Source of the DNA: Bacteroidota bacterium
GTDB lineage: Bacteria > Bacteroidota > Ignavibacteria > Kapaibacteriales > UBA961
Reading direction: 5' to 3'
Assembly: GCA_018266765.1 (NCBI GenBank)
Contig: JAFDZU010000014.1
Location: 29,050-85,094, forward strand
Length of the DNA: 56,045 nt
Positions 1 through 56,045 of the stretch are shown here, piece by piece; position 1 is the stretch's first letter; each line of letters begins with the position of its first letter. The position numbers were made by a program, and so were the translations under genes. The notes under the pieces are model-generated. The model did not search any database. It was not told the origin of the DNA and saw nothing but the letters and a program-made list of their open reading frames with translations.

Positions 1-2744
1 ACATATTCCCAAAACTGTTTTGATGAAAGAAGTAATACTTTATATATTGCAGATCGTACACTTAATGGTTGATTTTTTATAAGTACGGCTAATTCAACTG
101 TTATTTTTTTATCTGTTGTATCTTCAGTTTGTTCGATGCTGATAAATACACTTGCCAACTCAACTCTAATCTTCTCTGGAACTTCCCCTGCAAAAATCTT
201 TTTAATATTATCTTTAGAAAATTTCTTTCGTTTAAGTGCTTGCACTACACTATTGCGAACAATCTGCTCTTTATCAATAAACGCCGGTTTTATCAATTCA
301 ACAACATTGTCCGGCATTAACTGTGCTATTGAAAAAGCTGAACGGGCACGAACATACGGATGATTGTCTTGTAATGCTATTGAAAGGGCAGAAGCGGCTT
401 CGCTATTTCCTAACTCTCCTAATTGCTGGGCGGCTAATGCTCGTACTCGCCATTCTTTATCATTCAATAATTCCACAAATTCAGATAAACTTTCTTGTAC
501 TTTTTTCCTTCCGAGTATAACGGCACTCATTGCACGTGTTTCATATATCGGCGATTGGAGCGAATCCAAAAGCAACGCTTTAACTGCAACAGTATCTTTA
601 TCAAATATCTGTGGAAGAATTACATCTAAAGCAAGACGCTCACGAGGTGATTCTGTTCCTAATTTATCTGCCAAAAATGGCAATGCTTGTGCGCCCATTT
701 CTACTATCAACTTCCTCGCCGGCTCTACATTATATTGATATTTCTGTGGAGCGGCAGAAGATTGGATAAACACACTGTCTATTGTACTGCGAAGTGGTTC
801 TTTTAACGAATCAGGCGGTGTAAGTGCCGGCTCGTTATTTGACACTTCTGGCTTTTTATTCAATTCAACATCTGCAAATATACCAAAAGTAGATTTCTTC
901 ATTATTAAATTATTTCGTGTTTGCTCACCATAATAATCTTTGCCACCTCCATCTGCGAATATTCCTATCATTCCATAATTTCTTCTAAAGTCTGAAAACC
1001 CCATTGTATTTGAGGAATTACGAGCGATATAACCGTCACCCCCCATTTCATCTACAAATAATGAAACAGCATTAGCATTTCCACCACCTAACGATAAACT
1101 TTCTGCCATATAAGAGTCGTCTCCGGTTTCATCTAATAATGCTCCAAAGGCAATATCGTGTCCGCAACCCTGTGAGACTCCATGCGAAATATACACATCG
1201 TCTCCCTTTTTATCCCATAAAATTCCGAATGCCAGATGCACACCTGCACCCTGAGAATACTGATATGATTGATAACGGTCATCTCCATCTTCGTCATATA
1301 AAGCTCCCAAACCAAACCAATAGGCAGTACCTTGTCCATATATATCTGATATATATGTATCATTCCCCTTAAAATCAGCCAGTAATCCTATTCCTCCCGA
1401 TGCAATTGGACGAAATCCGAGTGCCGCTCCTTGAGCAAATGATTCAAAATGAGATTCATACCGCAAAAAATCTTGAAATGGACTCGAAGCTACATATATA
1501 TCATTACCATTCATATCTGCAATTGCTCCAAATCCACGTGTTGAGCCGAAACCTTGACAATGTGCTTGCGCCTCATAACTATCGTTGCCTTCTTCATCAA
1601 TAAGCAAACCTATTCCAAAAAAACCTGCTCCCTGCGTGCAAGTCTTACCAACGTAATGGTCATTCCCCGAAAAATCATGGACAATTCCAATCCCAAAAAC
1701 ACCGCTTCCAATCGAATAATTTCCGCCAATATATGTATCATTTCCTGATAAATCAAGCAACAAATTCGTCCCGAAAAACCCACTTCCGAGTGAATAATTT
1801 CCTGCGGAATACACATCGTTTCCACCTAAGTCCACTATTGCTTGAACAGGAAATTTCATTGCCTCCGTTTTAGAATGCTCCGATAATAAATATTTATCAT
1901 CACCTCCAACATCTATTATCATAAAATAATCACCTTGATATACATCGTTTCCTTTACCGCCGAGTGCGATTCTTCCAAATGTAGTGTTGAATGTAATTGT
2001 ATGAATACTATCTCTATATAAAGTCAAAAGGTTTTTACTAACAGTCAAAAAGTGCAAATATGTTCTATACAGTGAAAGTCCGTTTGAATACAACTGAGAA
2101 AGCTGAACCTTATCTGCTTTATCAAAAAACTGTTTTGTAGTTTCATTACCTCGCAGTTCATCTGCTTTTAACTCATACAAGTTTGCATTCTGACTTTCTT
2201 CTGAAAGCATTAACAGTGAATCCGCTTGCTCTTTGAGTATCTCATTATGATCTAAAAATTTTAATACTTTTTGAGTATTGAGTTCTACTTGTATTAATGG
2301 AGAAACAAATTTCCTTATCACACTCGCTCCTACAAATCCGGCAACAGAATCTAAATCTACACCTAACATTATATCCAATTGTTTTGCAGTTAGTCCTGTT
2401 TCATAATACATAGATACGTACTCTCCAAGCTCAAGCTGACGCATAAGTTCAGTAGAATAATCATCAACAGTAGTACTCGAAATTTTATGAAGTTTATCGG
2501 CGTGATATTTAGTTATATCAAAGCTTCTGAGAGGTGAGTCGAATAGTGAACGAATTACTTGCAATCGGTGATCGTCATTTCGTACTGCATCCCAAGGCAT
2601 TTTCATATCATTTCGATTCATATCTAATAATGTCAGTGATGAATCAATCAATCGCATGGTACGAGGGGCTAGAGAATCTTGCGCAGCAACACAGATTGGG
2701 ATTAACAAGAAACTTAGTAAAAACAAGCAAAACCGTATTTTCAT
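1..2744 (-). CDS. Secreted GNDxY-repeat and HEAT-repeat protein (partial, runs off left edge)
   Basis: An uninterrupted minus-strand frame opens at ATG 2742-2744 and is still open at base 1, so about 914 residues are present and the C-terminus is missing. It begins with a signal peptide (MKIRFCLFLLSFLLIPICVA). From about residue 258 to 608 there are about 13 copies of a repeat of roughly 25-35 residues with the core G-[ND]-D-x-Y, often followed by a QGxG or GSGxFG turn and a hydrophobic strand ending in D (for example SGNDTYIGGNYSIGSG). Such spacing suggests a stacked beta structure. From about residue 660 onward the sequence looks like HEAT/armadillo helical repeats (for example LLNDKEWRVRALAAQQLGEL). 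The protein is probably exported to the periplasm or cell surface. Its function is unknown and no catalytic motif is visible. Confidence 0.85.
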   Translation of the reverse strand, partial: MKIRFCLFLLSFLLIPICVAAQDSLAPRTMRLIDSSLTLLDMNRNDMKMPWDAVRNDDHRLQVIRSLFDSPLRSFDITKYHADKLHKISSTTVDDYSTELMRQLELGEYVSMYYETGLTAKQLDIMLGVDLDSVAGFVGASVIRKFVSPLIQVELNTQKVLKFLDHNEILKEQADSLLMLSEESQNANLYELKADELRGNETTKQFFDKADKVQLSQLYSNGLSLYRTYLHFLTVSKNLLTLYRDSIHTITFNTTFGRIALGGKGNDVYQGDYFMIIDVGGDDKYLLSEHSKTEAMKFPVQAIVDLGGNDVYSAGNYSLGSGFFGTNLLLDLSGNDTYIGGNYSIGSGVFGIGIVHDFSGNDHYVGKTCTQGAGFFGIGLLIDEEGNDSYEAQAHCQGFGSTRGFGAIADMNGNDIYVASSPFQDFLRYESHFESFAQGAALGFRPIASGGIGLLADFKGNDTYISDIYGQGTAYWFGLGALYDEDGDDRYQSYQYSQGAGVHLAFGILWDKKGDDVYISHGVSQGCGHDIAFGALLDETGDDSYMAESLSLGGGNANAVSLFVDEMGGDGYIARNSSNTMGFSDFRRNYGMIGIFADGGGKDYYGEQTRNNLIMKKSTFGIFADVELNKKPEVSNNEPALTPPDSLKEPLRSTIDSVFIQSSAAPQKYQYNVEPARKLIVEMGAQALPFLADKLGTESPRERLALDVILPQIFDKDTVAVKALLLDSLQSPIYETRAMSAVILGRKKVQESLSEFVELLNDKEWRVRALAAQQLGELGNSEAASALSIALQDNHPYVRARSAFSIAQLMPDNVVELIKPAFIDKEQIVRNSVVQALKRKKFSKDNIKKIFAGEVPEKIRVELASVFISIEQTEDTTDKKITVELAVLIKNQPLSVRSAIYKVLLLSSKQFWEY

Positions 2745-2795
2745 AGGATAGCGGGAAGGTTAAAAGTATTGCTCACAGAATTCTAAAACATATTT

Positions 2796-4280
2796 TTAAA
2801 AAGAAGGACTATTGTCATAATTTTGAATTGAATACGGAGCCGGCTCATCATAATGATTTGCTAAATTTTCAAATCGAGCAAAGTTTTTCAGATAGGCAAG
2901 ACGAACCTGACCAACCGGACCATTCCTTTGTTTCCCGATAATAATTTCAGCAGTTCCTTCTGTTGGCGTTCCATCATCGTACGTTGTTATACCATATTGT
3001 TCTCTACGGTTTACAAACATAACTACGTCGGCATCTTGCTCAATTGAACCTGATTCACGCAAATCCGAGAGCATCGGCGTTTTATCGGCACGAGCTTCCA
3101 CCGAACGATTTAATTGCGCCAGTGCAATGACGGGTATGTCTAATTCTTTAGCAATTTGTTTTAGTGAACGTGATATAATCGAAATCTCACGTTCTCGGCT
3201 TTCTGCTTTACCGTGAATTAATTGCAAATAGTCTATTATTACCATACGAACATCGTGTTCTGCTTTCATTCGTCGGCATTTAGCTCGGATTTCCATAATT
3301 GTGAGTGCAGGACTGTCATCTATATAAATCGGTGCTTCGGCAAGGCGCCCGATAGTTTGAACTAATTGTGGCATCGAAGCATGACTAATTCTATTAGTAC
3401 GAATATCATGAGCATTTATCCGTGACTCAGCACTCAAAAGCCGCATCATAAGTTGTGTTGCCGCCATTTCGATTGAAAATATCCCCACCGCTTGCTGATA
3501 CTCCACTGCCACGTTTCTTGCAATGGAAAGTGCGAGTGCGGTTTTTCCCATACTCGGACGTGCGGCTACGATAATTAAATCTGACTTTTGGAATCCACCA
3601 AGCATTTCGTCAAGTTGTACAAAACCGGATGGAACTCCCGTAATACCATTGTGTTCGCCACCTTCCATCATTGCCGTTATCATTGCAAATGTTTCGCGAG
3701 CAAGTTGGTTCATTCCGATATAACTGCGTCTCAAACGCTTTTCTGCTATTTCAAATATTTTAGATTCCGCATAATCAATTTCTTCGAGTGCGTCGGTAGT
3801 TTCATCATAGCTTCGTTGTAATATTCTGCCGGAAGCCATAATTAAACAACGCTTTAAATATCGTTCCTGCACAATCCTTGCATGATGTTCAATATTAGCT
3901 GATGTCGGTGTAAGATTATTAATTTCAACAAGATAGAATGAACCACCCACAGCTTCCATCTGTCCGCGACGACGTAGTTCTTCGCTCAACGTAAGAATAT
4001 CAACCCCTACTCCTCGCTCGAATAAGCCGAGAATAGCATCGTAGATTTGCTTGTTTTTTTCGTGGTAAAAACTATCCGGCTCTAATATTTCAATTGCTTT
4101 TGTAACTGCGGTACGATCTATCATCATCGAACCGAGCACATTCATTTCCGCTTCTGTCGAATGCGGTGGCACATGACTTCCGAATGCATCTATTGATGCA
4201 GTAACAGGTGAGGGATTGCGTTTATTCGACATCCATTTACCAACCGCTTTTGCAGTCGCCAAGTCTTCAGTATTGAACAT
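2796..4280 (-). CDS. dnaB: Replicative DNA helicase DnaB
   Basis: This is the hexameric replicative helicase that unwinds DNA at the fork. The frame is open from 4331, but ATG at 4278-4280 (MFNTEDLATAKAV) gives a normal-length protein of 494 aa; a second possible start is the ATG at 4230-4232. The N-terminal DnaB domain begins at PPHSTEAEMNVLGSMM. The RecA-like ATPase domain carries Walker A ARPSMGKTAL, a Walker B-type strand VRMVIIDYLQLI, and the motif SREREISIISRSLK followed by AQLNRSVEARADKTP, typical of DnaB. No intein is present. Four DnaA-box-like sequences lie immediately upstream (4437-4492). Confidence 0.97.
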   Translation of the reverse strand: MFNTEDLATAKAVGKWMSNKRNPSPVTASIDAFGSHVPPHSTEAEMNVLGSMMIDRTAVTKAIEILEPDSFYHEKNKQIYDAILGLFERGVGVDILTLSEELRRRGQMEAVGGSFYLVEINNLTPTSANIEHHARIVQERYLKRCLIMASGRILQRSYDETTDALEEIDYAESKIFEIAEKRLRRSYIGMNQLARETFAMITAMMEGGEHNGITGVPSGFVQLDEMLGGFQKSDLIIVAARPSMGKTALALSIARNVAVEYQQAVGIFSIEMAATQLMMRLLSAESRINAHDIRTNRISHASMPQLVQTIGRLAEAPIYIDDSPALTIMEIRAKCRRMKAEHDVRMVIIDYLQLIHGKAESREREISIISRSLKQIAKELDIPVIALAQLNRSVEARADKTPMLSDLRESGSIEQDADVVMFVNRREQYGITTYDDGTPTEGTAEIIIGKQRNGPVGQVRLAYLKNFARFENLANHYDEPAPYSIQNYDNSPSF

Positions 4281-4436
4281 AATATCTACGGATAAAGAAT
4301 AATAAAACCATGATATTAAAGCTTGTAGCATCTCTACTTATTTTACGATAAAAGCTACTTTTCTTTAATCATTTCAACAAAATTAATGATATTCTTTGCA
4401 ACTTGGAACTAATATCTTTACACACTCGCTTCATTG

Positions 4437-4492
4437 TTTTCCACAAGGTTTTCCACGTATTTATTATGGTTTTCCACACAAACTGTGGAAAA
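4437..4492. promoter_or_regulatory. DnaA-box-like cluster between dnaB and marR
   Basis: Four near-consensus boxes lie within 56 bp: TTTTCCACA at 4437-4445, TTTTCCACG at 4449-4457, TTTTCCACA at 4470-4478 and its reverse complement TGTGGAAAA at 4484-4492. Each differs from TTATCCACA by one or two bases. The last two form an inverted pair. The site could regulate dnaB through DnaA, or be part of a dispersed origin region. Confidence 0.6.
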
Positions 4493-4515
4493 GTTTTTTA
4501 TATGTTTCAACAAAT

Positions 4516-4529
4516 TGTGTTGCAACACA
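4516..4529. promoter_or_regulatory. Perfect palindrome, likely MarR operator, over the marR -33 box
   Basis: TGTGTTGCAACACA is a perfect 14-bp palindrome. It contains the -33 element (TTG 4520-4522) of the promoter in front of the MarR gene. A near copy (TGTGTTACAACATA) precedes yceI at 5066-5079. Position and duplication suggest the MarR protein represses itself and the next gene (inference). Confidence 0.65.
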
Positions 4530-4550
4530 TAAATTATTTTTGTAATTTTG
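4520..4550 (+). promoter_or_regulatory. Bacteroidota-type promoter of marR
   Basis: TTG (4520-4522), a 20-nt spacer, then TAATTTTG (4543-4550) match the TTG-N20-TAnnTTTG promoter form. The ATG of marR starts at 4558, about where transcription should begin, so the message may be leaderless. Confidence 0.65.
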
Positions 4551-4557
4551 TATTGTT

Positions 4558-5031
4558 ATGGGAACAATATTACATCATAGAATTCAACAAAAGAAGTTTG
4601 ACTCTCCTCAAATGGAAGCTGTTCTTAATATTATGGTGGCTGGTGATTTTCTTCGCCAGCAGGCAGAAAAAGTGTGTGCTGGGTTTGATATAACCCCTAT
4701 ACAATTTAACGTTCTCCGAATTTTAAAAGGAGCACACCCAAATGGGCATCCACGATGTGAAATAATAGGACGATTAATTGAACGCGGTACAGACGTTACC
4801 AGACTCATTGACCGACTTGAAAAACGCGGTTTAGTAGAGCGAAGTCGAGACGGGGAGGACAGACGGCATTCACACGCTAGAATTACAGAAGAAGGAATTA
4901 AATTGTTAGAACAGTTAAATCCAATGATGAGTACTCTTCATCTCGAAACTATGAAAAAATTTACACAAGACGAATGCGATGAATTATCTCGATTATGCGA
5001 AAAAATATATTCTGAAGAATTCACAGAATAA
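4558..5031 (+). CDS. MarR-family transcriptional regulator
   Basis: A 157-aa winged helix-turn-helix repressor. The N-terminal dimerisation helices are followed by FDITPIQFNVLRILKG, a recognition region around GRLIERGTDVTRLIDRLEKR, and the wing GLVERSRDGEDRRHSHARIT with the conserved DRR motif of MarR proteins. Length and layout are typical. The first ATG (4558) lies 7 nt after the -7 promoter element, so translation may start on a leaderless mRNA; an internal ATG at 4612 would remove the N-terminal helices and is less likely. It sits upstream of YceI and NmrA-like genes and likely controls them through the palindromes at 4516 and 5066. The ligand is unknown. Confidence 0.9.
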   Translation: MGTILHHRIQQKKFDSPQMEAVLNIMVAGDFLRQQAEKVCAGFDITPIQFNVLRILKGAHPNGHPRCEIIGRLIERGTDVTRLIDRLEKRGLVERSRDGEDRRHSHARITEEGIKLLEQLNPMMSTLHLETMKKFTQDECDELSRLCEKIYSEEFTE

Positions 5032-5065
5032 TATGTAGAAATATCAATATTTTTTTACTCAAATG

Positions 5066-5079
5066 TGTGTTACAACATA
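5066..5079. promoter_or_regulatory. Second MarR-operator-like site upstream of yceI
   Basis: TGTGTTACAACATA matches the perfect palindrome at 4516-4529 at 12 of 14 positions. It lies about 50 bp before the yceI start codon. It is likely bound by the adjacent MarR protein (inference). Confidence 0.55.
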
Positions 5080-5126
5080 TTTTGTTATCACACAAATTAT
5101 ACACATCCTTATTTTAGGAGCTTTTT

Positions 5127-5750
5127 ATGAAGTCCGTTTTATCAATACAATCAGTCACCAAAATGACTGTAACAGCACTAATTTCTTTTGCCATTATTAT
5201 TGGAACTGTTAGTGCACAATCAACCAAATGGAAAGAAGATGCTGCCCACTCTACAATCGGTTTTAGTGTTAAACATCTTTTGATTTCTACTGTCAAAGGG
5301 CAGTTCAATGATTATTCTGTTTCTGTTCTATCAGACAAGCCGGATTTTTCGGATGCTAAAGTAACTGTAAAAATCAAAGCACAAACTATAAATACAGATA
5401 ACAAACAACGAGACGAACACCTCCGCAGTGCAGATTTTTTTGAAACCGATAAATTCCCGGAAATTATTTTCGTGAGCAAAAAAATTGAAAAGACAGGGAA
5501 ATCTACCTTCAAAATTATCGGTGATTTTACGATGAAAGGCGTTACCAAAACTATAACATTAAACGGAGAGATAGGTGGAATTTTGGCTAAAGACCCTTGG
5601 GGACATACCAAAGCAGGATTAACTCTCACAGGGGAAGTTAATCGCTTTGATTATGGATTAAATTGGAATAAAGCAATCGAAGCCGGTGGCTTTGTCGTAA
5701 GTGAAAATGTTAAATTGAATATCGAACTTGAACTTATAAAAGAAGGGTAA
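5127..5750 (+). CDS. YceI-family periplasmic protein
   Basis: A 207-aa protein with an N-terminal signal segment (TALISFAIIIGTVSAQ) followed by a complete YceI domain, a lipocalin-like barrel known to bind polyisoprenoid-type lipids in other bacteria. Family landmarks are WKEDAAHSTIGFSVKHLL near the start, DEHLRSADFFETDKFPEI in the middle and FTMKGVTKTITL followed by GLTLTGEVNRFDYGLNW near the end. A clear ribosome binding site (AGGAG) precedes ATG 5127. It is 95 bp downstream of the MarR gene on the same strand and has a MarR-like palindrome in front, so it is probably induced when that repressor releases. The bound ligand cannot be told from sequence. Confidence 0.93.
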   Translation: MKSVLSIQSVTKMTVTALISFAIIIGTVSAQSTKWKEDAAHSTIGFSVKHLLISTVKGQFNDYSVSVLSDKPDFSDAKVTVKIKAQTINTDNKQRDEHLRSADFFETDKFPEIIFVSKKIEKTGKSTFKIIGDFTMKGVTKTITLNGEIGGILAKDPWGHTKAGLTLTGEVNRFDYGLNWNKAIEAGGFVVSENVKLNIELELIKEG

Positions 5751-5838
5751 TATTTCATTTGATTCGTAAAATCATTGTAATTAAAATATTAAGACGGAAA
5801 TGCAGATGAGTATGACTGCTCTAAATATTAGACAAAGC

Positions 5839-5850
5839 ATATGTACATAT
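5839..5850. promoter_or_regulatory. Short perfect palindrome upstream of the NmrA-like gene
   Basis: ATATGTACATAT is a 12-bp perfect palindrome 34 bp before the ATG at 5884. It differs from the two MarR-type sites. It could be an operator for another regulator or chance in AT-rich DNA. Confidence 0.25.
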
Positions 5851-5883
5851 AAATTTTTTAAACTTTAAAAAAGGTTAACCCAA

Positions 5884-6741
5884 ATGGATAAATCAGGAAA
5901 AACAATATTAATCATTGGTGCTACAGGAGCACAAGGCGGAGCGGCTCTTCGTCATCTCAAAGCAGACGGTTGGAATGTGAAAGCGCTCGTTCGTAATCCC
6001 GAAAACCCGACAGCAGTTGCTCTTGCAGAACAAGGTATCGAATTAGTTCATGGAAATTTGAATGACCTTGCATCGCTTGAATCTGCTATGCAAGGAATGT
6101 ATGGAGTATTCAGCGTCCAGCAGTTCTGGGAAGGTGGATTTGATATGGAAGTTCAGCAAGGTAAAAATGTTGCTGATGCCGCTAAATCCGCCGGAGTACA
6201 ACATTTTGTTTATACTTCTGTTGATGGTGCTGAACGCAAATCGGGTGTTCCGCATTTCGACAGCAAAGGAATAATTGAAGAACATATTGCATCTCTTGGA
6301 CTTAAAGCAACTATTCTTCGACCTGTATTTTTCATGGAGAATTTTACTTCATGGTTCAGTCCACAAGAAGGCACTGACGGTTCACTCTCGTTTATGATGG
6401 GATTACCCGAAGGGCGGCCCCTCCAAATGATTGCGGCTGATGATATTGGAGCTTATGTAGCAATTGCATTTAATAATCCGGAAAAATATATTGGAAAATC
6501 GCTTGCTCTTGCCGGAGATGAGATTACAATGCCAAAAGCAGCTCAAACCTTAGGTAATAAACTCGGCAAGCCCGTTCAATTTATTTCCTTACCGATTGAT
6601 GCAGTTCGTGCTCATAATGAAGAAATGGCAATCATGTTTGAATGGTTCGATAAACATGGGTATATTGCAGATATTCAATCTCTAAAAACTCTGTATCCTG
6701 CTCTTAAAAGTTTTGAAGAATGGACAAAAGTATCATTCTGA
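5884..6741 (+). CDS. NmrA/HSCARG-family NAD(P)-binding protein
   Basis: A 285-aa atypical short-chain dehydrogenase. The N-terminal Rossmann motif GATGAQGG (about residues 12-19) binds NAD(P). The segment HFVYTSVDGAE is followed by GVPHFDSKGIIEEHI, a family pattern, and LKATILRPVFFMENF is the usual NmrA strand and loop. Proteins of this type act as redox sensors or as quinone or sugar-nucleotide reductases; the exact substrate is not visible. It lies 133 bp after yceI on the same strand and may belong to the same MarR-controlled group. An A/G-rich ribosome site (AAAAAAGG) precedes the start. Confidence 0.88.
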   Translation: MDKSGKTILIIGATGAQGGAALRHLKADGWNVKALVRNPENPTAVALAEQGIELVHGNLNDLASLESAMQGMYGVFSVQQFWEGGFDMEVQQGKNVADAAKSAGVQHFVYTSVDGAERKSGVPHFDSKGIIEEHIASLGLKATILRPVFFMENFTSWFSPQEGTDGSLSFMMGLPEGRPLQMIAADDIGAYVAIAFNNPEKYIGKSLALAGDEITMPKAAQTLGNKLGKPVQFISLPIDAVRAHNEEMAIMFEWFDKHGYIADIQSLKTLYPALKSFEEWTKVSF

Positions 6742-6796
6742 TTAGTTTGAACTTAACAGTTGCATTATCAAATAAAAACATTAAAATCAATTAAGT

Positions 6797-7093
6797 ATGA
6801 AACAATTTATGGCAGACATATCGCTTCCAGCGGTAATAAATCAAGATTTTTTGGCTCTGATTCCACTTCAGCGTTTACAAGTTGGAATTCTGTTTAAAAG
6901 TGGACGACTGACAAACTATGCTCTTTCGCTCGACCGCTCAAAACTTTGGGCAGTTTTTATCGGTAATTCTGAGGAAGAAGTACGTAACATCATTGATATT
7001 TTCCCGTTGCGGAGGTATATGGATGTCAGTTTATACGAACTTGCTTTTCATGAGCAACTACAGTTTCAGTTTCCGATTCATTCTCTCAACTAA
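6797..7093 (+). CDS. Small muconolactone-isomerase-like (ferredoxin-fold) protein
   Basis: A 98-aa protein whose pattern, LIPLQRLQVGILFKSGRLTN then YALSLDRSKLW then SEEEVRNIIDIFPLRRYM and a final YEL strand, resembles small dimeric alpha/beta-barrel proteins of the muconolactone delta-isomerase/YCII kind. No aromatic degradation genes are nearby, so the isomerase activity should not be assumed. It lies 55 bp after the NmrA-like gene and is followed by a clear terminator at 7135-7166, making it the last gene of the MarR-started group. Confidence 0.75.
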   Translation: MKQFMADISLPAVINQDFLALIPLQRLQVGILFKSGRLTNYALSLDRSKLWAVFIGNSEEEVRNIIDIFPLRRYMDVSLYELAFHEQLQFQFPIHSLN

Positions 7094-7134
7094 CAAATAT
7101 CTGTTTAGTCTGCAAACATACTATACAATAAATG

Positions 7135-7166
7135 AAGCCGCTTGCTCACAAACTTGCGGCTTTTTT
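7135..7166 (+). terminator. Rho-independent terminator after the MarR-led gene group
   Basis: AAGCCGC (7135-7141) pairs with GCGGCTT (7156-7162), followed by a run of six T. It closes the plus-strand group 4558-7093. The gap to the next gene (7094-7407) otherwise holds only the promoter and leader of the S1-like gene. Confidence 0.8.
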
Positions 7167-7289
7167 ATTACTGCTATTATTCTTATTCTACACCAACTTT
7201 CGGTAGTATCATCATAATTTTTGCGTTGCATCACTATCAGTCAGTTAGTTTTTTTTTTGATGTAACTGTATGATGTGTAAAAAATTTCT

Positions 7290-7297
7290 TATCTTTG
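7290..7297 (+). promoter_or_regulatory. -7 promoter element of the S1-like gene
   Basis: TATCTTTG matches TAnnTTTG and is followed by GCGCC, similar to other promoters in this window. A TTG at the usual 20-nt spacing upstream is not present, so the -33 element is weak or absent. Transcription would start near 7304. Confidence 0.5.
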
Positions 7298-7315
7298 CGC
7301 CTCTAATGTACAAAA

Positions 7316-7353
7316 AAATCCACCATGGACTTTATAGTCCTTATCGTGGATTT
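7316..7353 (+). promoter_or_regulatory. Two-tier hairpin in the leader of the S1-like gene
   Basis: AAATCCAC (7316-7323) pairs perfectly with GTGGATTT (7346-7353). Inside it GGACT (7327-7331) pairs with AGTCC (7336-7340) around a TTAT loop, leaving an internal loop of 3 and 5 nt. There is no following T-run, so it is not a terminator. It starts about 12 nt into the predicted transcript and about 55 nt before the start codon. A translational autoregulatory leader is the natural guess. Confidence 0.55.
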
Positions 7354-7407
7354 CAGTAGTGAGAATCAAAATTTTATCGTTTTTTTTAGTATTTGCCCCT
7401 GTATCTT

Positions 7408-9288
7408 ATGACTGAGAATCAACCTCTTGATAATGCCGCGGAAGAAACATCCACAACAGACATTTCCTCCCAAACTGACGAATCCACAAACATTTCAGCA
7501 ACTGAAGAAGTAGCCACAGAAGTGAATTCGGAAACCCCAACTGAAACCGAAGTAACAGAATCCACTCCGGAAGAAACTGTAGCTCCTGTTCAAGAAGATG
7601 TTAAAGTAACATTTGAAGTTATTATCGAAGAGGCACCAATGGCAGAAATTCCTGCTGTAGAAATTCAACAGGAAGAAGTTCCGGTTGTGATACTTCCTAC
7701 AGAAGCTGAAGTTCCGACAATAGAAGCTACTCCAAGTGCAGAAGTTACTCCTACAGTAGAAGAAGTTCCGGCTACGGAAGCAATGCCTACTTCTGAAGTT
7801 GCTCCAAGTGCAGAAGTTCCAACTGCTGTTGCTCCTACTATAGAAATTCCGGCTGTTCCTGTTCCACTGACGGAAGAAGAACTTGCCGCAGCAGCCGCAC
7901 ACGCCGAAGCTGAACGTAAACGCAACGAAGAACGAGCAGAAAGAGAACGTAAACGCAACGAAGAACGAGCATTAGCTCAAAAAGCACTCGACGAAGTATT
8001 CGAAGAATTAACTGAAGTTAAAAATGCCAACGGAACTATCGAAGTAGAAATTGCCGATAGAATCAAAGGTGGACTCAGAGCAGTTTATAAAAATGTTCGA
8101 TTGTTCATGCCTGCTTCTCATTTTTCTACAAAGCGTGTTGCTACTGAACAAGAATTACACGAAGCAGTCGGCAAGAAATATACAGTGAATATTCAAGAGC
8201 TTCAAACAGATGATAAAGGAAGAAAAGCAATCGTTGTAAGCCGTAAAAAGATTGCAAAAGAAGAATTTTTCAATACACTTCAAGAAGGTGCGATTGTTGA
8301 CGGACGAGTTTCGTTTATTGCTACGTTCGGCGTATTTGTGGATATGGATGGAGTCGAAGGACTTGTTCATATTTCCCGACTTGCACACGAACATATTGAT
8401 GATGCATCAAAAGTATTCAAAAAAGGCGACCCTATTCAAGTAAAAGTTCTGGCAGTGGATAAAGTCAGGGGAAAAGTTACCTTGAGCCGCAAAGAATTAG
8501 TGCCGTCGCCATGGGCAAATATTGAAACTGAATTCCCCGAAGGAAGTCGTCATAAAGGAGCAATAACAAGATTTTCTGACTTCGGTTCGTATGTAATGGT
8601 AAAACCGGGTGTAGAAGGTTTACTCCGCAATTATGACCTTTCATGGGGACGTAGAGTTAACCATGCTTCCGAACTCTTTACTATCGGGCAAATAATTGAA
8701 GTTCAAGTTCTTTCAGTCAGCGAAGAAAAAAGAAGAATGGGACTCGGATATAAGCAAACGTTGGCTAATCCTTGGGATTCTATTTTAGAAACATATCCCG
8801 TTGGCACAATGATTCAAGCAACTGTTCGCGAAGTTATTCCGCAAGGAATTATCGTTCGTGTAAATGATGATTTGGATGGATTTGTACCACGCGGACGAGT
8901 TAGAAACAATGATGAATCAATGAACGTTGGCAATACAGTTGAACTTATGGTGTTAGATGTTGTTCCTGCTACTTCTTCGTTTATTCTCACACCAAAATAT
9001 GCGGATGATGGCGGCGGATATTCAAATGACCGCAGATCTTCAAACGACAATAATTATAGAAACGAAGACAAACCAAGAAACGAAGGAAGACCACGAAATG
9101 ACGATAGACGCGACAATCGCAATGATAGACGCGATGACCGTCCACGTCGTGATGATAGAAGAGACGACAGACGCAACAACGATAACCGTGATCGCCCTCA
9201 GCAACAGCACGAGGAAGAACCAAAACAAGATTTTGCATTCTTCGACTTACTTTCTGATGAACAAAAGAAAAATCTTGGTGTAAAATAA
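7408..9288 (+). CDS. Ribosomal protein S1-like RNA-binding protein
   Basis: A 626-aa protein starting at ATG 7408 (MTENQPLDNAAEE); the frame can extend to a TTG at 7393, but the ATG is preferred. Residues 1 to about 165 are low complexity, rich in Glu, Pro, Thr, Val and Ala. A charged segment with repeated ERKRNEERA follows. Four S1 (OB-fold) domains then occur, for example GRVSFIATFGVFVDMDGVEG followed by LVHISRL, the clearest of the four. The C-terminal tail of about 80 residues is rich in Arg, Asp and Asn (repeated RRDDR). S1 binds mRNA and helps ribosome loading. The long disordered ends and only four S1 domains differ from the six-domain E. coli form. A structured leader precedes it. Confidence 0.88.
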   Translation: MTENQPLDNAAEETSTTDISSQTDESTNISATEEVATEVNSETPTETEVTESTPEETVAPVQEDVKVTFEVIIEEAPMAEIPAVEIQQEEVPVVILPTEAEVPTIEATPSAEVTPTVEEVPATEAMPTSEVAPSAEVPTAVAPTIEIPAVPVPLTEEELAAAAAHAEAERKRNEERAERERKRNEERALAQKALDEVFEELTEVKNANGTIEVEIADRIKGGLRAVYKNVRLFMPASHFSTKRVATEQELHEAVGKKYTVNIQELQTDDKGRKAIVVSRKKIAKEEFFNTLQEGAIVDGRVSFIATFGVFVDMDGVEGLVHISRLAHEHIDDASKVFKKGDPIQVKVLAVDKVRGKVTLSRKELVPSPWANIETEFPEGSRHKGAITRFSDFGSYVMVKPGVEGLLRNYDLSWGRRVNHASELFTIGQIIEVQVLSVSEEKRRMGLGYKQTLANPWDSILETYPVGTMIQATVREVIPQGIIVRVNDDLDGFVPRGRVRNNDESMNVGNTVELMVLDVVPATSSFILTPKYADDGGGYSNDRRSSNDNNYRNEDKPRNEGRPRNDDRRDNRNDRRDDRPRRDDRRDDRRNNDNRDRPQQQHEEEPKQDFAFFDLLSDEQKKNLGVK

Positions 9289-9337
9289 TCTCTCGAATGC
9301 GTTTACACAAACAAACGCACTTCGGATATGAATTATC

Positions 9338-9395
9338 AGCGGTTGCTCTAATAAAGAACTATTTGTAGTATCTTGAATGAGTAGCCGCTTTTTTT
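9338..9395 (+). terminator. Rho-independent terminator after the S1-like gene
   Basis: AGCGGTTGCTC (9338-9348) pairs with GAGTAGCCGCT (9379-9389) over 11 bp with two G-U pairs, followed by a T run. A second small hairpin (TGCGTTT with AAACGCA, about 9298-9319) precedes it. Confidence 0.7.
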
Positions 9396-9418
9396 ATTAC
9401 TCTTACAATCTCAACACT

Positions 9419-9649
9419 ATGAGTCGTATTCTTATCGTTCGTATAATTGCTCGATTTACGTTCGTTTGCTTACTTGTTTTTACGGTTATTTCGCTGTATA
9501 GCTGTGACCGTTTTCGTGATAAATGGGAACGCCGCGAACGTAAACTTCATTACCTCGAAGAAGAAATTGATTCTGCACGAAAACTTGAAAACCACTTTCA
9601 AGATTCTGTTTGGAGAGCATTAGATTCCGCCAAAGAGAAGCAAAAATGA
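9419..9649 (+). CDS. Small putative lipoprotein with a charged helical tail
   Basis: A 76-aa protein from ATG 9419 (MSRILIVRIIARFTF). An upstream in-frame ATG at 9377 lies inside the terminator stem and is rejected. A hydrophobic N-terminal segment ends in VISLYSCDRF, which resembles a lipobox with Cys as the lipid site. The rest is highly charged and probably helical or coiled-coil (KWERRERKLHYLEEEIDSAR). The stop codon overlaps the start of the next gene (ATGA, 9646-9649), so the two are translationally coupled. I do not recognise a family; it could be an FtsL/FtsB-like membrane-anchored coiled coil instead. Confidence 0.6.
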   Translation: MSRILIVRIIARFTFVCLLVFTVISLYSCDRFRDKWERRERKLHYLEEEIDSARKLENHFQDSVWRALDSAKEKQK

Positions 9650-10833
9650 ATCTACTCGAACGCAATATTCGACTGATGTTCTTTATCAGAGTACTGCGGT
9701 GGTTTCTGCTTGTAATGTCAACACTTGTGTTGTTTTACCAACACGCCGGACTTACAATGCAACAAATCCTGCTGATTCAGTCGGCATTTTCCGCGCTTGT
9801 AGTGTTGTTTGAAATTCCATCGGGATATTTTTCAGATGTTGTTGGACGAAAAAGAACGATGATTGCAGGATGCGTTTTGAGTTTTGCCGGGTTTGCATTG
9901 TATTCTTATGCAGATGGTTTTTGGGGATTTTTCATTGCAGAAATGACTCTCGGCTGTGCTGTGAGTTTTATTTCCGGAACTGACTCTGCCATTGTTTATG
10001 ATTCACTTCTTGCGCTTGGTCACCAGTCGGAATATTCTAAATTTGAGGGAAGACTCATGTCTATCGGCAATACTTCCGAAGGAATTGCCAGTATTGTAGG
10101 CGGTTTATTGGCAGTAATTAGTTTGCGAATGCCATTTTATGTAGAAACATGTGTCGTATTTTTTACGATTCCGCTTGCAATGATGCTCACCGAACCACCT
10201 CGAACCAAAATTGATAATTCAAAAGGTAATTTCCGAGCGGTGTGGGAAATCGTGGTTTATGCCTTGCACGGACACGCCGAACTTAAATGGCTGTTGATTT
10301 ATTCTTCGTTTGTAAATGCTTCTACGCTGACGATGGTGTGGTTTATTCAGCCCTACATGAAACTTGTGGGATTGCCGCTTGGATGGTTTGGAGTGGCATG
10401 GGCGGCTTTGCAATTTTCGGTGAGCTTCTTTTCGTTTTCGGCACACAGAGTCGAAAAGAGATTGGGACGATATTATGTTCTGCGGTCGTTAATTATACTT
10501 TCGGTGGCGGGGTATGTGCTTGTGGCTGTGTTTCAATCATTATGGGCAATTGCTTTTTTGCTTCTATTCTATTTTGTGCGGGGATTAGGTCAGCCCACAT
10601 TCTACGGATATATTAATTCATTGATTTCGTCAGATAGAAGAGCAACTGTATTATCGGTTGACAATCTTACAGTTCGGCTGATTTTCTCATGTGTTGGCCC
10701 TGTTATTGGGTGGATTGCCGACAGCTATTCACTTTCCACAGCATTTCTTACGGCAGGAACACTATTTTTGATTCCCGGAATTGCTTCACTTCTCATGTTA
10801 AACAAGCATACCACCGTACATGCATCTGTTTAA
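9646..10833 (+). CDS. Major facilitator superfamily transporter
   Basis: A 395-aa polytopic membrane protein. The frame extends to 9610, but ATG 9646, overlapping the previous stop as ATGA, fits best. About twelve hydrophobic segments are visible. The loop between helices 2 and 3 carries the MFS motif A form SGYFSDVVGRKR at residues 59-70, preceded by LFEIPSG, and a central charged loop (TEPPRTKIDNSKGNFRAVW) separates the two halves. The family moves small solutes by proton symport or antiport. Substrate is unknown; sequence style resembles drug-efflux-like members. It is translationally coupled to the small lipoprotein gene. Confidence 0.9.
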   Translation: MNLLERNIRLMFFIRVLRWFLLVMSTLVLFYQHAGLTMQQILLIQSAFSALVVLFEIPSGYFSDVVGRKRTMIAGCVLSFAGFALYSYADGFWGFFIAEMTLGCAVSFISGTDSAIVYDSLLALGHQSEYSKFEGRLMSIGNTSEGIASIVGGLLAVISLRMPFYVETCVVFFTIPLAMMLTEPPRTKIDNSKGNFRAVWEIVVYALHGHAELKWLLIYSSFVNASTLTMVWFIQPYMKLVGLPLGWFGVAWAALQFSVSFFSFSAHRVEKRLGRYYVLRSLIILSVAGYVLVAVFQSLWAIAFLLLFYFVRGLGQPTFYGYINSLISSDRRATVLSVDNLTVRLIFSCVGPVIGWIADSYSLSTAFLTAGTLFLIPGIASLLMLNKHTTVHASV

Positions 10834-10924
10834 ATCTACTATTTTCTAAGTGTAATAATTAGAATATCTTAAACTATGTATTCTATGTATCTACGTGGTT
10901 AAAATAAAATCAAATATAATTCTC

Positions 10925-11458
10925 TCACTCGAATAATCTTGGGATTGCATATTTCATTCGTATCATCGAAAATTGTAAAGAGGATTGCGCTACTGCATCT
11001 GCAACTTTCCACAATGAAGGCACAAATCTCAACTCAACATTCCGCGTGAGTAATTCTTCGATTGGCGATACAATTTCGCGAACTGAGAGTGGAATTACAG
11101 ATTGATACGAAATATAATATCCTGCATTTTCATCCAACAATTCAAAACTCTCGGTCGGTAATTCATAGCAATACAAGATTGTTTCCTGTATTACTTTGAA
11201 CCATTTGGATTCGACTGTAATAATAAAATCAACGGCTGAATGACCAAAGAAAATATCCCTATCTCTCTGAGTGGTGTTAGTGGATTGATAGTATGTAATG
11301 CGCGGACAATCCCGTGGCAATAGGTAATTGTGCAGAAGCTGTTCGGTAATTGCAAAAACAACGTCTCCCCTCAAGGAATCAAAATGCGATGGCGACGGAC
11401 GCGGGCGAAATATTGTAATCTCGGCATCTTCGCTAATATGATATAATCTTTCGGACAT
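10925..11458 (-). CDS. DUF6886-like protein
   Basis: A 177-aa protein starting at ATG 11456-11458 (MSERLYHISEDAEITIFRPR); the frame can extend to 11557, but the extra 33 residues look non-coding. The start LYHISED..ITIFRPRPSP, then GDVVFAITE and NYLLPRDCPRITYY, resemble the DUF6886 family of unknown function. No catalytic residues can be assigned. It is convergent with the MFS gene and stands alone, with a gene-poor gap on its upstream side. Confidence 0.75.
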   Translation of the reverse strand: MSERLYHISEDAEITIFRPRPSPSHFDSLRGDVVFAITEQLLHNYLLPRDCPRITYYQSTNTTQRDRDIFFGHSAVDFIITVESKWFKVIQETILYCYELPTESFELLDENAGYYISYQSVIPLSVREIVSPIEELLTRNVELRFVPSLWKVADAVAQSSLQFSMIRMKYAIPRLFE

Positions 11459-12061
11459 AGATGGTTGTGTAATTGCTGAATTTTCGTCGGGTCGGCTACC
11501 ACAGCTGACCTTCATCATAACGTTTTCGGGCTTTGCGATGAAAGGGATGATTAGCACTATAGTTCATTCAGAGAACTAAGATTTCACCTTGCACTAATGT
11601 ATCTGCGAAGCACGAAACTCCCCTATCGCACCCTCCATTTAAAGTTGAGTCAGTTATTACAACTGACTTCAAGTATTTACTAAATAAAAAATTACAGTGA
11701 ATATCGGTTTTAACAACCGATCGGACTGGGTAGCATTAGGTTAATAGAATAAAAACCGTCTGCGGTCAAGGCGGTCTGCGGAAACCGCGCTAACAAAGTG
11801 TTTCATAAAAACTCCAGATAAAAGAAATGGGAAATAAAAACAATATACCGACACTATTGGCTAATCAAGTAGTATTCTTTTTAGTTTTTAAGACGACAGC
11901 GAAATCAGGTAATGTTAAAGTATTCGGGTGCAACATTATACAGATTATTCGACATTTCCAAGAAGTATTTTGGTAGAAGAAAGAATATGATAGTTACGGT
12001 TGGTCATTCCATGCAGAAGATACATGGTTCTTTAGTATAAACAAACGAGATACGGCAGGAG
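11459..12061. other. Gene-free 600-bp region with tandem small hairpins
   Basis: No convincing gene is present on either strand. It contains AGTCAGTT/AACTGACT (11648-11655 with 11661-11668, loop ATTAC), ATCGGTT/AACCGAT (11703-11709 with 11715-11721, loop TTAAC), and an 8-bp direct repeat GTCTGCGG at 11758-11765 and 11774-11781 next to a GCGG-AAA-CCGC hairpin. A weak plus-strand frame of about 49 codons from ATG 11827 has no recognisable product. This could be a small RNA or decayed DNA. Confidence 0.4.
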
Positions 12062-14359
12062 TTAGCCGTTAGGAAGAACTCTTTCAAATGCTTTGAAGAA
12101 TTTTTGATTTCGGTCTAATTCAAAGGTTGTGGGATATTCCTTTTCGTAGGTAATATTAGGAGAAGTTCCAGCGGCAATAAAGACACTTCGAGCAGGTAAC
12201 GTAATGCGTCCGTCGGTTCTCTCGAAGATTATCCCACTGACAGCCCCAAATTCATCTACAATTGCCTCGAGAGGAGTCATATTTTCAACGAATTCAATAC
12301 CTTCTTCGAGTGCTTCGTGTACTTCTTCGTGATTCAAGCGATAGGCAGGCGAGTCTTGCAGACGTTTTCTATAGACAAGTTTCACACCACCCCATTGTTT
12401 CAGCATCGGAAGGAAATTAGGTGTTTCGCCAGTTGCTTCTGCCCGTTTTTTTTCGGTGATTATGAGCTTTCCATGCTCGTAATATTTCTTGGCAAGGAGA
12501 GTTTCTTCACGGTCGAATAGAGTCCAGAATGAGTTTTCACCGACACTTTGCATTAATTCATCCGCTTCAATCACAAATTTTTCAACTTGAACGGGATAAT
12601 ACGCAAGTGCCTCAGTAGCAGTATCAATTGCGGTAAGTCCGCCACCGATTACAATAGCAGGAAGGTTTATTTGGAGATTAGCGAGCGAATCATATTTTGC
12701 CGCTCCTGTGAGTTGCAATGACATGAGAAAGTCGGATGCCTTGCGGATTCCTCGGCACAAGTTATTCTTCATATCAATTATCGTGGGCTTTCCTGCGCCC
12801 GTAGCAAGTGCAATATGGTCGAATCCGAGTTTCCATGCGTCATCTACTGTTATCGTGCCTCCAAAGCGTACTCCGTCCAATATTTTAAAAGTGGTTCTTC
12901 GTGATAAGAGTAAATGGAGAACGGTAAGGAAATTTTTATCCCACCGTACGGTAATTCCATATTCACTAACTCCTCCGAAACCTTCTAACACACGCTTATC
13001 GAGTTCTTTTTCTATTTCTTTTTTATAATCAACTATTGGTTGTGGAGGAATTGATTCAGTTCCCGTTAATTCTGGCGGAAATGGTTCTATTTTCAGTCCG
13101 TCCACCCCGACAACTGCAAATCCTTCATTCAGGAGATAATGTGATAAGGTATATCCAGCCGGCCCTAATCCAACGACCATTACTTTTTTTCCATTATACG
13201 GAAGTGCGTGAGGCCGACTTATATTCAATGGATTCCACCGAGTAAGCAAACCATAGATTTCAAACCCATACGGTAAATTAAGTACGTCGGTTAATACAGA
13301 TGTTTCAATTTGTGGGATATTGACAGGGTCTTGCTTTTGGAATATACAACCTTTCATGCAATCATTACAGATTCGATGTCCTGTTCCGGCACACATCGGG
13401 TTATCAAGAGCAACCATTGCAAGGGCCCCGATAGTAAAACCATGTTCTTTCAGTGCGTGCATCTCGGAAATTCTTTCATCCAACGGACACCCTGTAATAT
13501 CAACACCAAGCGGGTTTTTCTTGAGATTTCCGTCTTTTTCTTTGATGCCTGTCGAACAAGAGTCTTTCTCACGTTCATGGCAAATCAAGCAATATTCGAT
13601 TTCACGGGTTATTTCACGAGTATCTGCGCGGTTATCTGTAAGGGCAAAGCCAACTCTTTTCCGTATATGAGGTGATGTAATGACCTCATTGATTTCAAAT
13701 TCAGGTCTGATTATATCAACTAAGTTTTCAAAGTCAAGTTTGCTCGGAATATTAGATGTTATCCAAGTACGTACTGTTTCAGGAAACAGCAGCTTGCGGA
13801 GGAAATAATATTCTTCGAGTGTAGAGAGTTGTTCTTTTGCCGTAGAATTATCCGTTTCTTTTATCTCATCTATTAACGAGATAACAAGTTGGGCAAATCC
13901 GAGTTCTTCATCATTCCAATTATATTTATTGTATAGATGTTGGTATGATTGATACACTTTAGATAGGATTTCAAAATGTTCGGGGCTAATTTGTTCTGGT
14001 TTATCTTTCTTCTTCAGAATTCCTTTTTTAATAAATTCACGCTTCAATCGCATGATAAGCTGTTCATTGTAGAATTTTTGGTGTATTTCTGAAGATTCTT
14101 CTTCGATTTTAAACAGTTTAATTATGAAGAGTTCTACGGCTTTTGCAGTTTCAATCAAGATATTTGCTATTTCAGTTTTGGTTAGGTTTTCACCTTTAGT
14201 AGAACGGTAACTAAGATAACGAACAAAACCTTCGGAAGAGAAGGTTTTGTAGAATTCATTGAATACAGAGAGAAGTTCAGACAAGCGAATTGGGTCATAC
14301 AAATCTTTGAATGTAAAACCATTTATCCCTAATTCGTTCGTTGTAGATTTTTCTATCAT
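12062..14359 (-). CDS. FAD/NAD(P)-dependent oxidoreductase with Cys-rich (GltD-like) domain
   Basis: A 765-aa protein. Residues 1 to about 240 are helical and unassigned. A Cys-rich section at about 255-340 (CLICHEREKDSC, DITGCPLDE, NPMCAGTGHRICNDCMKGC) resembles the Fe-S domain of glutamate synthase small-subunit-type enzymes. Two nucleotide-binding motifs follow: VMVVGLGPAGYTLSHYL (FAD, about residue 393) and PAIVIGGGLTAIDTATEAL. The C-terminus has a GTSPNITYEKEYP segment typical of the flavin domain end. It probably moves electrons between NAD(P)H and an unknown partner. It starts 13 bp after a secreted T9SS protein gene and is probably cotranscribed with that cluster, although a functional link is not obvious. 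Confidence 0.85.
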   Translation of the reverse strand: MIEKSTTNELGINGFTFKDLYDPIRLSELLSVFNEFYKTFSSEGFVRYLSYRSTKGENLTKTEIANILIETAKAVELFIIKLFKIEEESSEIHQKFYNEQLIMRLKREFIKKGILKKKDKPEQISPEHFEILSKVYQSYQHLYNKYNWNDEELGFAQLVISLIDEIKETDNSTAKEQLSTLEEYYFLRKLLFPETVRTWITSNIPSKLDFENLVDIIRPEFEINEVITSPHIRKRVGFALTDNRADTREITREIEYCLICHEREKDSCSTGIKEKDGNLKKNPLGVDITGCPLDERISEMHALKEHGFTIGALAMVALDNPMCAGTGHRICNDCMKGCIFQKQDPVNIPQIETSVLTDVLNLPYGFEIYGLLTRWNPLNISRPHALPYNGKKVMVVGLGPAGYTLSHYLLNEGFAVVGVDGLKIEPFPPELTGTESIPPQPIVDYKKEIEKELDKRVLEGFGGVSEYGITVRWDKNFLTVLHLLLSRRTTFKILDGVRFGGTITVDDAWKLGFDHIALATGAGKPTIIDMKNNLCRGIRKASDFLMSLQLTGAAKYDSLANLQINLPAIVIGGGLTAIDTATEALAYYPVQVEKFVIEADELMQSVGENSFWTLFDREETLLAKKYYEHGKLIITEKKRAEATGETPNFLPMLKQWGGVKLVYRKRLQDSPAYRLNHEEVHEALEEGIEFVENMTPLEAIVDEFGAVSGIIFERTDGRITLPARSVFIAAGTSPNITYEKEYPTTFELDRNQKFFKAFERVLPNG

Positions 14360-14372
14360 TTTTTTCAGATTC

Positions 14373-15176
14373 TTAGCGAATTAACATTACTTTATGGGAT
14401 GTTGTCATTCCATTTGGCTTAGTAATAGCCAGAAAGTACATTCCAAGCGGAAGATTTTGCACATTAATTTCACTATTTGAATCTCCCATTTCTCCATGCC
14501 ACAGCAAAGATGCAATTGATGAATATAATGAGATTTTACTGTTTTTAACTGATTCAATTGCAATTACATCACTCTCTGGTCTATACTTGATATTGTCTGT
14601 TATTAATTCATTATTAAATTCTTGAACATCAACAGATCCTACATTATACCAAACGTTAACGAAGTAAGTAGAAAGTGGTGTAGTTATTAACGGGCTAAAT
14701 CCTTTACTATCCAACCAAAATGAAACGATACTACCATCTATCCTGTCTGTTAGCTGAGCTGAATCTATATACTTTGATAAAGGGTATTCCCAGGTAATAA
14801 AAAATGGTTTATCTTGACGATTTGGGTCTTTTGGGCTTACATTAAGTTCATATTGAATTTTAAATTTTTTAAGTGGCGGTATTCTACGATAATCTTTATA
14901 GCTTAATTCGTTGTAAACTAACATTCCTGCATGAAACCCTGACGGAGGATGCCCTGGTAGTGCTTGCTCTCCTAAATTTAGATCAATTGAGTCTGTGGCT
15001 CTTGTATCTATACCGAGAACTAATGGTATTTTAACAATAGGATTATTACTTGTATCTGTTGCTGTTATTTTCAATTCGACAGTAAAAGGAATTTGTGCTT
15101 CAACCGAACTAAACAAAAGAAAGAATAAAGTTAGGAAAGGTAAGATTCTGACAAACGGTGTAATATTTTTTTTCAT
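14373..15176 (-). CDS. T9SS-sorted secreted protein, 267 aa
   Basis: A signal peptide (RILPFLTLFFLLFSSVEAQ) is followed by the shared module of this cluster: LGIDTRATDSIDLNLGEQ, then a PPSGFHAG segment, then the strand PFFITWEYPLSKYIDSAQL and DGSIVSFWLDSKG. The last ~75 residues form a T9SS type A sorting domain ending in LPLGMYFLAITKPNG and KVMLIR. The protein should cross the outer membrane and be anchored or released at the surface. It is the smallest member of a five-gene array and almost consists of the module plus the sorting tail. Confidence 0.85.
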   Translation of the reverse strand: MKKNITPFVRILPFLTLFFLLFSSVEAQIPFTVELKITATDTSNNPIVKIPLVLGIDTRATDSIDLNLGEQALPGHPPSGFHAGMLVYNELSYKDYRRIPPLKKFKIQYELNVSPKDPNRQDKPFFITWEYPLSKYIDSAQLTDRIDGSIVSFWLDSKGFSPLITTPLSTYFVNVWYNVGSVDVQEFNNELITDNIKYRPESDVIAIESVKNSKISLYSSIASLLWHGEMGDSNSEINVQNLPLGMYFLAITKPNGMTTSHKVMLIR

Positions 15177-15203
15177 AAGTGTAAATTAAATGTAATAAAA
15201 AAT

Positions 15204-15230
15204 GGGCAACGGAGAATATCTCTGTTGCCC
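15204..15230 (-). terminator. Terminator between the 1031-aa and 267-aa secreted protein genes
   Basis: GGGCAACGGAGA (15204-15215) pairs with TCTCTGTTGCCC (15219-15230) over 12 bp with one G-U pair and a 3-nt ATA loop. On the minus strand it is followed by ATTTTTTATT. It may attenuate rather than fully stop transcription into the 267-aa gene. Confidence 0.7.
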
Positions 15231-15264
15231 ATCTCATTCTCATTGTTACAACAACACTTTAGTC

Positions 15265-18200
15265 TTAGCGAATAACCGTAAGACCTGCATTTGTTGTTAC
15301 ATCACCTGCCACCATTTTCACAGTATATTGACCACTTGGTAATGTACTTGATGTAAATGGAACAGAATAAGTATCTGCATTTTTGTACTCTTGAACCAAC
15401 ATAGCTACTTCTATGCCAAGCATATTATAGACTTTAACGGTTACAAATCCATTTTGAGGAACAATATATTGAACTGTTGTATTACCGCTTGTAGGATTAG
15501 GAACTGTTTGTAACATTGAACCGGTAAGCGGAGTATCAGATTTGAGTAATTTAACAGCTTCAACATTTTTATTAGTAATAATAACTGTTGAATTTGTTTG
15601 ATTAATCGTACCTAATGATTTTCCGGTTACAATATCAATAACTTGATAAGACTCTTTCGGGCAATCAATTGAAATTGCAAGAGGATATTCTACACCTTGG
15701 AATCTAACAGTTGGGCTTGTTACATTTTCTGCATTTGCATTATTTGTAAATCTTGTATCAAACATTCCAAATGGAGGCACCGGAGGAAGTTCAAATGCAG
15801 TAACATCATTAACTTTTGACATATACAACTCGTTAGAATGCTGAGCATTATCACTTATTTTGAGCTTAGTACTATTATTGATAATCTCTTGTTTTTCATT
15901 ATCAATATCATCTGAATATTTAATACCTGTTGGAGCAGTCAATTTCAAATACCCATCATCAGTAACTTTTATCCAATATCCGAGACCCGGAACTATTTCA
16001 GAAGTTTCAAAATATCCACGATCTGTACGATATCCCCAAACACTCTTAATTGGCTTATTAGGAATTGAAGTATTATATGGATCAAAATCAATATCTTTTA
16101 CATTTACCGGAACACTTAAGCCACCGATTGTATTCCATCCCGGTGTTAAGCGTACAGGATTCATTGTACTATTAATTCTGTTAATCTTTGTACCTGCAAT
16201 CTTTGAATCTAAATACTGACCATATTTGATGAAGTATCCAACTCCAGCTGATAATACCGTTTCATTTTGATATGATTGTTGATAGAATCTAAATGGTTGA
16301 CCTCCAACTGCATTCGGATAGATAGATGTAGCTCTTAAATCTGATGGTAACACTGGTAAAGAAAGTAAATTCCAACCTTTATTAATAACAGGGAAAGCTA
16401 CTACTTTAGGTAATGTGTATTCAATCAAAAATGATGTAATACGTGCATCACGAATTGTAAATGATCTACCAGCAGGGGTTCTTGGATCTGATGTTGCATT
16501 TCTCATATCAACACTAAATATAGAACCATTCAATGTATCTCTCAAGAATAATTGTGCTCCATCAGGGAAATCTTGTGTATCCCAACTTATCACAATTGGA
16601 TAATTTTGAGCTCCATCTGCGTTAAATCTACAGAGGAAAATAATTGATGAATCAACTGAATTATCTCGAATATCTCTTGAATCTGAGCGAGTACCGATAG
16701 TACCTTCATTTTCAATTGGAATTTCGCTAAATCCGTATGGTGCAACTTCATTTCCACCAGCATCAACTACTTTTGGATTGAACCAACGTGCATAATACCC
16801 AGTTGGCGGTACTCTATAGTAATCTTCACCAAATAAGCTATCTACACCATCTGTTGCTCTGTGTCCTGAACCAAAAATTAAGTCATTTGATTCTCCACCA
16901 GTACCTTTAGAATTAGATACTGTCAGTCTAATTCCCCAATCTCTTCCTTGTCTTGGTGAGGTATATGGTTCTAAAGGATTACGTAAATAAATGAATGTTA
17001 CTTTAAGTTGTACAGGTGATATTAACGCTGAACCTGAAGTCAATGTAATATAACCAACATATACACCGGCATACTCTCCATTTTGTCTTAAAATATCTCC
17101 ATTACATATAACACGCATTGTAATTGCTTGTTGAGCTGAAGCAACATTGTTCCTTGCATCTTTCAAGTTTGGAGGAACAGGTCCATTTATACCATTATCT
17201 ATATATGTTACTTTTGCTTCTCTACTTTGTGTTGGTACAGGATTAAATCCATTTGGTAATGTTCTAAAAAACAACCAAGGAGCATTAGATTGGATTGTAA
17301 CATAGGTAAGTCTACTTCTTGCTGTACTATTTACAAGTTGGATGTCTCTAGTTCCATATCTACCTGTATTTAAACTTGAGTCAATAACAATTGGTCTCGT
17401 TAAGTTCCATGCTGAACCATCTGGTATATTTTCGTCTTGACGAACTTCATTATTTGTTCCTCCAATAACATCTCTAAATCCAATTGCAGGATTTTCACCT
17501 ACGTTTACCCAAACTAAACCTGACTTACTTGGATAATCTGGATAATCATCTGAATTAATGTTAATTCCAGCTAATCCTATTGTTGGATTTAAATCTCTTC
17601 TATATAATTTGTTACCGTAAGGATTATTTGCATCACCTTGAGAAACGTTTGGAAACGGATCGTCTTCTCCAATTTTTAACTCACCATAACGAAGTGAATC
17701 GTTTGTTATATACATAGGTGATTTCTCAGCACCACTGTAACGGGTTGGGTCTGATTGTAAAAGTTGCTTAGAAAGTGTTACTTTAAACTTGAGATAAAGT
17801 AACACTTGATATTGTCCATTTTCATCAGTTGTAGGAAGTCTTCTGTTAGATGTCCCTGTAACAAATACTCTACGTCCGTATTTTGTTTCAGCATCTGCAG
17901 CACCGGTTAAATAGATTCTATATCTATTCGGTGCAGGAATATCATTTATTACAAACTCAAAATTCTTTGCTAGAGCGGTAATATCTCCACCTAATGGATC
18001 TGTTATTTGTACACCGTTTTGCGCCATCACTCTTCCGTCATAGAACATCATGAATGAAAAGCTGTAAATCGGTTTTCCACCAAATCTTGGCTCTGTAATA
18101 GCTGAAGAGTCCCACCAAAGATTCTGCATAAAAACAGGAACTAAAATTTCCCGTTGTTTAACATCCGCAAATCCTAACCAAATACGACCATCAGAATAAA

Positions 18201-18360
18201 CCTGATTATTATATCCATTATTTGCCCCTAAAAGGGATAATTTTGGAATATCTGCTTTTTGAAGTGCTGACATTTGGGAATTTGGTATTACAAATGTAAA
18301 TACCCCCAATAGCATCATAAAAAGTATTTTACTGCGCAATTGTAAAAACTGCTTTTTCAT
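15265..18360 (-). CDS. Large T9SS-sorted secreted protein, 1031 aa
   Basis: Signal peptide at the start (KILFMMLLGVFTFVIPNSQ) and a T9SS type A sorting domain at the end (VPNPTSGNTTVQYIVPQNG through NAGLTVIR). The shared cluster module lies near the middle: GSGHRATDGVDSLFGEDYY and RVPPTGYYARW, then YPIVISWDTQDFPDG and GSIFSVDMRNA. A second partial copy, FELPPVPPFGMFDTRF, lies near residue 880. Between them is a segment with paired GWNLLSLPV / GWNTIGGLS strands and WGYRTDRGYFETSE..GLGYWIKV, a pattern often found in large secreted Bacteroidota proteins. A strong ribosome site (AAGGAG) precedes the start. No enzyme motif is visible; an adhesin or structural surface role is inferred. Confidence 0.88.
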   Translation of the reverse strand: MKKQFLQLRSKILFMMLLGVFTFVIPNSQMSALQKADIPKLSLLGANNGYNNQVYSDGRIWLGFADVKQREILVPVFMQNLWWDSSAITEPRFGGKPIYSFSFMMFYDGRVMAQNGVQITDPLGGDITALAKNFEFVINDIPAPNRYRIYLTGAADAETKYGRRVFVTGTSNRRLPTTDENGQYQVLLYLKFKVTLSKQLLQSDPTRYSGAEKSPMYITNDSLRYGELKIGEDDPFPNVSQGDANNPYGNKLYRRDLNPTIGLAGININSDDYPDYPSKSGLVWVNVGENPAIGFRDVIGGTNNEVRQDENIPDGSAWNLTRPIVIDSSLNTGRYGTRDIQLVNSTARSRLTYVTIQSNAPWLFFRTLPNGFNPVPTQSREAKVTYIDNGINGPVPPNLKDARNNVASAQQAITMRVICNGDILRQNGEYAGVYVGYITLTSGSALISPVQLKVTFIYLRNPLEPYTSPRQGRDWGIRLTVSNSKGTGGESNDLIFGSGHRATDGVDSLFGEDYYRVPPTGYYARWFNPKVVDAGGNEVAPYGFSEIPIENEGTIGTRSDSRDIRDNSVDSSIIFLCRFNADGAQNYPIVISWDTQDFPDGAQLFLRDTLNGSIFSVDMRNATSDPRTPAGRSFTIRDARITSFLIEYTLPKVVAFPVINKGWNLLSLPVLPSDLRATSIYPNAVGGQPFRFYQQSYQNETVLSAGVGYFIKYGQYLDSKIAGTKINRINSTMNPVRLTPGWNTIGGLSVPVNVKDIDFDPYNTSIPNKPIKSVWGYRTDRGYFETSEIVPGLGYWIKVTDDGYLKLTAPTGIKYSDDIDNEKQEIINNSTKLKISDNAQHSNELYMSKVNDVTAFELPPVPPFGMFDTRFTNNANAENVTSPTVRFQGVEYPLAISIDCPKESYQVIDIVTGKSLGTINQTNSTVIITNKNVEAVKLLKSDTPLTGSMLQTVPNPTSGNTTVQYIVPQNGFVTVKVYNMLGIEVAMLVQEYKNADTYSVPFTSSTLPSGQYTVKMVAGDVTTNAGLTVIR

Positions 18361-18388
18361 AACTCTCTCCTTTGAATTGTAAGAAGAT

Positions 18389-19612
18389 TTATTTAATAAA
18401 TTTAATATAATTTTTTTTATTTTCCGTTGTTGTAGTCACTTCAATAAAGTTGATTCCTTTTTTTAAAGCGAATTGTGGCATTTTTATTTTAAATGCAGGG
18501 AGTTCATCATTAAGCCATTTTAATTCATCTCCCAAATAGCTAAATATTCGTATTTTTTTTATTAAATCGTTAGATTTAATAATTAGAAAGTCATCATTTT
18601 CAACTAGTTGTACAACTTCTGATTTAGAAGTAATTTTAGATTCGTTTACTGATATAACTGTATCAGATTTAACGTTTGTAATTTCAACTTCGTCACCTAC
18701 CCAATTTTTTACACAATTACACTTATTTGTTTCAGTTATAATTGCTTTAATTTTAGTTTTAAAATTATCATCAACAGTTGACTTAATTTTAAGTATTATT
18801 GCTGGTAGATTTGTTTGATAATTTTTATTAAAATTAATTGTTGTTTTTAGTTTGTCTTCATAATTGAATACAGAATCCAATGTCACACCATTCTGAGCTG
18901 CTTTAATTGAAAGCATTTCTATACGTTTTGTTGTATCTTTTGAAAATTCAACTTTAGCAGAGTTTATTTTAGCATCAGATTTAAACAGATAGTTAACTGG
19001 TATTTCTTTTAAAGAATCATTTTTACCTAATTTAATAGAAGACTCTCCAAATTTAACTTCTAATATTCTATCATTAAAATTAGCAACTTCACCATAGATG
19101 TAATTTTCATGATCATAATCAATTACTTTTTTCGATCCAAAACTATAAAACACCGGTTCAAAATCAGTTATTCTTATCGATGCAACACCTTCACATTCTC
19201 CAATATATCTTCCACTTAAAACAACTAAAGGTAAATTTCCTTTAATAAACTTTGCATCATCCGGTAAATAAGCTGAAGCTCTAAATACTCCGGATTCTAG
19301 CAATCCAAAGTGAGTAAATCCCCCTCCGGAAACTATTTGTGATGTTAATGTACTGGCAGTTAATGCTTGTTCAATTATTACATTATCAGGGTCAAATTCA
19401 ATAATAAAATCATATCCTAATAAACTATCTTTAGCATAAATTTCGTTCGTTTGTATTTCAATTAAAATTCGTTTTTCACTTGCACAAACATCTACCTTTG
19501 TAGTTGCATTGATATTGACTTTAAGTGTGTCTTGTGAATATCCGTTCTGCATACCGCCATTAAATATAAATAATGACGGTAGCAGAAATAAGATTTTTTT
19601 AAGAAAACACAT
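18389..19612 (-). CDS. Secreted protein with cohesin-like N-terminal domain, 407 aa
   Basis: Signal peptide (KKILFLLPSLFIFNGGMQNG) then a beta-sandwich-like region with GYDFIIEFDPDNVIIEQAL and GNLPLVVLSGRYIGECEGVA, resembling cohesin-type domains, followed by a second similar section (PVNYLFKSDAKINSAKVEF). The C-terminus (KIRIFSYLGDELKWLNDELP, ending INFIEVTTTTENKKNYIKFIK minus its first residues) is a divergent T9SS-type sorting tail. It starts 7 bp after the stop of the upstream 945-aa gene and ends 28 bp before the next, so it is in the same operon. The cohesin call is tentative. Confidence 0.8.
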   Translation of the reverse strand: MCFLKKILFLLPSLFIFNGGMQNGYSQDTLKVNINATTKVDVCASEKRILIEIQTNEIYAKDSLLGYDFIIEFDPDNVIIEQALTASTLTSQIVSGGGFTHFGLLESGVFRASAYLPDDAKFIKGNLPLVVLSGRYIGECEGVASIRITDFEPVFYSFGSKKVIDYDHENYIYGEVANFNDRILEVKFGESSIKLGKNDSLKEIPVNYLFKSDAKINSAKVEFSKDTTKRIEMLSIKAAQNGVTLDSVFNYEDKLKTTINFNKNYQTNLPAIILKIKSTVDDNFKTKIKAIITETNKCNCVKNWVGDEVEITNVKSDTVISVNESKITSKSEVVQLVENDDFLIIKSNDLIKKIRIFSYLGDELKWLNDELPAFKIKMPQFALKKGINFIEVTTTTENKKNYIKFIK

Positions 19613-19619
19613 TGTAAAT

Positions 19620-22421
19620 TTATTTTACAATTGAAATCTTTTGAGTATTAACTTCGTTGTTACCAGTCACTCTAACATAATAGATTCCACTTGTTAATTC
19701 TTGACCCTTATCTGAATAACCATTCCATTCAAAATTCTTTATACCTTGTTCACAATTTCCTGCAAACAATGTCTTTACACTATTACCGATAACATCTACA
19801 ATATCAATTGTGTAATTCTCTGAGTTAGGTATTCTAATTTTAATGGTGGTCGAATTAGTAAATGGGTTAGGATAATTTGAAATATTTTGTCCAATTTCAT
19901 TATCATCTTGTGCCAATACTAATTTTTGTGCATTTACTTGTCTTTCATTAAACTCTATATTTGTAGTTTGTAGTTCTTTTTTTGTTGATTCAAATGTTAT
20001 ATATGCAATTGGTTCTTTCTCATTAAATTCACCATCTGCAGCAGCAACAACCTTATTTTCATTAAAATCTACATGAACAATGTTCATTTCTTTTTGAACT
20101 GGTTCTACATTAAGAACTTTTCCATCAATTGTAAATTCAACACTTAAATTATTCGTTTCACCATTAATATATAATGGTACTTTATATGTATTGCTTGATA
20201 ATTTTACGAAGTTATTGAATTGAATATTATTTGCTATTTTATTTGATATTGTAGCTTTACCATAAATTCCAAGAGTATCCCATATCCAAGGCAATGAAGG
20301 AATTCTACCAGATATATAATGTAATATATCTGAAGCATCTTGTGCATTTGCATGGTAATATATTAATCGTAATGGACCTGCATCAGGAGGTAATCCAGCT
20401 AAACTCTCAACTGAATCTCTTCTGATTCTTACCCCAAACGTATCAACATCAATACGTCTTTTCCATAATAGTGTATCTCTTAAATTATCTACAGTTCTTG
20501 AAGAATAATAATATCTACCATTATGATTAACATCTGCATGATAATTATTCCCTAATCGTAAAGTATCTCTTTTTAAACTATCAGGTAAAGATTTATCTTG
20601 AACCAACCAACGAAGAATTAATCGTGAATCGTTCACTGTTACAAATCTATTTTGTATCATATACGCATGTTTTCGTACACGTATTTGCGACAAATCTGCA
20701 TCTCCATCTCCCCATCCTGGGCTTGACGAACGTGGAATTGCTCTAAAGAATATTCGTCTTCCTTCACCATTATTTATTCCACTTGAAGGTCGCCAGTTTT
20801 GAGTGAGCTGTTCGCTTGTAAATGCTGTACTAATATTATCATACATCAATCCATTTATAAAATCGCTTTTAATTAAAAACAATCCACTTGCCGAACCTTT
20901 TAATCCTACCGAAGCATTTTTATATGATACAGTTGTTAAATTTGTAAGTGTATTTCCACCAACATCGCCATATGCAAATTCTATTCCACCCGCAAAATTA
21001 TCTGGGAATTTATCATCAACACCTTCATACAAAATTGCTTGGAAATTTCCAGTACTTGAAGGCAATGTTTGATCCATAATATTCAAGTTTTTCCATTGAA
21101 TAACTAATCTTCTTCTAGGATACGAACCCAAAACCACATACGATATTTCTGATCCTAAATATGTTCCATTTGAAGATGGAGTTGCAACTTCACCCGGCAA
21201 TCTTAAATAATGATCACCCCAAAAAGGTGCAATTACATTATTAGGATATGATGCACTATATAAGAACAAGCCATTAGCCTGATTATTAGCAATAGAGGAG
21301 AATACATCAGGATTTTGAAAAGTAGCAAATCCATTAACACATATCCAGACATTAGGTTGTTTAACTCCTTGATAATTAAAATCAAAGTTCAAAGAACTTA
21401 AATCTACTCTATAATAACCATCATTTCTATCTGTTCTAAAACCATTAACTGATGGAATAAATCTTGATTCAAACCAAGTAGGATTAATTGCAAGACTCCT
21501 TTGATAGCTTTCGAATCTAATCAAGGATGATACGGTTCCAGATGGAACCCAGCTAGAAGTTTGAGCGGTAGAAGAAGTTGATTGTGATAAATTATTGAAT
21601 GATAAACCATTAATAAACTCTCCATTTGCTCCTTTTAAACCGACAGATGCTCCATTATAATACGTAGGATCTACTGGTCCATTTCCACCAAAATTTCCAT
21701 ATGAAAAGTCAATATCTGATTGAGTGTTCAATTGTGGTTGTCCCGCGGCTACTGGTACTTGTCGTTCCCAAATTATTACTTGGAAATTAGCTAAACTTGT
21801 ATTATCAGATGGCAAACCTTTAATATTTACACTTAAATTTTTCCATTGAATAACAATTTTTCTTTTAGGAGCAACTCCATACATTTGCCATGACATTTCA
21901 GTCTCTTTCCCAACAACTGATGTTTGATATGCATGATTACCCCAATATGGAGCTATAATATTCGATGGCAATACATTTGTAAACATATCACCTGAATTAT
22001 TACCAACATAATTAGGTTGTGTGGCTGCTGTCGAAACTATTACAAACCCATTAACTGATACCCATAAATTACCAGTATTAGCCGGGTAAGTAGTTCCATT
22101 ATATTGCATTGTAAATGGCAATTGGATTGCATACATACCTGCATCTATAGCTGCTGGTGTAGTCGGAGCTGGATATATAATTCTACCTGCATCAGTATTT
22201 TCTGAATAAGGTATATTATTCACTAAAATCGGACCATTACCATTATATCGACTTGCAAATGTTAGAGGATTAGTACTATAATCTCTATACAATTTTCCTT
22301 CATTTATAACTGGCGCATCAAATTCATCATAAATTCTTTGCGCTTTAACTTCTTGTGTTGATAGCAATAGCGTAAAAGAGAATGCTGCTATCAACGCTAA
22401 AAATATACGTCTACGAAACAT
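19620..22421 (-). CDS. T9SS-sorted secreted protein with tandem duplication and dockerin-like motif
   Basis: The frame extends to a GTG at 22457, but ATG 22419-22421 has a GGGAG ribosome site and a clean signal peptide (MFRRRIFLALIAAFSFTLLL), giving 933 aa. Two tandem copies of a domain of about 200 residues occur: WVSVNGFVIV..NIIAPYWGNHA..KIVIQWKNL..FSYGNFGGN..NGASVGLKG, and WICVNGFATF..NVIAPFWGDHY..RLVIQWKNL..FAYGDVGGN..KNASVGLKG. Next comes a segment with the Ca-loop-like ADVNHNGRYY, resembling a dockerin repeat, then a possible cohesin-like strand set. The end is a T9SS type A tail (YPNPFTNSTTIKIRIP, ending NTQKISIVK). A surface structural role is inferred. Confidence 0.87.
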   Translation of the reverse strand: MFRRRIFLALIAAFSFTLLLSTQEVKAQRIYDEFDAPVINEGKLYRDYSTNPLTFASRYNGNGPILVNNIPYSENTDAGRIIYPAPTTPAAIDAGMYAIQLPFTMQYNGTTYPANTGNLWVSVNGFVIVSTAATQPNYVGNNSGDMFTNVLPSNIIAPYWGNHAYQTSVVGKETEMSWQMYGVAPKRKIVIQWKNLSVNIKGLPSDNTSLANFQVIIWERQVPVAAGQPQLNTQSDIDFSYGNFGGNGPVDPTYYNGASVGLKGANGEFINGLSFNNLSQSTSSTAQTSSWVPSGTVSSLIRFESYQRSLAINPTWFESRFIPSVNGFRTDRNDGYYRVDLSSLNFDFNYQGVKQPNVWICVNGFATFQNPDVFSSIANNQANGLFLYSASYPNNVIAPFWGDHYLRLPGEVATPSSNGTYLGSEISYVVLGSYPRRRLVIQWKNLNIMDQTLPSSTGNFQAILYEGVDDKFPDNFAGGIEFAYGDVGGNTLTNLTTVSYKNASVGLKGSASGLFLIKSDFINGLMYDNISTAFTSEQLTQNWRPSSGINNGEGRRIFFRAIPRSSSPGWGDGDADLSQIRVRKHAYMIQNRFVTVNDSRLILRWLVQDKSLPDSLKRDTLRLGNNYHADVNHNGRYYYSSRTVDNLRDTLLWKRRIDVDTFGVRIRRDSVESLAGLPPDAGPLRLIYYHANAQDASDILHYISGRIPSLPWIWDTLGIYGKATISNKIANNIQFNNFVKLSSNTYKVPLYINGETNNLSVEFTIDGKVLNVEPVQKEMNIVHVDFNENKVVAAADGEFNEKEPIAYITFESTKKELQTTNIEFNERQVNAQKLVLAQDDNEIGQNISNYPNPFTNSTTIKIRIPNSENYTIDIVDVIGNSVKTLFAGNCEQGIKNFEWNGYSDKGQELTSGIYYVRVTGNNEVNTQKISIVK

Positions 22422-22477
22422 AAAGACTCCCAATATTTTTTTAAATAAATTTTTCACGTTGTTAATTGTGATGAACA

Positions 22478-22502
22478 GTGGCTCTTTGCATTAAAGAGCC
22501 AC
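22478..22502 (-). terminator. Hairpin after the 2500-aa gene
   Basis: GTGGCTCTTT (22478-22487) pairs perfectly with AAAGAGCCAC (22493-22502) around a 5-nt loop, just past the stop codon of the giant gene. There is no T run on the minus strand after it, so it may act as an attenuator or an mRNA stabiliser. Confidence 0.5.
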
Positions 22503-22516
22503 TTTCATTCAATAGT

Positions 22517-25500
22517 TTATCTAACAAGCATCATTCTTTGAGCTGTGCTAAATGCACCTGATGTCATTTTTACAAAATATACACCAGTTGACATATTTAA
22601 CCCGGAATCATTTTTAGAATCCCAATTAATTTCTGCTTTTCCTGCATTATAATAACCATCTATTAAGGTCTTAACTTTATTACCCATTGCATCATAAACT
22701 TCTACTTTAACTTTTGAAGCAGTAGGAATATTTATGGTAATATTTGTCAATCCGGATGATGGATTTGGAGTACATTCACTTAATTCATAAGTTGTTGGCA
22801 TTCCTGTTTCAGGAGTATCAACACCACTAATAAAGTCATATACAATTATAAATCCATCAATATCATCTTTATTCACAGAAATCGTCGAAACACTACCTTG
22901 AGATGCATAATCTACAATTGTGGAAGAATGACCACCTACTCCGGTTTTCATATTATATCCAAAGAAATTACCATTAGATATATTATCTCTTATCCACCAC
23001 GATGCACCGCTTGGATTCTTTTTATTATCTGTTTTTGCAGGAACATCATCTCTATTCCAAGAGATCGTTACAGGATATGCTGCTGAAAGATTTCCAGTAA
23101 TATTTCCTGCTTGGAATCTAGCTTTGTAAGTAGCCGTATTAGCATCTTTAGGAACTGCTTGCGGGAATATATTTCTAATAATTCCATTTCTTAGCGCAAT
23201 CGTCCATCTTGCATCAAATACATCTCTTGGTGGAATTGGAGGTAATTCAAATTCACAATAATTAGAATCTAATCTACCTAACTCATCAGCTTTTTCACCA
23301 GTTGTCGCATTTTTTGCTGTTCCGAAATAAAGTACCTGGAATGCTCCTAAAGTTGTATTATTCGAAACTGTAACCGGAACTATAAAATCTGTCGGGTCAG
23401 ATATATTTAATTTATATTCCAAAACTCTTGTTACTTCACCATCGGTAATTTGTACTTTAATAGTCATTTTACCATCTTGAACTGCGTTAGCAGGGTATGT
23501 AAATGGACCATTAGAACGAATAATCACTTTATGTGTAGTATCAGTTTTTGTACCTCTTATCGTAGCTGGTTCAATAACTAAATTTGTACCTGATGGAGAA
23601 ATTATTGTTAAAGTAACTTCTTCTATAATTGGATCAAAATTAGACGTTGTATCCCACCAAGGTTTTTCTCTTAATAAATCTAAGTCTTGTGCAAACAAAG
23701 TATCAACATAAACATCTCCATCACCTATACATCTTACTATCGGTGCTGTTAGAAGTTTAGGAGCATGATTCAATGAATCAACTTCTAAAATTAATGTTTT
23801 TACATCTGTTAATCCACCAGCATCTGTTAACAGAACCGTCACTGTATCAGGATTACCTAACGCGCGTGAACGTGGAGCATCTTTAATACCAGGTGTTCCG
23901 TACAACAGTCCACTAATTGGATTGATTTTTAACCATTGTGGAGTCTTTTTAACTCTTCTAACATCCCAGAAACCTGCTTCTTTAAAGCACGGATCTTTTG
24001 CTATAAGCGTATCTGGATCAGTAGAATATAACAATCTAAAGGTTTGAGCTTGTCCAAAGTTTGGATCGAAATATGCGATTTTTCTAGGTCTGTTTAATAA
24101 ATCAACATTATAATCTGTTCCTTCTTTAGCTTTATTCAAATCCGTTGTTAAAATCTGAGGCGACACATTTACAAACACTCTTTTTGTTAAATAACTTATT
24201 CCACCATGACCATCGTTAACTACTAATGTAATTAATGTATCTGTGTTCAATCCACCATTAGCTTGGTCTGCAGGACTACCCGGCTTTAATAAGTTCAAAG
24301 CTTCAGCTCTTGGTATTCTTACATTAGCAACACCACGTCCAGTAAAATCAGATCCGAATTTATCCGGATATGCAAACACATGGTCAACAAGGTATACTGA
24401 TGTGTCCTTTACATATTCATTTTTAATTTTATCTAAAATTACATTCCCGTTATTGTCTAATTTATTATAGATATCTATTATAGTATCTCGTTTTATAACT
24501 TTAGATCCCGCATAATTTTTGATAAGATTTACATCTGTTACTATGCTATCAGTTTGGAATATATTAACATCTAAAGTATCTTTAAATCCATTTACGAGAA
24601 TTCTTACTTTAGTTGCATACATAGTATCTGTTCTACTTTCAATTGTAATATTAGCTTTATCTCCTAACAATACACTTTCTCTAAACATATATTGATCCAT
24701 CAACCAATTTGGTCTGATTTGATATAATTGATCAATTGCAGTATCACCGGGAGTTGTTCTCATTGACTTTGAAAGGAATGCATATGATGTTTTTCCATAT
24801 CTAAAATCCCAATTTTCGCGATTTGCGGCTACAGAATCTTCTTTTTCATCATCTGTATTAAAGTCAGCATAGAACCTTAATTTATCAGTAACACTTGCTA
24901 CTAATAATTGCTGAGTTCCTAATCTACAATTTGCACTTGGACGCTCAACTCTTGCAAACACTGGCAAACTATCCATTACAAACACCATAAATCTATAAAC
25001 TGATGAATCTGTAGATCCAAAGTTTAATGTATCTTGATTTAAATATCTTGCATTTATCGGTAGATTCAATGCTGTATCTGAATCATATTTTTGAGCATGG
25101 AAATATGACGGATATAAATATATGAATTTCGATAAAGTATCTGTTATAAATGCTTGAGATGGATAAGAACTATCAATCCGTTTTCCGGCTGAATCTGTAG
25201 CCAACCTTAATAAGATGTTCTTTAATGCATCAACATATCTTCCATTAGAAGAATAGTTTTTAACAACAACTTCCATCCACTCTCCTCCTGGCACTACATA
25301 TGGATTCGAAGGTTTACCTTTAAGTTCTACTACTCCTCTGCCACCATAATACGCTGGATTTAATGTTCTTGGGCTAGTTGCTTTATTTGGATTCGTTGTT
25401 GGCCAAATTGTATCTGCTTTAATCCAACGTCGTAACGCAGTTAATTTATTAGCAAATACATCTCTAATAGTATCACCATACTGACCAACATAGAGAGGGA

Positions 25501-28500
25501 ACCAAGATATTTCTAATTGGTTGTATCTTTTATAAGTTGTATCACCATCTTTTATTTGTCCATTGGCATTAATATCTAATGCCCAACGAGGGTCATACAT
25601 AAAATTTGAATCTATCGCTGAAATTACAAATATAGAGTCGCGACCTTTTTTGTTTGGATCTGGGGTTCTGTTGTAATTTTCATCTTCTTCTACAAAAATC
25701 TTATTCTTATAAGAACTGAAATATATTGGACTTACTTTGGGATTTTCAACAGCTATTTTATTACCAGTCAATATTGGTGGTGGATTCGAAGTACTTATTC
25801 TAAATCCTAAACCTTTATCTATAGCTGTGTCAACACCTTCTCTCCAAAGCACAGTTCTTGATATAACTCTTACAAAGTCACCTGGACGAACCGGTAAAGT
25901 ATTCCAACGCTCACCTGCAAAACTTGTAACTATTGTATCTGTACCATTTGCTAAAGATGCAGGCATACTAGGACGATTTGAATATACTACCTTTTGACCA
26001 TTTGCATAGAGAATACCACGTTTATTAAGTGCAGAAGATAAACTCATATCATATTTTCTACCACCTAATGCTGATATATCTTCATTAAATGCTGTATCTG
26101 CTAATCTCGGCAATAATGTTTCAGTTCCACCAAAATTGTAAAGACCTTCATAAGTTCTACGAACACGAGCACTTGTTCCTGTTCTATCTGCAGAATCTGG
26201 AACAAAATCTACTCTTCCACGAAGTATTTCTTTAGGATAAACACCATCATTATTTAATGTTTGTGCATCTGTAAATTGACTCATGTTAACTCTTATATAG
26301 TCTCCAGTTGAGTCGTTAATTACAAAGAACACAGAACTGTTTAATGTAGTCGGATCATCATTATTAAAATTAATATCTTCACCTTGATATTTCGCTCTTG
26401 CTTCTAAGAACAATGGGTAACCAATTGGATGACTGAGTTCATTAGTTCTATAATCAGGAGCAAACTCAGTTTGAAGTCTTCTTAATTGTCTCCACAGTAC
26501 ATTTTCTTTATTCGTTGCATAATTCAACGAATCTGTATCAAACGGATTTCTCGTTAATCTACGTACATATTTATTAAATGAAGATTTTGTAGAGTTACTA
26601 TATCTTTGAAGTTTTGGAGGAATTCCAACTGAGAAGTCTTCAATCGGTGACATTCTTCTAGCAGAATAATCTGCAGTCTTCATATCTGTACCTTTATCGA
26701 AGAAATCGTAAATACGACCTTCCATCAAAAGTGTATCTGGAATTTTACCAATTTGAATTGGTGTATATGTATAACCCGGGAAACCATTTTGTTCAAAAGG
26801 TCCTTGTTGAGTATCATCAGTTCTATTTGCTCTTAAGAATCTCATGTGAGTTTGTCCATTGCCTTGTATAAAGAAAGATTCTTGAATTCCTCCGTTTACA
26901 AAACCTGGCTGAGATGTTTTGATAATTGTATTAACATTACCTTGTGTTACACCCCAATAATTTCCTCTCAATGTGTCAACACCACCAAAACCTATACCTA
27001 CACCACCAGCCAACACACTTTTCGAATTTGGAGCATCGGGAAGTCTAATAATAAATCTAGCGTCATTATCGTAGATTGAATTCGCTGCAATATTAAAAGC
27101 TGTCCAAGGAATAGGCCCAATCATATCTCCATACATTGTAGCACCAGCTAAATCACTTGAAGCAGGATTGTCTGGAGTTATAAACGGACCTTTTATAACA
27201 TCCTGACTTCTACCTACAGGTGAAGTTGCTTTATTTGATGTAATCAAACATCTTGTCAATACAACTTTTAAATCATAATTATCTGAGTATATAGCTGATC
27301 CAGTATAAGCTGTATTATTTTGAATTCTTACTCTATTCATAAATATAGAGTCTGTTCTATATCTTCTTTGAAGAGTTACACTATCTAAAATAAACACCGC
27401 TCCACCAAGTCCAACTCCATTTTCTCTCAATCCATTTCCTAACACATCTCGAACAAATCCAGGGTGGAATCTTTTAATATCGATTGAGTTTGCACCCATC
27501 TGAGTTGTACCACTTCCTAATAATCTTGAATCTGGATTAGGTTCAGCAACATTATTATAAAATCTAGTTAAACTTCTTACATCTGCTGAAACTGCTGCAA
27601 TTTTTCTATTATCATACAAACTGTCATTTGAAATATAGCCAGTTGCTGTACCATTTGGAAGAATTGTAAGCTGATCTGCATCAGTTATAAAAAATCTTTT
27701 TGAAGAAGTACGAGGATGTATCATCGCTATAGCACCACCATTACTATTAAAAGCGCGATTATTGGTAAACTCAACACCTTTAACAACATTTAAATCTCCG
27801 TTCATTGAGTAAACTGCTCCACCACCTCTTACTTGTTTTAACATCTCTACACTTGTCGAAGGGGCGAATTCTCCTGTCACATTATCAATAAACTGGGTTC
27901 TTACTAATCTAATATACCGTTGCTCAATTGGCACCGGTGGCTCTATACTCGGCAAATGGATTGCTATTGCTCCACCTGAAAATCCTGACTTATTGTTCGC
28001 AAACCGAACACTAAATCCTGTACCATAAGCCTGTGCCAAAGGAAGATCATTTATAAATCCGCCTGCACCATATGAAGTCATATTTCTTTTTGTATACACT
28101 GCTCCACCATGAGCTAAAGCTGTGTTATTTTCAAAGGTGATTCTTCTACCATAATCTCTAAGTCTAGGATTAGGTATATCGGATCCGCCTATAATAGGAG
28201 AAGGACGAGGATCTGTGTTACCATCAACATACACTGCACCACCTGAACCTGCTCTATTATTTAAAAATTCTGTTGCTAGACTTGGATGTCCTCGTAATTG
28301 CAAACGTCCTAATGTATTCTCATGAAAAATAGCTCCACCCAATGCATATTGTTCACTATTGCTGTTTACTTGATATGGAGTTTCTGCATAGTTGTTTCTA
28401 AATGATCCATTAACAATCAACGATGTATACTTTCCAATATACAATGCTCCACCTTTTGCACCTCTTGAATTTGGAGAAGATTGGCGGTTTAATGCATAAT

Positions 28501-30019
28501 TATTAGAAAAATTTACAAAATCTTTAGAACCAAAATTTATAAAACCAAATGGTCCTGCAGCAACTCTTATACTATCATTTACACCTAAACCAATTTCAAT
28601 TTTTCTATTCTCGTCTAATTCTCTACCTGCAATCACCAACGCCCCACCAAACGCCTCGTTTTTCCATGATTGAGATTGCAATGCAGCCGGTCTATTCGTA
28701 TCAGTTACAACTCTATTCCCATTGATTCTTAATGTATCAATATCCGATACGATTACTCTGTTATTATCAAAATTTAACTGACGAACTCTTCCTAAATAAA
28801 TAGCAAGTCTTGCGTCATCAACTTTTTGACGACGTGAATCTGAATTTGAAACTGCCGGTTCAGCTCCTGCATTATCTAATTCACTTAATCGAATTACTGT
28901 TTGTGCTATTGTACTTCCATCTCCTTCTGTCATTGCCGGATTTTTATCCAAAAATGCATAGTTAGTTATACCTAAACCAGCTGTGTCTGGATATACACCG
29001 GTTCCAGCTGGCGCTTGTAACATTTGGAGAGCCCCACCTCTAAAACGTGCTTGATTGTTTGTAAAATTACATCCTATCAACCATGTCCGTGCCGAAAAAC
29101 TGGTAAGAGCTCCACCAGCACCATTAGTGAGTTTATTCATTTCTTGATTCAACGCAGTAAAAGCAGACTTCAACGAAGGTGCAACTGTTGCTGTATCATA
29201 GATTACCCTACCGTCAACAGTAGTATCTTTTTTAAAGTCTTTAAAATCTACATCTCTAAAAAACGCTGCTCGAGCACCTGGCAGTACAATTATATGTCCC
29301 CACTCACGAGAATAATCATTTATCGGTTGACCTCTAAAAACTATCTTTTTTGATGCAGCACTTACTGGAATATTCGGTGTAACACCGAATAATCTTCTCC
29401 ATTGTTGAAAACGGATTATATCATCTGTCAACCACAATCTCGATGCAGTGTACATAATCGCTCTCATTGGCGAAATTACTACTTTGTTACTTCCGGGCCC
29501 AGGTAAACTAGCTCCGCTTGTAAGGTTCTCAATTTTCTTCGTTATAGTATCTAATACAACATTGAATATATAGTTGTATTTACCATAACCACTTGGGTTG
29601 GCAAAGTTACCTGGATATGTCAACGCACCCTGTATCGTAGGCTCATTAAAATTTGTTTCTTGAACCACCGCTGAATTAAGAAAATATCTTGGATCACTAT
29701 ACTCTAGCAACCCAATAGAACTTGGAGGTGTACCGTTATATGCAGCACTCAATCTACTGTCTGCAATAATACGTCCACCTACTGAATCAATCATTCTGCC
29801 GTTATCTAAAAAGACAACCTCTGTACCGGGCTCTATAATCAATGTACCGGCGATTGTGTACGTACCATTTACCTGATACACACTATCTTGAAGAAATATT
29901 CGCACCTCATTTGGAGCAATACGTCCCGCCACCTGCACACGAGGTTTTTGCGCAAAACCCACAGACACAGCTAGGGTTAACGCAATCAAAAGAGTGCTTA
30001 AACGAAACCAACGTTGCAT
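22517..30019 (-). CDS. Giant T9SS-sorted beta-helix surface protein, 2500 aa
   Basis: Signal peptide (STLLIALTLAVSVGFAQ), then a right-handed beta-helix with polymorphic-outer-membrane-protein-like repeats from about residue 300 to 900: many F.NN.A..GGA[LVI] units (for example FTNNQARFRGGALQM, FLNNRAGSGGAVYVDG, FTNNRAFNSNGGAIAM). The middle is long and mostly unassigned. Near residue 2000 an Ig/cadherin-like segment contains INPISGLLYGTPG. The shared cluster module lies near 2230-2330 (FELPPIPPRDVFDARW, YPVTISWNRDDVP, GNFFGYNMKTG). It ends in a T9SS type A domain (CTPNPSSGLTNITINIP, last residues RMMLVR). A strong ribosome site (GGAGG) precedes ATG 30019. Likely an adhesin or cell-surface structural protein. 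Confidence 0.9.
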   Translation of the reverse strand: MQRWFRLSTLLIALTLAVSVGFAQKPRVQVAGRIAPNEVRIFLQDSVYQVNGTYTIAGTLIIEPGTEVVFLDNGRMIDSVGGRIIADSRLSAAYNGTPPSSIGLLEYSDPRYFLNSAVVQETNFNEPTIQGALTYPGNFANPSGYGKYNYIFNVVLDTITKKIENLTSGASLPGPGSNKVVISPMRAIMYTASRLWLTDDIIRFQQWRRLFGVTPNIPVSAASKKIVFRGQPINDYSREWGHIIVLPGARAAFFRDVDFKDFKKDTTVDGRVIYDTATVAPSLKSAFTALNQEMNKLTNGAGGALTSFSARTWLIGCNFTNNQARFRGGALQMLQAPAGTGVYPDTAGLGITNYAFLDKNPAMTEGDGSTIAQTVIRLSELDNAGAEPAVSNSDSRRQKVDDARLAIYLGRVRQLNFDNNRVIVSDIDTLRINGNRVVTDTNRPAALQSQSWKNEAFGGALVIAGRELDENRKIEIGLGVNDSIRVAAGPFGFINFGSKDFVNFSNNYALNRQSSPNSRGAKGGALYIGKYTSLIVNGSFRNNYAETPYQVNSNSEQYALGGAIFHENTLGRLQLRGHPSLATEFLNNRAGSGGAVYVDGNTDPRPSPIIGGSDIPNPRLRDYGRRITFENNTALAHGGAVYTKRNMTSYGAGGFINDLPLAQAYGTGFSVRFANNKSGFSGGAIAIHLPSIEPPVPIEQRYIRLVRTQFIDNVTGEFAPSTSVEMLKQVRGGGAVYSMNGDLNVVKGVEFTNNRAFNSNGGAIAMIHPRTSSKRFFITDADQLTILPNGTATGYISNDSLYDNRKIAAVSADVRSLTRFYNNVAEPNPDSRLLGSGTTQMGANSIDIKRFHPGFVRDVLGNGLRENGVGLGGAVFILDSVTLQRRYRTDSIFMNRVRIQNNTAYTGSAIYSDNYDLKVVLTRCLITSNKATSPVGRSQDVIKGPFITPDNPASSDLAGATMYGDMIGPIPWTAFNIAANSIYDNDARFIIRLPDAPNSKSVLAGGVGIGFGGVDTLRGNYWGVTQGNVNTIIKTSQPGFVNGGIQESFFIQGNGQTHMRFLRANRTDDTQQGPFEQNGFPGYTYTPIQIGKIPDTLLMEGRIYDFFDKGTDMKTADYSARRMSPIEDFSVGIPPKLQRYSNSTKSSFNKYVRRLTRNPFDTDSLNYATNKENVLWRQLRRLQTEFAPDYRTNELSHPIGYPLFLEARAKYQGEDINFNNDDPTTLNSSVFFVINDSTGDYIRVNMSQFTDAQTLNNDGVYPKEILRGRVDFVPDSADRTGTSARVRRTYEGLYNFGGTETLLPRLADTAFNEDISALGGRKYDMSLSSALNKRGILYANGQKVVYSNRPSMPASLANGTDTIVTSFAGERWNTLPVRPGDFVRVISRTVLWREGVDTAIDKGLGFRISTSNPPPILTGNKIAVENPKVSPIYFSSYKNKIFVEEDENYNRTPDPNKKGRDSIFVISAIDSNFMYDPRWALDINANGQIKDGDTTYKRYNQLEISWFPLYVGQYGDTIRDVFANKLTALRRWIKADTIWPTTNPNKATSPRTLNPAYYGGRGVVELKGKPSNPYVVPGGEWMEVVVKNYSSNGRYVDALKNILLRLATDSAGKRIDSSYPSQAFITDTLSKFIYLYPSYFHAQKYDSDTALNLPINARYLNQDTLNFGSTDSSVYRFMVFVMDSLPVFARVERPSANCRLGTQQLLVASVTDKLRFYADFNTDDEKEDSVAANRENWDFRYGKTSYAFLSKSMRTTPGDTAIDQLYQIRPNWLMDQYMFRESVLLGDKANITIESRTDTMYATKVRILVNGFKDTLDVNIFQTDSIVTDVNLIKNYAGSKVIKRDTIIDIYNKLDNNGNVILDKIKNEYVKDTSVYLVDHVFAYPDKFGSDFTGRGVANVRIPRAEALNLLKPGSPADQANGGLNTDTLITLVVNDGHGGISYLTKRVFVNVSPQILTTDLNKAKEGTDYNVDLLNRPRKIAYFDPNFGQAQTFRLLYSTDPDTLIAKDPCFKEAGFWDVRRVKKTPQWLKINPISGLLYGTPGIKDAPRSRALGNPDTVTVLLTDAGGLTDVKTLILEVDSLNHAPKLLTAPIVRCIGDGDVYVDTLFAQDLDLLREKPWWDTTSNFDPIIEEVTLTIISPSGTNLVIEPATIRGTKTDTTHKVIIRSNGPFTYPANAVQDGKMTIKVQITDGEVTRVLEYKLNISDPTDFIVPVTVSNNTTLGAFQVLYFGTAKNATTGEKADELGRLDSNYCEFELPPIPPRDVFDARWTIALRNGIIRNIFPQAVPKDANTATYKARFQAGNITGNLSAAYPVTISWNRDDVPAKTDNKKNPSGASWWIRDNISNGNFFGYNMKTGVGGHSSTIVDYASQGSVSTISVNKDDIDGFIIVYDFISGVDTPETGMPTTYELSECTPNPSSGLTNITINIPTASKVKVEVYDAMGNKVKTLIDGYYNAGKAEINWDSKNDSGLNMSTGVYFVKMTSGAFSTAQRMMLVR

Positions 30020-30109
30020 AATACCTCCGTTTGGATGAATAAAATTGTAATAATTTAACTTTATGTTTTACTTTATTTTTGTCTTAATAAAAAGGATTCA
30101 CAGGCGCAC

Positions 30110-30832
30110 TTACTCAATTATCATGCCAAGTCGAGTTAAGCCACACTTGGCCTCTGTCTCGTATTCAGCAATGTTTAGTTTAATAATTTCTCTGTATAAC
30201 TTCTCTGCTTTCTCTTTATTTCCTATTTTTTCAAAGTTCATTGCAGCATACAAATAATATTTTGCTTGTAATGAAGGTTGTTTTGATAAATTTGCTGCTT
30301 TTTCAAAGTGTTCAGCTGAGGCAGAATTTTCATTTTTTGATTCTTCGCAAATAGCTAAACCAGCATTTGAAGATATAACTACGTCTACAGACTCACTCCC
30401 CAAGCCTTTTCTAAAGTAATCGGCTGCAGTCACATAGTCTTTCTTCGCTACAAGTGCATTCCCTGCATAAATTGCTGCTACTTCGCCATTTTCTGTACTG
30501 CCATATTGGTCAACAATTTCTTTTAAACCAATAACCGCATTACCTCGAACCAATTTGTTTTTATCTCCTGACAATGCCTTATCATAGTCACCATTTTCAT
30601 AATAAGTCATAACTCTTGACAAGGCAACTGATGCTTCAAGTTCTTTAGATTCATTTGACTTATTATATATTACCATACCTATTATAGCTATAACCACTAT
30701 ACCTATTATGATAAGAATTTGTTTTAAATTTTTTTGAACATTGTTACTGATAAAATTTCCTTTTAAAGGTATTTCATCTTGAATTCCAATTTCTTGTATA
30801 TCGAATTCCGCAGTTTCTTCTTTATTTGCCAT
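30110..30832 (-). CDS. Membrane-anchored TPR protein
   Basis: A 240-aa protein with a cytoplasmic N-terminus, one membrane helix at about residues 39-56 (ILIIIGIVVIAIIGMVIY) and a tetratricopeptide-repeat region (AAIYAGNALVAKKDYVTAAD, AEHFEKAANLSKQPSLQAKY, KAEKLYREIIKL). The layout resembles YfgM-type or other single-span TPR proteins that assist envelope protein assembly. It lies 90 bp before the 2500-aa secreted protein gene on the same strand, so cotranscription is possible. Confidence 0.82.
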   Translation of the reverse strand: MANKEETAEFDIQEIGIQDEIPLKGNFISNNVQKNLKQILIIIGIVVIAIIGMVIYNKSNESKELEASVALSRVMTYYENGDYDKALSGDKNKLVRGNAVIGLKEIVDQYGSTENGEVAAIYAGNALVAKKDYVTAADYFRKGLGSESVDVVISSNAGLAICEESKNENSASAEHFEKAANLSKQPSLQAKYYLYAAMNFEKIGNKEKAEKLYREIIKLNIAEYETEAKCGLTRLGMIIE

Positions 30833-30950
30833 CTTATTTGATTAGTAAATTGAATGTGATTTTAATGTATCAGTCTCTATTTAAAGTAAAAGTATCCTTT
30901 GGATTTTAAATCTTCTTAATTCCATTATTCCCTTTGGCATTATCCGAGCG

Positions 30951-31024
30951 TGCGCCCGAAGGGAGTCGAACCCCCAACCTTTGGAACCGGAATCCAACGC
31001 TCTATCCGGTTGAGCTACGGGCGC
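30951..31024 (-). tRNA. tRNA-Arg (CCG)
   Basis: The minus-strand cloverleaf has acceptor GCGCCCG/CGGGCGC, D arm GCTC/GAGC, anticodon stem TTGGA/TCCAA with loop TTCCGGT (anticodon CCG, codon CGG) and a T loop TTCGACT. The discriminator base is A; CCA is not encoded, so the CCA-adding enzyme at 54361 would be needed. Confidence 0.95.
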
Positions 31025-31037
31025 ATTTATTTTTACA

Positions 31038-31183
31038 TATTCCACAGAATCCCACAAATATAGTATTACTTTAGCAAAATACCAATGAAAAACTTTTACA
31101 AATCCACACTTTACTTTTTGAATTTGTAAAAAATCTTTAATTTTAACGTGCCACGTTTTCCACACTGTCAGATTATTTCCACA
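31038..31183. promoter_or_regulatory. DnaA-box-like cluster upstream of tRNA-Arg
   Basis: TATTCCACA (31038-31046), AAATCCACA (31100-31108), TTTTCCACA (31156-31164) and ATTTCCACA (31175-31183) all share the TCCACA core of DnaA boxes and point the same way, with TTTTCACAC just beyond. The region also holds the tRNA-Arg promoter. Matches to the full 9-mer are weaker than in the 48.8 kb cluster. Confidence 0.4.
31055..31085 (-). promoter_or_regulatory. Bacteroidota-type promoter of tRNA-Arg
   Basis: On the minus strand: TTG (31083-31085), 20 nt, then TATATTTG (31055-31062), an exact fit to TTG-N20-TAnnTTTG. The tRNA 5' end is about 30 nt downstream. Confidence 0.75.
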
Positions 31184-31219
31184 CTGTCTGTTTTCACACT
31201 AAAAGTTTATAATTTCTAT

Positions 31220-33373
31220 TCAATACTCTATAGTTTTTCTTAGCGCACCAATTATATCATTTTGATTTAAAAGAATCGCACTCTCTAACGCTTTAGCAAA
31301 GCCAACGGGAGTGTCCTTTGAGGCGACTCTTCCTACCGGAGCATCTAAATGTCTAAATAGTTCATTACTAATAGTTGCCGCTATTTCTCCACCTAAACCT
31401 CCTGTTAAGTAATGTTCGTGTGCAACAACAACTCGACTAGTCTTTTTTACAGATTCAAAAACCGTTTTTTTATCCCATGGAGCAAGTGAGCGTAAATCTA
31501 TAACTTCGGTTGATATACCTTCTTTTGATAATTCTTCAGCTGCCCGAAGTGAAATGTGGATTGCATTACCATAACTAATCAAACTTATATCTGTTCCTTG
31601 TCTACGAATTTTTGCTTTACCAAAAGGTATGATAAAATCTTCAGACGGTTCTGATGCCGAAGTAGGACGGTAGTTATAGAGAAATTTCGGTTCGAGATAC
31701 ATCGTAACTCCCTTAGAACGAATCGCATTTCTCATTAATCCTATTGCATCATCTGCAAACGCTGGGCAAACCACCCGAATTCCTGGGGTATGGGCAAAAA
31801 TAGCGTCCAAATTCTGAGAATGATATAAACCTCCCTGAATATAACCACCACTGGCAAGTCTGATTACAATATTCGGAGAAAACTGTCCTTTTGTTCTCCA
31901 AAAATCATGAGAACATTCAATAAATTGTTCCATTGCAGGCCAAAAATAATCTGCAAACTCAGCACCTTCAATAACAACACGGATATCTTCTCTATACCGA
32001 GAGAAGCCATTTGCCGTACCAACAATATAATCCTCGGCTATTGGAGCATTAAACACCCTGTCATTTCCAAATTCATCCAACAACCCTTTTGGTACATTAA
32101 AGATACCTTGCTTTTTTACAGATGCAACATCTTGTCCCCATAAAAATGTATTTGGATTCTTTTTAAATTCCTGCATCAAAGCTAAGTTTATTCCTTCACG
32201 GAAGGTAAGTTGTGGTTCATTAGGATTATTCACATATCTTGATTCAGAATTATCATCATATTCTATAACCGCTTCCGGCATTAAAAATAATTTATATGAT
32301 TCCGGTAATGGATCCGGTAATGGCTCAACTTTATCCGCTGCTGCAAATATTATTCGTTGGTTTTCAGCTTCAATCTCTTGAATTTGTTGCTCTTTTAGAA
32401 TTTTCTTTTCAATTAAGACCTCTCTAAACCGTACTAAAGGGTCTCTTAGTTTTATCTCATCAATTACTTCCTTTGGACGATACAGCTCCTGATTATCTGA
32501 ATTCGAATGTGAACCTATTCTATCACAATCAGCATGTACCATCGCTGGTCCGGCTCCGGATAACACATATTTCTTTGCTTCTTCCATTGCCCTAAATGAA
32601 TCGAAAGGGTCTCTTCCATCACAATTGATTATTTTCAGATACTTGAAACCTCTGAAATTATCAGATACTTGTACATTTGCAGTTTGTTCTTCTACTGGTA
32701 CAGAAATTCCATATTTATTATTTTGAATTACAAATATTATCGGTAATTTTTCACGTGAAGCACCATTTACTGCTTCATAAAAATATCCCTCAGAGCAAGC
32801 AGATTCACCTCCGGAATAAATTGCAACTTCATCTCCATTGTATTTCTTTATTGCTCTTGCTGTTCCCGCTGCATGTTGACAATGGTTTCCTGTACAAGAT
32901 GATCCGTTTTGAATTCGTATAGATGGCTTTGCAAAATGATTACTCATGTGCCGTCCACCACCTGCTACATCTGCATCTTTGCTGAGTCCGTTCAATATTA
33001 TTTCTTCTACGGTTAAACCTGCTGAGAGGCAAGTCATTAAATCCCGATAATACGGAAACAAGAAGTCTTTACTTTGGCGAAAAATCTGCCCTATAGCTAA
33101 TTGGATACCATCATGCCCAGCGAATGGCGCATGGTATGACCATCCCTTAGCCATCTTTAAATAGAGTGCGGCTTTTTCATCTAATCTTCGCCCCAAGTGC
33201 ATTAATTTATACCACTTAACAACAACAGAATTGTCAAATCCCATTAAGTCGAAAGCACTAAATGGTTTTACTTTTTTTGCTGTCGTGGTTTTTTGATTGA
33301 CTGCATTCTTAGTTGCTGTTTTCGTCTCGTTTTTCTTATTACTGTTTAATATTTCTTTTGACTTTACAGGCAT
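31220..33373 (-). CDS. Fused alpha/beta E1 subunit of a 2-oxo acid dehydrogenase
   Basis: A 717-aa single chain joining E1 alpha (about residues 50-370) and E1 beta (about 385-717). It is thiamine-diphosphate dependent and decarboxylates a 2-oxo acid before transfer to the lipoyl E2. The alpha part shows GRHMSNHFAKPSIRIQNGSS and the cofactor region YSGGESACSEGYFYEAVNG then KLPIIFVIQNNKYGISV; the usual GDG is here GGE. The beta part shows TFREGINLALMQEF, GANGF-like GTANGFSRYREDIRVVIEGA, and a C-terminal transketolase-type domain ending VAHEHYLTGGLGGEIAATIS. The next gene upstream on the same strand (49 bp) is ilvE, which favours branched-chain 2-oxo acids over pyruvate (inference). No E2 or E3 gene is in the window. 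Confidence 0.9.
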   Translation of the reverse strand: MPVKSKEILNSNKKNETKTATKNAVNQKTTTAKKVKPFSAFDLMGFDNSVVVKWYKLMHLGRRLDEKAALYLKMAKGWSYHAPFAGHDGIQLAIGQIFRQSKDFLFPYYRDLMTCLSAGLTVEEIILNGLSKDADVAGGGRHMSNHFAKPSIRIQNGSSCTGNHCQHAAGTARAIKKYNGDEVAIYSGGESACSEGYFYEAVNGASREKLPIIFVIQNNKYGISVPVEEQTANVQVSDNFRGFKYLKIINCDGRDPFDSFRAMEEAKKYVLSGAGPAMVHADCDRIGSHSNSDNQELYRPKEVIDEIKLRDPLVRFREVLIEKKILKEQQIQEIEAENQRIIFAAADKVEPLPDPLPESYKLFLMPEAVIEYDDNSESRYVNNPNEPQLTFREGINLALMQEFKKNPNTFLWGQDVASVKKQGIFNVPKGLLDEFGNDRVFNAPIAEDYIVGTANGFSRYREDIRVVIEGAEFADYFWPAMEQFIECSHDFWRTKGQFSPNIVIRLASGGYIQGGLYHSQNLDAIFAHTPGIRVVCPAFADDAIGLMRNAIRSKGVTMYLEPKFLYNYRPTSASEPSEDFIIPFGKAKIRRQGTDISLISYGNAIHISLRAAEELSKEGISTEVIDLRSLAPWDKKTVFESVKKTSRVVVAHEHYLTGGLGGEIAATISNELFRHLDAPVGRVASKDTPVGFAKALESAILLNQNDIIGALRKTIEY

Positions 33374-33422
33374 ATTCCTAACCCGTTAATTATTTTTAAA
33401 CTGTTATATTCATTACTCGTCA

Positions 33423-34370
33423 TCATTTTTTCTTTCTTTTTTGTTTGGGTTCTTCTATATATGTTAACCAACCATGAGGGTCATTTCCATTTTCAACAAC
33501 ATCAAAGAATTTTTGTTGAATTTGGCGGGTAATTTCACCAACTAATCCATCTTTTACTTTAATATTATCTACAGAACGAATCGGTGTTACTTCTACTGCC
33601 GTGCCTGAGAAAAATATTTCGTCCGCTAAATACAACATCGAACGTGGTATAGTTGTTTCAACAACCGGTACACCCAAATCTTTAGCTATTTGTATGACAC
33701 TTGCCCGGGTGATACCTTGTAGAATTGACGCACTCATTGGTGGAGTATAGATAGTTCCATCTTGAACAAAAAATATGTTTTCTCCACTACCTTCACTCAC
33801 ATTTCCTTGTCCATCCAATCCTATTCCTTCGGCATAACCATGATGAAGTGCTTCTATTCGAACTAATTGCGAATTAAGATAATTACCACCAGCTTTAGAT
33901 GCCGCAGGCATCGAATTATTCGACAACCGATTCCATGACGATACACAAACGTCTACACCTTGTTCTAACGCCTCTTTACCGAGATATTTCCCCCATTGCC
34001 AAGTACCAATTGCAGCTTCCATTGGACATTGGAGCGGATAAACACCCAATTCACCATAACCTCTATACACTATCGGGCGAATATAACATGCTTGCAAATT
34101 ATTTTTACTAACTAAATCTAACGATGCTTTGCAAATTTCTTCTTCACTATATGGCATTTCTCCATGGTAAATCTTTACAGACATCCTCAGACGATGTATA
34201 TGTTCCCGTAATCGGAAAATTGCTGTTCCGTGCTTCGTATGGTACGCTCTCATACCTTCAAACCAGCTCGAACCATAATGTATAACATGAGAAAGGACGT
34301 GAATTTTAGCATCGTCCCATTTGATGAACTTTCCGTTCATCCAGATAAACTCTGTTTTCGGCAGCGGCAT
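33423..34370 (-). CDS. ilvE: Branched-chain amino acid aminotransferase
   Basis: A 315-aa class IV PLP aminotransferase. It opens with WMNGKFIKWDDAKIHVLSHV and HYGSSWFEGMRAY, contains the PLP lysine in SKAGGNYLNSQL, and has GSGENIFFVQDG and LADEIFFSGTAVEVTPIRSV near the end, all hallmarks of IlvE. It interconverts Leu, Ile and Val with their 2-oxo acids. It lies 49 bp upstream of the E1 dehydrogenase gene, consistent with a branched-chain amino acid breakdown or branched fatty acid primer route, and 163 bp after gatB. Confidence 0.93.
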   Translation of the reverse strand: MPLPKTEFIWMNGKFIKWDDAKIHVLSHVIHYGSSWFEGMRAYHTKHGTAIFRLREHIHRLRMSVKIYHGEMPYSEEEICKASLDLVSKNNLQACYIRPIVYRGYGELGVYPLQCPMEAAIGTWQWGKYLGKEALEQGVDVCVSSWNRLSNNSMPAASKAGGNYLNSQLVRIEALHHGYAEGIGLDGQGNVSEGSGENIFFVQDGTIYTPPMSASILQGITRASVIQIAKDLGVPVVETTIPRSMLYLADEIFFSGTAVEVTPIRSVDNIKVKDGLVGEITRQIQQKFFDVVENGNDPHGWLTYIEEPKQKRKKK

Positions 34371-34533
34371 AGATTCTCCTGTAAATATTTAACACAATTG
34401 GTAACTATGTGAGCCGCGACCCGCTTCCCCCTTGCTGATGCAGCCAAAAACCTTATGCAAATTACAATACATTTCTATTATAGAACTCTAAATTTACTAT
34501 TAAACTTTGAACAAGTAAAGAAAATAGTAGTCT

Positions 34534-35985
34534 TTAATTATTATTCAACTCTCGATTCAAAATCTCTGTTACAATTTTTGGGTTGGCTTTTCCTTCTGTT
34601 TGTTTTAGTACTTGACTGACAAAAAAGCCAAAGAGATTTGATTTGCCTGCTTTATATTTTTCAACATTTTCGCTGTTTTGAGATAATATATCTTTTACTA
34701 ATGATTCGATTAGTTTTTCATCTGAAATTTGGGCAAGTCCTTGTTCTTTTACTAGTTCAATCGGCGACTTATTACTTGTCAACAATTGAGGGAAAATTTC
34801 TTTTGCAATTTTACTGCTAATAGTGTTTGTTACCAACAAATCCACAAGCTCTGCGATAAATTCAGCAGGTAATTCAAACTCAGATGCTGGAATTTTTCTC
34901 TCCGATAATATTCTCATTACTTCTGTCATTAACCAATTACTTACTAATTTGTAACTTTCTTCAGTTTTTCCGGATAATTTTGACACTACAGACTCAAAAT
35001 AATCACCTAAACTTTGCTCGTCAACCAAAATTCCAGCATCATATTTAGGCAAGCCAAACTGTTCAATAAATCGCTGTTTCCGTGCAAGTGGTAACTCTGG
35101 TAATCGTTGTCTTATCTGCTGCATCCATTCTTCTGAAACAGATACTCCAACCAAATCCGGCTCCGGAAAGTATCTATAATCATGTGCTTTCTCTTTTGTA
35201 CGCATCACTTTGGTTTCATGGACCGTTGCATCCCACAACATAGTGTGTTGAACAATAGTTCCACCACTTTCTATCAATTCGATTTGACGATTGATCTCAT
35301 ACTCTATAGCTCGTTCTACATTTCTAAAACTATTCAAATTTTTAACTTCAGTTCGGGTACCAAACTTCTCTGTACCGCGTTTGCGAACCGATATATTAGC
35401 ATCACATCTCAGAGATCCTTCTTCCAAATTTCCATCGCATATACCAAGATACATAACTATTTGTCGTATCTGCATCAAATACTGATATGCTTCTTGAGCC
35501 GAACGAATATCGGGCTCGCTAACTATTTCCAGGAGTGCAACACCACTTCTATTTAAATCTACAAGTGTATCAATATCAACATCATGAATAGATTTCCCTG
35601 CGTCTTCCTCGATGTGTATTCGAGTAATTCCAATTCTCTTCTGTCCTTCAGCCAGTTCAATTTCTAATGCGCCGTCATAACAAATTGGATCTTCGTATTG
35701 AGAAATTTGATAACCTTTCGGTAAATCCGGATAAAAATAGTTTTTTCTTGAAAAAATCGAAAAAGGACGTATCTCACAACCTGTTGCTAAACCTAATGTT
35801 ATCGCATAATCAACTACACTTTTATTTAGTGTAGGCAACGCACCGGGATGTCCCAGACATACAGGGCACGTATTCATATTTGGTGAAGTACCAAACTTAG
35901 TCGTACAACTACAAAATGCCTTAGTATTTGTAAGCAGTTGAATATGCACTTCCAAACCTACAACTGCCTCATAATCATTTTTCAT
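34534..35985 (-). CDS. gatB: Aspartyl/glutamyl-tRNA(Asn/Gln) amidotransferase subunit B
   Basis: A 483-aa protein that, with GatA and GatC, converts Glu-tRNA(Gln) or Asp-tRNA(Asn) to the amide form. Family landmarks are VVGLEVHIQLLTNTKAFCSC, CPVCLGHPGALPTLNK, FSRKNYFYPDLPKGYQISQY, EEDAGKSIHDVD, and EGSLRCDANISVRKRGTE. The C-terminal YqeY-type helical domain is complete (NSENVEKYKAGKSNLFGFFV, then VTEILNRELNNN). It is first in the minus-strand group 31220-35985. No gatA or gatC is in the window. Confidence 0.96.
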   Translation of the reverse strand: MKNDYEAVVGLEVHIQLLTNTKAFCSCTTKFGTSPNMNTCPVCLGHPGALPTLNKSVVDYAITLGLATGCEIRPFSIFSRKNYFYPDLPKGYQISQYEDPICYDGALEIELAEGQKRIGITRIHIEEDAGKSIHDVDIDTLVDLNRSGVALLEIVSEPDIRSAQEAYQYLMQIRQIVMYLGICDGNLEEGSLRCDANISVRKRGTEKFGTRTEVKNLNSFRNVERAIEYEINRQIELIESGGTIVQHTMLWDATVHETKVMRTKEKAHDYRYFPEPDLVGVSVSEEWMQQIRQRLPELPLARKQRFIEQFGLPKYDAGILVDEQSLGDYFESVVSKLSGKTEESYKLVSNWLMTEVMRILSERKIPASEFELPAEFIAELVDLLVTNTISSKIAKEIFPQLLTSNKSPIELVKEQGLAQISDEKLIESLVKDILSQNSENVEKYKAGKSNLFGFFVSQVLKQTEGKANPKIVTEILNRELNNN

Positions 35986-36295
35986 TCAAAATTTTTTCAT
36001 AAAATGAATTTGCAAGTAAGTGCAAATTTAGTAAAATATCTTCACTTAATTCTCGTTTTCGCCGTTGTTATTCCATATAGATTTTACGTGTTTTTTAAAT
36101 TTAATTGCGATATTCACTTTTTCAACTTGGTTTATGTATCGCAAGATTGTATTTTTGCGCCAAAATTTATAAAAATTTGCTTTTACAAAATCAAGTAAAA
36201 CAATTAATTTTCATTTAAGATAATTAACTATTTGCTTTCTTCAATCATACACAATTATTATTATTAATTTTATTTATTAAAAAAGAGGTTTTATT
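35986..36295. other. Divergent intergenic region between gatB and DUF2795 gene
   Basis: The 310 bp hold no gene. The plus-strand promoter at 36127-36157 drives the DUF2795 gene with a leader of about 130 nt. On the minus strand TAAATTTG (36023-36030) could be the -7 box for gatB, but its -33 element is not convincing. The leader has no strong hairpin; a ribosome site (AGAGG) precedes ATG 36296. Confidence 0.5.
36127..36157 (+). promoter_or_regulatory. Bacteroidota-type promoter of the DUF2795 gene
   Basis: TTG (36127-36129), 20 nt, then TATTTTTG (36150-36157) followed by CGCC. This is an exact TTG-N20-TAnnTTTG match, nearly identical to the tRNA-Ala promoter at 55839-55869. Confidence 0.75.
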
Positions 36296-36535
36296 ATGTT
36301 TTGGACTCCCGAATTAGCATATTCTCTCGAAGATGCTCCTTGGCCTGCTACTAAAGAAGAACTCATTGACTATGCAAACCGAACCGGTGCTCCTCAACAA
36401 GTTGTGGACAACTTAGCCGAACTTGAAGACAATGATGAGCTATATGAAGGTATGGAAGATTTATGGCCTGAGTATGAAAATGCAACCGATGATTTATATT
36501 TTTCGGACGACGAAGACATGGATAGCATGTACTAA
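36296..36535 (+). CDS. DUF2795 small acidic protein
   Basis: A 79-aa protein. Residues about 13-55 carry DAPWPATKEELIDYANRTG, PQQVVDNLAELEDNDELYEG and EDLWPEY, the DUF2795 pattern found in Bacteroidota and some Actinobacteria. The tail is very acidic (SDDEDMD). Function is unknown. It has its own strong promoter, long leader and terminator, so it is a stand-alone and probably well-expressed gene. Confidence 0.9.
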   Translation: MFWTPELAYSLEDAPWPATKEELIDYANRTGAPQQVVDNLAELEDNDELYEGMEDLWPEYENATDDLYFSDDEDMDSMY

Positions 36536-36568
36536 CCTCCTTATTTTATTTTAGTTATGCATTGATTT

Positions 36569-36600
36569 AGCCCGAACCAATATTAGTTTGGGCTTTTTTC
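36569..36600 (+). terminator. Rho-independent terminator after the DUF2795 gene
   Basis: AGCCCGAAC (36569-36577) pairs with GTTTGGGCT (36586-36594) over 9 bp with one mismatched or wobble pair, followed by a run of T. It ends 26 bp before the next gene. Confidence 0.82.
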
Positions 36601-36625
36601 TTTGTTCGGCTGAGGGTAATTTCTC

Positions 36626-38974
36626 ATGCGCTTTTTCTTATACATTTTTTGGAGTTTACTTTTCTGTTTTGAGTGTTTTTCTAAAACAACAACTACTGAT
36701 GTTTTATCTGAAACTCTTGACATAACTTCAACTTCTCAGATTACTTATAGTTCACTGTCGCTTCCCAAAGAGGGTGAAATTAGTGATATCAGGTTTGTGG
36801 GTAACGCATACTTTTCTAGTTCTGTACTCGCTGACGCAATTTCCCTTAGACCATCAAATTTAAGCTATACGCATCAAGTTTTTAGATTTTATTATCGTCA
36901 ATTTTCACTTAATCCCTATACTCCTAATCCCTTAAGAGATGCCCTTAACACTTCTCTTCGAGGGTTTCAAGACGAATATCGTTTCTTCGACCAGACATCT
37001 GCTGAAAACGATGTTACCTCTTTATTAAATTTATATAACCAAAATGGTTTTCATAATGCTTCTGCATCTTTCACTTTTATATTTGACTCAACTGAACGTC
37101 TCAACATCCTTACATTTCATATTATTGAAAATCAGCCCTATAAAATTGATACTATAGTTTATAATGGTTTAGAATTACTTCCCGTAAATCTTCAAGAACA
37201 GATTTCTCCTTTGTTATTGGCTTCAAACAAAAAACAATTCAATGAGCTAACAATTAAACAAAATTCTGATCGAATTTTGTATTTTTTGCAAGATAATGGC
37301 TACTATTTTGCTAAATATGAACAACCTATCGTTGCTTCTGAAATTTCATCTTTCAAAGACAGTATTTATATTTCCTTCTCTACTGGAAAACGTTGTAAAA
37401 TTGGTGAAATTAAATTAACTCATAATTATCGTGACCAACCGGCTGTAAGTTCTAATTTAGTAAGAGAAATGCTTGATTTTCATACTGAAGATTGGTTTAG
37501 TCGTTCTTCTCTCTCAAAATCGCAATTAAATCTCTATAATTTAAATACGTTCGACCTTGTTGTTATAGATACGAATGGCCTATCAGAAAATGAAGAGTAT
37601 ATTACGTTATCCATTCAAGTTAGTCTCCAATATAAGAAATTACAAGAAATCAGTTTAGCTCCTTTCGTTAATCGCACTACGTATGATAATTTTACAAATT
37701 TCGGTCTGGAGCTATCTTATCTGCATCGTAATTTTGGTGGCTCTGCTCAATCTTTTACTATTTTTTCGAGGGTGGTTTGGCAAGACTTTAGCTTTAAATT
37801 CACAAATCCTACATTTCCATATATTGTATTTACTTCAATTTCGAGAGAACTACTTACCGGTATTCAATTTAGTCAACCTTACTTTTTTTCGATTTGGTCA
37901 TGGAAGGTTGGTGCAACAGCTCAAACATCGTATTCTAATAGGAAAATCCAAAGTGGTTTGCCTTTTCAATCAACTTCTTTAGGTGTTTCTTCACTTCCTT
38001 TAAGAGTCTCACTTCCAGTAACCTTACCTACTTACACTCTATTTAACTCCCTTGTTTTTGAAATTGCTACTGAGTGGCAAAACATAGATAATTATGAAGA
38101 AGTTAATACTGAAATGATAACAAATAGTTATGACTCTAATCCTGATATTTTTACCAAAAACATTCAAGCTAAAGACGAGTTTCTCCTCCCTTTCAATCAA
38201 ATTAACCTTTATAGTCATAAAGGAGCTGATACTATCAACGGCAGTTTTCGTAATCTGGGTTTTATTTTTTCCTTTACCGGCATTGGTGATACTCGTGACA
38301 ATCCATTTTCTCCATTAAACGGTAATTTTTTATCTTTATCTTTTGAGGGTGCAGTTGGAGGTTTATACCGTTTTTCTCGTTTTCAATTCACTGATTATAA
38401 ATTCTGGAACTTTTTATCCAATGATGTTCTTGCATTTAAATTCAGAGTTGGTTATATTATCATAGATTTAAGTACGGACGCATTTATACCTTTCGATAAA
38501 CGATTTTTTGCGGGTGGTGCAAATAGCGTCAGGTCATATTCTTCACGTTCATTATTTGATATAAACTCTTCAAATTTAGAAGGTGCACTGTCATACACAA
38601 ACAACCTTACAGGTAATTCCGCAATTTTAGAAGGAAGCGTTGAGTACCGATACAGATTTTCCAGACCTCACGGGTTCAGTACCATGCTTGCTGACCAAAT
38701 AGAACAATTAGGAATAACAGCTTTCATGGATTGGGGTAATGTTTTTAATCGTTTTACTGATAAAAAATACAATAGTGCGACACTCAATGATATTCTAACA
38801 GGTCTCGCAATTGGTGTTGGTGCCGGTATTCGACGAGAAACTCCCGTGGGCCCAATTCGTGTTGATTTCGCAGTTAAATTTTATGACCCAACTGTAACAA
38901 GCAACAAATGGATATTCAACCGCCAAGCTTTTTCTGACATTCAAATTCACATTGGTTTAGGGCATGCCTTCTAA
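36626..38974 (+). CDS. Omp85/BamA-TamA-like outer membrane protein
   Basis: A 782-aa protein with a signal peptide (FFLYIFWSLLFCFECFSK), several POTRA-like domains (for example YKIDTIVYNGLELLPVNL and CKIGEIKLTHNYRD, then FSRSSLSKSQLNLYNLNTFD) and a C-terminal 16-strand barrel. The barrel carries the Omp85 lid-loop signature RFFAGGANSVRSY (usually VRGY) and ends with GAGIRRETPVGPIRVDFAV and the final strand IQIHIGLGHAF, ending in Phe as usual for assembly-machine recognition. It inserts or exports proteins at the outer membrane. Whether it is the main BamA or a TamA-like paralogue cannot be settled. It overlaps the convergent birA stop by 4 bp. Confidence 0.88.
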   Translation: MRFFLYIFWSLLFCFECFSKTTTTDVLSETLDITSTSQITYSSLSLPKEGEISDIRFVGNAYFSSSVLADAISLRPSNLSYTHQVFRFYYRQFSLNPYTPNPLRDALNTSLRGFQDEYRFFDQTSAENDVTSLLNLYNQNGFHNASASFTFIFDSTERLNILTFHIIENQPYKIDTIVYNGLELLPVNLQEQISPLLLASNKKQFNELTIKQNSDRILYFLQDNGYYFAKYEQPIVASEISSFKDSIYISFSTGKRCKIGEIKLTHNYRDQPAVSSNLVREMLDFHTEDWFSRSSLSKSQLNLYNLNTFDLVVIDTNGLSENEEYITLSIQVSLQYKKLQEISLAPFVNRTTYDNFTNFGLELSYLHRNFGGSAQSFTIFSRVVWQDFSFKFTNPTFPYIVFTSISRELLTGIQFSQPYFFSIWSWKVGATAQTSYSNRKIQSGLPFQSTSLGVSSLPLRVSLPVTLPTYTLFNSLVFEIATEWQNIDNYEEVNTEMITNSYDSNPDIFTKNIQAKDEFLLPFNQINLYSHKGADTINGSFRNLGFIFSFTGIGDTRDNPFSPLNGNFLSLSFEGAVGGLYRFSRFQFTDYKFWNFLSNDVLAFKFRVGYIIIDLSTDAFIPFDKRFFAGGANSVRSYSSRSLFDINSSNLEGALSYTNNLTGNSAILEGSVEYRYRFSRPHGFSTMLADQIEQLGITAFMDWGNVFNRFTDKKYNSATLNDILTGLAIGVGAGIRRETPVGPIRVDFAVKFYDPTVTSNKWIFNRQAFSDIQIHIGLGHAF

Positions 38975-39705
38975 TTTAAATCATAACGTATTGAATCTCC
39001 ATTACATATAGTTTTCATCTCATTCCCTTGTTTGACTTTTAACATACCATAATCATCAAAACCTATAGTTTTCCATTTCCCTTCGCGACCTACTAATTCC
39101 ACTACTTTTGCTTCTAAATTGAGAATCAGCTTCCATTCTTCTATCAACTCTTTTAATTGCATACTCTTCAATTGTTCGATTTCTGAAATTATTTGCATAT
39201 TTAAAACATCTATACCAATATTAATACCCAATAAAACAAGTGAAGTAGCATTTATATTTTCTTCAAATTTATTTTGATAAACATTTACTCCTATTCCCAA
39301 TATAGTTGATTTAAGTTTACTTCCTAAAAATTCATTTTCTATCAAAACACCGGATATTTTTCTAAAGTCATCTTCCTTCTTTTTGGCATAAATATCATTA
39401 GGATATTTCAAACAAAATTTTACCGAACTATCTAATTTTTCTAATACTTGTAACACAGCCAAACATCCTAAACATTGATACCCGAGCATTTTTATACTCG
39501 ATTCTTCATCTATGTTTTTGTATTCTATTCCAATAGAAAGGAAAATATTTTTTTCCGAATCCCCTATCCATTTTTTATTATTTCTTCCTCTCCCTTTTAA
39601 TTGTAATTTTGCGTTTACAATTACGTTAGTTCTATTTTCTAATAAAATTTTTGTTACATCGTTTGTTGAAGTAACTGTAGAAAAACTAAATATATCTTTA
39701 CTCAT
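38971..39705 (-). CDS. birA: Biotin--[acetyl-CoA-carboxylase] ligase, monofunctional
   Basis: A 244-aa biotin protein ligase lacking the N-terminal DNA-binding domain of E. coli BirA. The ATP/biotin motif GRGRNNKKW is at residues 38-46, followed by CLKYPNDIYAKKKEDDFRKI and SGVLIENEF, then GIGVNVYQNKFEENINATSL, which are core catalytic strands. A small C-terminal beta domain follows. It attaches biotin to carboxyl carrier proteins. It is convergent with, and overlaps by 4 bp, the Omp85 gene, and is divergent from mnmE with a 42-bp gap. Confidence 0.92.
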   Translation of the reverse strand: MSKDIFSFSTVTSTNDVTKILLENRTNVIVNAKLQLKGRGRNNKKWIGDSEKNIFLSIGIEYKNIDEESSIKMLGYQCLGCLAVLQVLEKLDSSVKFCLKYPNDIYAKKKEDDFRKISGVLIENEFLGSKLKSTILGIGVNVYQNKFEENINATSLVLLGINIGIDVLNMQIISEIEQLKSMQLKELIEEWKLILNLEAKVVELVGREGKWKTIGFDDYGMLKVKQGNEMKTICNGDSIRYDLN

Positions 39706-39747
39706 ACATTTTTTTAATGGTTAGTAAAATACCACACATTTATTACT

Positions 39748-41112
39748 ATGAATTCTCAAACTACAATTTGTGCTCAAGCCACTCCACCCGGCATTTCCGG
39801 TTTAGCTGTAATACGTTTATCTGGCAAAGATGCTTTTACTATCGCTGATAAATGTTTTAAAGGAAAAATATTATTAAAAAATGCACCTAGCCATACTATA
39901 CATTATGGTAAATTCTATGACTCTGATACACTACTTGACACAATTACAGCTTCAGTCTTCCGTGCTCCGCATTCTTACACCGGAGAAAATATTATTGAAA
40001 TCGGTTGTCATGGTGGCTATGTTGTAACAAATAATATTATCAGTACGTTAATCTACAGTGGAGCAACAATTGCCCTGCCGGGTGAATTCACCCAAAGAGC
40101 TTTTCTTAATGGAAAAATTGACCTTACCCAGGTTGAAGCTGTCGCCGATATTATCCATTCAGTTTCTAAACAAGGATCCCATATCGCGGCTCGCCAACTT
40201 CTTGGTGGATTTAAGAAACGAATAACCGCTATTCGTCAAGAACTGCTTTCTGTTTGTGCATTATTAGAATTAGAATTAGATTTTTCACACGAAGATATTG
40301 AATTTATCGATAAAAGCAATCTATTAATTTTACTTTATAATACTATTCAAACTTGCCGTGACTTATTAAACAGTTTTTCTGCTTCTTCTGTTCTAAGGGA
40401 TGGCTTCCGTGTTGGTTTAGTCGGATTTCCAAATGCCGGTAAATCAACTCTTTTTAATGCTTTACTTGATAAAAAACGATCCATAGTCAGTCCAATCGCT
40501 GGTACAACGCGTGATTACATTGAAGATTCACTTTCACTTAACGGTATTTCTATTCAATTATATGACACAGCCGGATTACGACACGATTCAACAGACACAA
40601 TTGAAATAGAAGGAATTGAGTTTACACAAAAACTTCTCGAAACAAGCAATTTAATCATTATTGTAAATGATGTTTCCGTTTCCCCTGTGTATTCTTTATC
40701 ACTTTACGAGCACCTTGTTAAGCTATACCCTGAATCTAAGTTTTGTTATGTTCAAAATAAAATTGATTGTGTCACCAATATTGATATTCACAATCTGAAT
40801 TTTAGCTCCATTTTTATCTCTGCTACACAAGATATTGGCATTAAACAGCTTAAAGATTTTATTGAAAAATCTGCTTCTGAAAATTTAGAACGAATATCAG
40901 ATGTTTTACTAAACACTAGACATTCTGTAATCTTATCTAAAATTATCTCATCACTCGAAATTTCAATTCAGAGTTTAGAAAATGGTTTTTCTAATGAGTA
41001 TGTTTCTATTGATGTTCGCAATGCAATTCACTTTCTTGGTGAAATAACCGGTGAATTTATGAATGAGGAGATACTAAACACTTTATTTTCAAGTTTTTGC
41101 ATTGGTAAATAA
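39748..41112 (+). CDS. mnmE: tRNA uridine-5-carboxymethylaminomethyl GTPase MnmE
   Basis: A 454-aa GTPase that works with MnmG to modify wobble uridine 34. The N-terminal tetrahydrofolate-binding domain starts TTICAQATPPGISGLAVIRL and includes PHSYTGENIIEIGCHGG and LPGEFTQRAFLNGKIDLTQ. The G domain has G1 GFPNAGKST (about residues 226-234), DTAG (G3) and NKID (G4). The C-terminus ends in the catalytic FCIGK motif. Complete and of normal length. The paired mnmG follows 186 bp downstream with a parS-like site between them. Confidence 0.97.
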   Translation: MNSQTTICAQATPPGISGLAVIRLSGKDAFTIADKCFKGKILLKNAPSHTIHYGKFYDSDTLLDTITASVFRAPHSYTGENIIEIGCHGGYVVTNNIISTLIYSGATIALPGEFTQRAFLNGKIDLTQVEAVADIIHSVSKQGSHIAARQLLGGFKKRITAIRQELLSVCALLELELDFSHEDIEFIDKSNLLILLYNTIQTCRDLLNSFSASSVLRDGFRVGLVGFPNAGKSTLFNALLDKKRSIVSPIAGTTRDYIEDSLSLNGISIQLYDTAGLRHDSTDTIEIEGIEFTQKLLETSNLIIIVNDVSVSPVYSLSLYEHLVKLYPESKFCYVQNKIDCVTNIDIHNLNFSSIFISATQDIGIKQLKDFIEKSASENLERISDVLLNTRHSVILSKIISSLEISIQSLENGFSNEYVSIDVRNAIHFLGEITGEFMNEEILNTLFSSFCIGK

Positions 41113-41255
41113 GCCATTCCTCTTACTTCTTCAACTTCCCTTCATTATTTTCTAAATTCAATATATTCATTTCTATTTTTTTCAACTCTAATTAAGTTGG
41201 TATTGATTTTGCGGAAGTTTTTTAGTGTATCAACGACTTAATTTTATTAGCTTAA

Positions 41256-41271
41256 TGTTTCACGTGAAACA
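41256..41271. promoter_or_regulatory. parS-like centromere site
   Basis: TGTTTCACGTGAAACA is a perfect 16-bp palindrome and fits the parS consensus TGTTNCACGTGAAACA bound by ParB/Spo0J. It lies between mnmE and mnmG, 27 bp before the mnmG start codon. parS sites cluster near chromosomal origins. Confidence 0.88.
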
Positions 41272-41298
41272 TACCATACTGCTAAACAAACAGAACCA

Positions 41299-43146
41299 AT
41301 GAATAATTACGATGTAATAGTGATAGGTGGTGGGCATGCTGGAATAGAAGCATGCATTGCTTCAGCAAAAATGGGGTGTAAAACCGCTCTTTTTTCTATG
41401 AATATCCACACAATCGGACGATTATCATGTAATCCATCTATTGGAGGAAGTGCAAAAGGTCATTTGGCGAAAGAAATAGACGCATTAGGAGGGGTTATGG
41501 GTGTATTAGCAGATAAAAGTGGAATACAGTTTAAATTGCTCAACACTTCTAAAGGACCAGCAGTATGGTCTAGTCGTTCACAAAACGATAAAGACCTATA
41601 TCCATTATTTGCACAAGAATTATTACTATCTACCCAAAACCTTACACTTATAAATAGCAATATTAAAGAAATAATTATTTCTGGTAATCGTGTAAAAGGA
41701 GTACTGACCGAAACTGATGATATAATATATGCAAACTGTGTGGTTTTATGTACCGGAACTTTCCTTAACGGTATACTTTACACTGGCTTAAATGGTATAG
41801 CAGGTGGCAGAATAAACGAGCAATCATCAGTTTCAATTTCTAAAAACTTATTGAATTATGGTTTTAAAACAGGTCGATTAAAAACAGGAACTCCCCCAAG
41901 AATCAACCGCAATTCTATTGATTTTAGAAAGTTAAACGCTGTCGGAGGTGATATAACTCCAACACCTTTTTCATTCAGAACCACAAATGTTAAAAATACT
42001 TTAACTTGTCATCAAACCACAACCACAGAACAAACACACGATATATTAAGAAAAGGCTTTAATGAATCCCCGATGTTTTCAGGAATAATTTCAGGAAAAG
42101 GTCCTAGATACTGTCCTTCTATAGAAGATAAAATCGAACGTTTTTCTGAAAAAAATTCACATCAAATATTATTAGAACGCGAAGGACTTTCGACTGATTC
42201 GGTATATGTAAATGGCTTTTCAACAAGTTTGCCACGTTATATTCAAGAAGAAGGACTAAAATCGATTGGCGGATTAGAAAACTGTATAATTCTAAAATAT
42301 GGATATGCCGTTGAGTATGATTACTTTTACCCTAATCAACTTACACCATCTTTAGAAACAAAATCTGTGCAGGGATTGTTTTTTGCAGGGCAAATTAATG
42401 GGACTTCCGGTTATGAAGAAGCGGCGTCTCAAGGTTTAATAGCGGGGATAAATGCTGGGTTGAAGTTTTTAGGTAAACCGCCCTTTACTTTAAGTCGAGC
42501 TGAAGCATATATTGGTGTAATGATAGACGATCTTATAAATAAGGAATCTGAAGAACCTTATCGGATTTTTACATCATTGGCTGAATACAGATTGTTACTA
42601 CGCCAAGACAATGTGTATAAGCGCTTAAGTCAATATGGATTTAGCTTGGGATTGCTTAGTGAAAATGATATTATTAAGTTAAATCATCGAGAATATTTAT
42701 CAGAAATATTAGTTACGTTGGCTCAAGAGACCAAAACCAATCCGACAGTTATAAATTCTTATTTAGAATCTATAGGAGAAACTCTTATAACATCAACTAC
42801 ACCAGTTAATACTATTGCTAAACGACAGAAATCATCGTTGAAAGCCCTGTTTGAATCAAATAACACACATGTCCCCTTTCCAACGGATTCTAATTTGTTT
42901 GATAAAGCAGAAATTGAAATCAAATACGAAGGATATATTCAGAGACAATTAGCGGAAATAGAAACATTCAGACAAACAGAAAGTAAATTAATTCCTAAAA
43001 ATATTGACTATCAAAACATAAAATCTCTTTCAGCAGAAGCAAGAGAGAAACTCATTAAAATCGCTCCAATATCCTTAGGACAAGCGTCTCGAATCGCTGG
43101 TGTTTCTTCAACAGATTTGGCGGTATTAATGCTTTACATTCGTTAG
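41299..43146 (+). CDS. mnmG: tRNA uridine-5-carboxymethylaminomethyl modification enzyme MnmG (GidA)
   Basis: A 615-aa FAD protein, partner of MnmE. The Rossmann motif VIVIGGGHAGIEA is at residues 5-17. Signature segments are CNPSIGGSAKGHLAKEIDAL, GTFLNGILYTGL, LKTGTPPRINRNSIDF, RYCPSIEDKIERF and LFFAGQINGTSGYEEAASQG. The C-terminal helical domain (INKESEEPYRIFTSLAEYRL onward) is complete. Normal length and no odd residues. It is flanked on both sides by parS-like palindromes. Confidence 0.98.
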   Translation: MNNYDVIVIGGGHAGIEACIASAKMGCKTALFSMNIHTIGRLSCNPSIGGSAKGHLAKEIDALGGVMGVLADKSGIQFKLLNTSKGPAVWSSRSQNDKDLYPLFAQELLLSTQNLTLINSNIKEIIISGNRVKGVLTETDDIIYANCVVLCTGTFLNGILYTGLNGIAGGRINEQSSVSISKNLLNYGFKTGRLKTGTPPRINRNSIDFRKLNAVGGDITPTPFSFRTTNVKNTLTCHQTTTTEQTHDILRKGFNESPMFSGIISGKGPRYCPSIEDKIERFSEKNSHQILLEREGLSTDSVYVNGFSTSLPRYIQEEGLKSIGGLENCIILKYGYAVEYDYFYPNQLTPSLETKSVQGLFFAGQINGTSGYEEAASQGLIAGINAGLKFLGKPPFTLSRAEAYIGVMIDDLINKESEEPYRIFTSLAEYRLLLRQDNVYKRLSQYGFSLGLLSENDIIKLNHREYLSEILVTLAQETKTNPTVINSYLESIGETLITSTTPVNTIAKRQKSSLKALFESNNTHVPFPTDSNLFDKAEIEIKYEGYIQRQLAEIETFRQTESKLIPKNIDYQNIKSLSAEAREKLIKIAPISLGQASRIAGVSSTDLAVLMLYIR

Positions 43147-43153
43147 AAAATGT

Positions 43154-43190
43154 AAACTTGGATGTTGTAAGTAGTACAACATCCAAGTTT
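43154..43190. terminator. Long perfect hairpin after mnmG, abutting a parS-like site
   Basis: AAACTTGGATGTTGTA (43154-43169) pairs perfectly with TACAACATCCAAGTTT (43175-43190), a 16-bp stem around a 5-nt loop, 8 bp after the mnmG stop. The right arm overlaps the first four bases of the parS-like palindrome, and no T run follows. It may act as a terminator of mnmG or as part of the centromere site. Confidence 0.6.
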
Positions 43191-43200
43191 CACGTGAAAC
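43187..43200. promoter_or_regulatory. Second parS-like site
   Basis: GTTTCACGTGAAAC is a perfect 14-bp palindrome equal to the core of the site at 41256-41271; the outer TG/CA pair is not conserved (A and C instead). Confidence 0.78.
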
Positions 43201-43359
43201 CGAGACAAACAAACAAATCACAGAACTAAAAGGTTGTTTTTGTCACAAATCTGTTGTTTTTACATGTGTGTCATTTTGTCGTGGTTGGCTTTTTGGGGTT
43301 TTTGGAGTATTTGTCATACGGCAAAAACAGTGATTATATAATATTAAAATAAAATACTT

Positions 43360-44310
43360 ATGAATAAAGATGAAGTAACGCTTATTGCAATTGATGGTGG
43401 TGGTTCCAAAACAAGAGGGATTCTAAAAAGATCAAACGAGATAATTTGCACAATAGAAGCAGGTTCTACAAGAATAGGTGCTGTAGGAGTTGGAGAATCT
43501 ACAGAGCGAGTATTGAATATAATTAGAGATTTATGTCATCGTTCAGAGATAGATTCGAGTGAAGTTGATGCTATTGTTGTAGGGCTTGCAGGAGTATGGT
43601 TGGAAGAAGAAAAACAACGCTCTACACAGCTTTTAAAAACATTAGCTCGAAACAGCAATATAACTATCAACGACACAATGATTACCAGTGATGCAGAAAT
43701 AGCCCTTGAAGGAGTTCTTGGTGGTAAGAACGGAATTGCATTGATTGCGGGTACAGGTACAATAACATTAGGGAAAATAAATAATAAAGAAGTAGTACGA
43801 TGTGGTGGTTGGGGAATTGAACTTGACGATGAAGGCAGTGGAGCATGGATAGGAAGAGAAGGACTCACTGCAATAGTGAGAGCAGTTGATGGTAGAAGTA
43901 AATCAACCAAACTATTCGATATGCTTGCAGAACGCTATCCAATGGTAAAAAAAGACCGTCCTCGTACCATTGTATCAGCATATTCTGAACGAATATTTGA
44001 ATATCATTCTTTGACTCCAATGGTTATGAAATGTGCCGAAGATGGAGACGATGTTTGTTATTCAATAATAGAAACATCAGCTCAGCACCTAGTAGATGGA
44101 ATACTTGCAGTACGTCGTCAGTTTAGCAATTCTAAAGAAAAAGTTGAGATTGCTTGTATGGGTGGAATGATTGAGAACGACACTCTTCTCTCTCGATTAC
44201 TTTATCAAATATTAGGAAAAGAAAAAAATATAAAAGTTGTAAAACCGTATGGTTCTGCTCTCGAAGGTGCTTTATCGATGGCTTTTAAATTACTTAACGA
44301 ATATGAATAA
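43360..44310 (+). CDS. BadF/BadG-type kinase, probable N-acetylglucosamine kinase
   Basis: A 316-aa ASKHA-fold kinase. The ATP phosphate-1 motif IAIDGGGSKTRGIL is at residues 9-22. IALIAGTGTITLG, then CGGWGIELDDEGSGAWIGRE, match the N-acetylglucosamine-kinase branch of this family, and a distal IACMGGMIEND forms the adenosine part. It probably phosphorylates GlcNAc or a related amino sugar released from peptidoglycan or chitin. AnmK (47578), another amino-sugar salvage kinase, lies nearby. The end overlaps a possible ATG of the next gene, suggesting one transcript. Confidence 0.85.
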   Translation: MNKDEVTLIAIDGGGSKTRGILKRSNEIICTIEAGSTRIGAVGVGESTERVLNIIRDLCHRSEIDSSEVDAIVVGLAGVWLEEEKQRSTQLLKTLARNSNITINDTMITSDAEIALEGVLGGKNGIALIAGTGTITLGKINNKEVVRCGGWGIELDDEGSGAWIGREGLTAIVRAVDGRSKSTKLFDMLAERYPMVKKDRPRTIVSAYSERIFEYHSLTPMVMKCAEDGDDVCYSIIETSAQHLVDGILAVRRQFSNSKEKVEIACMGGMIENDTLLSRLLYQILGKEKNIKVVKPYGSALEGALSMAFKLLNEYE

Positions 44311-44314
44311 CCAC

Positions 44315-45625
44315 ATGAAATACACAACAATTATATTGTTTGTAGTTATTAGTATAACCAATATAAAAATATCAGCACAAGATGCACCCCACGCTAATGC
44401 ATTGTCAGTAGAAATGACAAGACGAATTTCTAAAGAATTACTAGGACCAAATAGTGGTCCGTATTTACAACCGCTTGTCACTACTTCAAATGCAACTGCA
44501 AACTCACGCTTTTTCCGTTCGGCATTTGTTCCGAAGAAAGTGGATAAACTATATTTTAGATTTGGTATACACTCTATGTTTGGTTTTGTACGAGATGACC
44601 AAAAGTCGTACGCTCCAATTGCGCCTCGAATGACAATAAACGAAGTGTTAGCTGATAAAAATGCGGCTGAATATATTATTAATCCTTTTGATCCTACTAA
44701 ATCTACAGTAATAATCAAAGATACAGCAGGAATGGTTGTAAATATTCTCAAATATTTGTTTGACAAGGGATTGGATCCATTACGCGATTCAGCTACAAGT
44801 GGGCTTAGCTTTCCTAACAAAGCGGCAACAGTGTATGGAAATTCTAATGCTACGTTTAGTCTGAACGGAGATTATTTTAAAAATCAAATAATGAAAGATG
44901 ATCCATTGTTGAGTGTTGTATTTAAACAACTTAGCCCATCCGTACAAGATACAATTTTAAAAGCAATAAACCAGCTCCCTAAAACACTTGCTCTACCGAC
45001 GGGTGGAAATATTAATAGTATTTTTGCAGCAATTCCTCAATTTGAAATCGGTTCGTTTATGGGTACAGAATTATTGATACGATTAATTCCACCTATTAAA
45101 TTGGATAAAAACATCGGAACATTCTCGTTTTGGGGAGTAGGTTTGAAACATAGTTTATCACAGTATTTTAACGATGCGCCATTTGATGCGGCAATTCAAT
45201 GTGTTTATCAACAAACACATATTGATAATACAATTGGAGTTACAAATGCAGAACTTAATTCAGACGGGAAAATTTACAACATTAACCTTCAAGCAAGCAA
45301 ACATTTTAAGGATATTATAGATGTATATACTGGTATTTCGTACGAGAATACATCTATCACATCTTCCTATAAATTTTATATTCCTGCTGAACAGCAAATT
45401 AGTTTAGGATTGCTACGATGGGTTCCGCCGACTGAAACGCCTAAACCTGAACCTCCCGAATGGCCGGGAGATACAAAACCACAAACAGTCAACTATAACC
45501 TGTCCGATACTAATCTAAAATTTATATTGGGTGTGGCTAAACCAATTGGTCCGGTTACAATTTTTATAGATTATAATATTAGTAAGTTTAATATTTTCAC
45601 AGCCGGAGTTGATATTATATTCTAA
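44315..45625 (+). CDS. Secreted, probable outer-membrane beta-barrel protein
   Basis: 436 aa from ATG 44315, chosen because it gives a clean signal peptide (MKYTTIILFVVISITNIKIS with AQDA next); ATG 44303 is an alternative, overlapping the kinase stop. The rest is rich in amphipathic strands, for example LYFRFGIHSMFGFV, GTFSFWGVGLKHSLSQYF, INLQASKHFKDIIDVYTGIS and VTIFIDYNISKFNIFTAGVD, ending in Phe like outer-membrane barrels. The pattern resembles DUF6588 proteins, but that is a tentative match. A Pro-rich loop (PPTETPKPEPPEWPGD) lies near the end. It follows the GlcNAc-kinase-like gene by 4 bp and may be a sugar-related porin (inference). Confidence 0.7.
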   Translation: MKYTTIILFVVISITNIKISAQDAPHANALSVEMTRRISKELLGPNSGPYLQPLVTTSNATANSRFFRSAFVPKKVDKLYFRFGIHSMFGFVRDDQKSYAPIAPRMTINEVLADKNAAEYIINPFDPTKSTVIIKDTAGMVVNILKYLFDKGLDPLRDSATSGLSFPNKAATVYGNSNATFSLNGDYFKNQIMKDDPLLSVVFKQLSPSVQDTILKAINQLPKTLALPTGGNINSIFAAIPQFEIGSFMGTELLIRLIPPIKLDKNIGTFSFWGVGLKHSLSQYFNDAPFDAAIQCVYQQTHIDNTIGVTNAELNSDGKIYNINLQASKHFKDIIDVYTGISYENTSITSSYKFYIPAEQQISLGLLRWVPPTETPKPEPPEWPGDTKPQTVNYNLSDTNLKFILGVAKPIGPVTIFIDYNISKFNIFTAGVDIIF

Positions 45626-45634
45626 ATAAATATA

Positions 45635-46087
45635 TTACTTATTTAAAGAATCTTTAATAATACGTCGTAAGTAAACAGGAAAATTAAAAACAGAGTCATG
45701 TGCGTTGCTCCAAATTGTATAGTCGATCCTCTGTAATGAGTCTGTTAATTTCACTGTATTAAAAGACAGACGAATTTTACCTAAGCTAAATGGTGGAATG
45801 GAAGAGTTCAATATTGCACCATTTGCACAATAACACGATGCCTTAATCTTTTTAATTTCTAACACCTGCCCTCCCCTATTTAAAATTGTAATATCGGTAG
45901 TTACAAATTCTGAAGGTGCAAAATCAACTTGAATGATGGACGGTTTAATTTCAATTTCAGCGGGATAAACTGAATCATTTTGAATTTTTTTGATAGGACT
46001 TTTTTTATAAAATTCAACTGCATGCAATAGTTGTATTGCACCAAAAGCGATAAAAAAGGAAGTAATAACAGCAATTTTAAATTTCAT
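45635..46087 (-). CDS. DUF1573 secreted protein
   Basis: A 150-aa protein with an N-terminal signal or anchor (AVITSFFIAFGAIQLLHAVE) and an Ig-like DUF1573 domain: TTDITILNRGGQVLEIKKIK followed by ASCYCANGAI, matching the family core in which a Cys-x-Cys follows a beta strand, then PPFSLGKIRLSFNT. Function of the family is unknown. It starts 15 bp after the dapB stop, so it is the last gene of the ftsE-like/dapB group, convergent with the barrel-like gene. Confidence 0.8.
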   Translation of the reverse strand: MKFKIAVITSFFIAFGAIQLLHAVEFYKKSPIKKIQNDSVYPAEIEIKPSIIQVDFAPSEFVTTDITILNRGGQVLEIKKIKASCYCANGAILNSSIPPFSLGKIRLSFNTVKLTDSLQRIDYTIWSNAHDSVFNFPVYLRRIIKDSLNK

Positions 46088-46102
46088 ATATAGTATTGAT
46101 TG

Positions 46103-46858
46103 TTATTGTGTTACAAATATTTCAGAGAACACCGAGGTAAAATCAAACATTCCCTTTTTATTCCAAATCCACCTGGCGGCTTCTAAAGCACCGAGGGCAA
46201 AACCTTCTCTGTTTTTTGCACGATGAGTAAGTTCTATAGTATCAGCTAATGAATCAATATAAACTGTATGAGTTCCTGTAACTTCACCACCTCGAACAGA
46301 GCTGATATGTAAATCGTTGTCGTTAGATTTTCCATGCATTGTTTCGGAAACTATAGTTTGTTTCCTTACAACTTCTTCCAAAATAATATTTCCGAGAGAT
46401 AATGCTGTACCACTTGGACTGTCTATTTTCCGTTTATGATGAACTTCATGTATAAATACATCGTAATCTTCTATAGAATTAATTAGCTTTGCGGCTTGAC
46501 GAATAACTCTAAAGAACATTTGCATTCCAACTGAATAATTTGAACCATAAATCAATCCAATTTTTTTTATTTCAACAAGTTGTTTGATTTCATCAAATTG
46601 ATTGTTCCAGCCGGTTGTACCAATAACAACATCTTTTTTGAGCATTGAAAGAATTCTGACATTTTCTGCAATTGCCATTGGAGTTGAAAAATCTATAGCA
46701 ACATCAAAATTTGAGGGTGAGGATAAAGTTAGTGGGTTATTTATATCAAAAATATTAGTAATTGAAATCCCTTTAACACCGGCAAGTCGTTCAATTTCCT
46801 TCCCCATAGACCCATAACCTATCAACGCTATTATAGGAAAATTATTCACATTTATCAT
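46103..46858 (-). CDS. dapB: 4-hydroxy-tetrahydrodipicolinate reductase
   Basis: A 251-aa enzyme of the lysine and diaminopimelate pathway. The NAD(P) motif IGYGSMGKEIERLA begins at residue 13; GTTGW is the substrate-side loop; HEVHHKRKIDSPSGTAL carries the catalytic His and Lys. SSVRGGEVTGTHTVYID near the C-terminus is also typical. It lies between an FtsE-like ATPase gene (12 bp upstream) and a DUF1573 gene (15 bp downstream), so the three are probably cotranscribed, linking cell-wall precursor supply with division genes. Confidence 0.95.
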   Translation of the reverse strand: MINVNNFPIIALIGYGSMGKEIERLAGVKGISITNIFDINNPLTLSSPSNFDVAIDFSTPMAIAENVRILSMLKKDVVIGTTGWNNQFDEIKQLVEIKKIGLIYGSNYSVGMQMFFRVIRQAAKLINSIEDYDVFIHEVHHKRKIDSPSGTALSLGNIILEEVVRKQTIVSETMHGKSNDNDLHISSVRGGEVTGTHTVYIDSLADTIELTHRAKNREGFALGALEAARWIWNKKGMFDFTSVFSEIFVTQ

Positions 46859-46870
46859 AAAATCATACCT

Positions 46871-47557
46871 TTATGAAATTGTTTTAGATGTTGCCGAAAC
46901 AACTCTGGTTATTTTTCCTTCAGTCATTTCTAATCGTGCAGCTTTTGGAAAACAAGATATCAACTCATTACTGTGAGTAGATATTACTATCGTAACTCCT
47001 TTATCTGATTGTTGCTGTAGTGTTTTTGCTACAGCAGAAGTTGAATCTGCATCTAAATTACCAGTAGGTTCGTCGGCAATAAGAAATTCAGGGTTATGAA
47101 CCACTGCTCTTGCAAGTGCTACTAAGTGCTTTTCTCCACCAGACAATTGATGAGGAAATTTATCTCTCAGATGGCTAATTCCAACATCTACAAGGGTTTC
47201 CAAACATAGTTGGTCGATATTTTTATTAGAATAGTTATTGATGATTAGTGGATAAAGTACGTTCTCATATACTGTATTGTGTGCCAATAATTTACAATCT
47301 TGGAAAACAATTCCAGTTTTCTGCAATAAAGTTCGTTTTTGTAAGGGTTTCATTATTGCAGTATTCTGCCCATTAAGGAATATTGAACCTTGGGACGGAA
47401 TAATATCAGCATATAACAACCGAAGAAGCGTTGTCTTTCCCGCGCCTGTTGCACCCACTAATAGTGTAGTTTGTCCGTCGGGTAGCACTCCGGTAATATT
47501 TGAAAGAGCGGGTATTACATCAAATTGTACAGATACTCCGCGAAAATCTATGTGCAT
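46871..47557 (-). CDS. FtsE-like ABC transporter ATP-binding protein
   Basis: A 228-aa ABC ATPase. Walker A GATGAGKTT is at residues 35-43, the Q-loop in TGIVFQDCKLL, the signature LSGGEKHLVALARAV, and Walker B FLIADEPTGNLD followed by a switch His in VISTHSNEL. The short single-domain form and the sequence around FQDCKLLAHNTVYENVL fit the FtsE/LolD group. FtsE pairs with FtsX to control peptidoglycan hydrolases; no ftsX is seen in the window, so LolD is not excluded. It is divergent from anmK with only 20 bp between start codons. Confidence 0.85.
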   Translation of the reverse strand: MHIDFRGVSVQFDVIPALSNITGVLPDGQTTLLVGATGAGKTTLLRLLYADIIPSQGSIFLNGQNTAIMKPLQKRTLLQKTGIVFQDCKLLAHNTVYENVLYPLIINNYSNKNIDQLCLETLVDVGISHLRDKFPHQLSGGEKHLVALARAVVHNPEFLIADEPTGNLDADSTSAVAKTLQQQSDKGVTIVISTHSNELISCFPKAARLEMTEGKITRVVSATSKTIS

Positions 47558-47577
47558 AATATTTATAAGTAATTAGA

Positions 47578-48753
47578 ATGAAACATCAACAACAAGAATG
47601 GTTGTCTACTCCAAAATTGATTTGTGGATTAATGTCCGGAACCTCATTAGACGGTATTGATGCCGCCATAGTTGAATTTTCTGTTCAAAATGGCAAACAC
47701 ATCTTTACTATAAAATCTCATACCACAATCCCCTATTCGCCTGAATTTCGCACCGAAATCACACGTATTATCGAAAAAAAATCTACTATAGCTGATATAA
47801 GCTGGTTACATTTTGCCATATCAGAATTTCATGCAATCGCTGTACAAAAAGCGTGTGAACTTGCAGGAATAACTCCACATTTATTAGATGGTGTGGGATT
47901 TCACGGTCAAACCGTCTGGCATTCACCTACTCCCAAGAAAAAACTTGGAAATTCTATTAGCTCTACCCTCCAACTTGGCTCTCCTTCAGTACTTGCTACT
48001 ATACTTGGCATTCCGGTCGTCGGAGATTTTCGCTCTGCTGATGTTGCTGTTGGCGGACAAGGTGCGCCACTTGTCCCAATGTTTGATGCAAACTTTTTGC
48101 GCGAAGAAAACCGAAGTATCATTGCTCTCAATATAGGAGGCATTGCAAATATAACATTATTACCTGCCTTAGACCACAATGGTAGTATCAGAGCATTCGA
48201 TACCGGACCGGGTAATGTACTAATTGATGCGGCAACTCGAATGTTTTTTGGAAAGCAACTCGATTCCAACGGTGCTTTTGCGGCGGCCGGAAGAACTGTA
48301 GGAGCAATGCTTACTCAATTGAAAAACCACAGTTTTATCACAAAAGTCCCACCAAAATCAACAGGACGTGAAGATTTTAATCCTACTTGGCTTCAAAAAC
48401 GGATTCGCACTACTTTCCAACCTTCTATTCCCTCTGAAGATATTGTGCGAACTGTAACTGAATTCACTGCATGGTCAATTGCTGAAAACATCCGACTTTT
48501 TGCCGATACTTCATCAAAAATAATTGCATCGGGGGGCGGAATTCACAATAAAACACTTATATCAATGATACAAAAGGAATTACCAAACACCGAAATCATC
48601 ACAACAGATGCAATTGGCATCCCATCCGACGCAAAAGAAGCAATTTGTTTTGCGTACCTTGCCTACAGAACTCTCGGAGGATTACCGGGAAATATTCCAA
48701 CCGTTACAGGCGCATCCCGCGAGGTAAAACTGGGAGTAATAGCTTTTCCATAA
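47578..48753 (+). CDS. anmK: Anhydro-N-acetylmuramic acid kinase
   Basis: A 391-aa kinase of peptidoglycan recycling that opens and phosphorylates 1,6-anhydroMurNAc. Signature segments are CGLMSGTSLDGIDAA at the start, GFHGQTVWHSP, VVGDFRSADVAVGGQGAPLV, ALNIGGIANITLLP, and FDTGPGNVLIDAA; SGGGIHNKTLI is the late ATP-side motif. Complete and of normal length. The gene ends 44 bp before the first box of a DnaA-box region. No promoter fits in the 20-bp gap to the divergent ATPase gene. Confidence 0.96.
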   Translation: MKHQQQEWLSTPKLICGLMSGTSLDGIDAAIVEFSVQNGKHIFTIKSHTTIPYSPEFRTEITRIIEKKSTIADISWLHFAISEFHAIAVQKACELAGITPHLLDGVGFHGQTVWHSPTPKKKLGNSISSTLQLGSPSVLATILGIPVVGDFRSADVAVGGQGAPLVPMFDANFLREENRSIIALNIGGIANITLLPALDHNGSIRAFDTGPGNVLIDAATRMFFGKQLDSNGAFAAAGRTVGAMLTQLKNHSFITKVPPKSTGREDFNPTWLQKRIRTTFQPSIPSEDIVRTVTEFTAWSIAENIRLFADTSSKIIASGGGIHNKTLISMIQKELPNTEIITTDAIGIPSDAKEAICFAYLAYRTLGGLPGNIPTVTGASREVKLGVIAFP

Positions 48754-49068
48754 TTTAATATCTTTATTTTATTAATAGATAAGTCAATCTTTATACTTTT
48801 CCACAAGATTGTCCACAAATCCACATTTTATGAGTGGATAGGAATGTTTTTATCGTGAATAGATATTTCTGAACGTGAATAAAAACTATTGTTTCCACAG
48901 AGCAGTTGATAACTTCAAACTTATCAACACTACTTTCCACACATAATGATAATCCTAATAAGTAAAGTAACACTTTATAAATTTACACTTTAATTATTCT
49001 TTTCCACAAGGTTTTCCACTTATCCACACACTATCTCTATTCTTACATAAAGAAAATTTTAAACATTA
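48754..49068. other. Candidate replication origin (oriC): DnaA-box-rich intergenic region
   Basis: This 315-bp gene-free, AT-rich gap between anmK and the thiamine pyrophosphokinase gene carries about ten DnaA-like boxes: TTTTCCACA (48797-48805), TTGTCCACA (48809-48817), AAATCCACA (48817-48825), AGTGGATAG (reverse, about 48833-48841), GTTTCCACA (48891-48899), AGTTGATAA (reverse) at 48904-48912 with TTATCAACA (48921-48929) as an inverted pair, CTTTCCACA (48933-48941), TTTTCCACA (49000-49008), TTTTCCACT (49012-49020) and the exact consensus TTATCCACA (49020-49028). AT-rich flanks could serve as the unwinding element. Confidence 0.68.
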
Positions 49069-49785
49069 TTAAGATATAAGAAAATTTGAGGGTATAAATA
49101 TTGGTCGTTTGGGAATGCGTGCATTGCAAAAAAGTAAAATGTTTCCTTCGTGAATTTCAATAGACACACTTTCCGATAATGCACAGTTTCGCGCTCCCTC
49201 TCTCACACCAAGTTCTAAAAACTCATTTGTTAGATTCCACTGTAAGCCGGAAGTAGTTATTTTAGCAAGAGGTTGAGGTATAAGCGATATAATTTCACCA
49301 ACATTAGAAGGGAGTTGAACAGATTTCTGTAGAGGTATTGCATATCGTTCTTTTTCATAAACACATAAATTAATCAGTTGAGAATGTCGCATGAGTACAC
49401 TCCAATTGTTTAATGTATGCTCGGCAATTCCACCGTGAAAACCACAGACTAAAACATCCGTATAACCACGTTCTTGGCAAAATATCAAACACTTTTCAAA
49501 ATCGTTAGATTCTTGGTCAGGAAGATGAATTATCATAGAATCAGGAAAATTTACATTTGTATCTGATAAATAAATAGAATCCAAGTCGCCTATGATAAAA
49601 GTCGGAGAAATGTCAAGTTGTTGTAAAGCACGTGCGGCACCGTCAGCAGCAATAATTATTATTTCTTTGAAAAAATCGAAAAAATCTTTTGTATTAGGTA
49701 AATTGCCGTTTAAACATAATAAAGCATCAAACTGAACGCTTGAATATTCAAGTAAATCAAAAGGTTGTGAGGGTAAGTCAGTCAT
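49069..49785 (-). CDS. Thiamine pyrophosphokinase
   Basis: A 238-aa enzyme that transfers pyrophosphate from ATP to thiamine. Key segments are IIAADGAARALQQLDISPTF, then IIGDLDSI (the Mg/ATP acidic motif), HLPDQESNDFEKCLIFC (the DQ..TDFEK-type motif, here with N for T) and VCGFHGGIAEHTLNNWSVLM. The C-terminal thiamine-binding strand region contains ISLIPQPLAKITTSGLQWNL. It supplies the cofactor used by the E1 dehydrogenase and the transketolase in this window. The family is usually named thiN or TPK. Confidence 0.9.
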   Translation of the reverse strand: MTDLPSQPFDLLEYSSVQFDALLCLNGNLPNTKDFFDFFKEIIIIAADGAARALQQLDISPTFIIGDLDSIYLSDTNVNFPDSMIIHLPDQESNDFEKCLIFCQERGYTDVLVCGFHGGIAEHTLNNWSVLMRHSQLINLCVYEKERYAIPLQKSVQLPSNVGEIISLIPQPLAKITTSGLQWNLTNEFLELGVREGARNCALSESVSIEIHEGNILLFCNARIPKRPIFIPSNFLIS

Positions 49786-49881
49786 AAAGAGTAGTGTTGT
49801 AATTTAATAAACCATCAAAAAAAATACGATTTTCTTTACCATGATTGAAAACTCGTGTTTCAAAGGAAGCTAAAGTTTTGT

Positions 49882-49889
49882 TAAATTTG
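49882..49889 (+). promoter_or_regulatory. -7 promoter element of the M3 peptidase gene
   Basis: TAAATTTG matches TAnnTTTG. The -33 position holds GTTTC rather than TTTG, so the match is partial. Transcription would start near 49896. Confidence 0.45.
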
Positions 49890-49900
49890 TACTTCCGCAA

Positions 49901-49924
49901 AAATACAGAATTAATTCTGTATTT
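49901..49924. promoter_or_regulatory. 24-bp perfect palindrome in the leader of the M3 peptidase gene
   Basis: Bases 49901-49924 read AAATACAGAATT and its exact reverse complement AATTCTGTATTT with no spacer. It starts just after the predicted transcription start and is followed by ATTTTT. It could be an operator for a dimeric regulator or, as RNA, a hairpin. Confidence 0.6.
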
Positions 49925-49954
49925 ATTTTTACATACAATACAATATCAATTGAA

Positions 49955-51655
49955 ATGGCAACAGTACAAAAAAAATTCTCAGAGTTTCCATACGAACGTC
50001 CAAATCTTGAAAAACTTGAAGCATCCTATAAAGACCTAACGGCGCGATTCACCTCAGCGACGACGGCTAAAGAGCAAAACAATGTAATTCGTGATTGGAA
50101 TACGCTCCGAACCGCATATATGACTAATATTAGTCTTGCTCATGTTCGATTTACACTGAATGTAAAAGACGAGTGGGCATTATCTGAACGGTTATTTATT
50201 GACGAAAATTCGCCTACGATTGCCGAGTGGAGTCAGAATTTCGTAAAAACAATTCTTGCTTCTCCATTTCTCAAAGAAATTGAAGAAGAATGGGGAACGC
50301 TTTTTATCGAAAATTTAGAGCAAGGGATTAAAACATTCTCCCAAGAAATAAAACCAATGCTTATAAAGCAATCCGAATTATCCAAAAAATATGATGGAAT
50401 TCTTGCTTCAGCCGAAATTGAGCTTGATGGCGAAATATTTAATCTCTCTCGTCTCGAACGAAAACTTCTCGATACAAATCGTGAAACTCGCAAAAATGCC
50501 CAAAAAGCTCGCTTTAAATTTCTCGAATCGAACAAAGAAGATTTCGACAAAATTTATGATGACATGGTAAAACTCCGTCATAAAATTGCGAAACAGCTTG
50601 GATTTAATAACTATGTAGAATTTAGATATGTCGAAATGGGAAGGAATGAATATACTCCCGATGATGTAGCAAAATTCCGCGATTATGTCCACGAAAAAAT
50701 TGTTCCTTTAATTGCTAAACAACGTAAAAAACAAGCCGACCGTTTAGATGTGGATGAAATTCGTTTTCACGATGAGATTCTCCATTTTCCCAATGGGAAT
50801 CCGACCGCACAAGGAAATCCTGAATGGATTGTAGAGCAAGCCCGTCAAATGTACAGCGAACTCTCTCCTCAGACGGATGAATTCTTTACTATGATGATTG
50901 ACAAAGAATTAATGGATTTAGTTACACGTCCCAATAAAGCTGTGGGCGGCTATTGTACTAATTTTCCTACGTTTGGTGTGCCGTTTATATTTTCGAATTT
51001 TAATGGTACAACCCACGATGTGGAAGTATTAACTCACGAAGCAGGACACGCATTCCAAGCGTATAAAAGTCGCAATAATAAAGTGGTTGATTATATCTTC
51101 CCGACAATGGAAGCATGTGAAATTCATTCGATGGGAATGGAATATCTTACGTGGAATTGGATGGATAAGTTTTTTGGAACTGAAACCTCAAAATTTAAGT
51201 TTTATCACTTGTTGCGTTCGTTGATGTTTTTGCCGTATTGCTGTGCTGTTGATGAATTTCAGCATTGGGTGTATGAAAACCCCGAAGTAACTCCTGCCGA
51301 CAGAAAAAGTAAATGGCATGAATTGGAACTTAAATATCTTCCATGGAGAAAATATGAAGATTTGCCGTATGCTGAAGAAGGAACAGTTTGGCAATTCCAA
51401 AAGCATATTTACGATATGCCGTTTTATTATATAGATTATGCACTTGCACAGATTTGCGCTTTGCAAATATGGAGTAAATCTCGCAAAAATATGACTGAAG
51501 CACTCGAAGATTATATCAGAATTTGTGAAATAGGCGGAAGCAAAACATTCCTCGAAATCGTAAAAGCAGGAAATATGCACTCCCCTTTCGAAACTGAATG
51601 TTTAGACAGTGTTATTCACGAAGCGGAAGAGTGGCTCGAAGCATGGAAAAATTGA
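49955..51655 (+). CDS. M3-family oligoendopeptidase (PepF-like)
   Basis: A 566-aa cytoplasmic zinc metallopeptidase cutting short peptides. The zinc motif HEAGH is at residues 361-365 (EVLTHEAGHAFQAYKSR), with the third ligand region PTMEACEIHSMGMEYLTW. The helical N-terminal half (FSEFPYERPNLEKLEASYKD on) and the C-terminal part ending in the MHSPFETECLDS region are typical of M3 oligoendopeptidases, and length is normal. It has its own promoter-like element and a 24-bp palindrome ahead. It is followed 65 bp later by the transketolase group. Confidence 0.94.
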   Translation: MATVQKKFSEFPYERPNLEKLEASYKDLTARFTSATTAKEQNNVIRDWNTLRTAYMTNISLAHVRFTLNVKDEWALSERLFIDENSPTIAEWSQNFVKTILASPFLKEIEEEWGTLFIENLEQGIKTFSQEIKPMLIKQSELSKKYDGILASAEIELDGEIFNLSRLERKLLDTNRETRKNAQKARFKFLESNKEDFDKIYDDMVKLRHKIAKQLGFNNYVEFRYVEMGRNEYTPDDVAKFRDYVHEKIVPLIAKQRKKQADRLDVDEIRFHDEILHFPNGNPTAQGNPEWIVEQARQMYSELSPQTDEFFTMMIDKELMDLVTRPNKAVGGYCTNFPTFGVPFIFSNFNGTTHDVEVLTHEAGHAFQAYKSRNNKVVDYIFPTMEACEIHSMGMEYLTWNWMDKFFGTETSKFKFYHLLRSLMFLPYCCAVDEFQHWVYENPEVTPADRKSKWHELELKYLPWRKYEDLPYAEEGTVWQFQKHIYDMPFYYIDYALAQICALQIWSKSRKNMTEALEDYIRICEIGGSKTFLEIVKAGNMHSPFETECLDSVIHEAEEWLEAWKN

Positions 51656-51720
51656 TATTAGTACTGTGATAGAACGGTTAATAAAAGAGAATTTTTTAGT
51701 ACATAAATAGTAAATACACA

Positions 51721-52593
51721 ATGAACGTAGAATTTAGCGATATAACATTTGAAAACAGGCGACGCACCGCCCAAGAGCTCACGGAAATTGCAACAGAAAT
51801 TCGCCGCGATATTATGAAAATGCTCGTGCTTGCCAAATCAGGACATAGCGGCGGTCCGCTCGGTGCATCCGATATTTTTGCGGCACTCTATATGGGTGGA
51901 GTAATGCGTCATCACAAGGATAATCCACATTGGAGTGGTCGAGATCGATTCGTTCTAAGCGCAGGTCATATGTGTCCTGTGCAATATGCAGCTATGGCGA
52001 ATGCAGGTTTTTTTCCTAAGCAAGAATTATCTACTCTCAGGCAATATAACACACGATTACAAGGGCATCCCGGACGAGATATGGGATTACCAGGCATTGA
52101 AACATCTTCGGGGTCACTTGGTCAGGGAATTTCCATCGCAGTTGGAATGGCAATGAGTGATAAACTGCTCGATAAAACAGACCATCGTGTGTTTTCGCTT
52201 ACAGGAGACGGCGAATTGCAAGAAGGTTCTGTGTGGGAAGCAGCGATGTCAGCGGCACACTTCGGACTTGATAATTTTTGCTGGATTATAGATAACAATG
52301 ATTGTCAGATTGACGGCAGAATCCGCGAAGTTATGAATGTCTATCCGATTGATAAAAAATGTGAAGCATTTGGTTTTGAAACAATTGTGATTGACGGGCA
52401 TAATTTTGAGGAAATTATGGGCGCATTCGATAAATTTATTGAAAACAACCAAAAAGGTACAGGAAAGCCAACTGCAATTATAGCTAAAACCTATATGGGA
52501 CGTGGTGTTTCATTCATGGAAGATAATTTCAAATGGCACGGTAATCCTCCAAATGAACAACAAGCAGAACAAGCACTTGAGGAATTAGTATAA
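51721..52593 (+). CDS. Transketolase, N-terminal (TPP-binding) subunit
   Basis: A 290-aa split-type transketolase subunit holding the thiamine diphosphate domain. Features are LVLAKSGHSGGPLGASDIFA, DRFVLSAGHMCPVQYAAMAN, ETSSGSLGQGISIAVGMA, and the cofactor motif LTGDGELQEGS followed by IIDNNDCQIDGR (GDG...NN). The protein stops before the pyrimidine-binding domain, which is encoded separately at 53262. The two halves together carry out the pentose-phosphate ketol transfers. A lipoprotein gene begins at the base after its stop codon. Confidence 0.95.
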   Translation: MNVEFSDITFENRRRTAQELTEIATEIRRDIMKMLVLAKSGHSGGPLGASDIFAALYMGGVMRHHKDNPHWSGRDRFVLSAGHMCPVQYAAMANAGFFPKQELSTLRQYNTRLQGHPGRDMGLPGIETSSGSLGQGISIAVGMAMSDKLLDKTDHRVFSLTGDGELQEGSVWEAAMSAAHFGLDNFCWIIDNNDCQIDGRIREVMNVYPIDKKCEAFGFETIVIDGHNFEEIMGAFDKFIENNQKGTGKPTAIIAKTYMGRGVSFMEDNFKWHGNPPNEQQAEQALEELV

Positions 52594-53229
52594 GTGAAAA
52601 CGATAAACAGATACTTTTTTGCTTATGCGATAGCGGCATTGTTTATTGGGTGTAATGATCCTCAAAAGCAGCAGCAACCGATAAAACAAGAGCAAAATTC
52701 TCAAGTATCAGGAAAACAAAACAACGAACCGTCAGCCGAAGCTCCTAATGCAGTAAGTAATGATTTTGCAGGTCTTACATTGTCCAAAAAAGATCCGATG
52801 TCCCCAAAAGAACTTGCAGGATTTTTGCCGAATACATTTGGAGGAGAAGATTTTCCTATTTCAATGCTGAATTCTGAAAGAGACGGTTATAGTATAGCAA
52901 TGGCGAGGAAACAATATACAACAGCCAGAAAAGGTACCATTACGGTATCAATAACGGATTACGGCGGAAGTGCTTTGCTCAATACCGGAGGGTATGAAAT
53001 GCCTGATCCAAGAGCTGAAATTGGTATTCAAATAGAAAAAATTACGTTGCCGTATGGCGTTGGATACAAGACTTTTAATACAAATAACAATAGCGGAATC
53101 ATTGCGGCTTTGGTTGGTGGACGATTTGGAATTGATATTGAAGCTGCAAAAATGCCGGATAATTTTGGGGATATTCTACAGATTTTAGAAAAAGTGAATA
53201 TTGACGGTCTCCTTAAAAAAGCAAAATAA
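52594..53229 (+). CDS. Putative lipoprotein between the two transketolase subunits
   Basis: A 211-aa protein starting with GTG 52594, directly after the TAA of the transketolase N-subunit. The signal ends in a good lipobox (AALFIGCNDPQKQQQ, Cys as lipid site), followed by a Gln/Asn/Pro-rich linker, then a domain with MSPKELAGFLPNTFGGEDFP, KGTITVSITDYGGSALL and GVGYKTFNTNNNSGIIAALV. The pattern resembles small secreted proteins whose function I do not recognise. It sits between two enzyme subunits with 32 bp to the next, so it is surely cotranscribed. A link to sugar metabolism is not implied. Confidence 0.82.
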   Translation: MKTINRYFFAYAIAALFIGCNDPQKQQQPIKQEQNSQVSGKQNNEPSAEAPNAVSNDFAGLTLSKKDPMSPKELAGFLPNTFGGEDFPISMLNSERDGYSIAMARKQYTTARKGTITVSITDYGGSALLNTGGYEMPDPRAEIGIQIEKITLPYGVGYKTFNTNNNSGIIAALVGGRFGIDIEAAKMPDNFGDILQILEKVNIDGLLKKAK

Positions 53230-53261
53230 AATACTTACATAATTAAGCATAAAAGTACACA

Positions 53262-54269
53262 ATGGAAGAATATACATTATTGGGTTCGAAACCCACAAGG
53301 CATGGATTTGGCGAAGCATTGGTTGTTTTAGGCGAACGAAATGAAAATATCGTCGTTCTTGGTGGTGATATCACAGGTTCGGTAATGACTTCCCTATTTA
53401 AAGATAAATTTCCGGATAGATTCTTTTCGATAGGAATAGCCGAGCAAAACGCAACTACAATTGCCGCAGGACTTGCACTTTCGGGGAAAGTTCCTTTCTT
53501 TGCGAGTTATGGTGCATTCTGTGCTCTGCGTAATGCTGACCAAATTAGAATCTCATGTTGTTATAACGAAGCAAATGTAAAAATCGGTGGCGGTCACGCA
53601 GGAATCAGTGTCGGGCCGGACGGTGCAACGCATCAAGTGCTCGAAGAAGTTGCCTATCTGCGGACGTTACCGCACATGACAATGCTTGTGCCATGCGATT
53701 ATCTTGAAGCTAAAAAAGCTACAATTGCCATGGGTGAAATGGTTGGCCCGGCTTACATTCGATTTGGTCGCTCTCCTGTTCCGCTTTACACTACCGAAAC
53801 AACACCATTTGAAATTGGCAAAGCACTCGTTCTTCGCGAAGGAAATGATGTTGCGTTAATTGCTTGCGGTGCTCTCGTTTGGGAAGCAATGCTTGCCGCA
53901 CAAGAACTTGCAAAAAAAGGAATACAAGCACGAGTAATCAACAATCCTTCTATCAAACCGTTCGACGTAGAAACTACTGTAACTGCCGCTCGAGATTGTG
54001 GTGCAATCGTTACCGCCGAAGAACATCAAGTTCATGGAGGTTTGGGCGGAGCAGTAGCAGAAGTAACTGCCAAAAACTCTCCTGTTCCGATAGAATTTGT
54101 TGGAGTAAAAGATAGTTTTGGTGGAAGCGGTGATCCTGATGAATTGATGATAAAATTCGGATTAACATGGAAAGAAATTTATGCTTCGGCACTCAAAGCA
54201 ATGGAACGCCGAGATAAAGGTTCGGTAGGTTTCCGCCGAGTAAAAGACGTGGAGCAATATATCGGTTAA
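53262..54269 (+). CDS. Transketolase, C-terminal subunit
   Basis: A 335-aa partner of the N-terminal subunit, with the pyrimidine-binding and C-terminal domains. Landmarks are NIVVLGGDITGSVMTSLFKD, FFSIGIAEQNATTIAAGLAL (the catalytic Glu), IRISCCYNEANVKIGGGHAG, then GPAYIRFGRSPVPLY, and GAIVTAEEHQVHGGLGGAVA in the C-terminal domain. Length fits split transketolases of Bacteroidota and archaea. It is followed by a terminator at 54295-54329, which ends the 51721-54269 operon. Confidence 0.95.
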   Translation: MEEYTLLGSKPTRHGFGEALVVLGERNENIVVLGGDITGSVMTSLFKDKFPDRFFSIGIAEQNATTIAAGLALSGKVPFFASYGAFCALRNADQIRISCCYNEANVKIGGGHAGISVGPDGATHQVLEEVAYLRTLPHMTMLVPCDYLEAKKATIAMGEMVGPAYIRFGRSPVPLYTTETTPFEIGKALVLREGNDVALIACGALVWEAMLAAQELAKKGIQARVINNPSIKPFDVETTVTAARDCGAIVTAEEHQVHGGLGGAVAEVTAKNSPVPIEFVGVKDSFGGSGDPDELMIKFGLTWKEIYASALKAMERRDKGSVGFRRVKDVEQYIG

Positions 54270-54294
54270 TAAATTTCTTAACAGTACAAAAATT

Positions 54295-54329
54295 AAAAGG
54301 ATTGCGTGATAACGTGCAGTCCTTTTTTT
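54295..54329 (+). terminator. Rho-independent terminator after the transketolase operon
   Basis: AAAAGGATTGC (54295-54305) pairs with GCAGTCCTTTT (54316-54326) over 11 bp with one G-U pair, followed by more T. Confidence 0.82.
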
Positions 54330-54360
54330 ATGATAAACAGGAAGTGTCAATAGAAAAACA

Positions 54361-55806
54361 ATGAATAAAAAGCTGGAAATAAATGAAAAAATGCTCCACA
54401 CCTTAGGTGCAATTGCCGATGACAAAGGTGTAGAATTATACGCAGTCGGTGGTTGGGTGCGCGACTATTTTATGGGAAGAATAGTTCAGGATATTGACTG
54501 TACCGTTGTTGGCGATTCATTAGAGTTTGCAGAAATTGTAGCGAGGAATTTTCATTCAAAAGCTGTTGTTTACGAACGGTTCCGCACGGCACTTGTTCCT
54601 GTGGGAGAATACAAACTTGAATTTGTCGGAACTCGAAAAGAAGAGTATCAGCCGCACACCCGCAAACCAATTGTAAGCGAAGGAACACTCGGTGATGATT
54701 TGCGTCGGCGTGATTTTACCATCAATGCAATGGCTGTTTCGCTAAATCAAGAATCGTTTGGGATGTTGATTGATAATTTTGGAGGTCAGCAGGATTTAGA
54801 ACAAAAAATCCTTAGAACTCCACTTGAACCGACAATTACATTCAGCGATGACCCGCTCAGGATGATGAGAGCCGCACGATTTGCCGCACGATTTGGGTTT
54901 GCCTTACCACCCGAAATAAAAGACGCGATGACAACAATGGCAGATAGAATTACCATAATTTCACAAGAGCGTATAACGGATGAATTTCTAAAGATACTTT
55001 CCGCACCAAAACCAAGCATCGGGCTGATTATTCTCTACGAAACAGGACTGTTAAAATATGTATTTCCTGAAGTAGAACGCCTCGCCGGAATTGATCTTGT
55101 GCAAATCGGCGAGCAAGAATACGCACATAAGGACGTTTTTTATCATACACTTCAAGTGTTGGATAATCTTGCGGCTGTCTCTGATAATTTGTGGCTGAGG
55201 TTTGCAACACTCATGCACGATATTGCAAAGCCGAAAACAAAACGGTTTATCGCAGGGATTGGTTGGTCGTTTCACGGGCATGAAGAAATTGGAGCGCGGT
55301 GGCAACAGTCTATTTTCCGTCGGTTGAAACTGCCAATGGATAATCTTCCGTATGTTGAAAAGCTCGTGCGGCTTCACCAACGTCCGATGACACTCTTAGA
55401 CGAAGAAGTTACCGATTCGGCTATTCGTCGGCTTGCAGTGGCGGCGGGTGACGCTCTCGAAGACCTTTTTGCTTTGTGTAGAGCTGACATTACAACTAAA
55501 AACCCGAAACGTGCAGAAAAATACCTTCGTAATTACGATGTTGTATTCCAAAAAATTAAAGATGTACAGGAGCGTGACCAACTTCGTGCATTTCAATCGC
55601 CGGTGCGAGGTGAAGAAATTATGGAAATATGCAATATTCAGCCATCAAGAGCAGTCGGGTTTATAAAAACTGCAATCGAAGAAGCAATTTTGGAAGGATA
55701 TATTCTCAATGACTATACAGAGGCAAAAGAATATTTGCTAACACATAAAGACGAGTGGCTTATTGCGGCCCGGCATGAAATTATCCCTAAAAAAACCAAA
55801 ATGTAA
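54361..55806 (+). CDS. CCA tRNA nucleotidyltransferase (poly(A) polymerase/HD family)
   Basis: A 481-aa class II nucleotidyltransferase. GGWVRDYFMG (residues 30-39) and the metal-binding QDIDCTVVGD (DxD) form the head; RRRDFTINAMAV and DPLRMMRAARFAARFGF are conserved neck motifs. A C-terminal HD domain follows (LMHDIAKPKTKRF, about residues 284-296), as in Bacteroidota enzymes. It adds or repairs 3' CCA ends, which neither complete tRNA gene in this window encodes. It may alternatively be a poly(A) polymerase, but the single-enzyme CCA role is more likely. Confidence 0.92.
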   Translation: MNKKLEINEKMLHTLGAIADDKGVELYAVGGWVRDYFMGRIVQDIDCTVVGDSLEFAEIVARNFHSKAVVYERFRTALVPVGEYKLEFVGTRKEEYQPHTRKPIVSEGTLGDDLRRRDFTINAMAVSLNQESFGMLIDNFGGQQDLEQKILRTPLEPTITFSDDPLRMMRAARFAARFGFALPPEIKDAMTTMADRITIISQERITDEFLKILSAPKPSIGLIILYETGLLKYVFPEVERLAGIDLVQIGEQEYAHKDVFYHTLQVLDNLAAVSDNLWLRFATLMHDIAKPKTKRFIAGIGWSFHGHEEIGARWQQSIFRRLKLPMDNLPYVEKLVRLHQRPMTLLDEEVTDSAIRRLAVAAGDALEDLFALCRADITTKNPKRAEKYLRNYDVVFQKIKDVQERDQLRAFQSPVRGEEIMEICNIQPSRAVGFIKTAIEEAILEGYILNDYTEAKEYLLTHKDEWLIAARHEIIPKKTKM

Positions 55807-55838
55807 GCGAAGAAAAAACACCCAAAGAAAAATAATTT

Positions 55839-55869
55839 TTGCGGAAACGACAAGATTCTTGTATTTTTG
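55839..55869 (+). promoter_or_regulatory. Bacteroidota-type promoter of the tRNA-Ala/tRNA-Asp unit
   Basis: TTG (55839-55841, within a T-rich run), 20 nt, then TATTTTTG (55862-55869) followed by CG. The tRNA-Ala 5' end is 22 nt downstream. This is the clearest TTG-N20-TAnnTTTG match in the window. Confidence 0.82.
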
Positions 55870-55891
55870 CGTTCCCAAATCGAAAGCTCTT

Positions 55892-55964
<73 letters not shown>

Positions 55965-55996
55965 CATGGATGATAAAAGCAACATTAAAATAGTGT

Positions 55997-56045
55997 GGGA
56001 TCGTAGCTCAGCTGGTTAGAGCGCCTGCCTGTCACGCAGGAGGTC
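55997..56045 (+). tRNA. tRNA-Asp (GTC), truncated by window end
   Basis: GGGATCG acceptor start, D arm GCTC/GAGC, anticodon stem CCTGC/GCAGG with loop CTGTCAC (anticodon GTC), then the window stops in the variable loop. It lies 32 bp after tRNA-Ala and is probably cotranscribed. Confidence 0.9.

Follow-up and report, generated by a model that had tools for sequence, protein, structure and literature searches.

The window, i.e., the whole 56,045-nucleotide stretch of DNA that was analysed (C12:29050-85094, on one of the 106 contigs of a 3.71-Mb assembly), carries mnmE and mnmG (gidA) and, further to the right, the convergent genes anmK and thiamine diphosphokinase (thiamine pyrophosphokinase, TPK), which are separated by a gap of 315 bp. 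The closest named relative of the window's mnmG in the genome collection is labelled Ignavibacteriae (79% identity). Further to the left, the minus strand of 15265-30019 encodes very large predicted secreted proteins in a row (1031, 407, 945, and 2500 aa), and several of these have, as judged by eye, terminal domains resembling sorting signals of type IX secretion. The features on which our analysis rests are listed below, with the positions of DnaA boxes also given relative to the core.

39748..41112, plus strand: mnmE, tRNA modification GTPase, an origin-neighbourhood gene (TIGR00450 over cut-off)
41256..41271, no strand: parS-like ParB site TGTTTCACGTGAAACA in the mnmE-mnmG gap, the sole exact match in the whole genome
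41299..43146, plus strand: mnmG (gidA), an origin-neighbourhood gene (TIGR00136 over cut-off)
47578..48753, plus strand: anmK, left neighbour of the gap (NF007148 over cut-off)
48754..49068, no strand: candidate oriC region, gene-free, 315 bp, 26% G+C, between convergent anmK and TPK
48797..48817, plus strand: left DnaA-box pair, TTTTCCACA (48797) and TTGTCCACA (48809), at -215/-203 from the core
48891..48912, no strand: central inverted pair, GTTTCCACA (plus, 48891) and TTATCAACT (minus, 48904), at -121/-108 from the core
48921..48941, plus strand: boxes TTATCAACA (48921) and CTTTCCACA (48933), including the -79 box
49000..49008, plus strand: box TTTTCCACA at -12, retained in part of the family only
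49012..49028, plus strand: core, DnaA boxes TTTTCCACT and TTATCCACA sharing one base, the most conserved columns of the gap
49029..49090, no strand: AT-rich flank, candidate DNA-unwinding element, ~82% A+T, low predicted duplex stability near 49043
49069..49785, minus strand: TPK, right neighbour of the gap (TIGR01378 over cut-off)

An initial annotation of this DNA had placed an oriC in the anmK-TPK gap, citing about ten DnaA-like 9-mers, one of them exact, and an inverted TTATCAAC pair within 232 bp of gene-free, AT-rich DNA. Our counts agree with that description: no gene lies in the gap, 48797-49028 has 12 9-mers that differ from TTATCCACA at no more than two positions (five with at most one mismatch and one exact, at 49020-49028), and the inverted pair is formed by TTATCAACT (48904, minus strand) and TTATCAACA (48921, plus strand). 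The interval 48797-49028 does hold the boxes, but it is better seen as part of a larger unit made up of the entire 315-bp gap, with its nine DnaA boxes of good quality, and the AT-rich flank next to TPK. The further claim that box density is far above chance was borne out by scoring against TTWTCCACA: allowing up to one mismatch, 48754-49068 has 8 sites, whereas 2000 dinucleotide shuffles of it had 0.43 on average and never more than 5; for exact matches, the observed 3 compare with a shuffle mean of 0.021 and a maximum of 2. By TTWTCCACA-like sites, the gap ranks first among 315-bp stretches of the window, followed by the region upstream of dnaB with 4; the locus thus has the above-chance cluster of DnaA boxes in non-coding DNA that is expected of an oriC. 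Since both neighbouring genes converge, no promoter is expected in the gap, and a role of its boxes in promoter control is unlikely.

We searched for anmK in 60 relatives and then scanned the neighbouring DNA for boxes. Thirteen genomes of the family, including that of the window, have the locus, and a DnaA-box cluster lies just downstream of anmK in 13/13, with an rpiB-like gene between the two in some of them. Position and boxes are therefore conserved in relatives, as expected of an oriC; a lack of such conservation, which the initial annotation had named as grounds for rejecting the locus, was not found. Among the family loci, the mean majority frequency in the aligned gap was 0.85 for box columns vs 0.53 elsewhere. 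A box at -210 to -216 from the core is kept in 13/13 loci, and column conservation of the left pair (48797/48809) is 0.89/0.82, while the -79 box (48933), at 0.91, is the best conserved box outside the core. The inverted TTATCAAC pair is present as described, but its conservation is lower than that of the other boxes. An inverted pair at ~-122/-109 is seen again in other genera and in family f4.

The core stands out from the remaining boxes. Its 17-base sequence, TTTTCCACTTATCCACA (49012-49028), is unique in the 3.71-Mb genome, and the pattern TTTTCCACNTNTCNACA likewise has a single match there, i.e., the core itself, while the reversed control has none. The overlapping two-box arrangement is present in 26/26 loci compared, from five families and with varied gene neighbours, which elsewhere include serS (f6) and a mnmG-proximal reductase gene (f4), both gene names being read by eye. 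Outer boxes also recur at similar distances: one at ~-76 to -80 from the core in families f1, f3, and most of f4, and those at ~-122 and ~-216 in f1 and f4.

Since the assembly is fragmented, we determined GC skew over individual stretches and in relatives with long contigs. In four of the relatives, the minimum of cumulative GC skew lay 0.2-1 kb from the core: G007 (21,431 vs core 21,221) and G004 (23,471 vs 23,227, on a stretch read that ends ~2 kb right of the core), both of the same family, and G034 (107,072 vs 106,545) and G026 (98,584 vs 97,552), both of other families. G016 is a complete genome of 2.19 Mb; over its contiguous 1-240 kb, the minimum (139,891) is 13.6 kb from the core (126,310), and in the stretches sampled the skew is positive between 0.22 and 1.43 Mb and negative from ~1.54 Mb past the sequence end to 0.11 Mb, with one stretch of approximately zero skew per side as exceptions. 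On the window's own contig, mean skew is -0.070 left of the core and +0.038 right of it. The raw minimum there (70,237) is at the mnmE-mnmG gap, 7.8 kb left of the core, and the fourfold-site minimum is ~3.5 kb right of it, the per-gene fourfold-site skew being noisy and placing the switch no better than to ~10 kb. The location expected of an oriC, at the skew minimum, is thus seen in relatives and to within 8 kb on the window's contig, and a minimum far away, the other finding that had been named as counting against the locus, was not encountered.

The position of the raw minimum raises the question of whether the parS-bearing mnmE-mnmG gap is itself the origin, with the anmK-TPK boxes serving as an accessory DnaA-binding array. 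Besides the parS site in that gap, the raw cumulative minimum beside mnmG, in G003 and G008 as well as in the window's contig, speaks for this arrangement. However, the mnmE-mnmG gap of the window is without DnaA boxes, and in G007 and G004 the skew minimum is 0.2 kb from the core vs 6-8 kb from mnmG. Moreover, in G034 and G026, where 56 and 20 kb, respectively, separate the core from the mnmG/parS site, the skew switch stays with the core, which makes the core the better origin candidate; we therefore consider an origin at the parS gap improbable. The site is nevertheless part of the expected setting of an anmK-TPK origin, since parS/ParB sites are looked for in origin regions: it lies 7.5 kb from the box cluster, an identical or near-identical site flanks mnmG in relatives, and a ParB gene is present on contig C74.

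The gene dnaA, which the initial annotation had said was not adjacent, indeed lies on another contig (C42). None was found on the window's contig, which extends 78 kb to the left of the core and 9.8 kb to its right, and DnaA boxes sought in the region upstream of dnaA on C42 were absent, so that the juxtaposition of dnaA and box cluster that marks a dnaA-adjacent origin is not seen here. A dnaA-anchored search would miss the proposed anmK-TPK origin, while one anchored on mnmG or parS would reach it. Its place is not unusual, since it belongs to the neighbourhood of mnmG (gidA), and gidA is often near origins and is used as an indicator by origin-finding programs (PMC2275245).

The boxes adjoin AT-rich DNA of low predicted duplex stability, as is expected beside the boxes of an oriC; a second stretch of similarly low stability is at 48737. 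A+T content beside the core is 77-85% in the window's family and 45-63% in the higher-GC families f4, f5, and f6. Applying the test used for basal unwinding systems (BUS), which asks for three or more DnaA-trio motifs no further than ~16 bp from the box pair, we found no canonical DnaA-trios next to the core, the strict motif being absent in the window; a relaxed NAN trio pattern was present in many loci but was no commoner than in shuffled sequence. From established DnaA biology we infer how binding, opening, and initiation could proceed. DnaA would bind the overlapping double box of the core (49012-49028) as well as the left pair, the central inverted boxes, and the box at -79. The bound protein would form an oligomer that reaches beyond the double box, from 49029 onward, into the AT-rich flank next to TPK. 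This oligomer would open the AT-rich DNA, presumably there, and DnaB helicase could then be loaded at the opened DNA and two forks would leave. The parS site (41256-41271) may capture ParB, by which new origins would be segregated.

Dense DnaA boxes alone are no proof of an origin, and further box clusters occur in this genome and its sisters, as would suit a DnaA-titration or DnaA-reactivation locus (datA/DARS-like) in place of an origin. The anmK-TPK cluster, however, coincides with the switch in strand composition in several relatives, its conserved core adjoins low-stability DNA in the window's family, and the core motif is at no other site of the genome, making this reading very improbable. 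Finally, AT-rich DNA does raise the background of TTWTCCACA-like words, but with 8 sites observed against a shuffle mean of 0.43 for the gap, convergent gene ends around it, and selectively conserved box columns, an explanation by chance or promoter-related boxes is scarcely credible.

The second cluster of the window (4437-4492), situated upstream of dnaB between divergent promoters, consists of three exact TTTTCCACA boxes and TTTTCCACG, with an inverted pair. It is conserved in the genus, and genus g2 retains just an inverted pair. We rejected it as an origin, since it occupies a divergent promoter region, has fewer boxes, lacks the core motif, and is reduced to an inverted pair in g2; it is probably regulatory, and a candidate for a DnaA-controlled dnaB promoter. 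Other two-box sites (on C36, C40, C59, C63, and C84) were set aside as isolated pairs or triples, some of them intragenic. Two sister species, G001 and G002, have six DnaA boxes, for the most part spaced by 21 bp, downstream of a histidine kinase gene (L143:427-584 and L144:1320-1476), possibly a titration or regulatory locus; in the window's genome, contig C9 stops just short of the counterpart, 176 bp past the neighbouring kinase gene. Two sites in the window's genome, L008:1501-1540 and L011:820-860, both have TTTTCCACAnagTTTTCCACA followed by a similar gtgtactactttt sequence, possibly a repeated regulatory element. In the relative G046 (L155:4705-4870), 11 DnaA-like boxes separated by a repeated spacer form a tandem array just ahead of a gene encoding 661 aa.

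Taken together, the conserved boxes, the skew switch in relatives, and parS 7.5 kb away support the oriC proposed in the initial annotation, and on this sequence evidence the anmK-TPK gap is very probably the chromosomal replication origin, of the usual DnaA type. An overlapping-box core whose gene neighbours change within one order is modestly interesting and requires no new kind of system. It is conceivable, though we rather doubt it, that the order uses a lineage-specific core of two boxes overlapping by one base in place of a tandem-box-plus-trio module, and that this core stayed constant while the origin moved (anmK/TPK, mnmG, serS). This provides a well-supported origin for an uncultured lineage in which searches starting from dnaA fail, and with the 17-base motif the origin can be located in many of the order's draft genomes, enabling read-coverage estimates of growth rate, replichore analysis, and tests of origin relocation for these genomes.

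In Escherichia coli and Yersinia pestis, oriC lies between gidA and mioC (PMC10225481). The proposed anmK-TPK origin resembles this gidA/mnmG type in having a gene-free DnaA-box cluster in the mnmG neighbourhood, away from dnaA, in DNA that is AT-rich in the window's family and close to the skew minimum. Unlike in E. coli and Y. pestis, the genes that flank it directly are anmK and TPK, mnmG is 5.7 kb away, and its core consists of two boxes that overlap by one base. For Melioribacter roseus (Ignavibacteria), a member of a related phylum-level group, oriC is predicted between dnaA and dnaN (PMC3534657); both have DnaA boxes at a GC-skew transition, whereas the origin of the window's lineage is not beside dnaA. 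The BUS of the Bacillus subtilis oriC comprises tandem DnaA boxes, a spacer, and DnaA-trios (PMC8287927). Unlike its boxes, those of the window share one base, and a run of 3'-GAT-5' trios was not detected above chance; the two nevertheless share a tandem box pair, which in the window's family is followed directly by AT-rich DNA.
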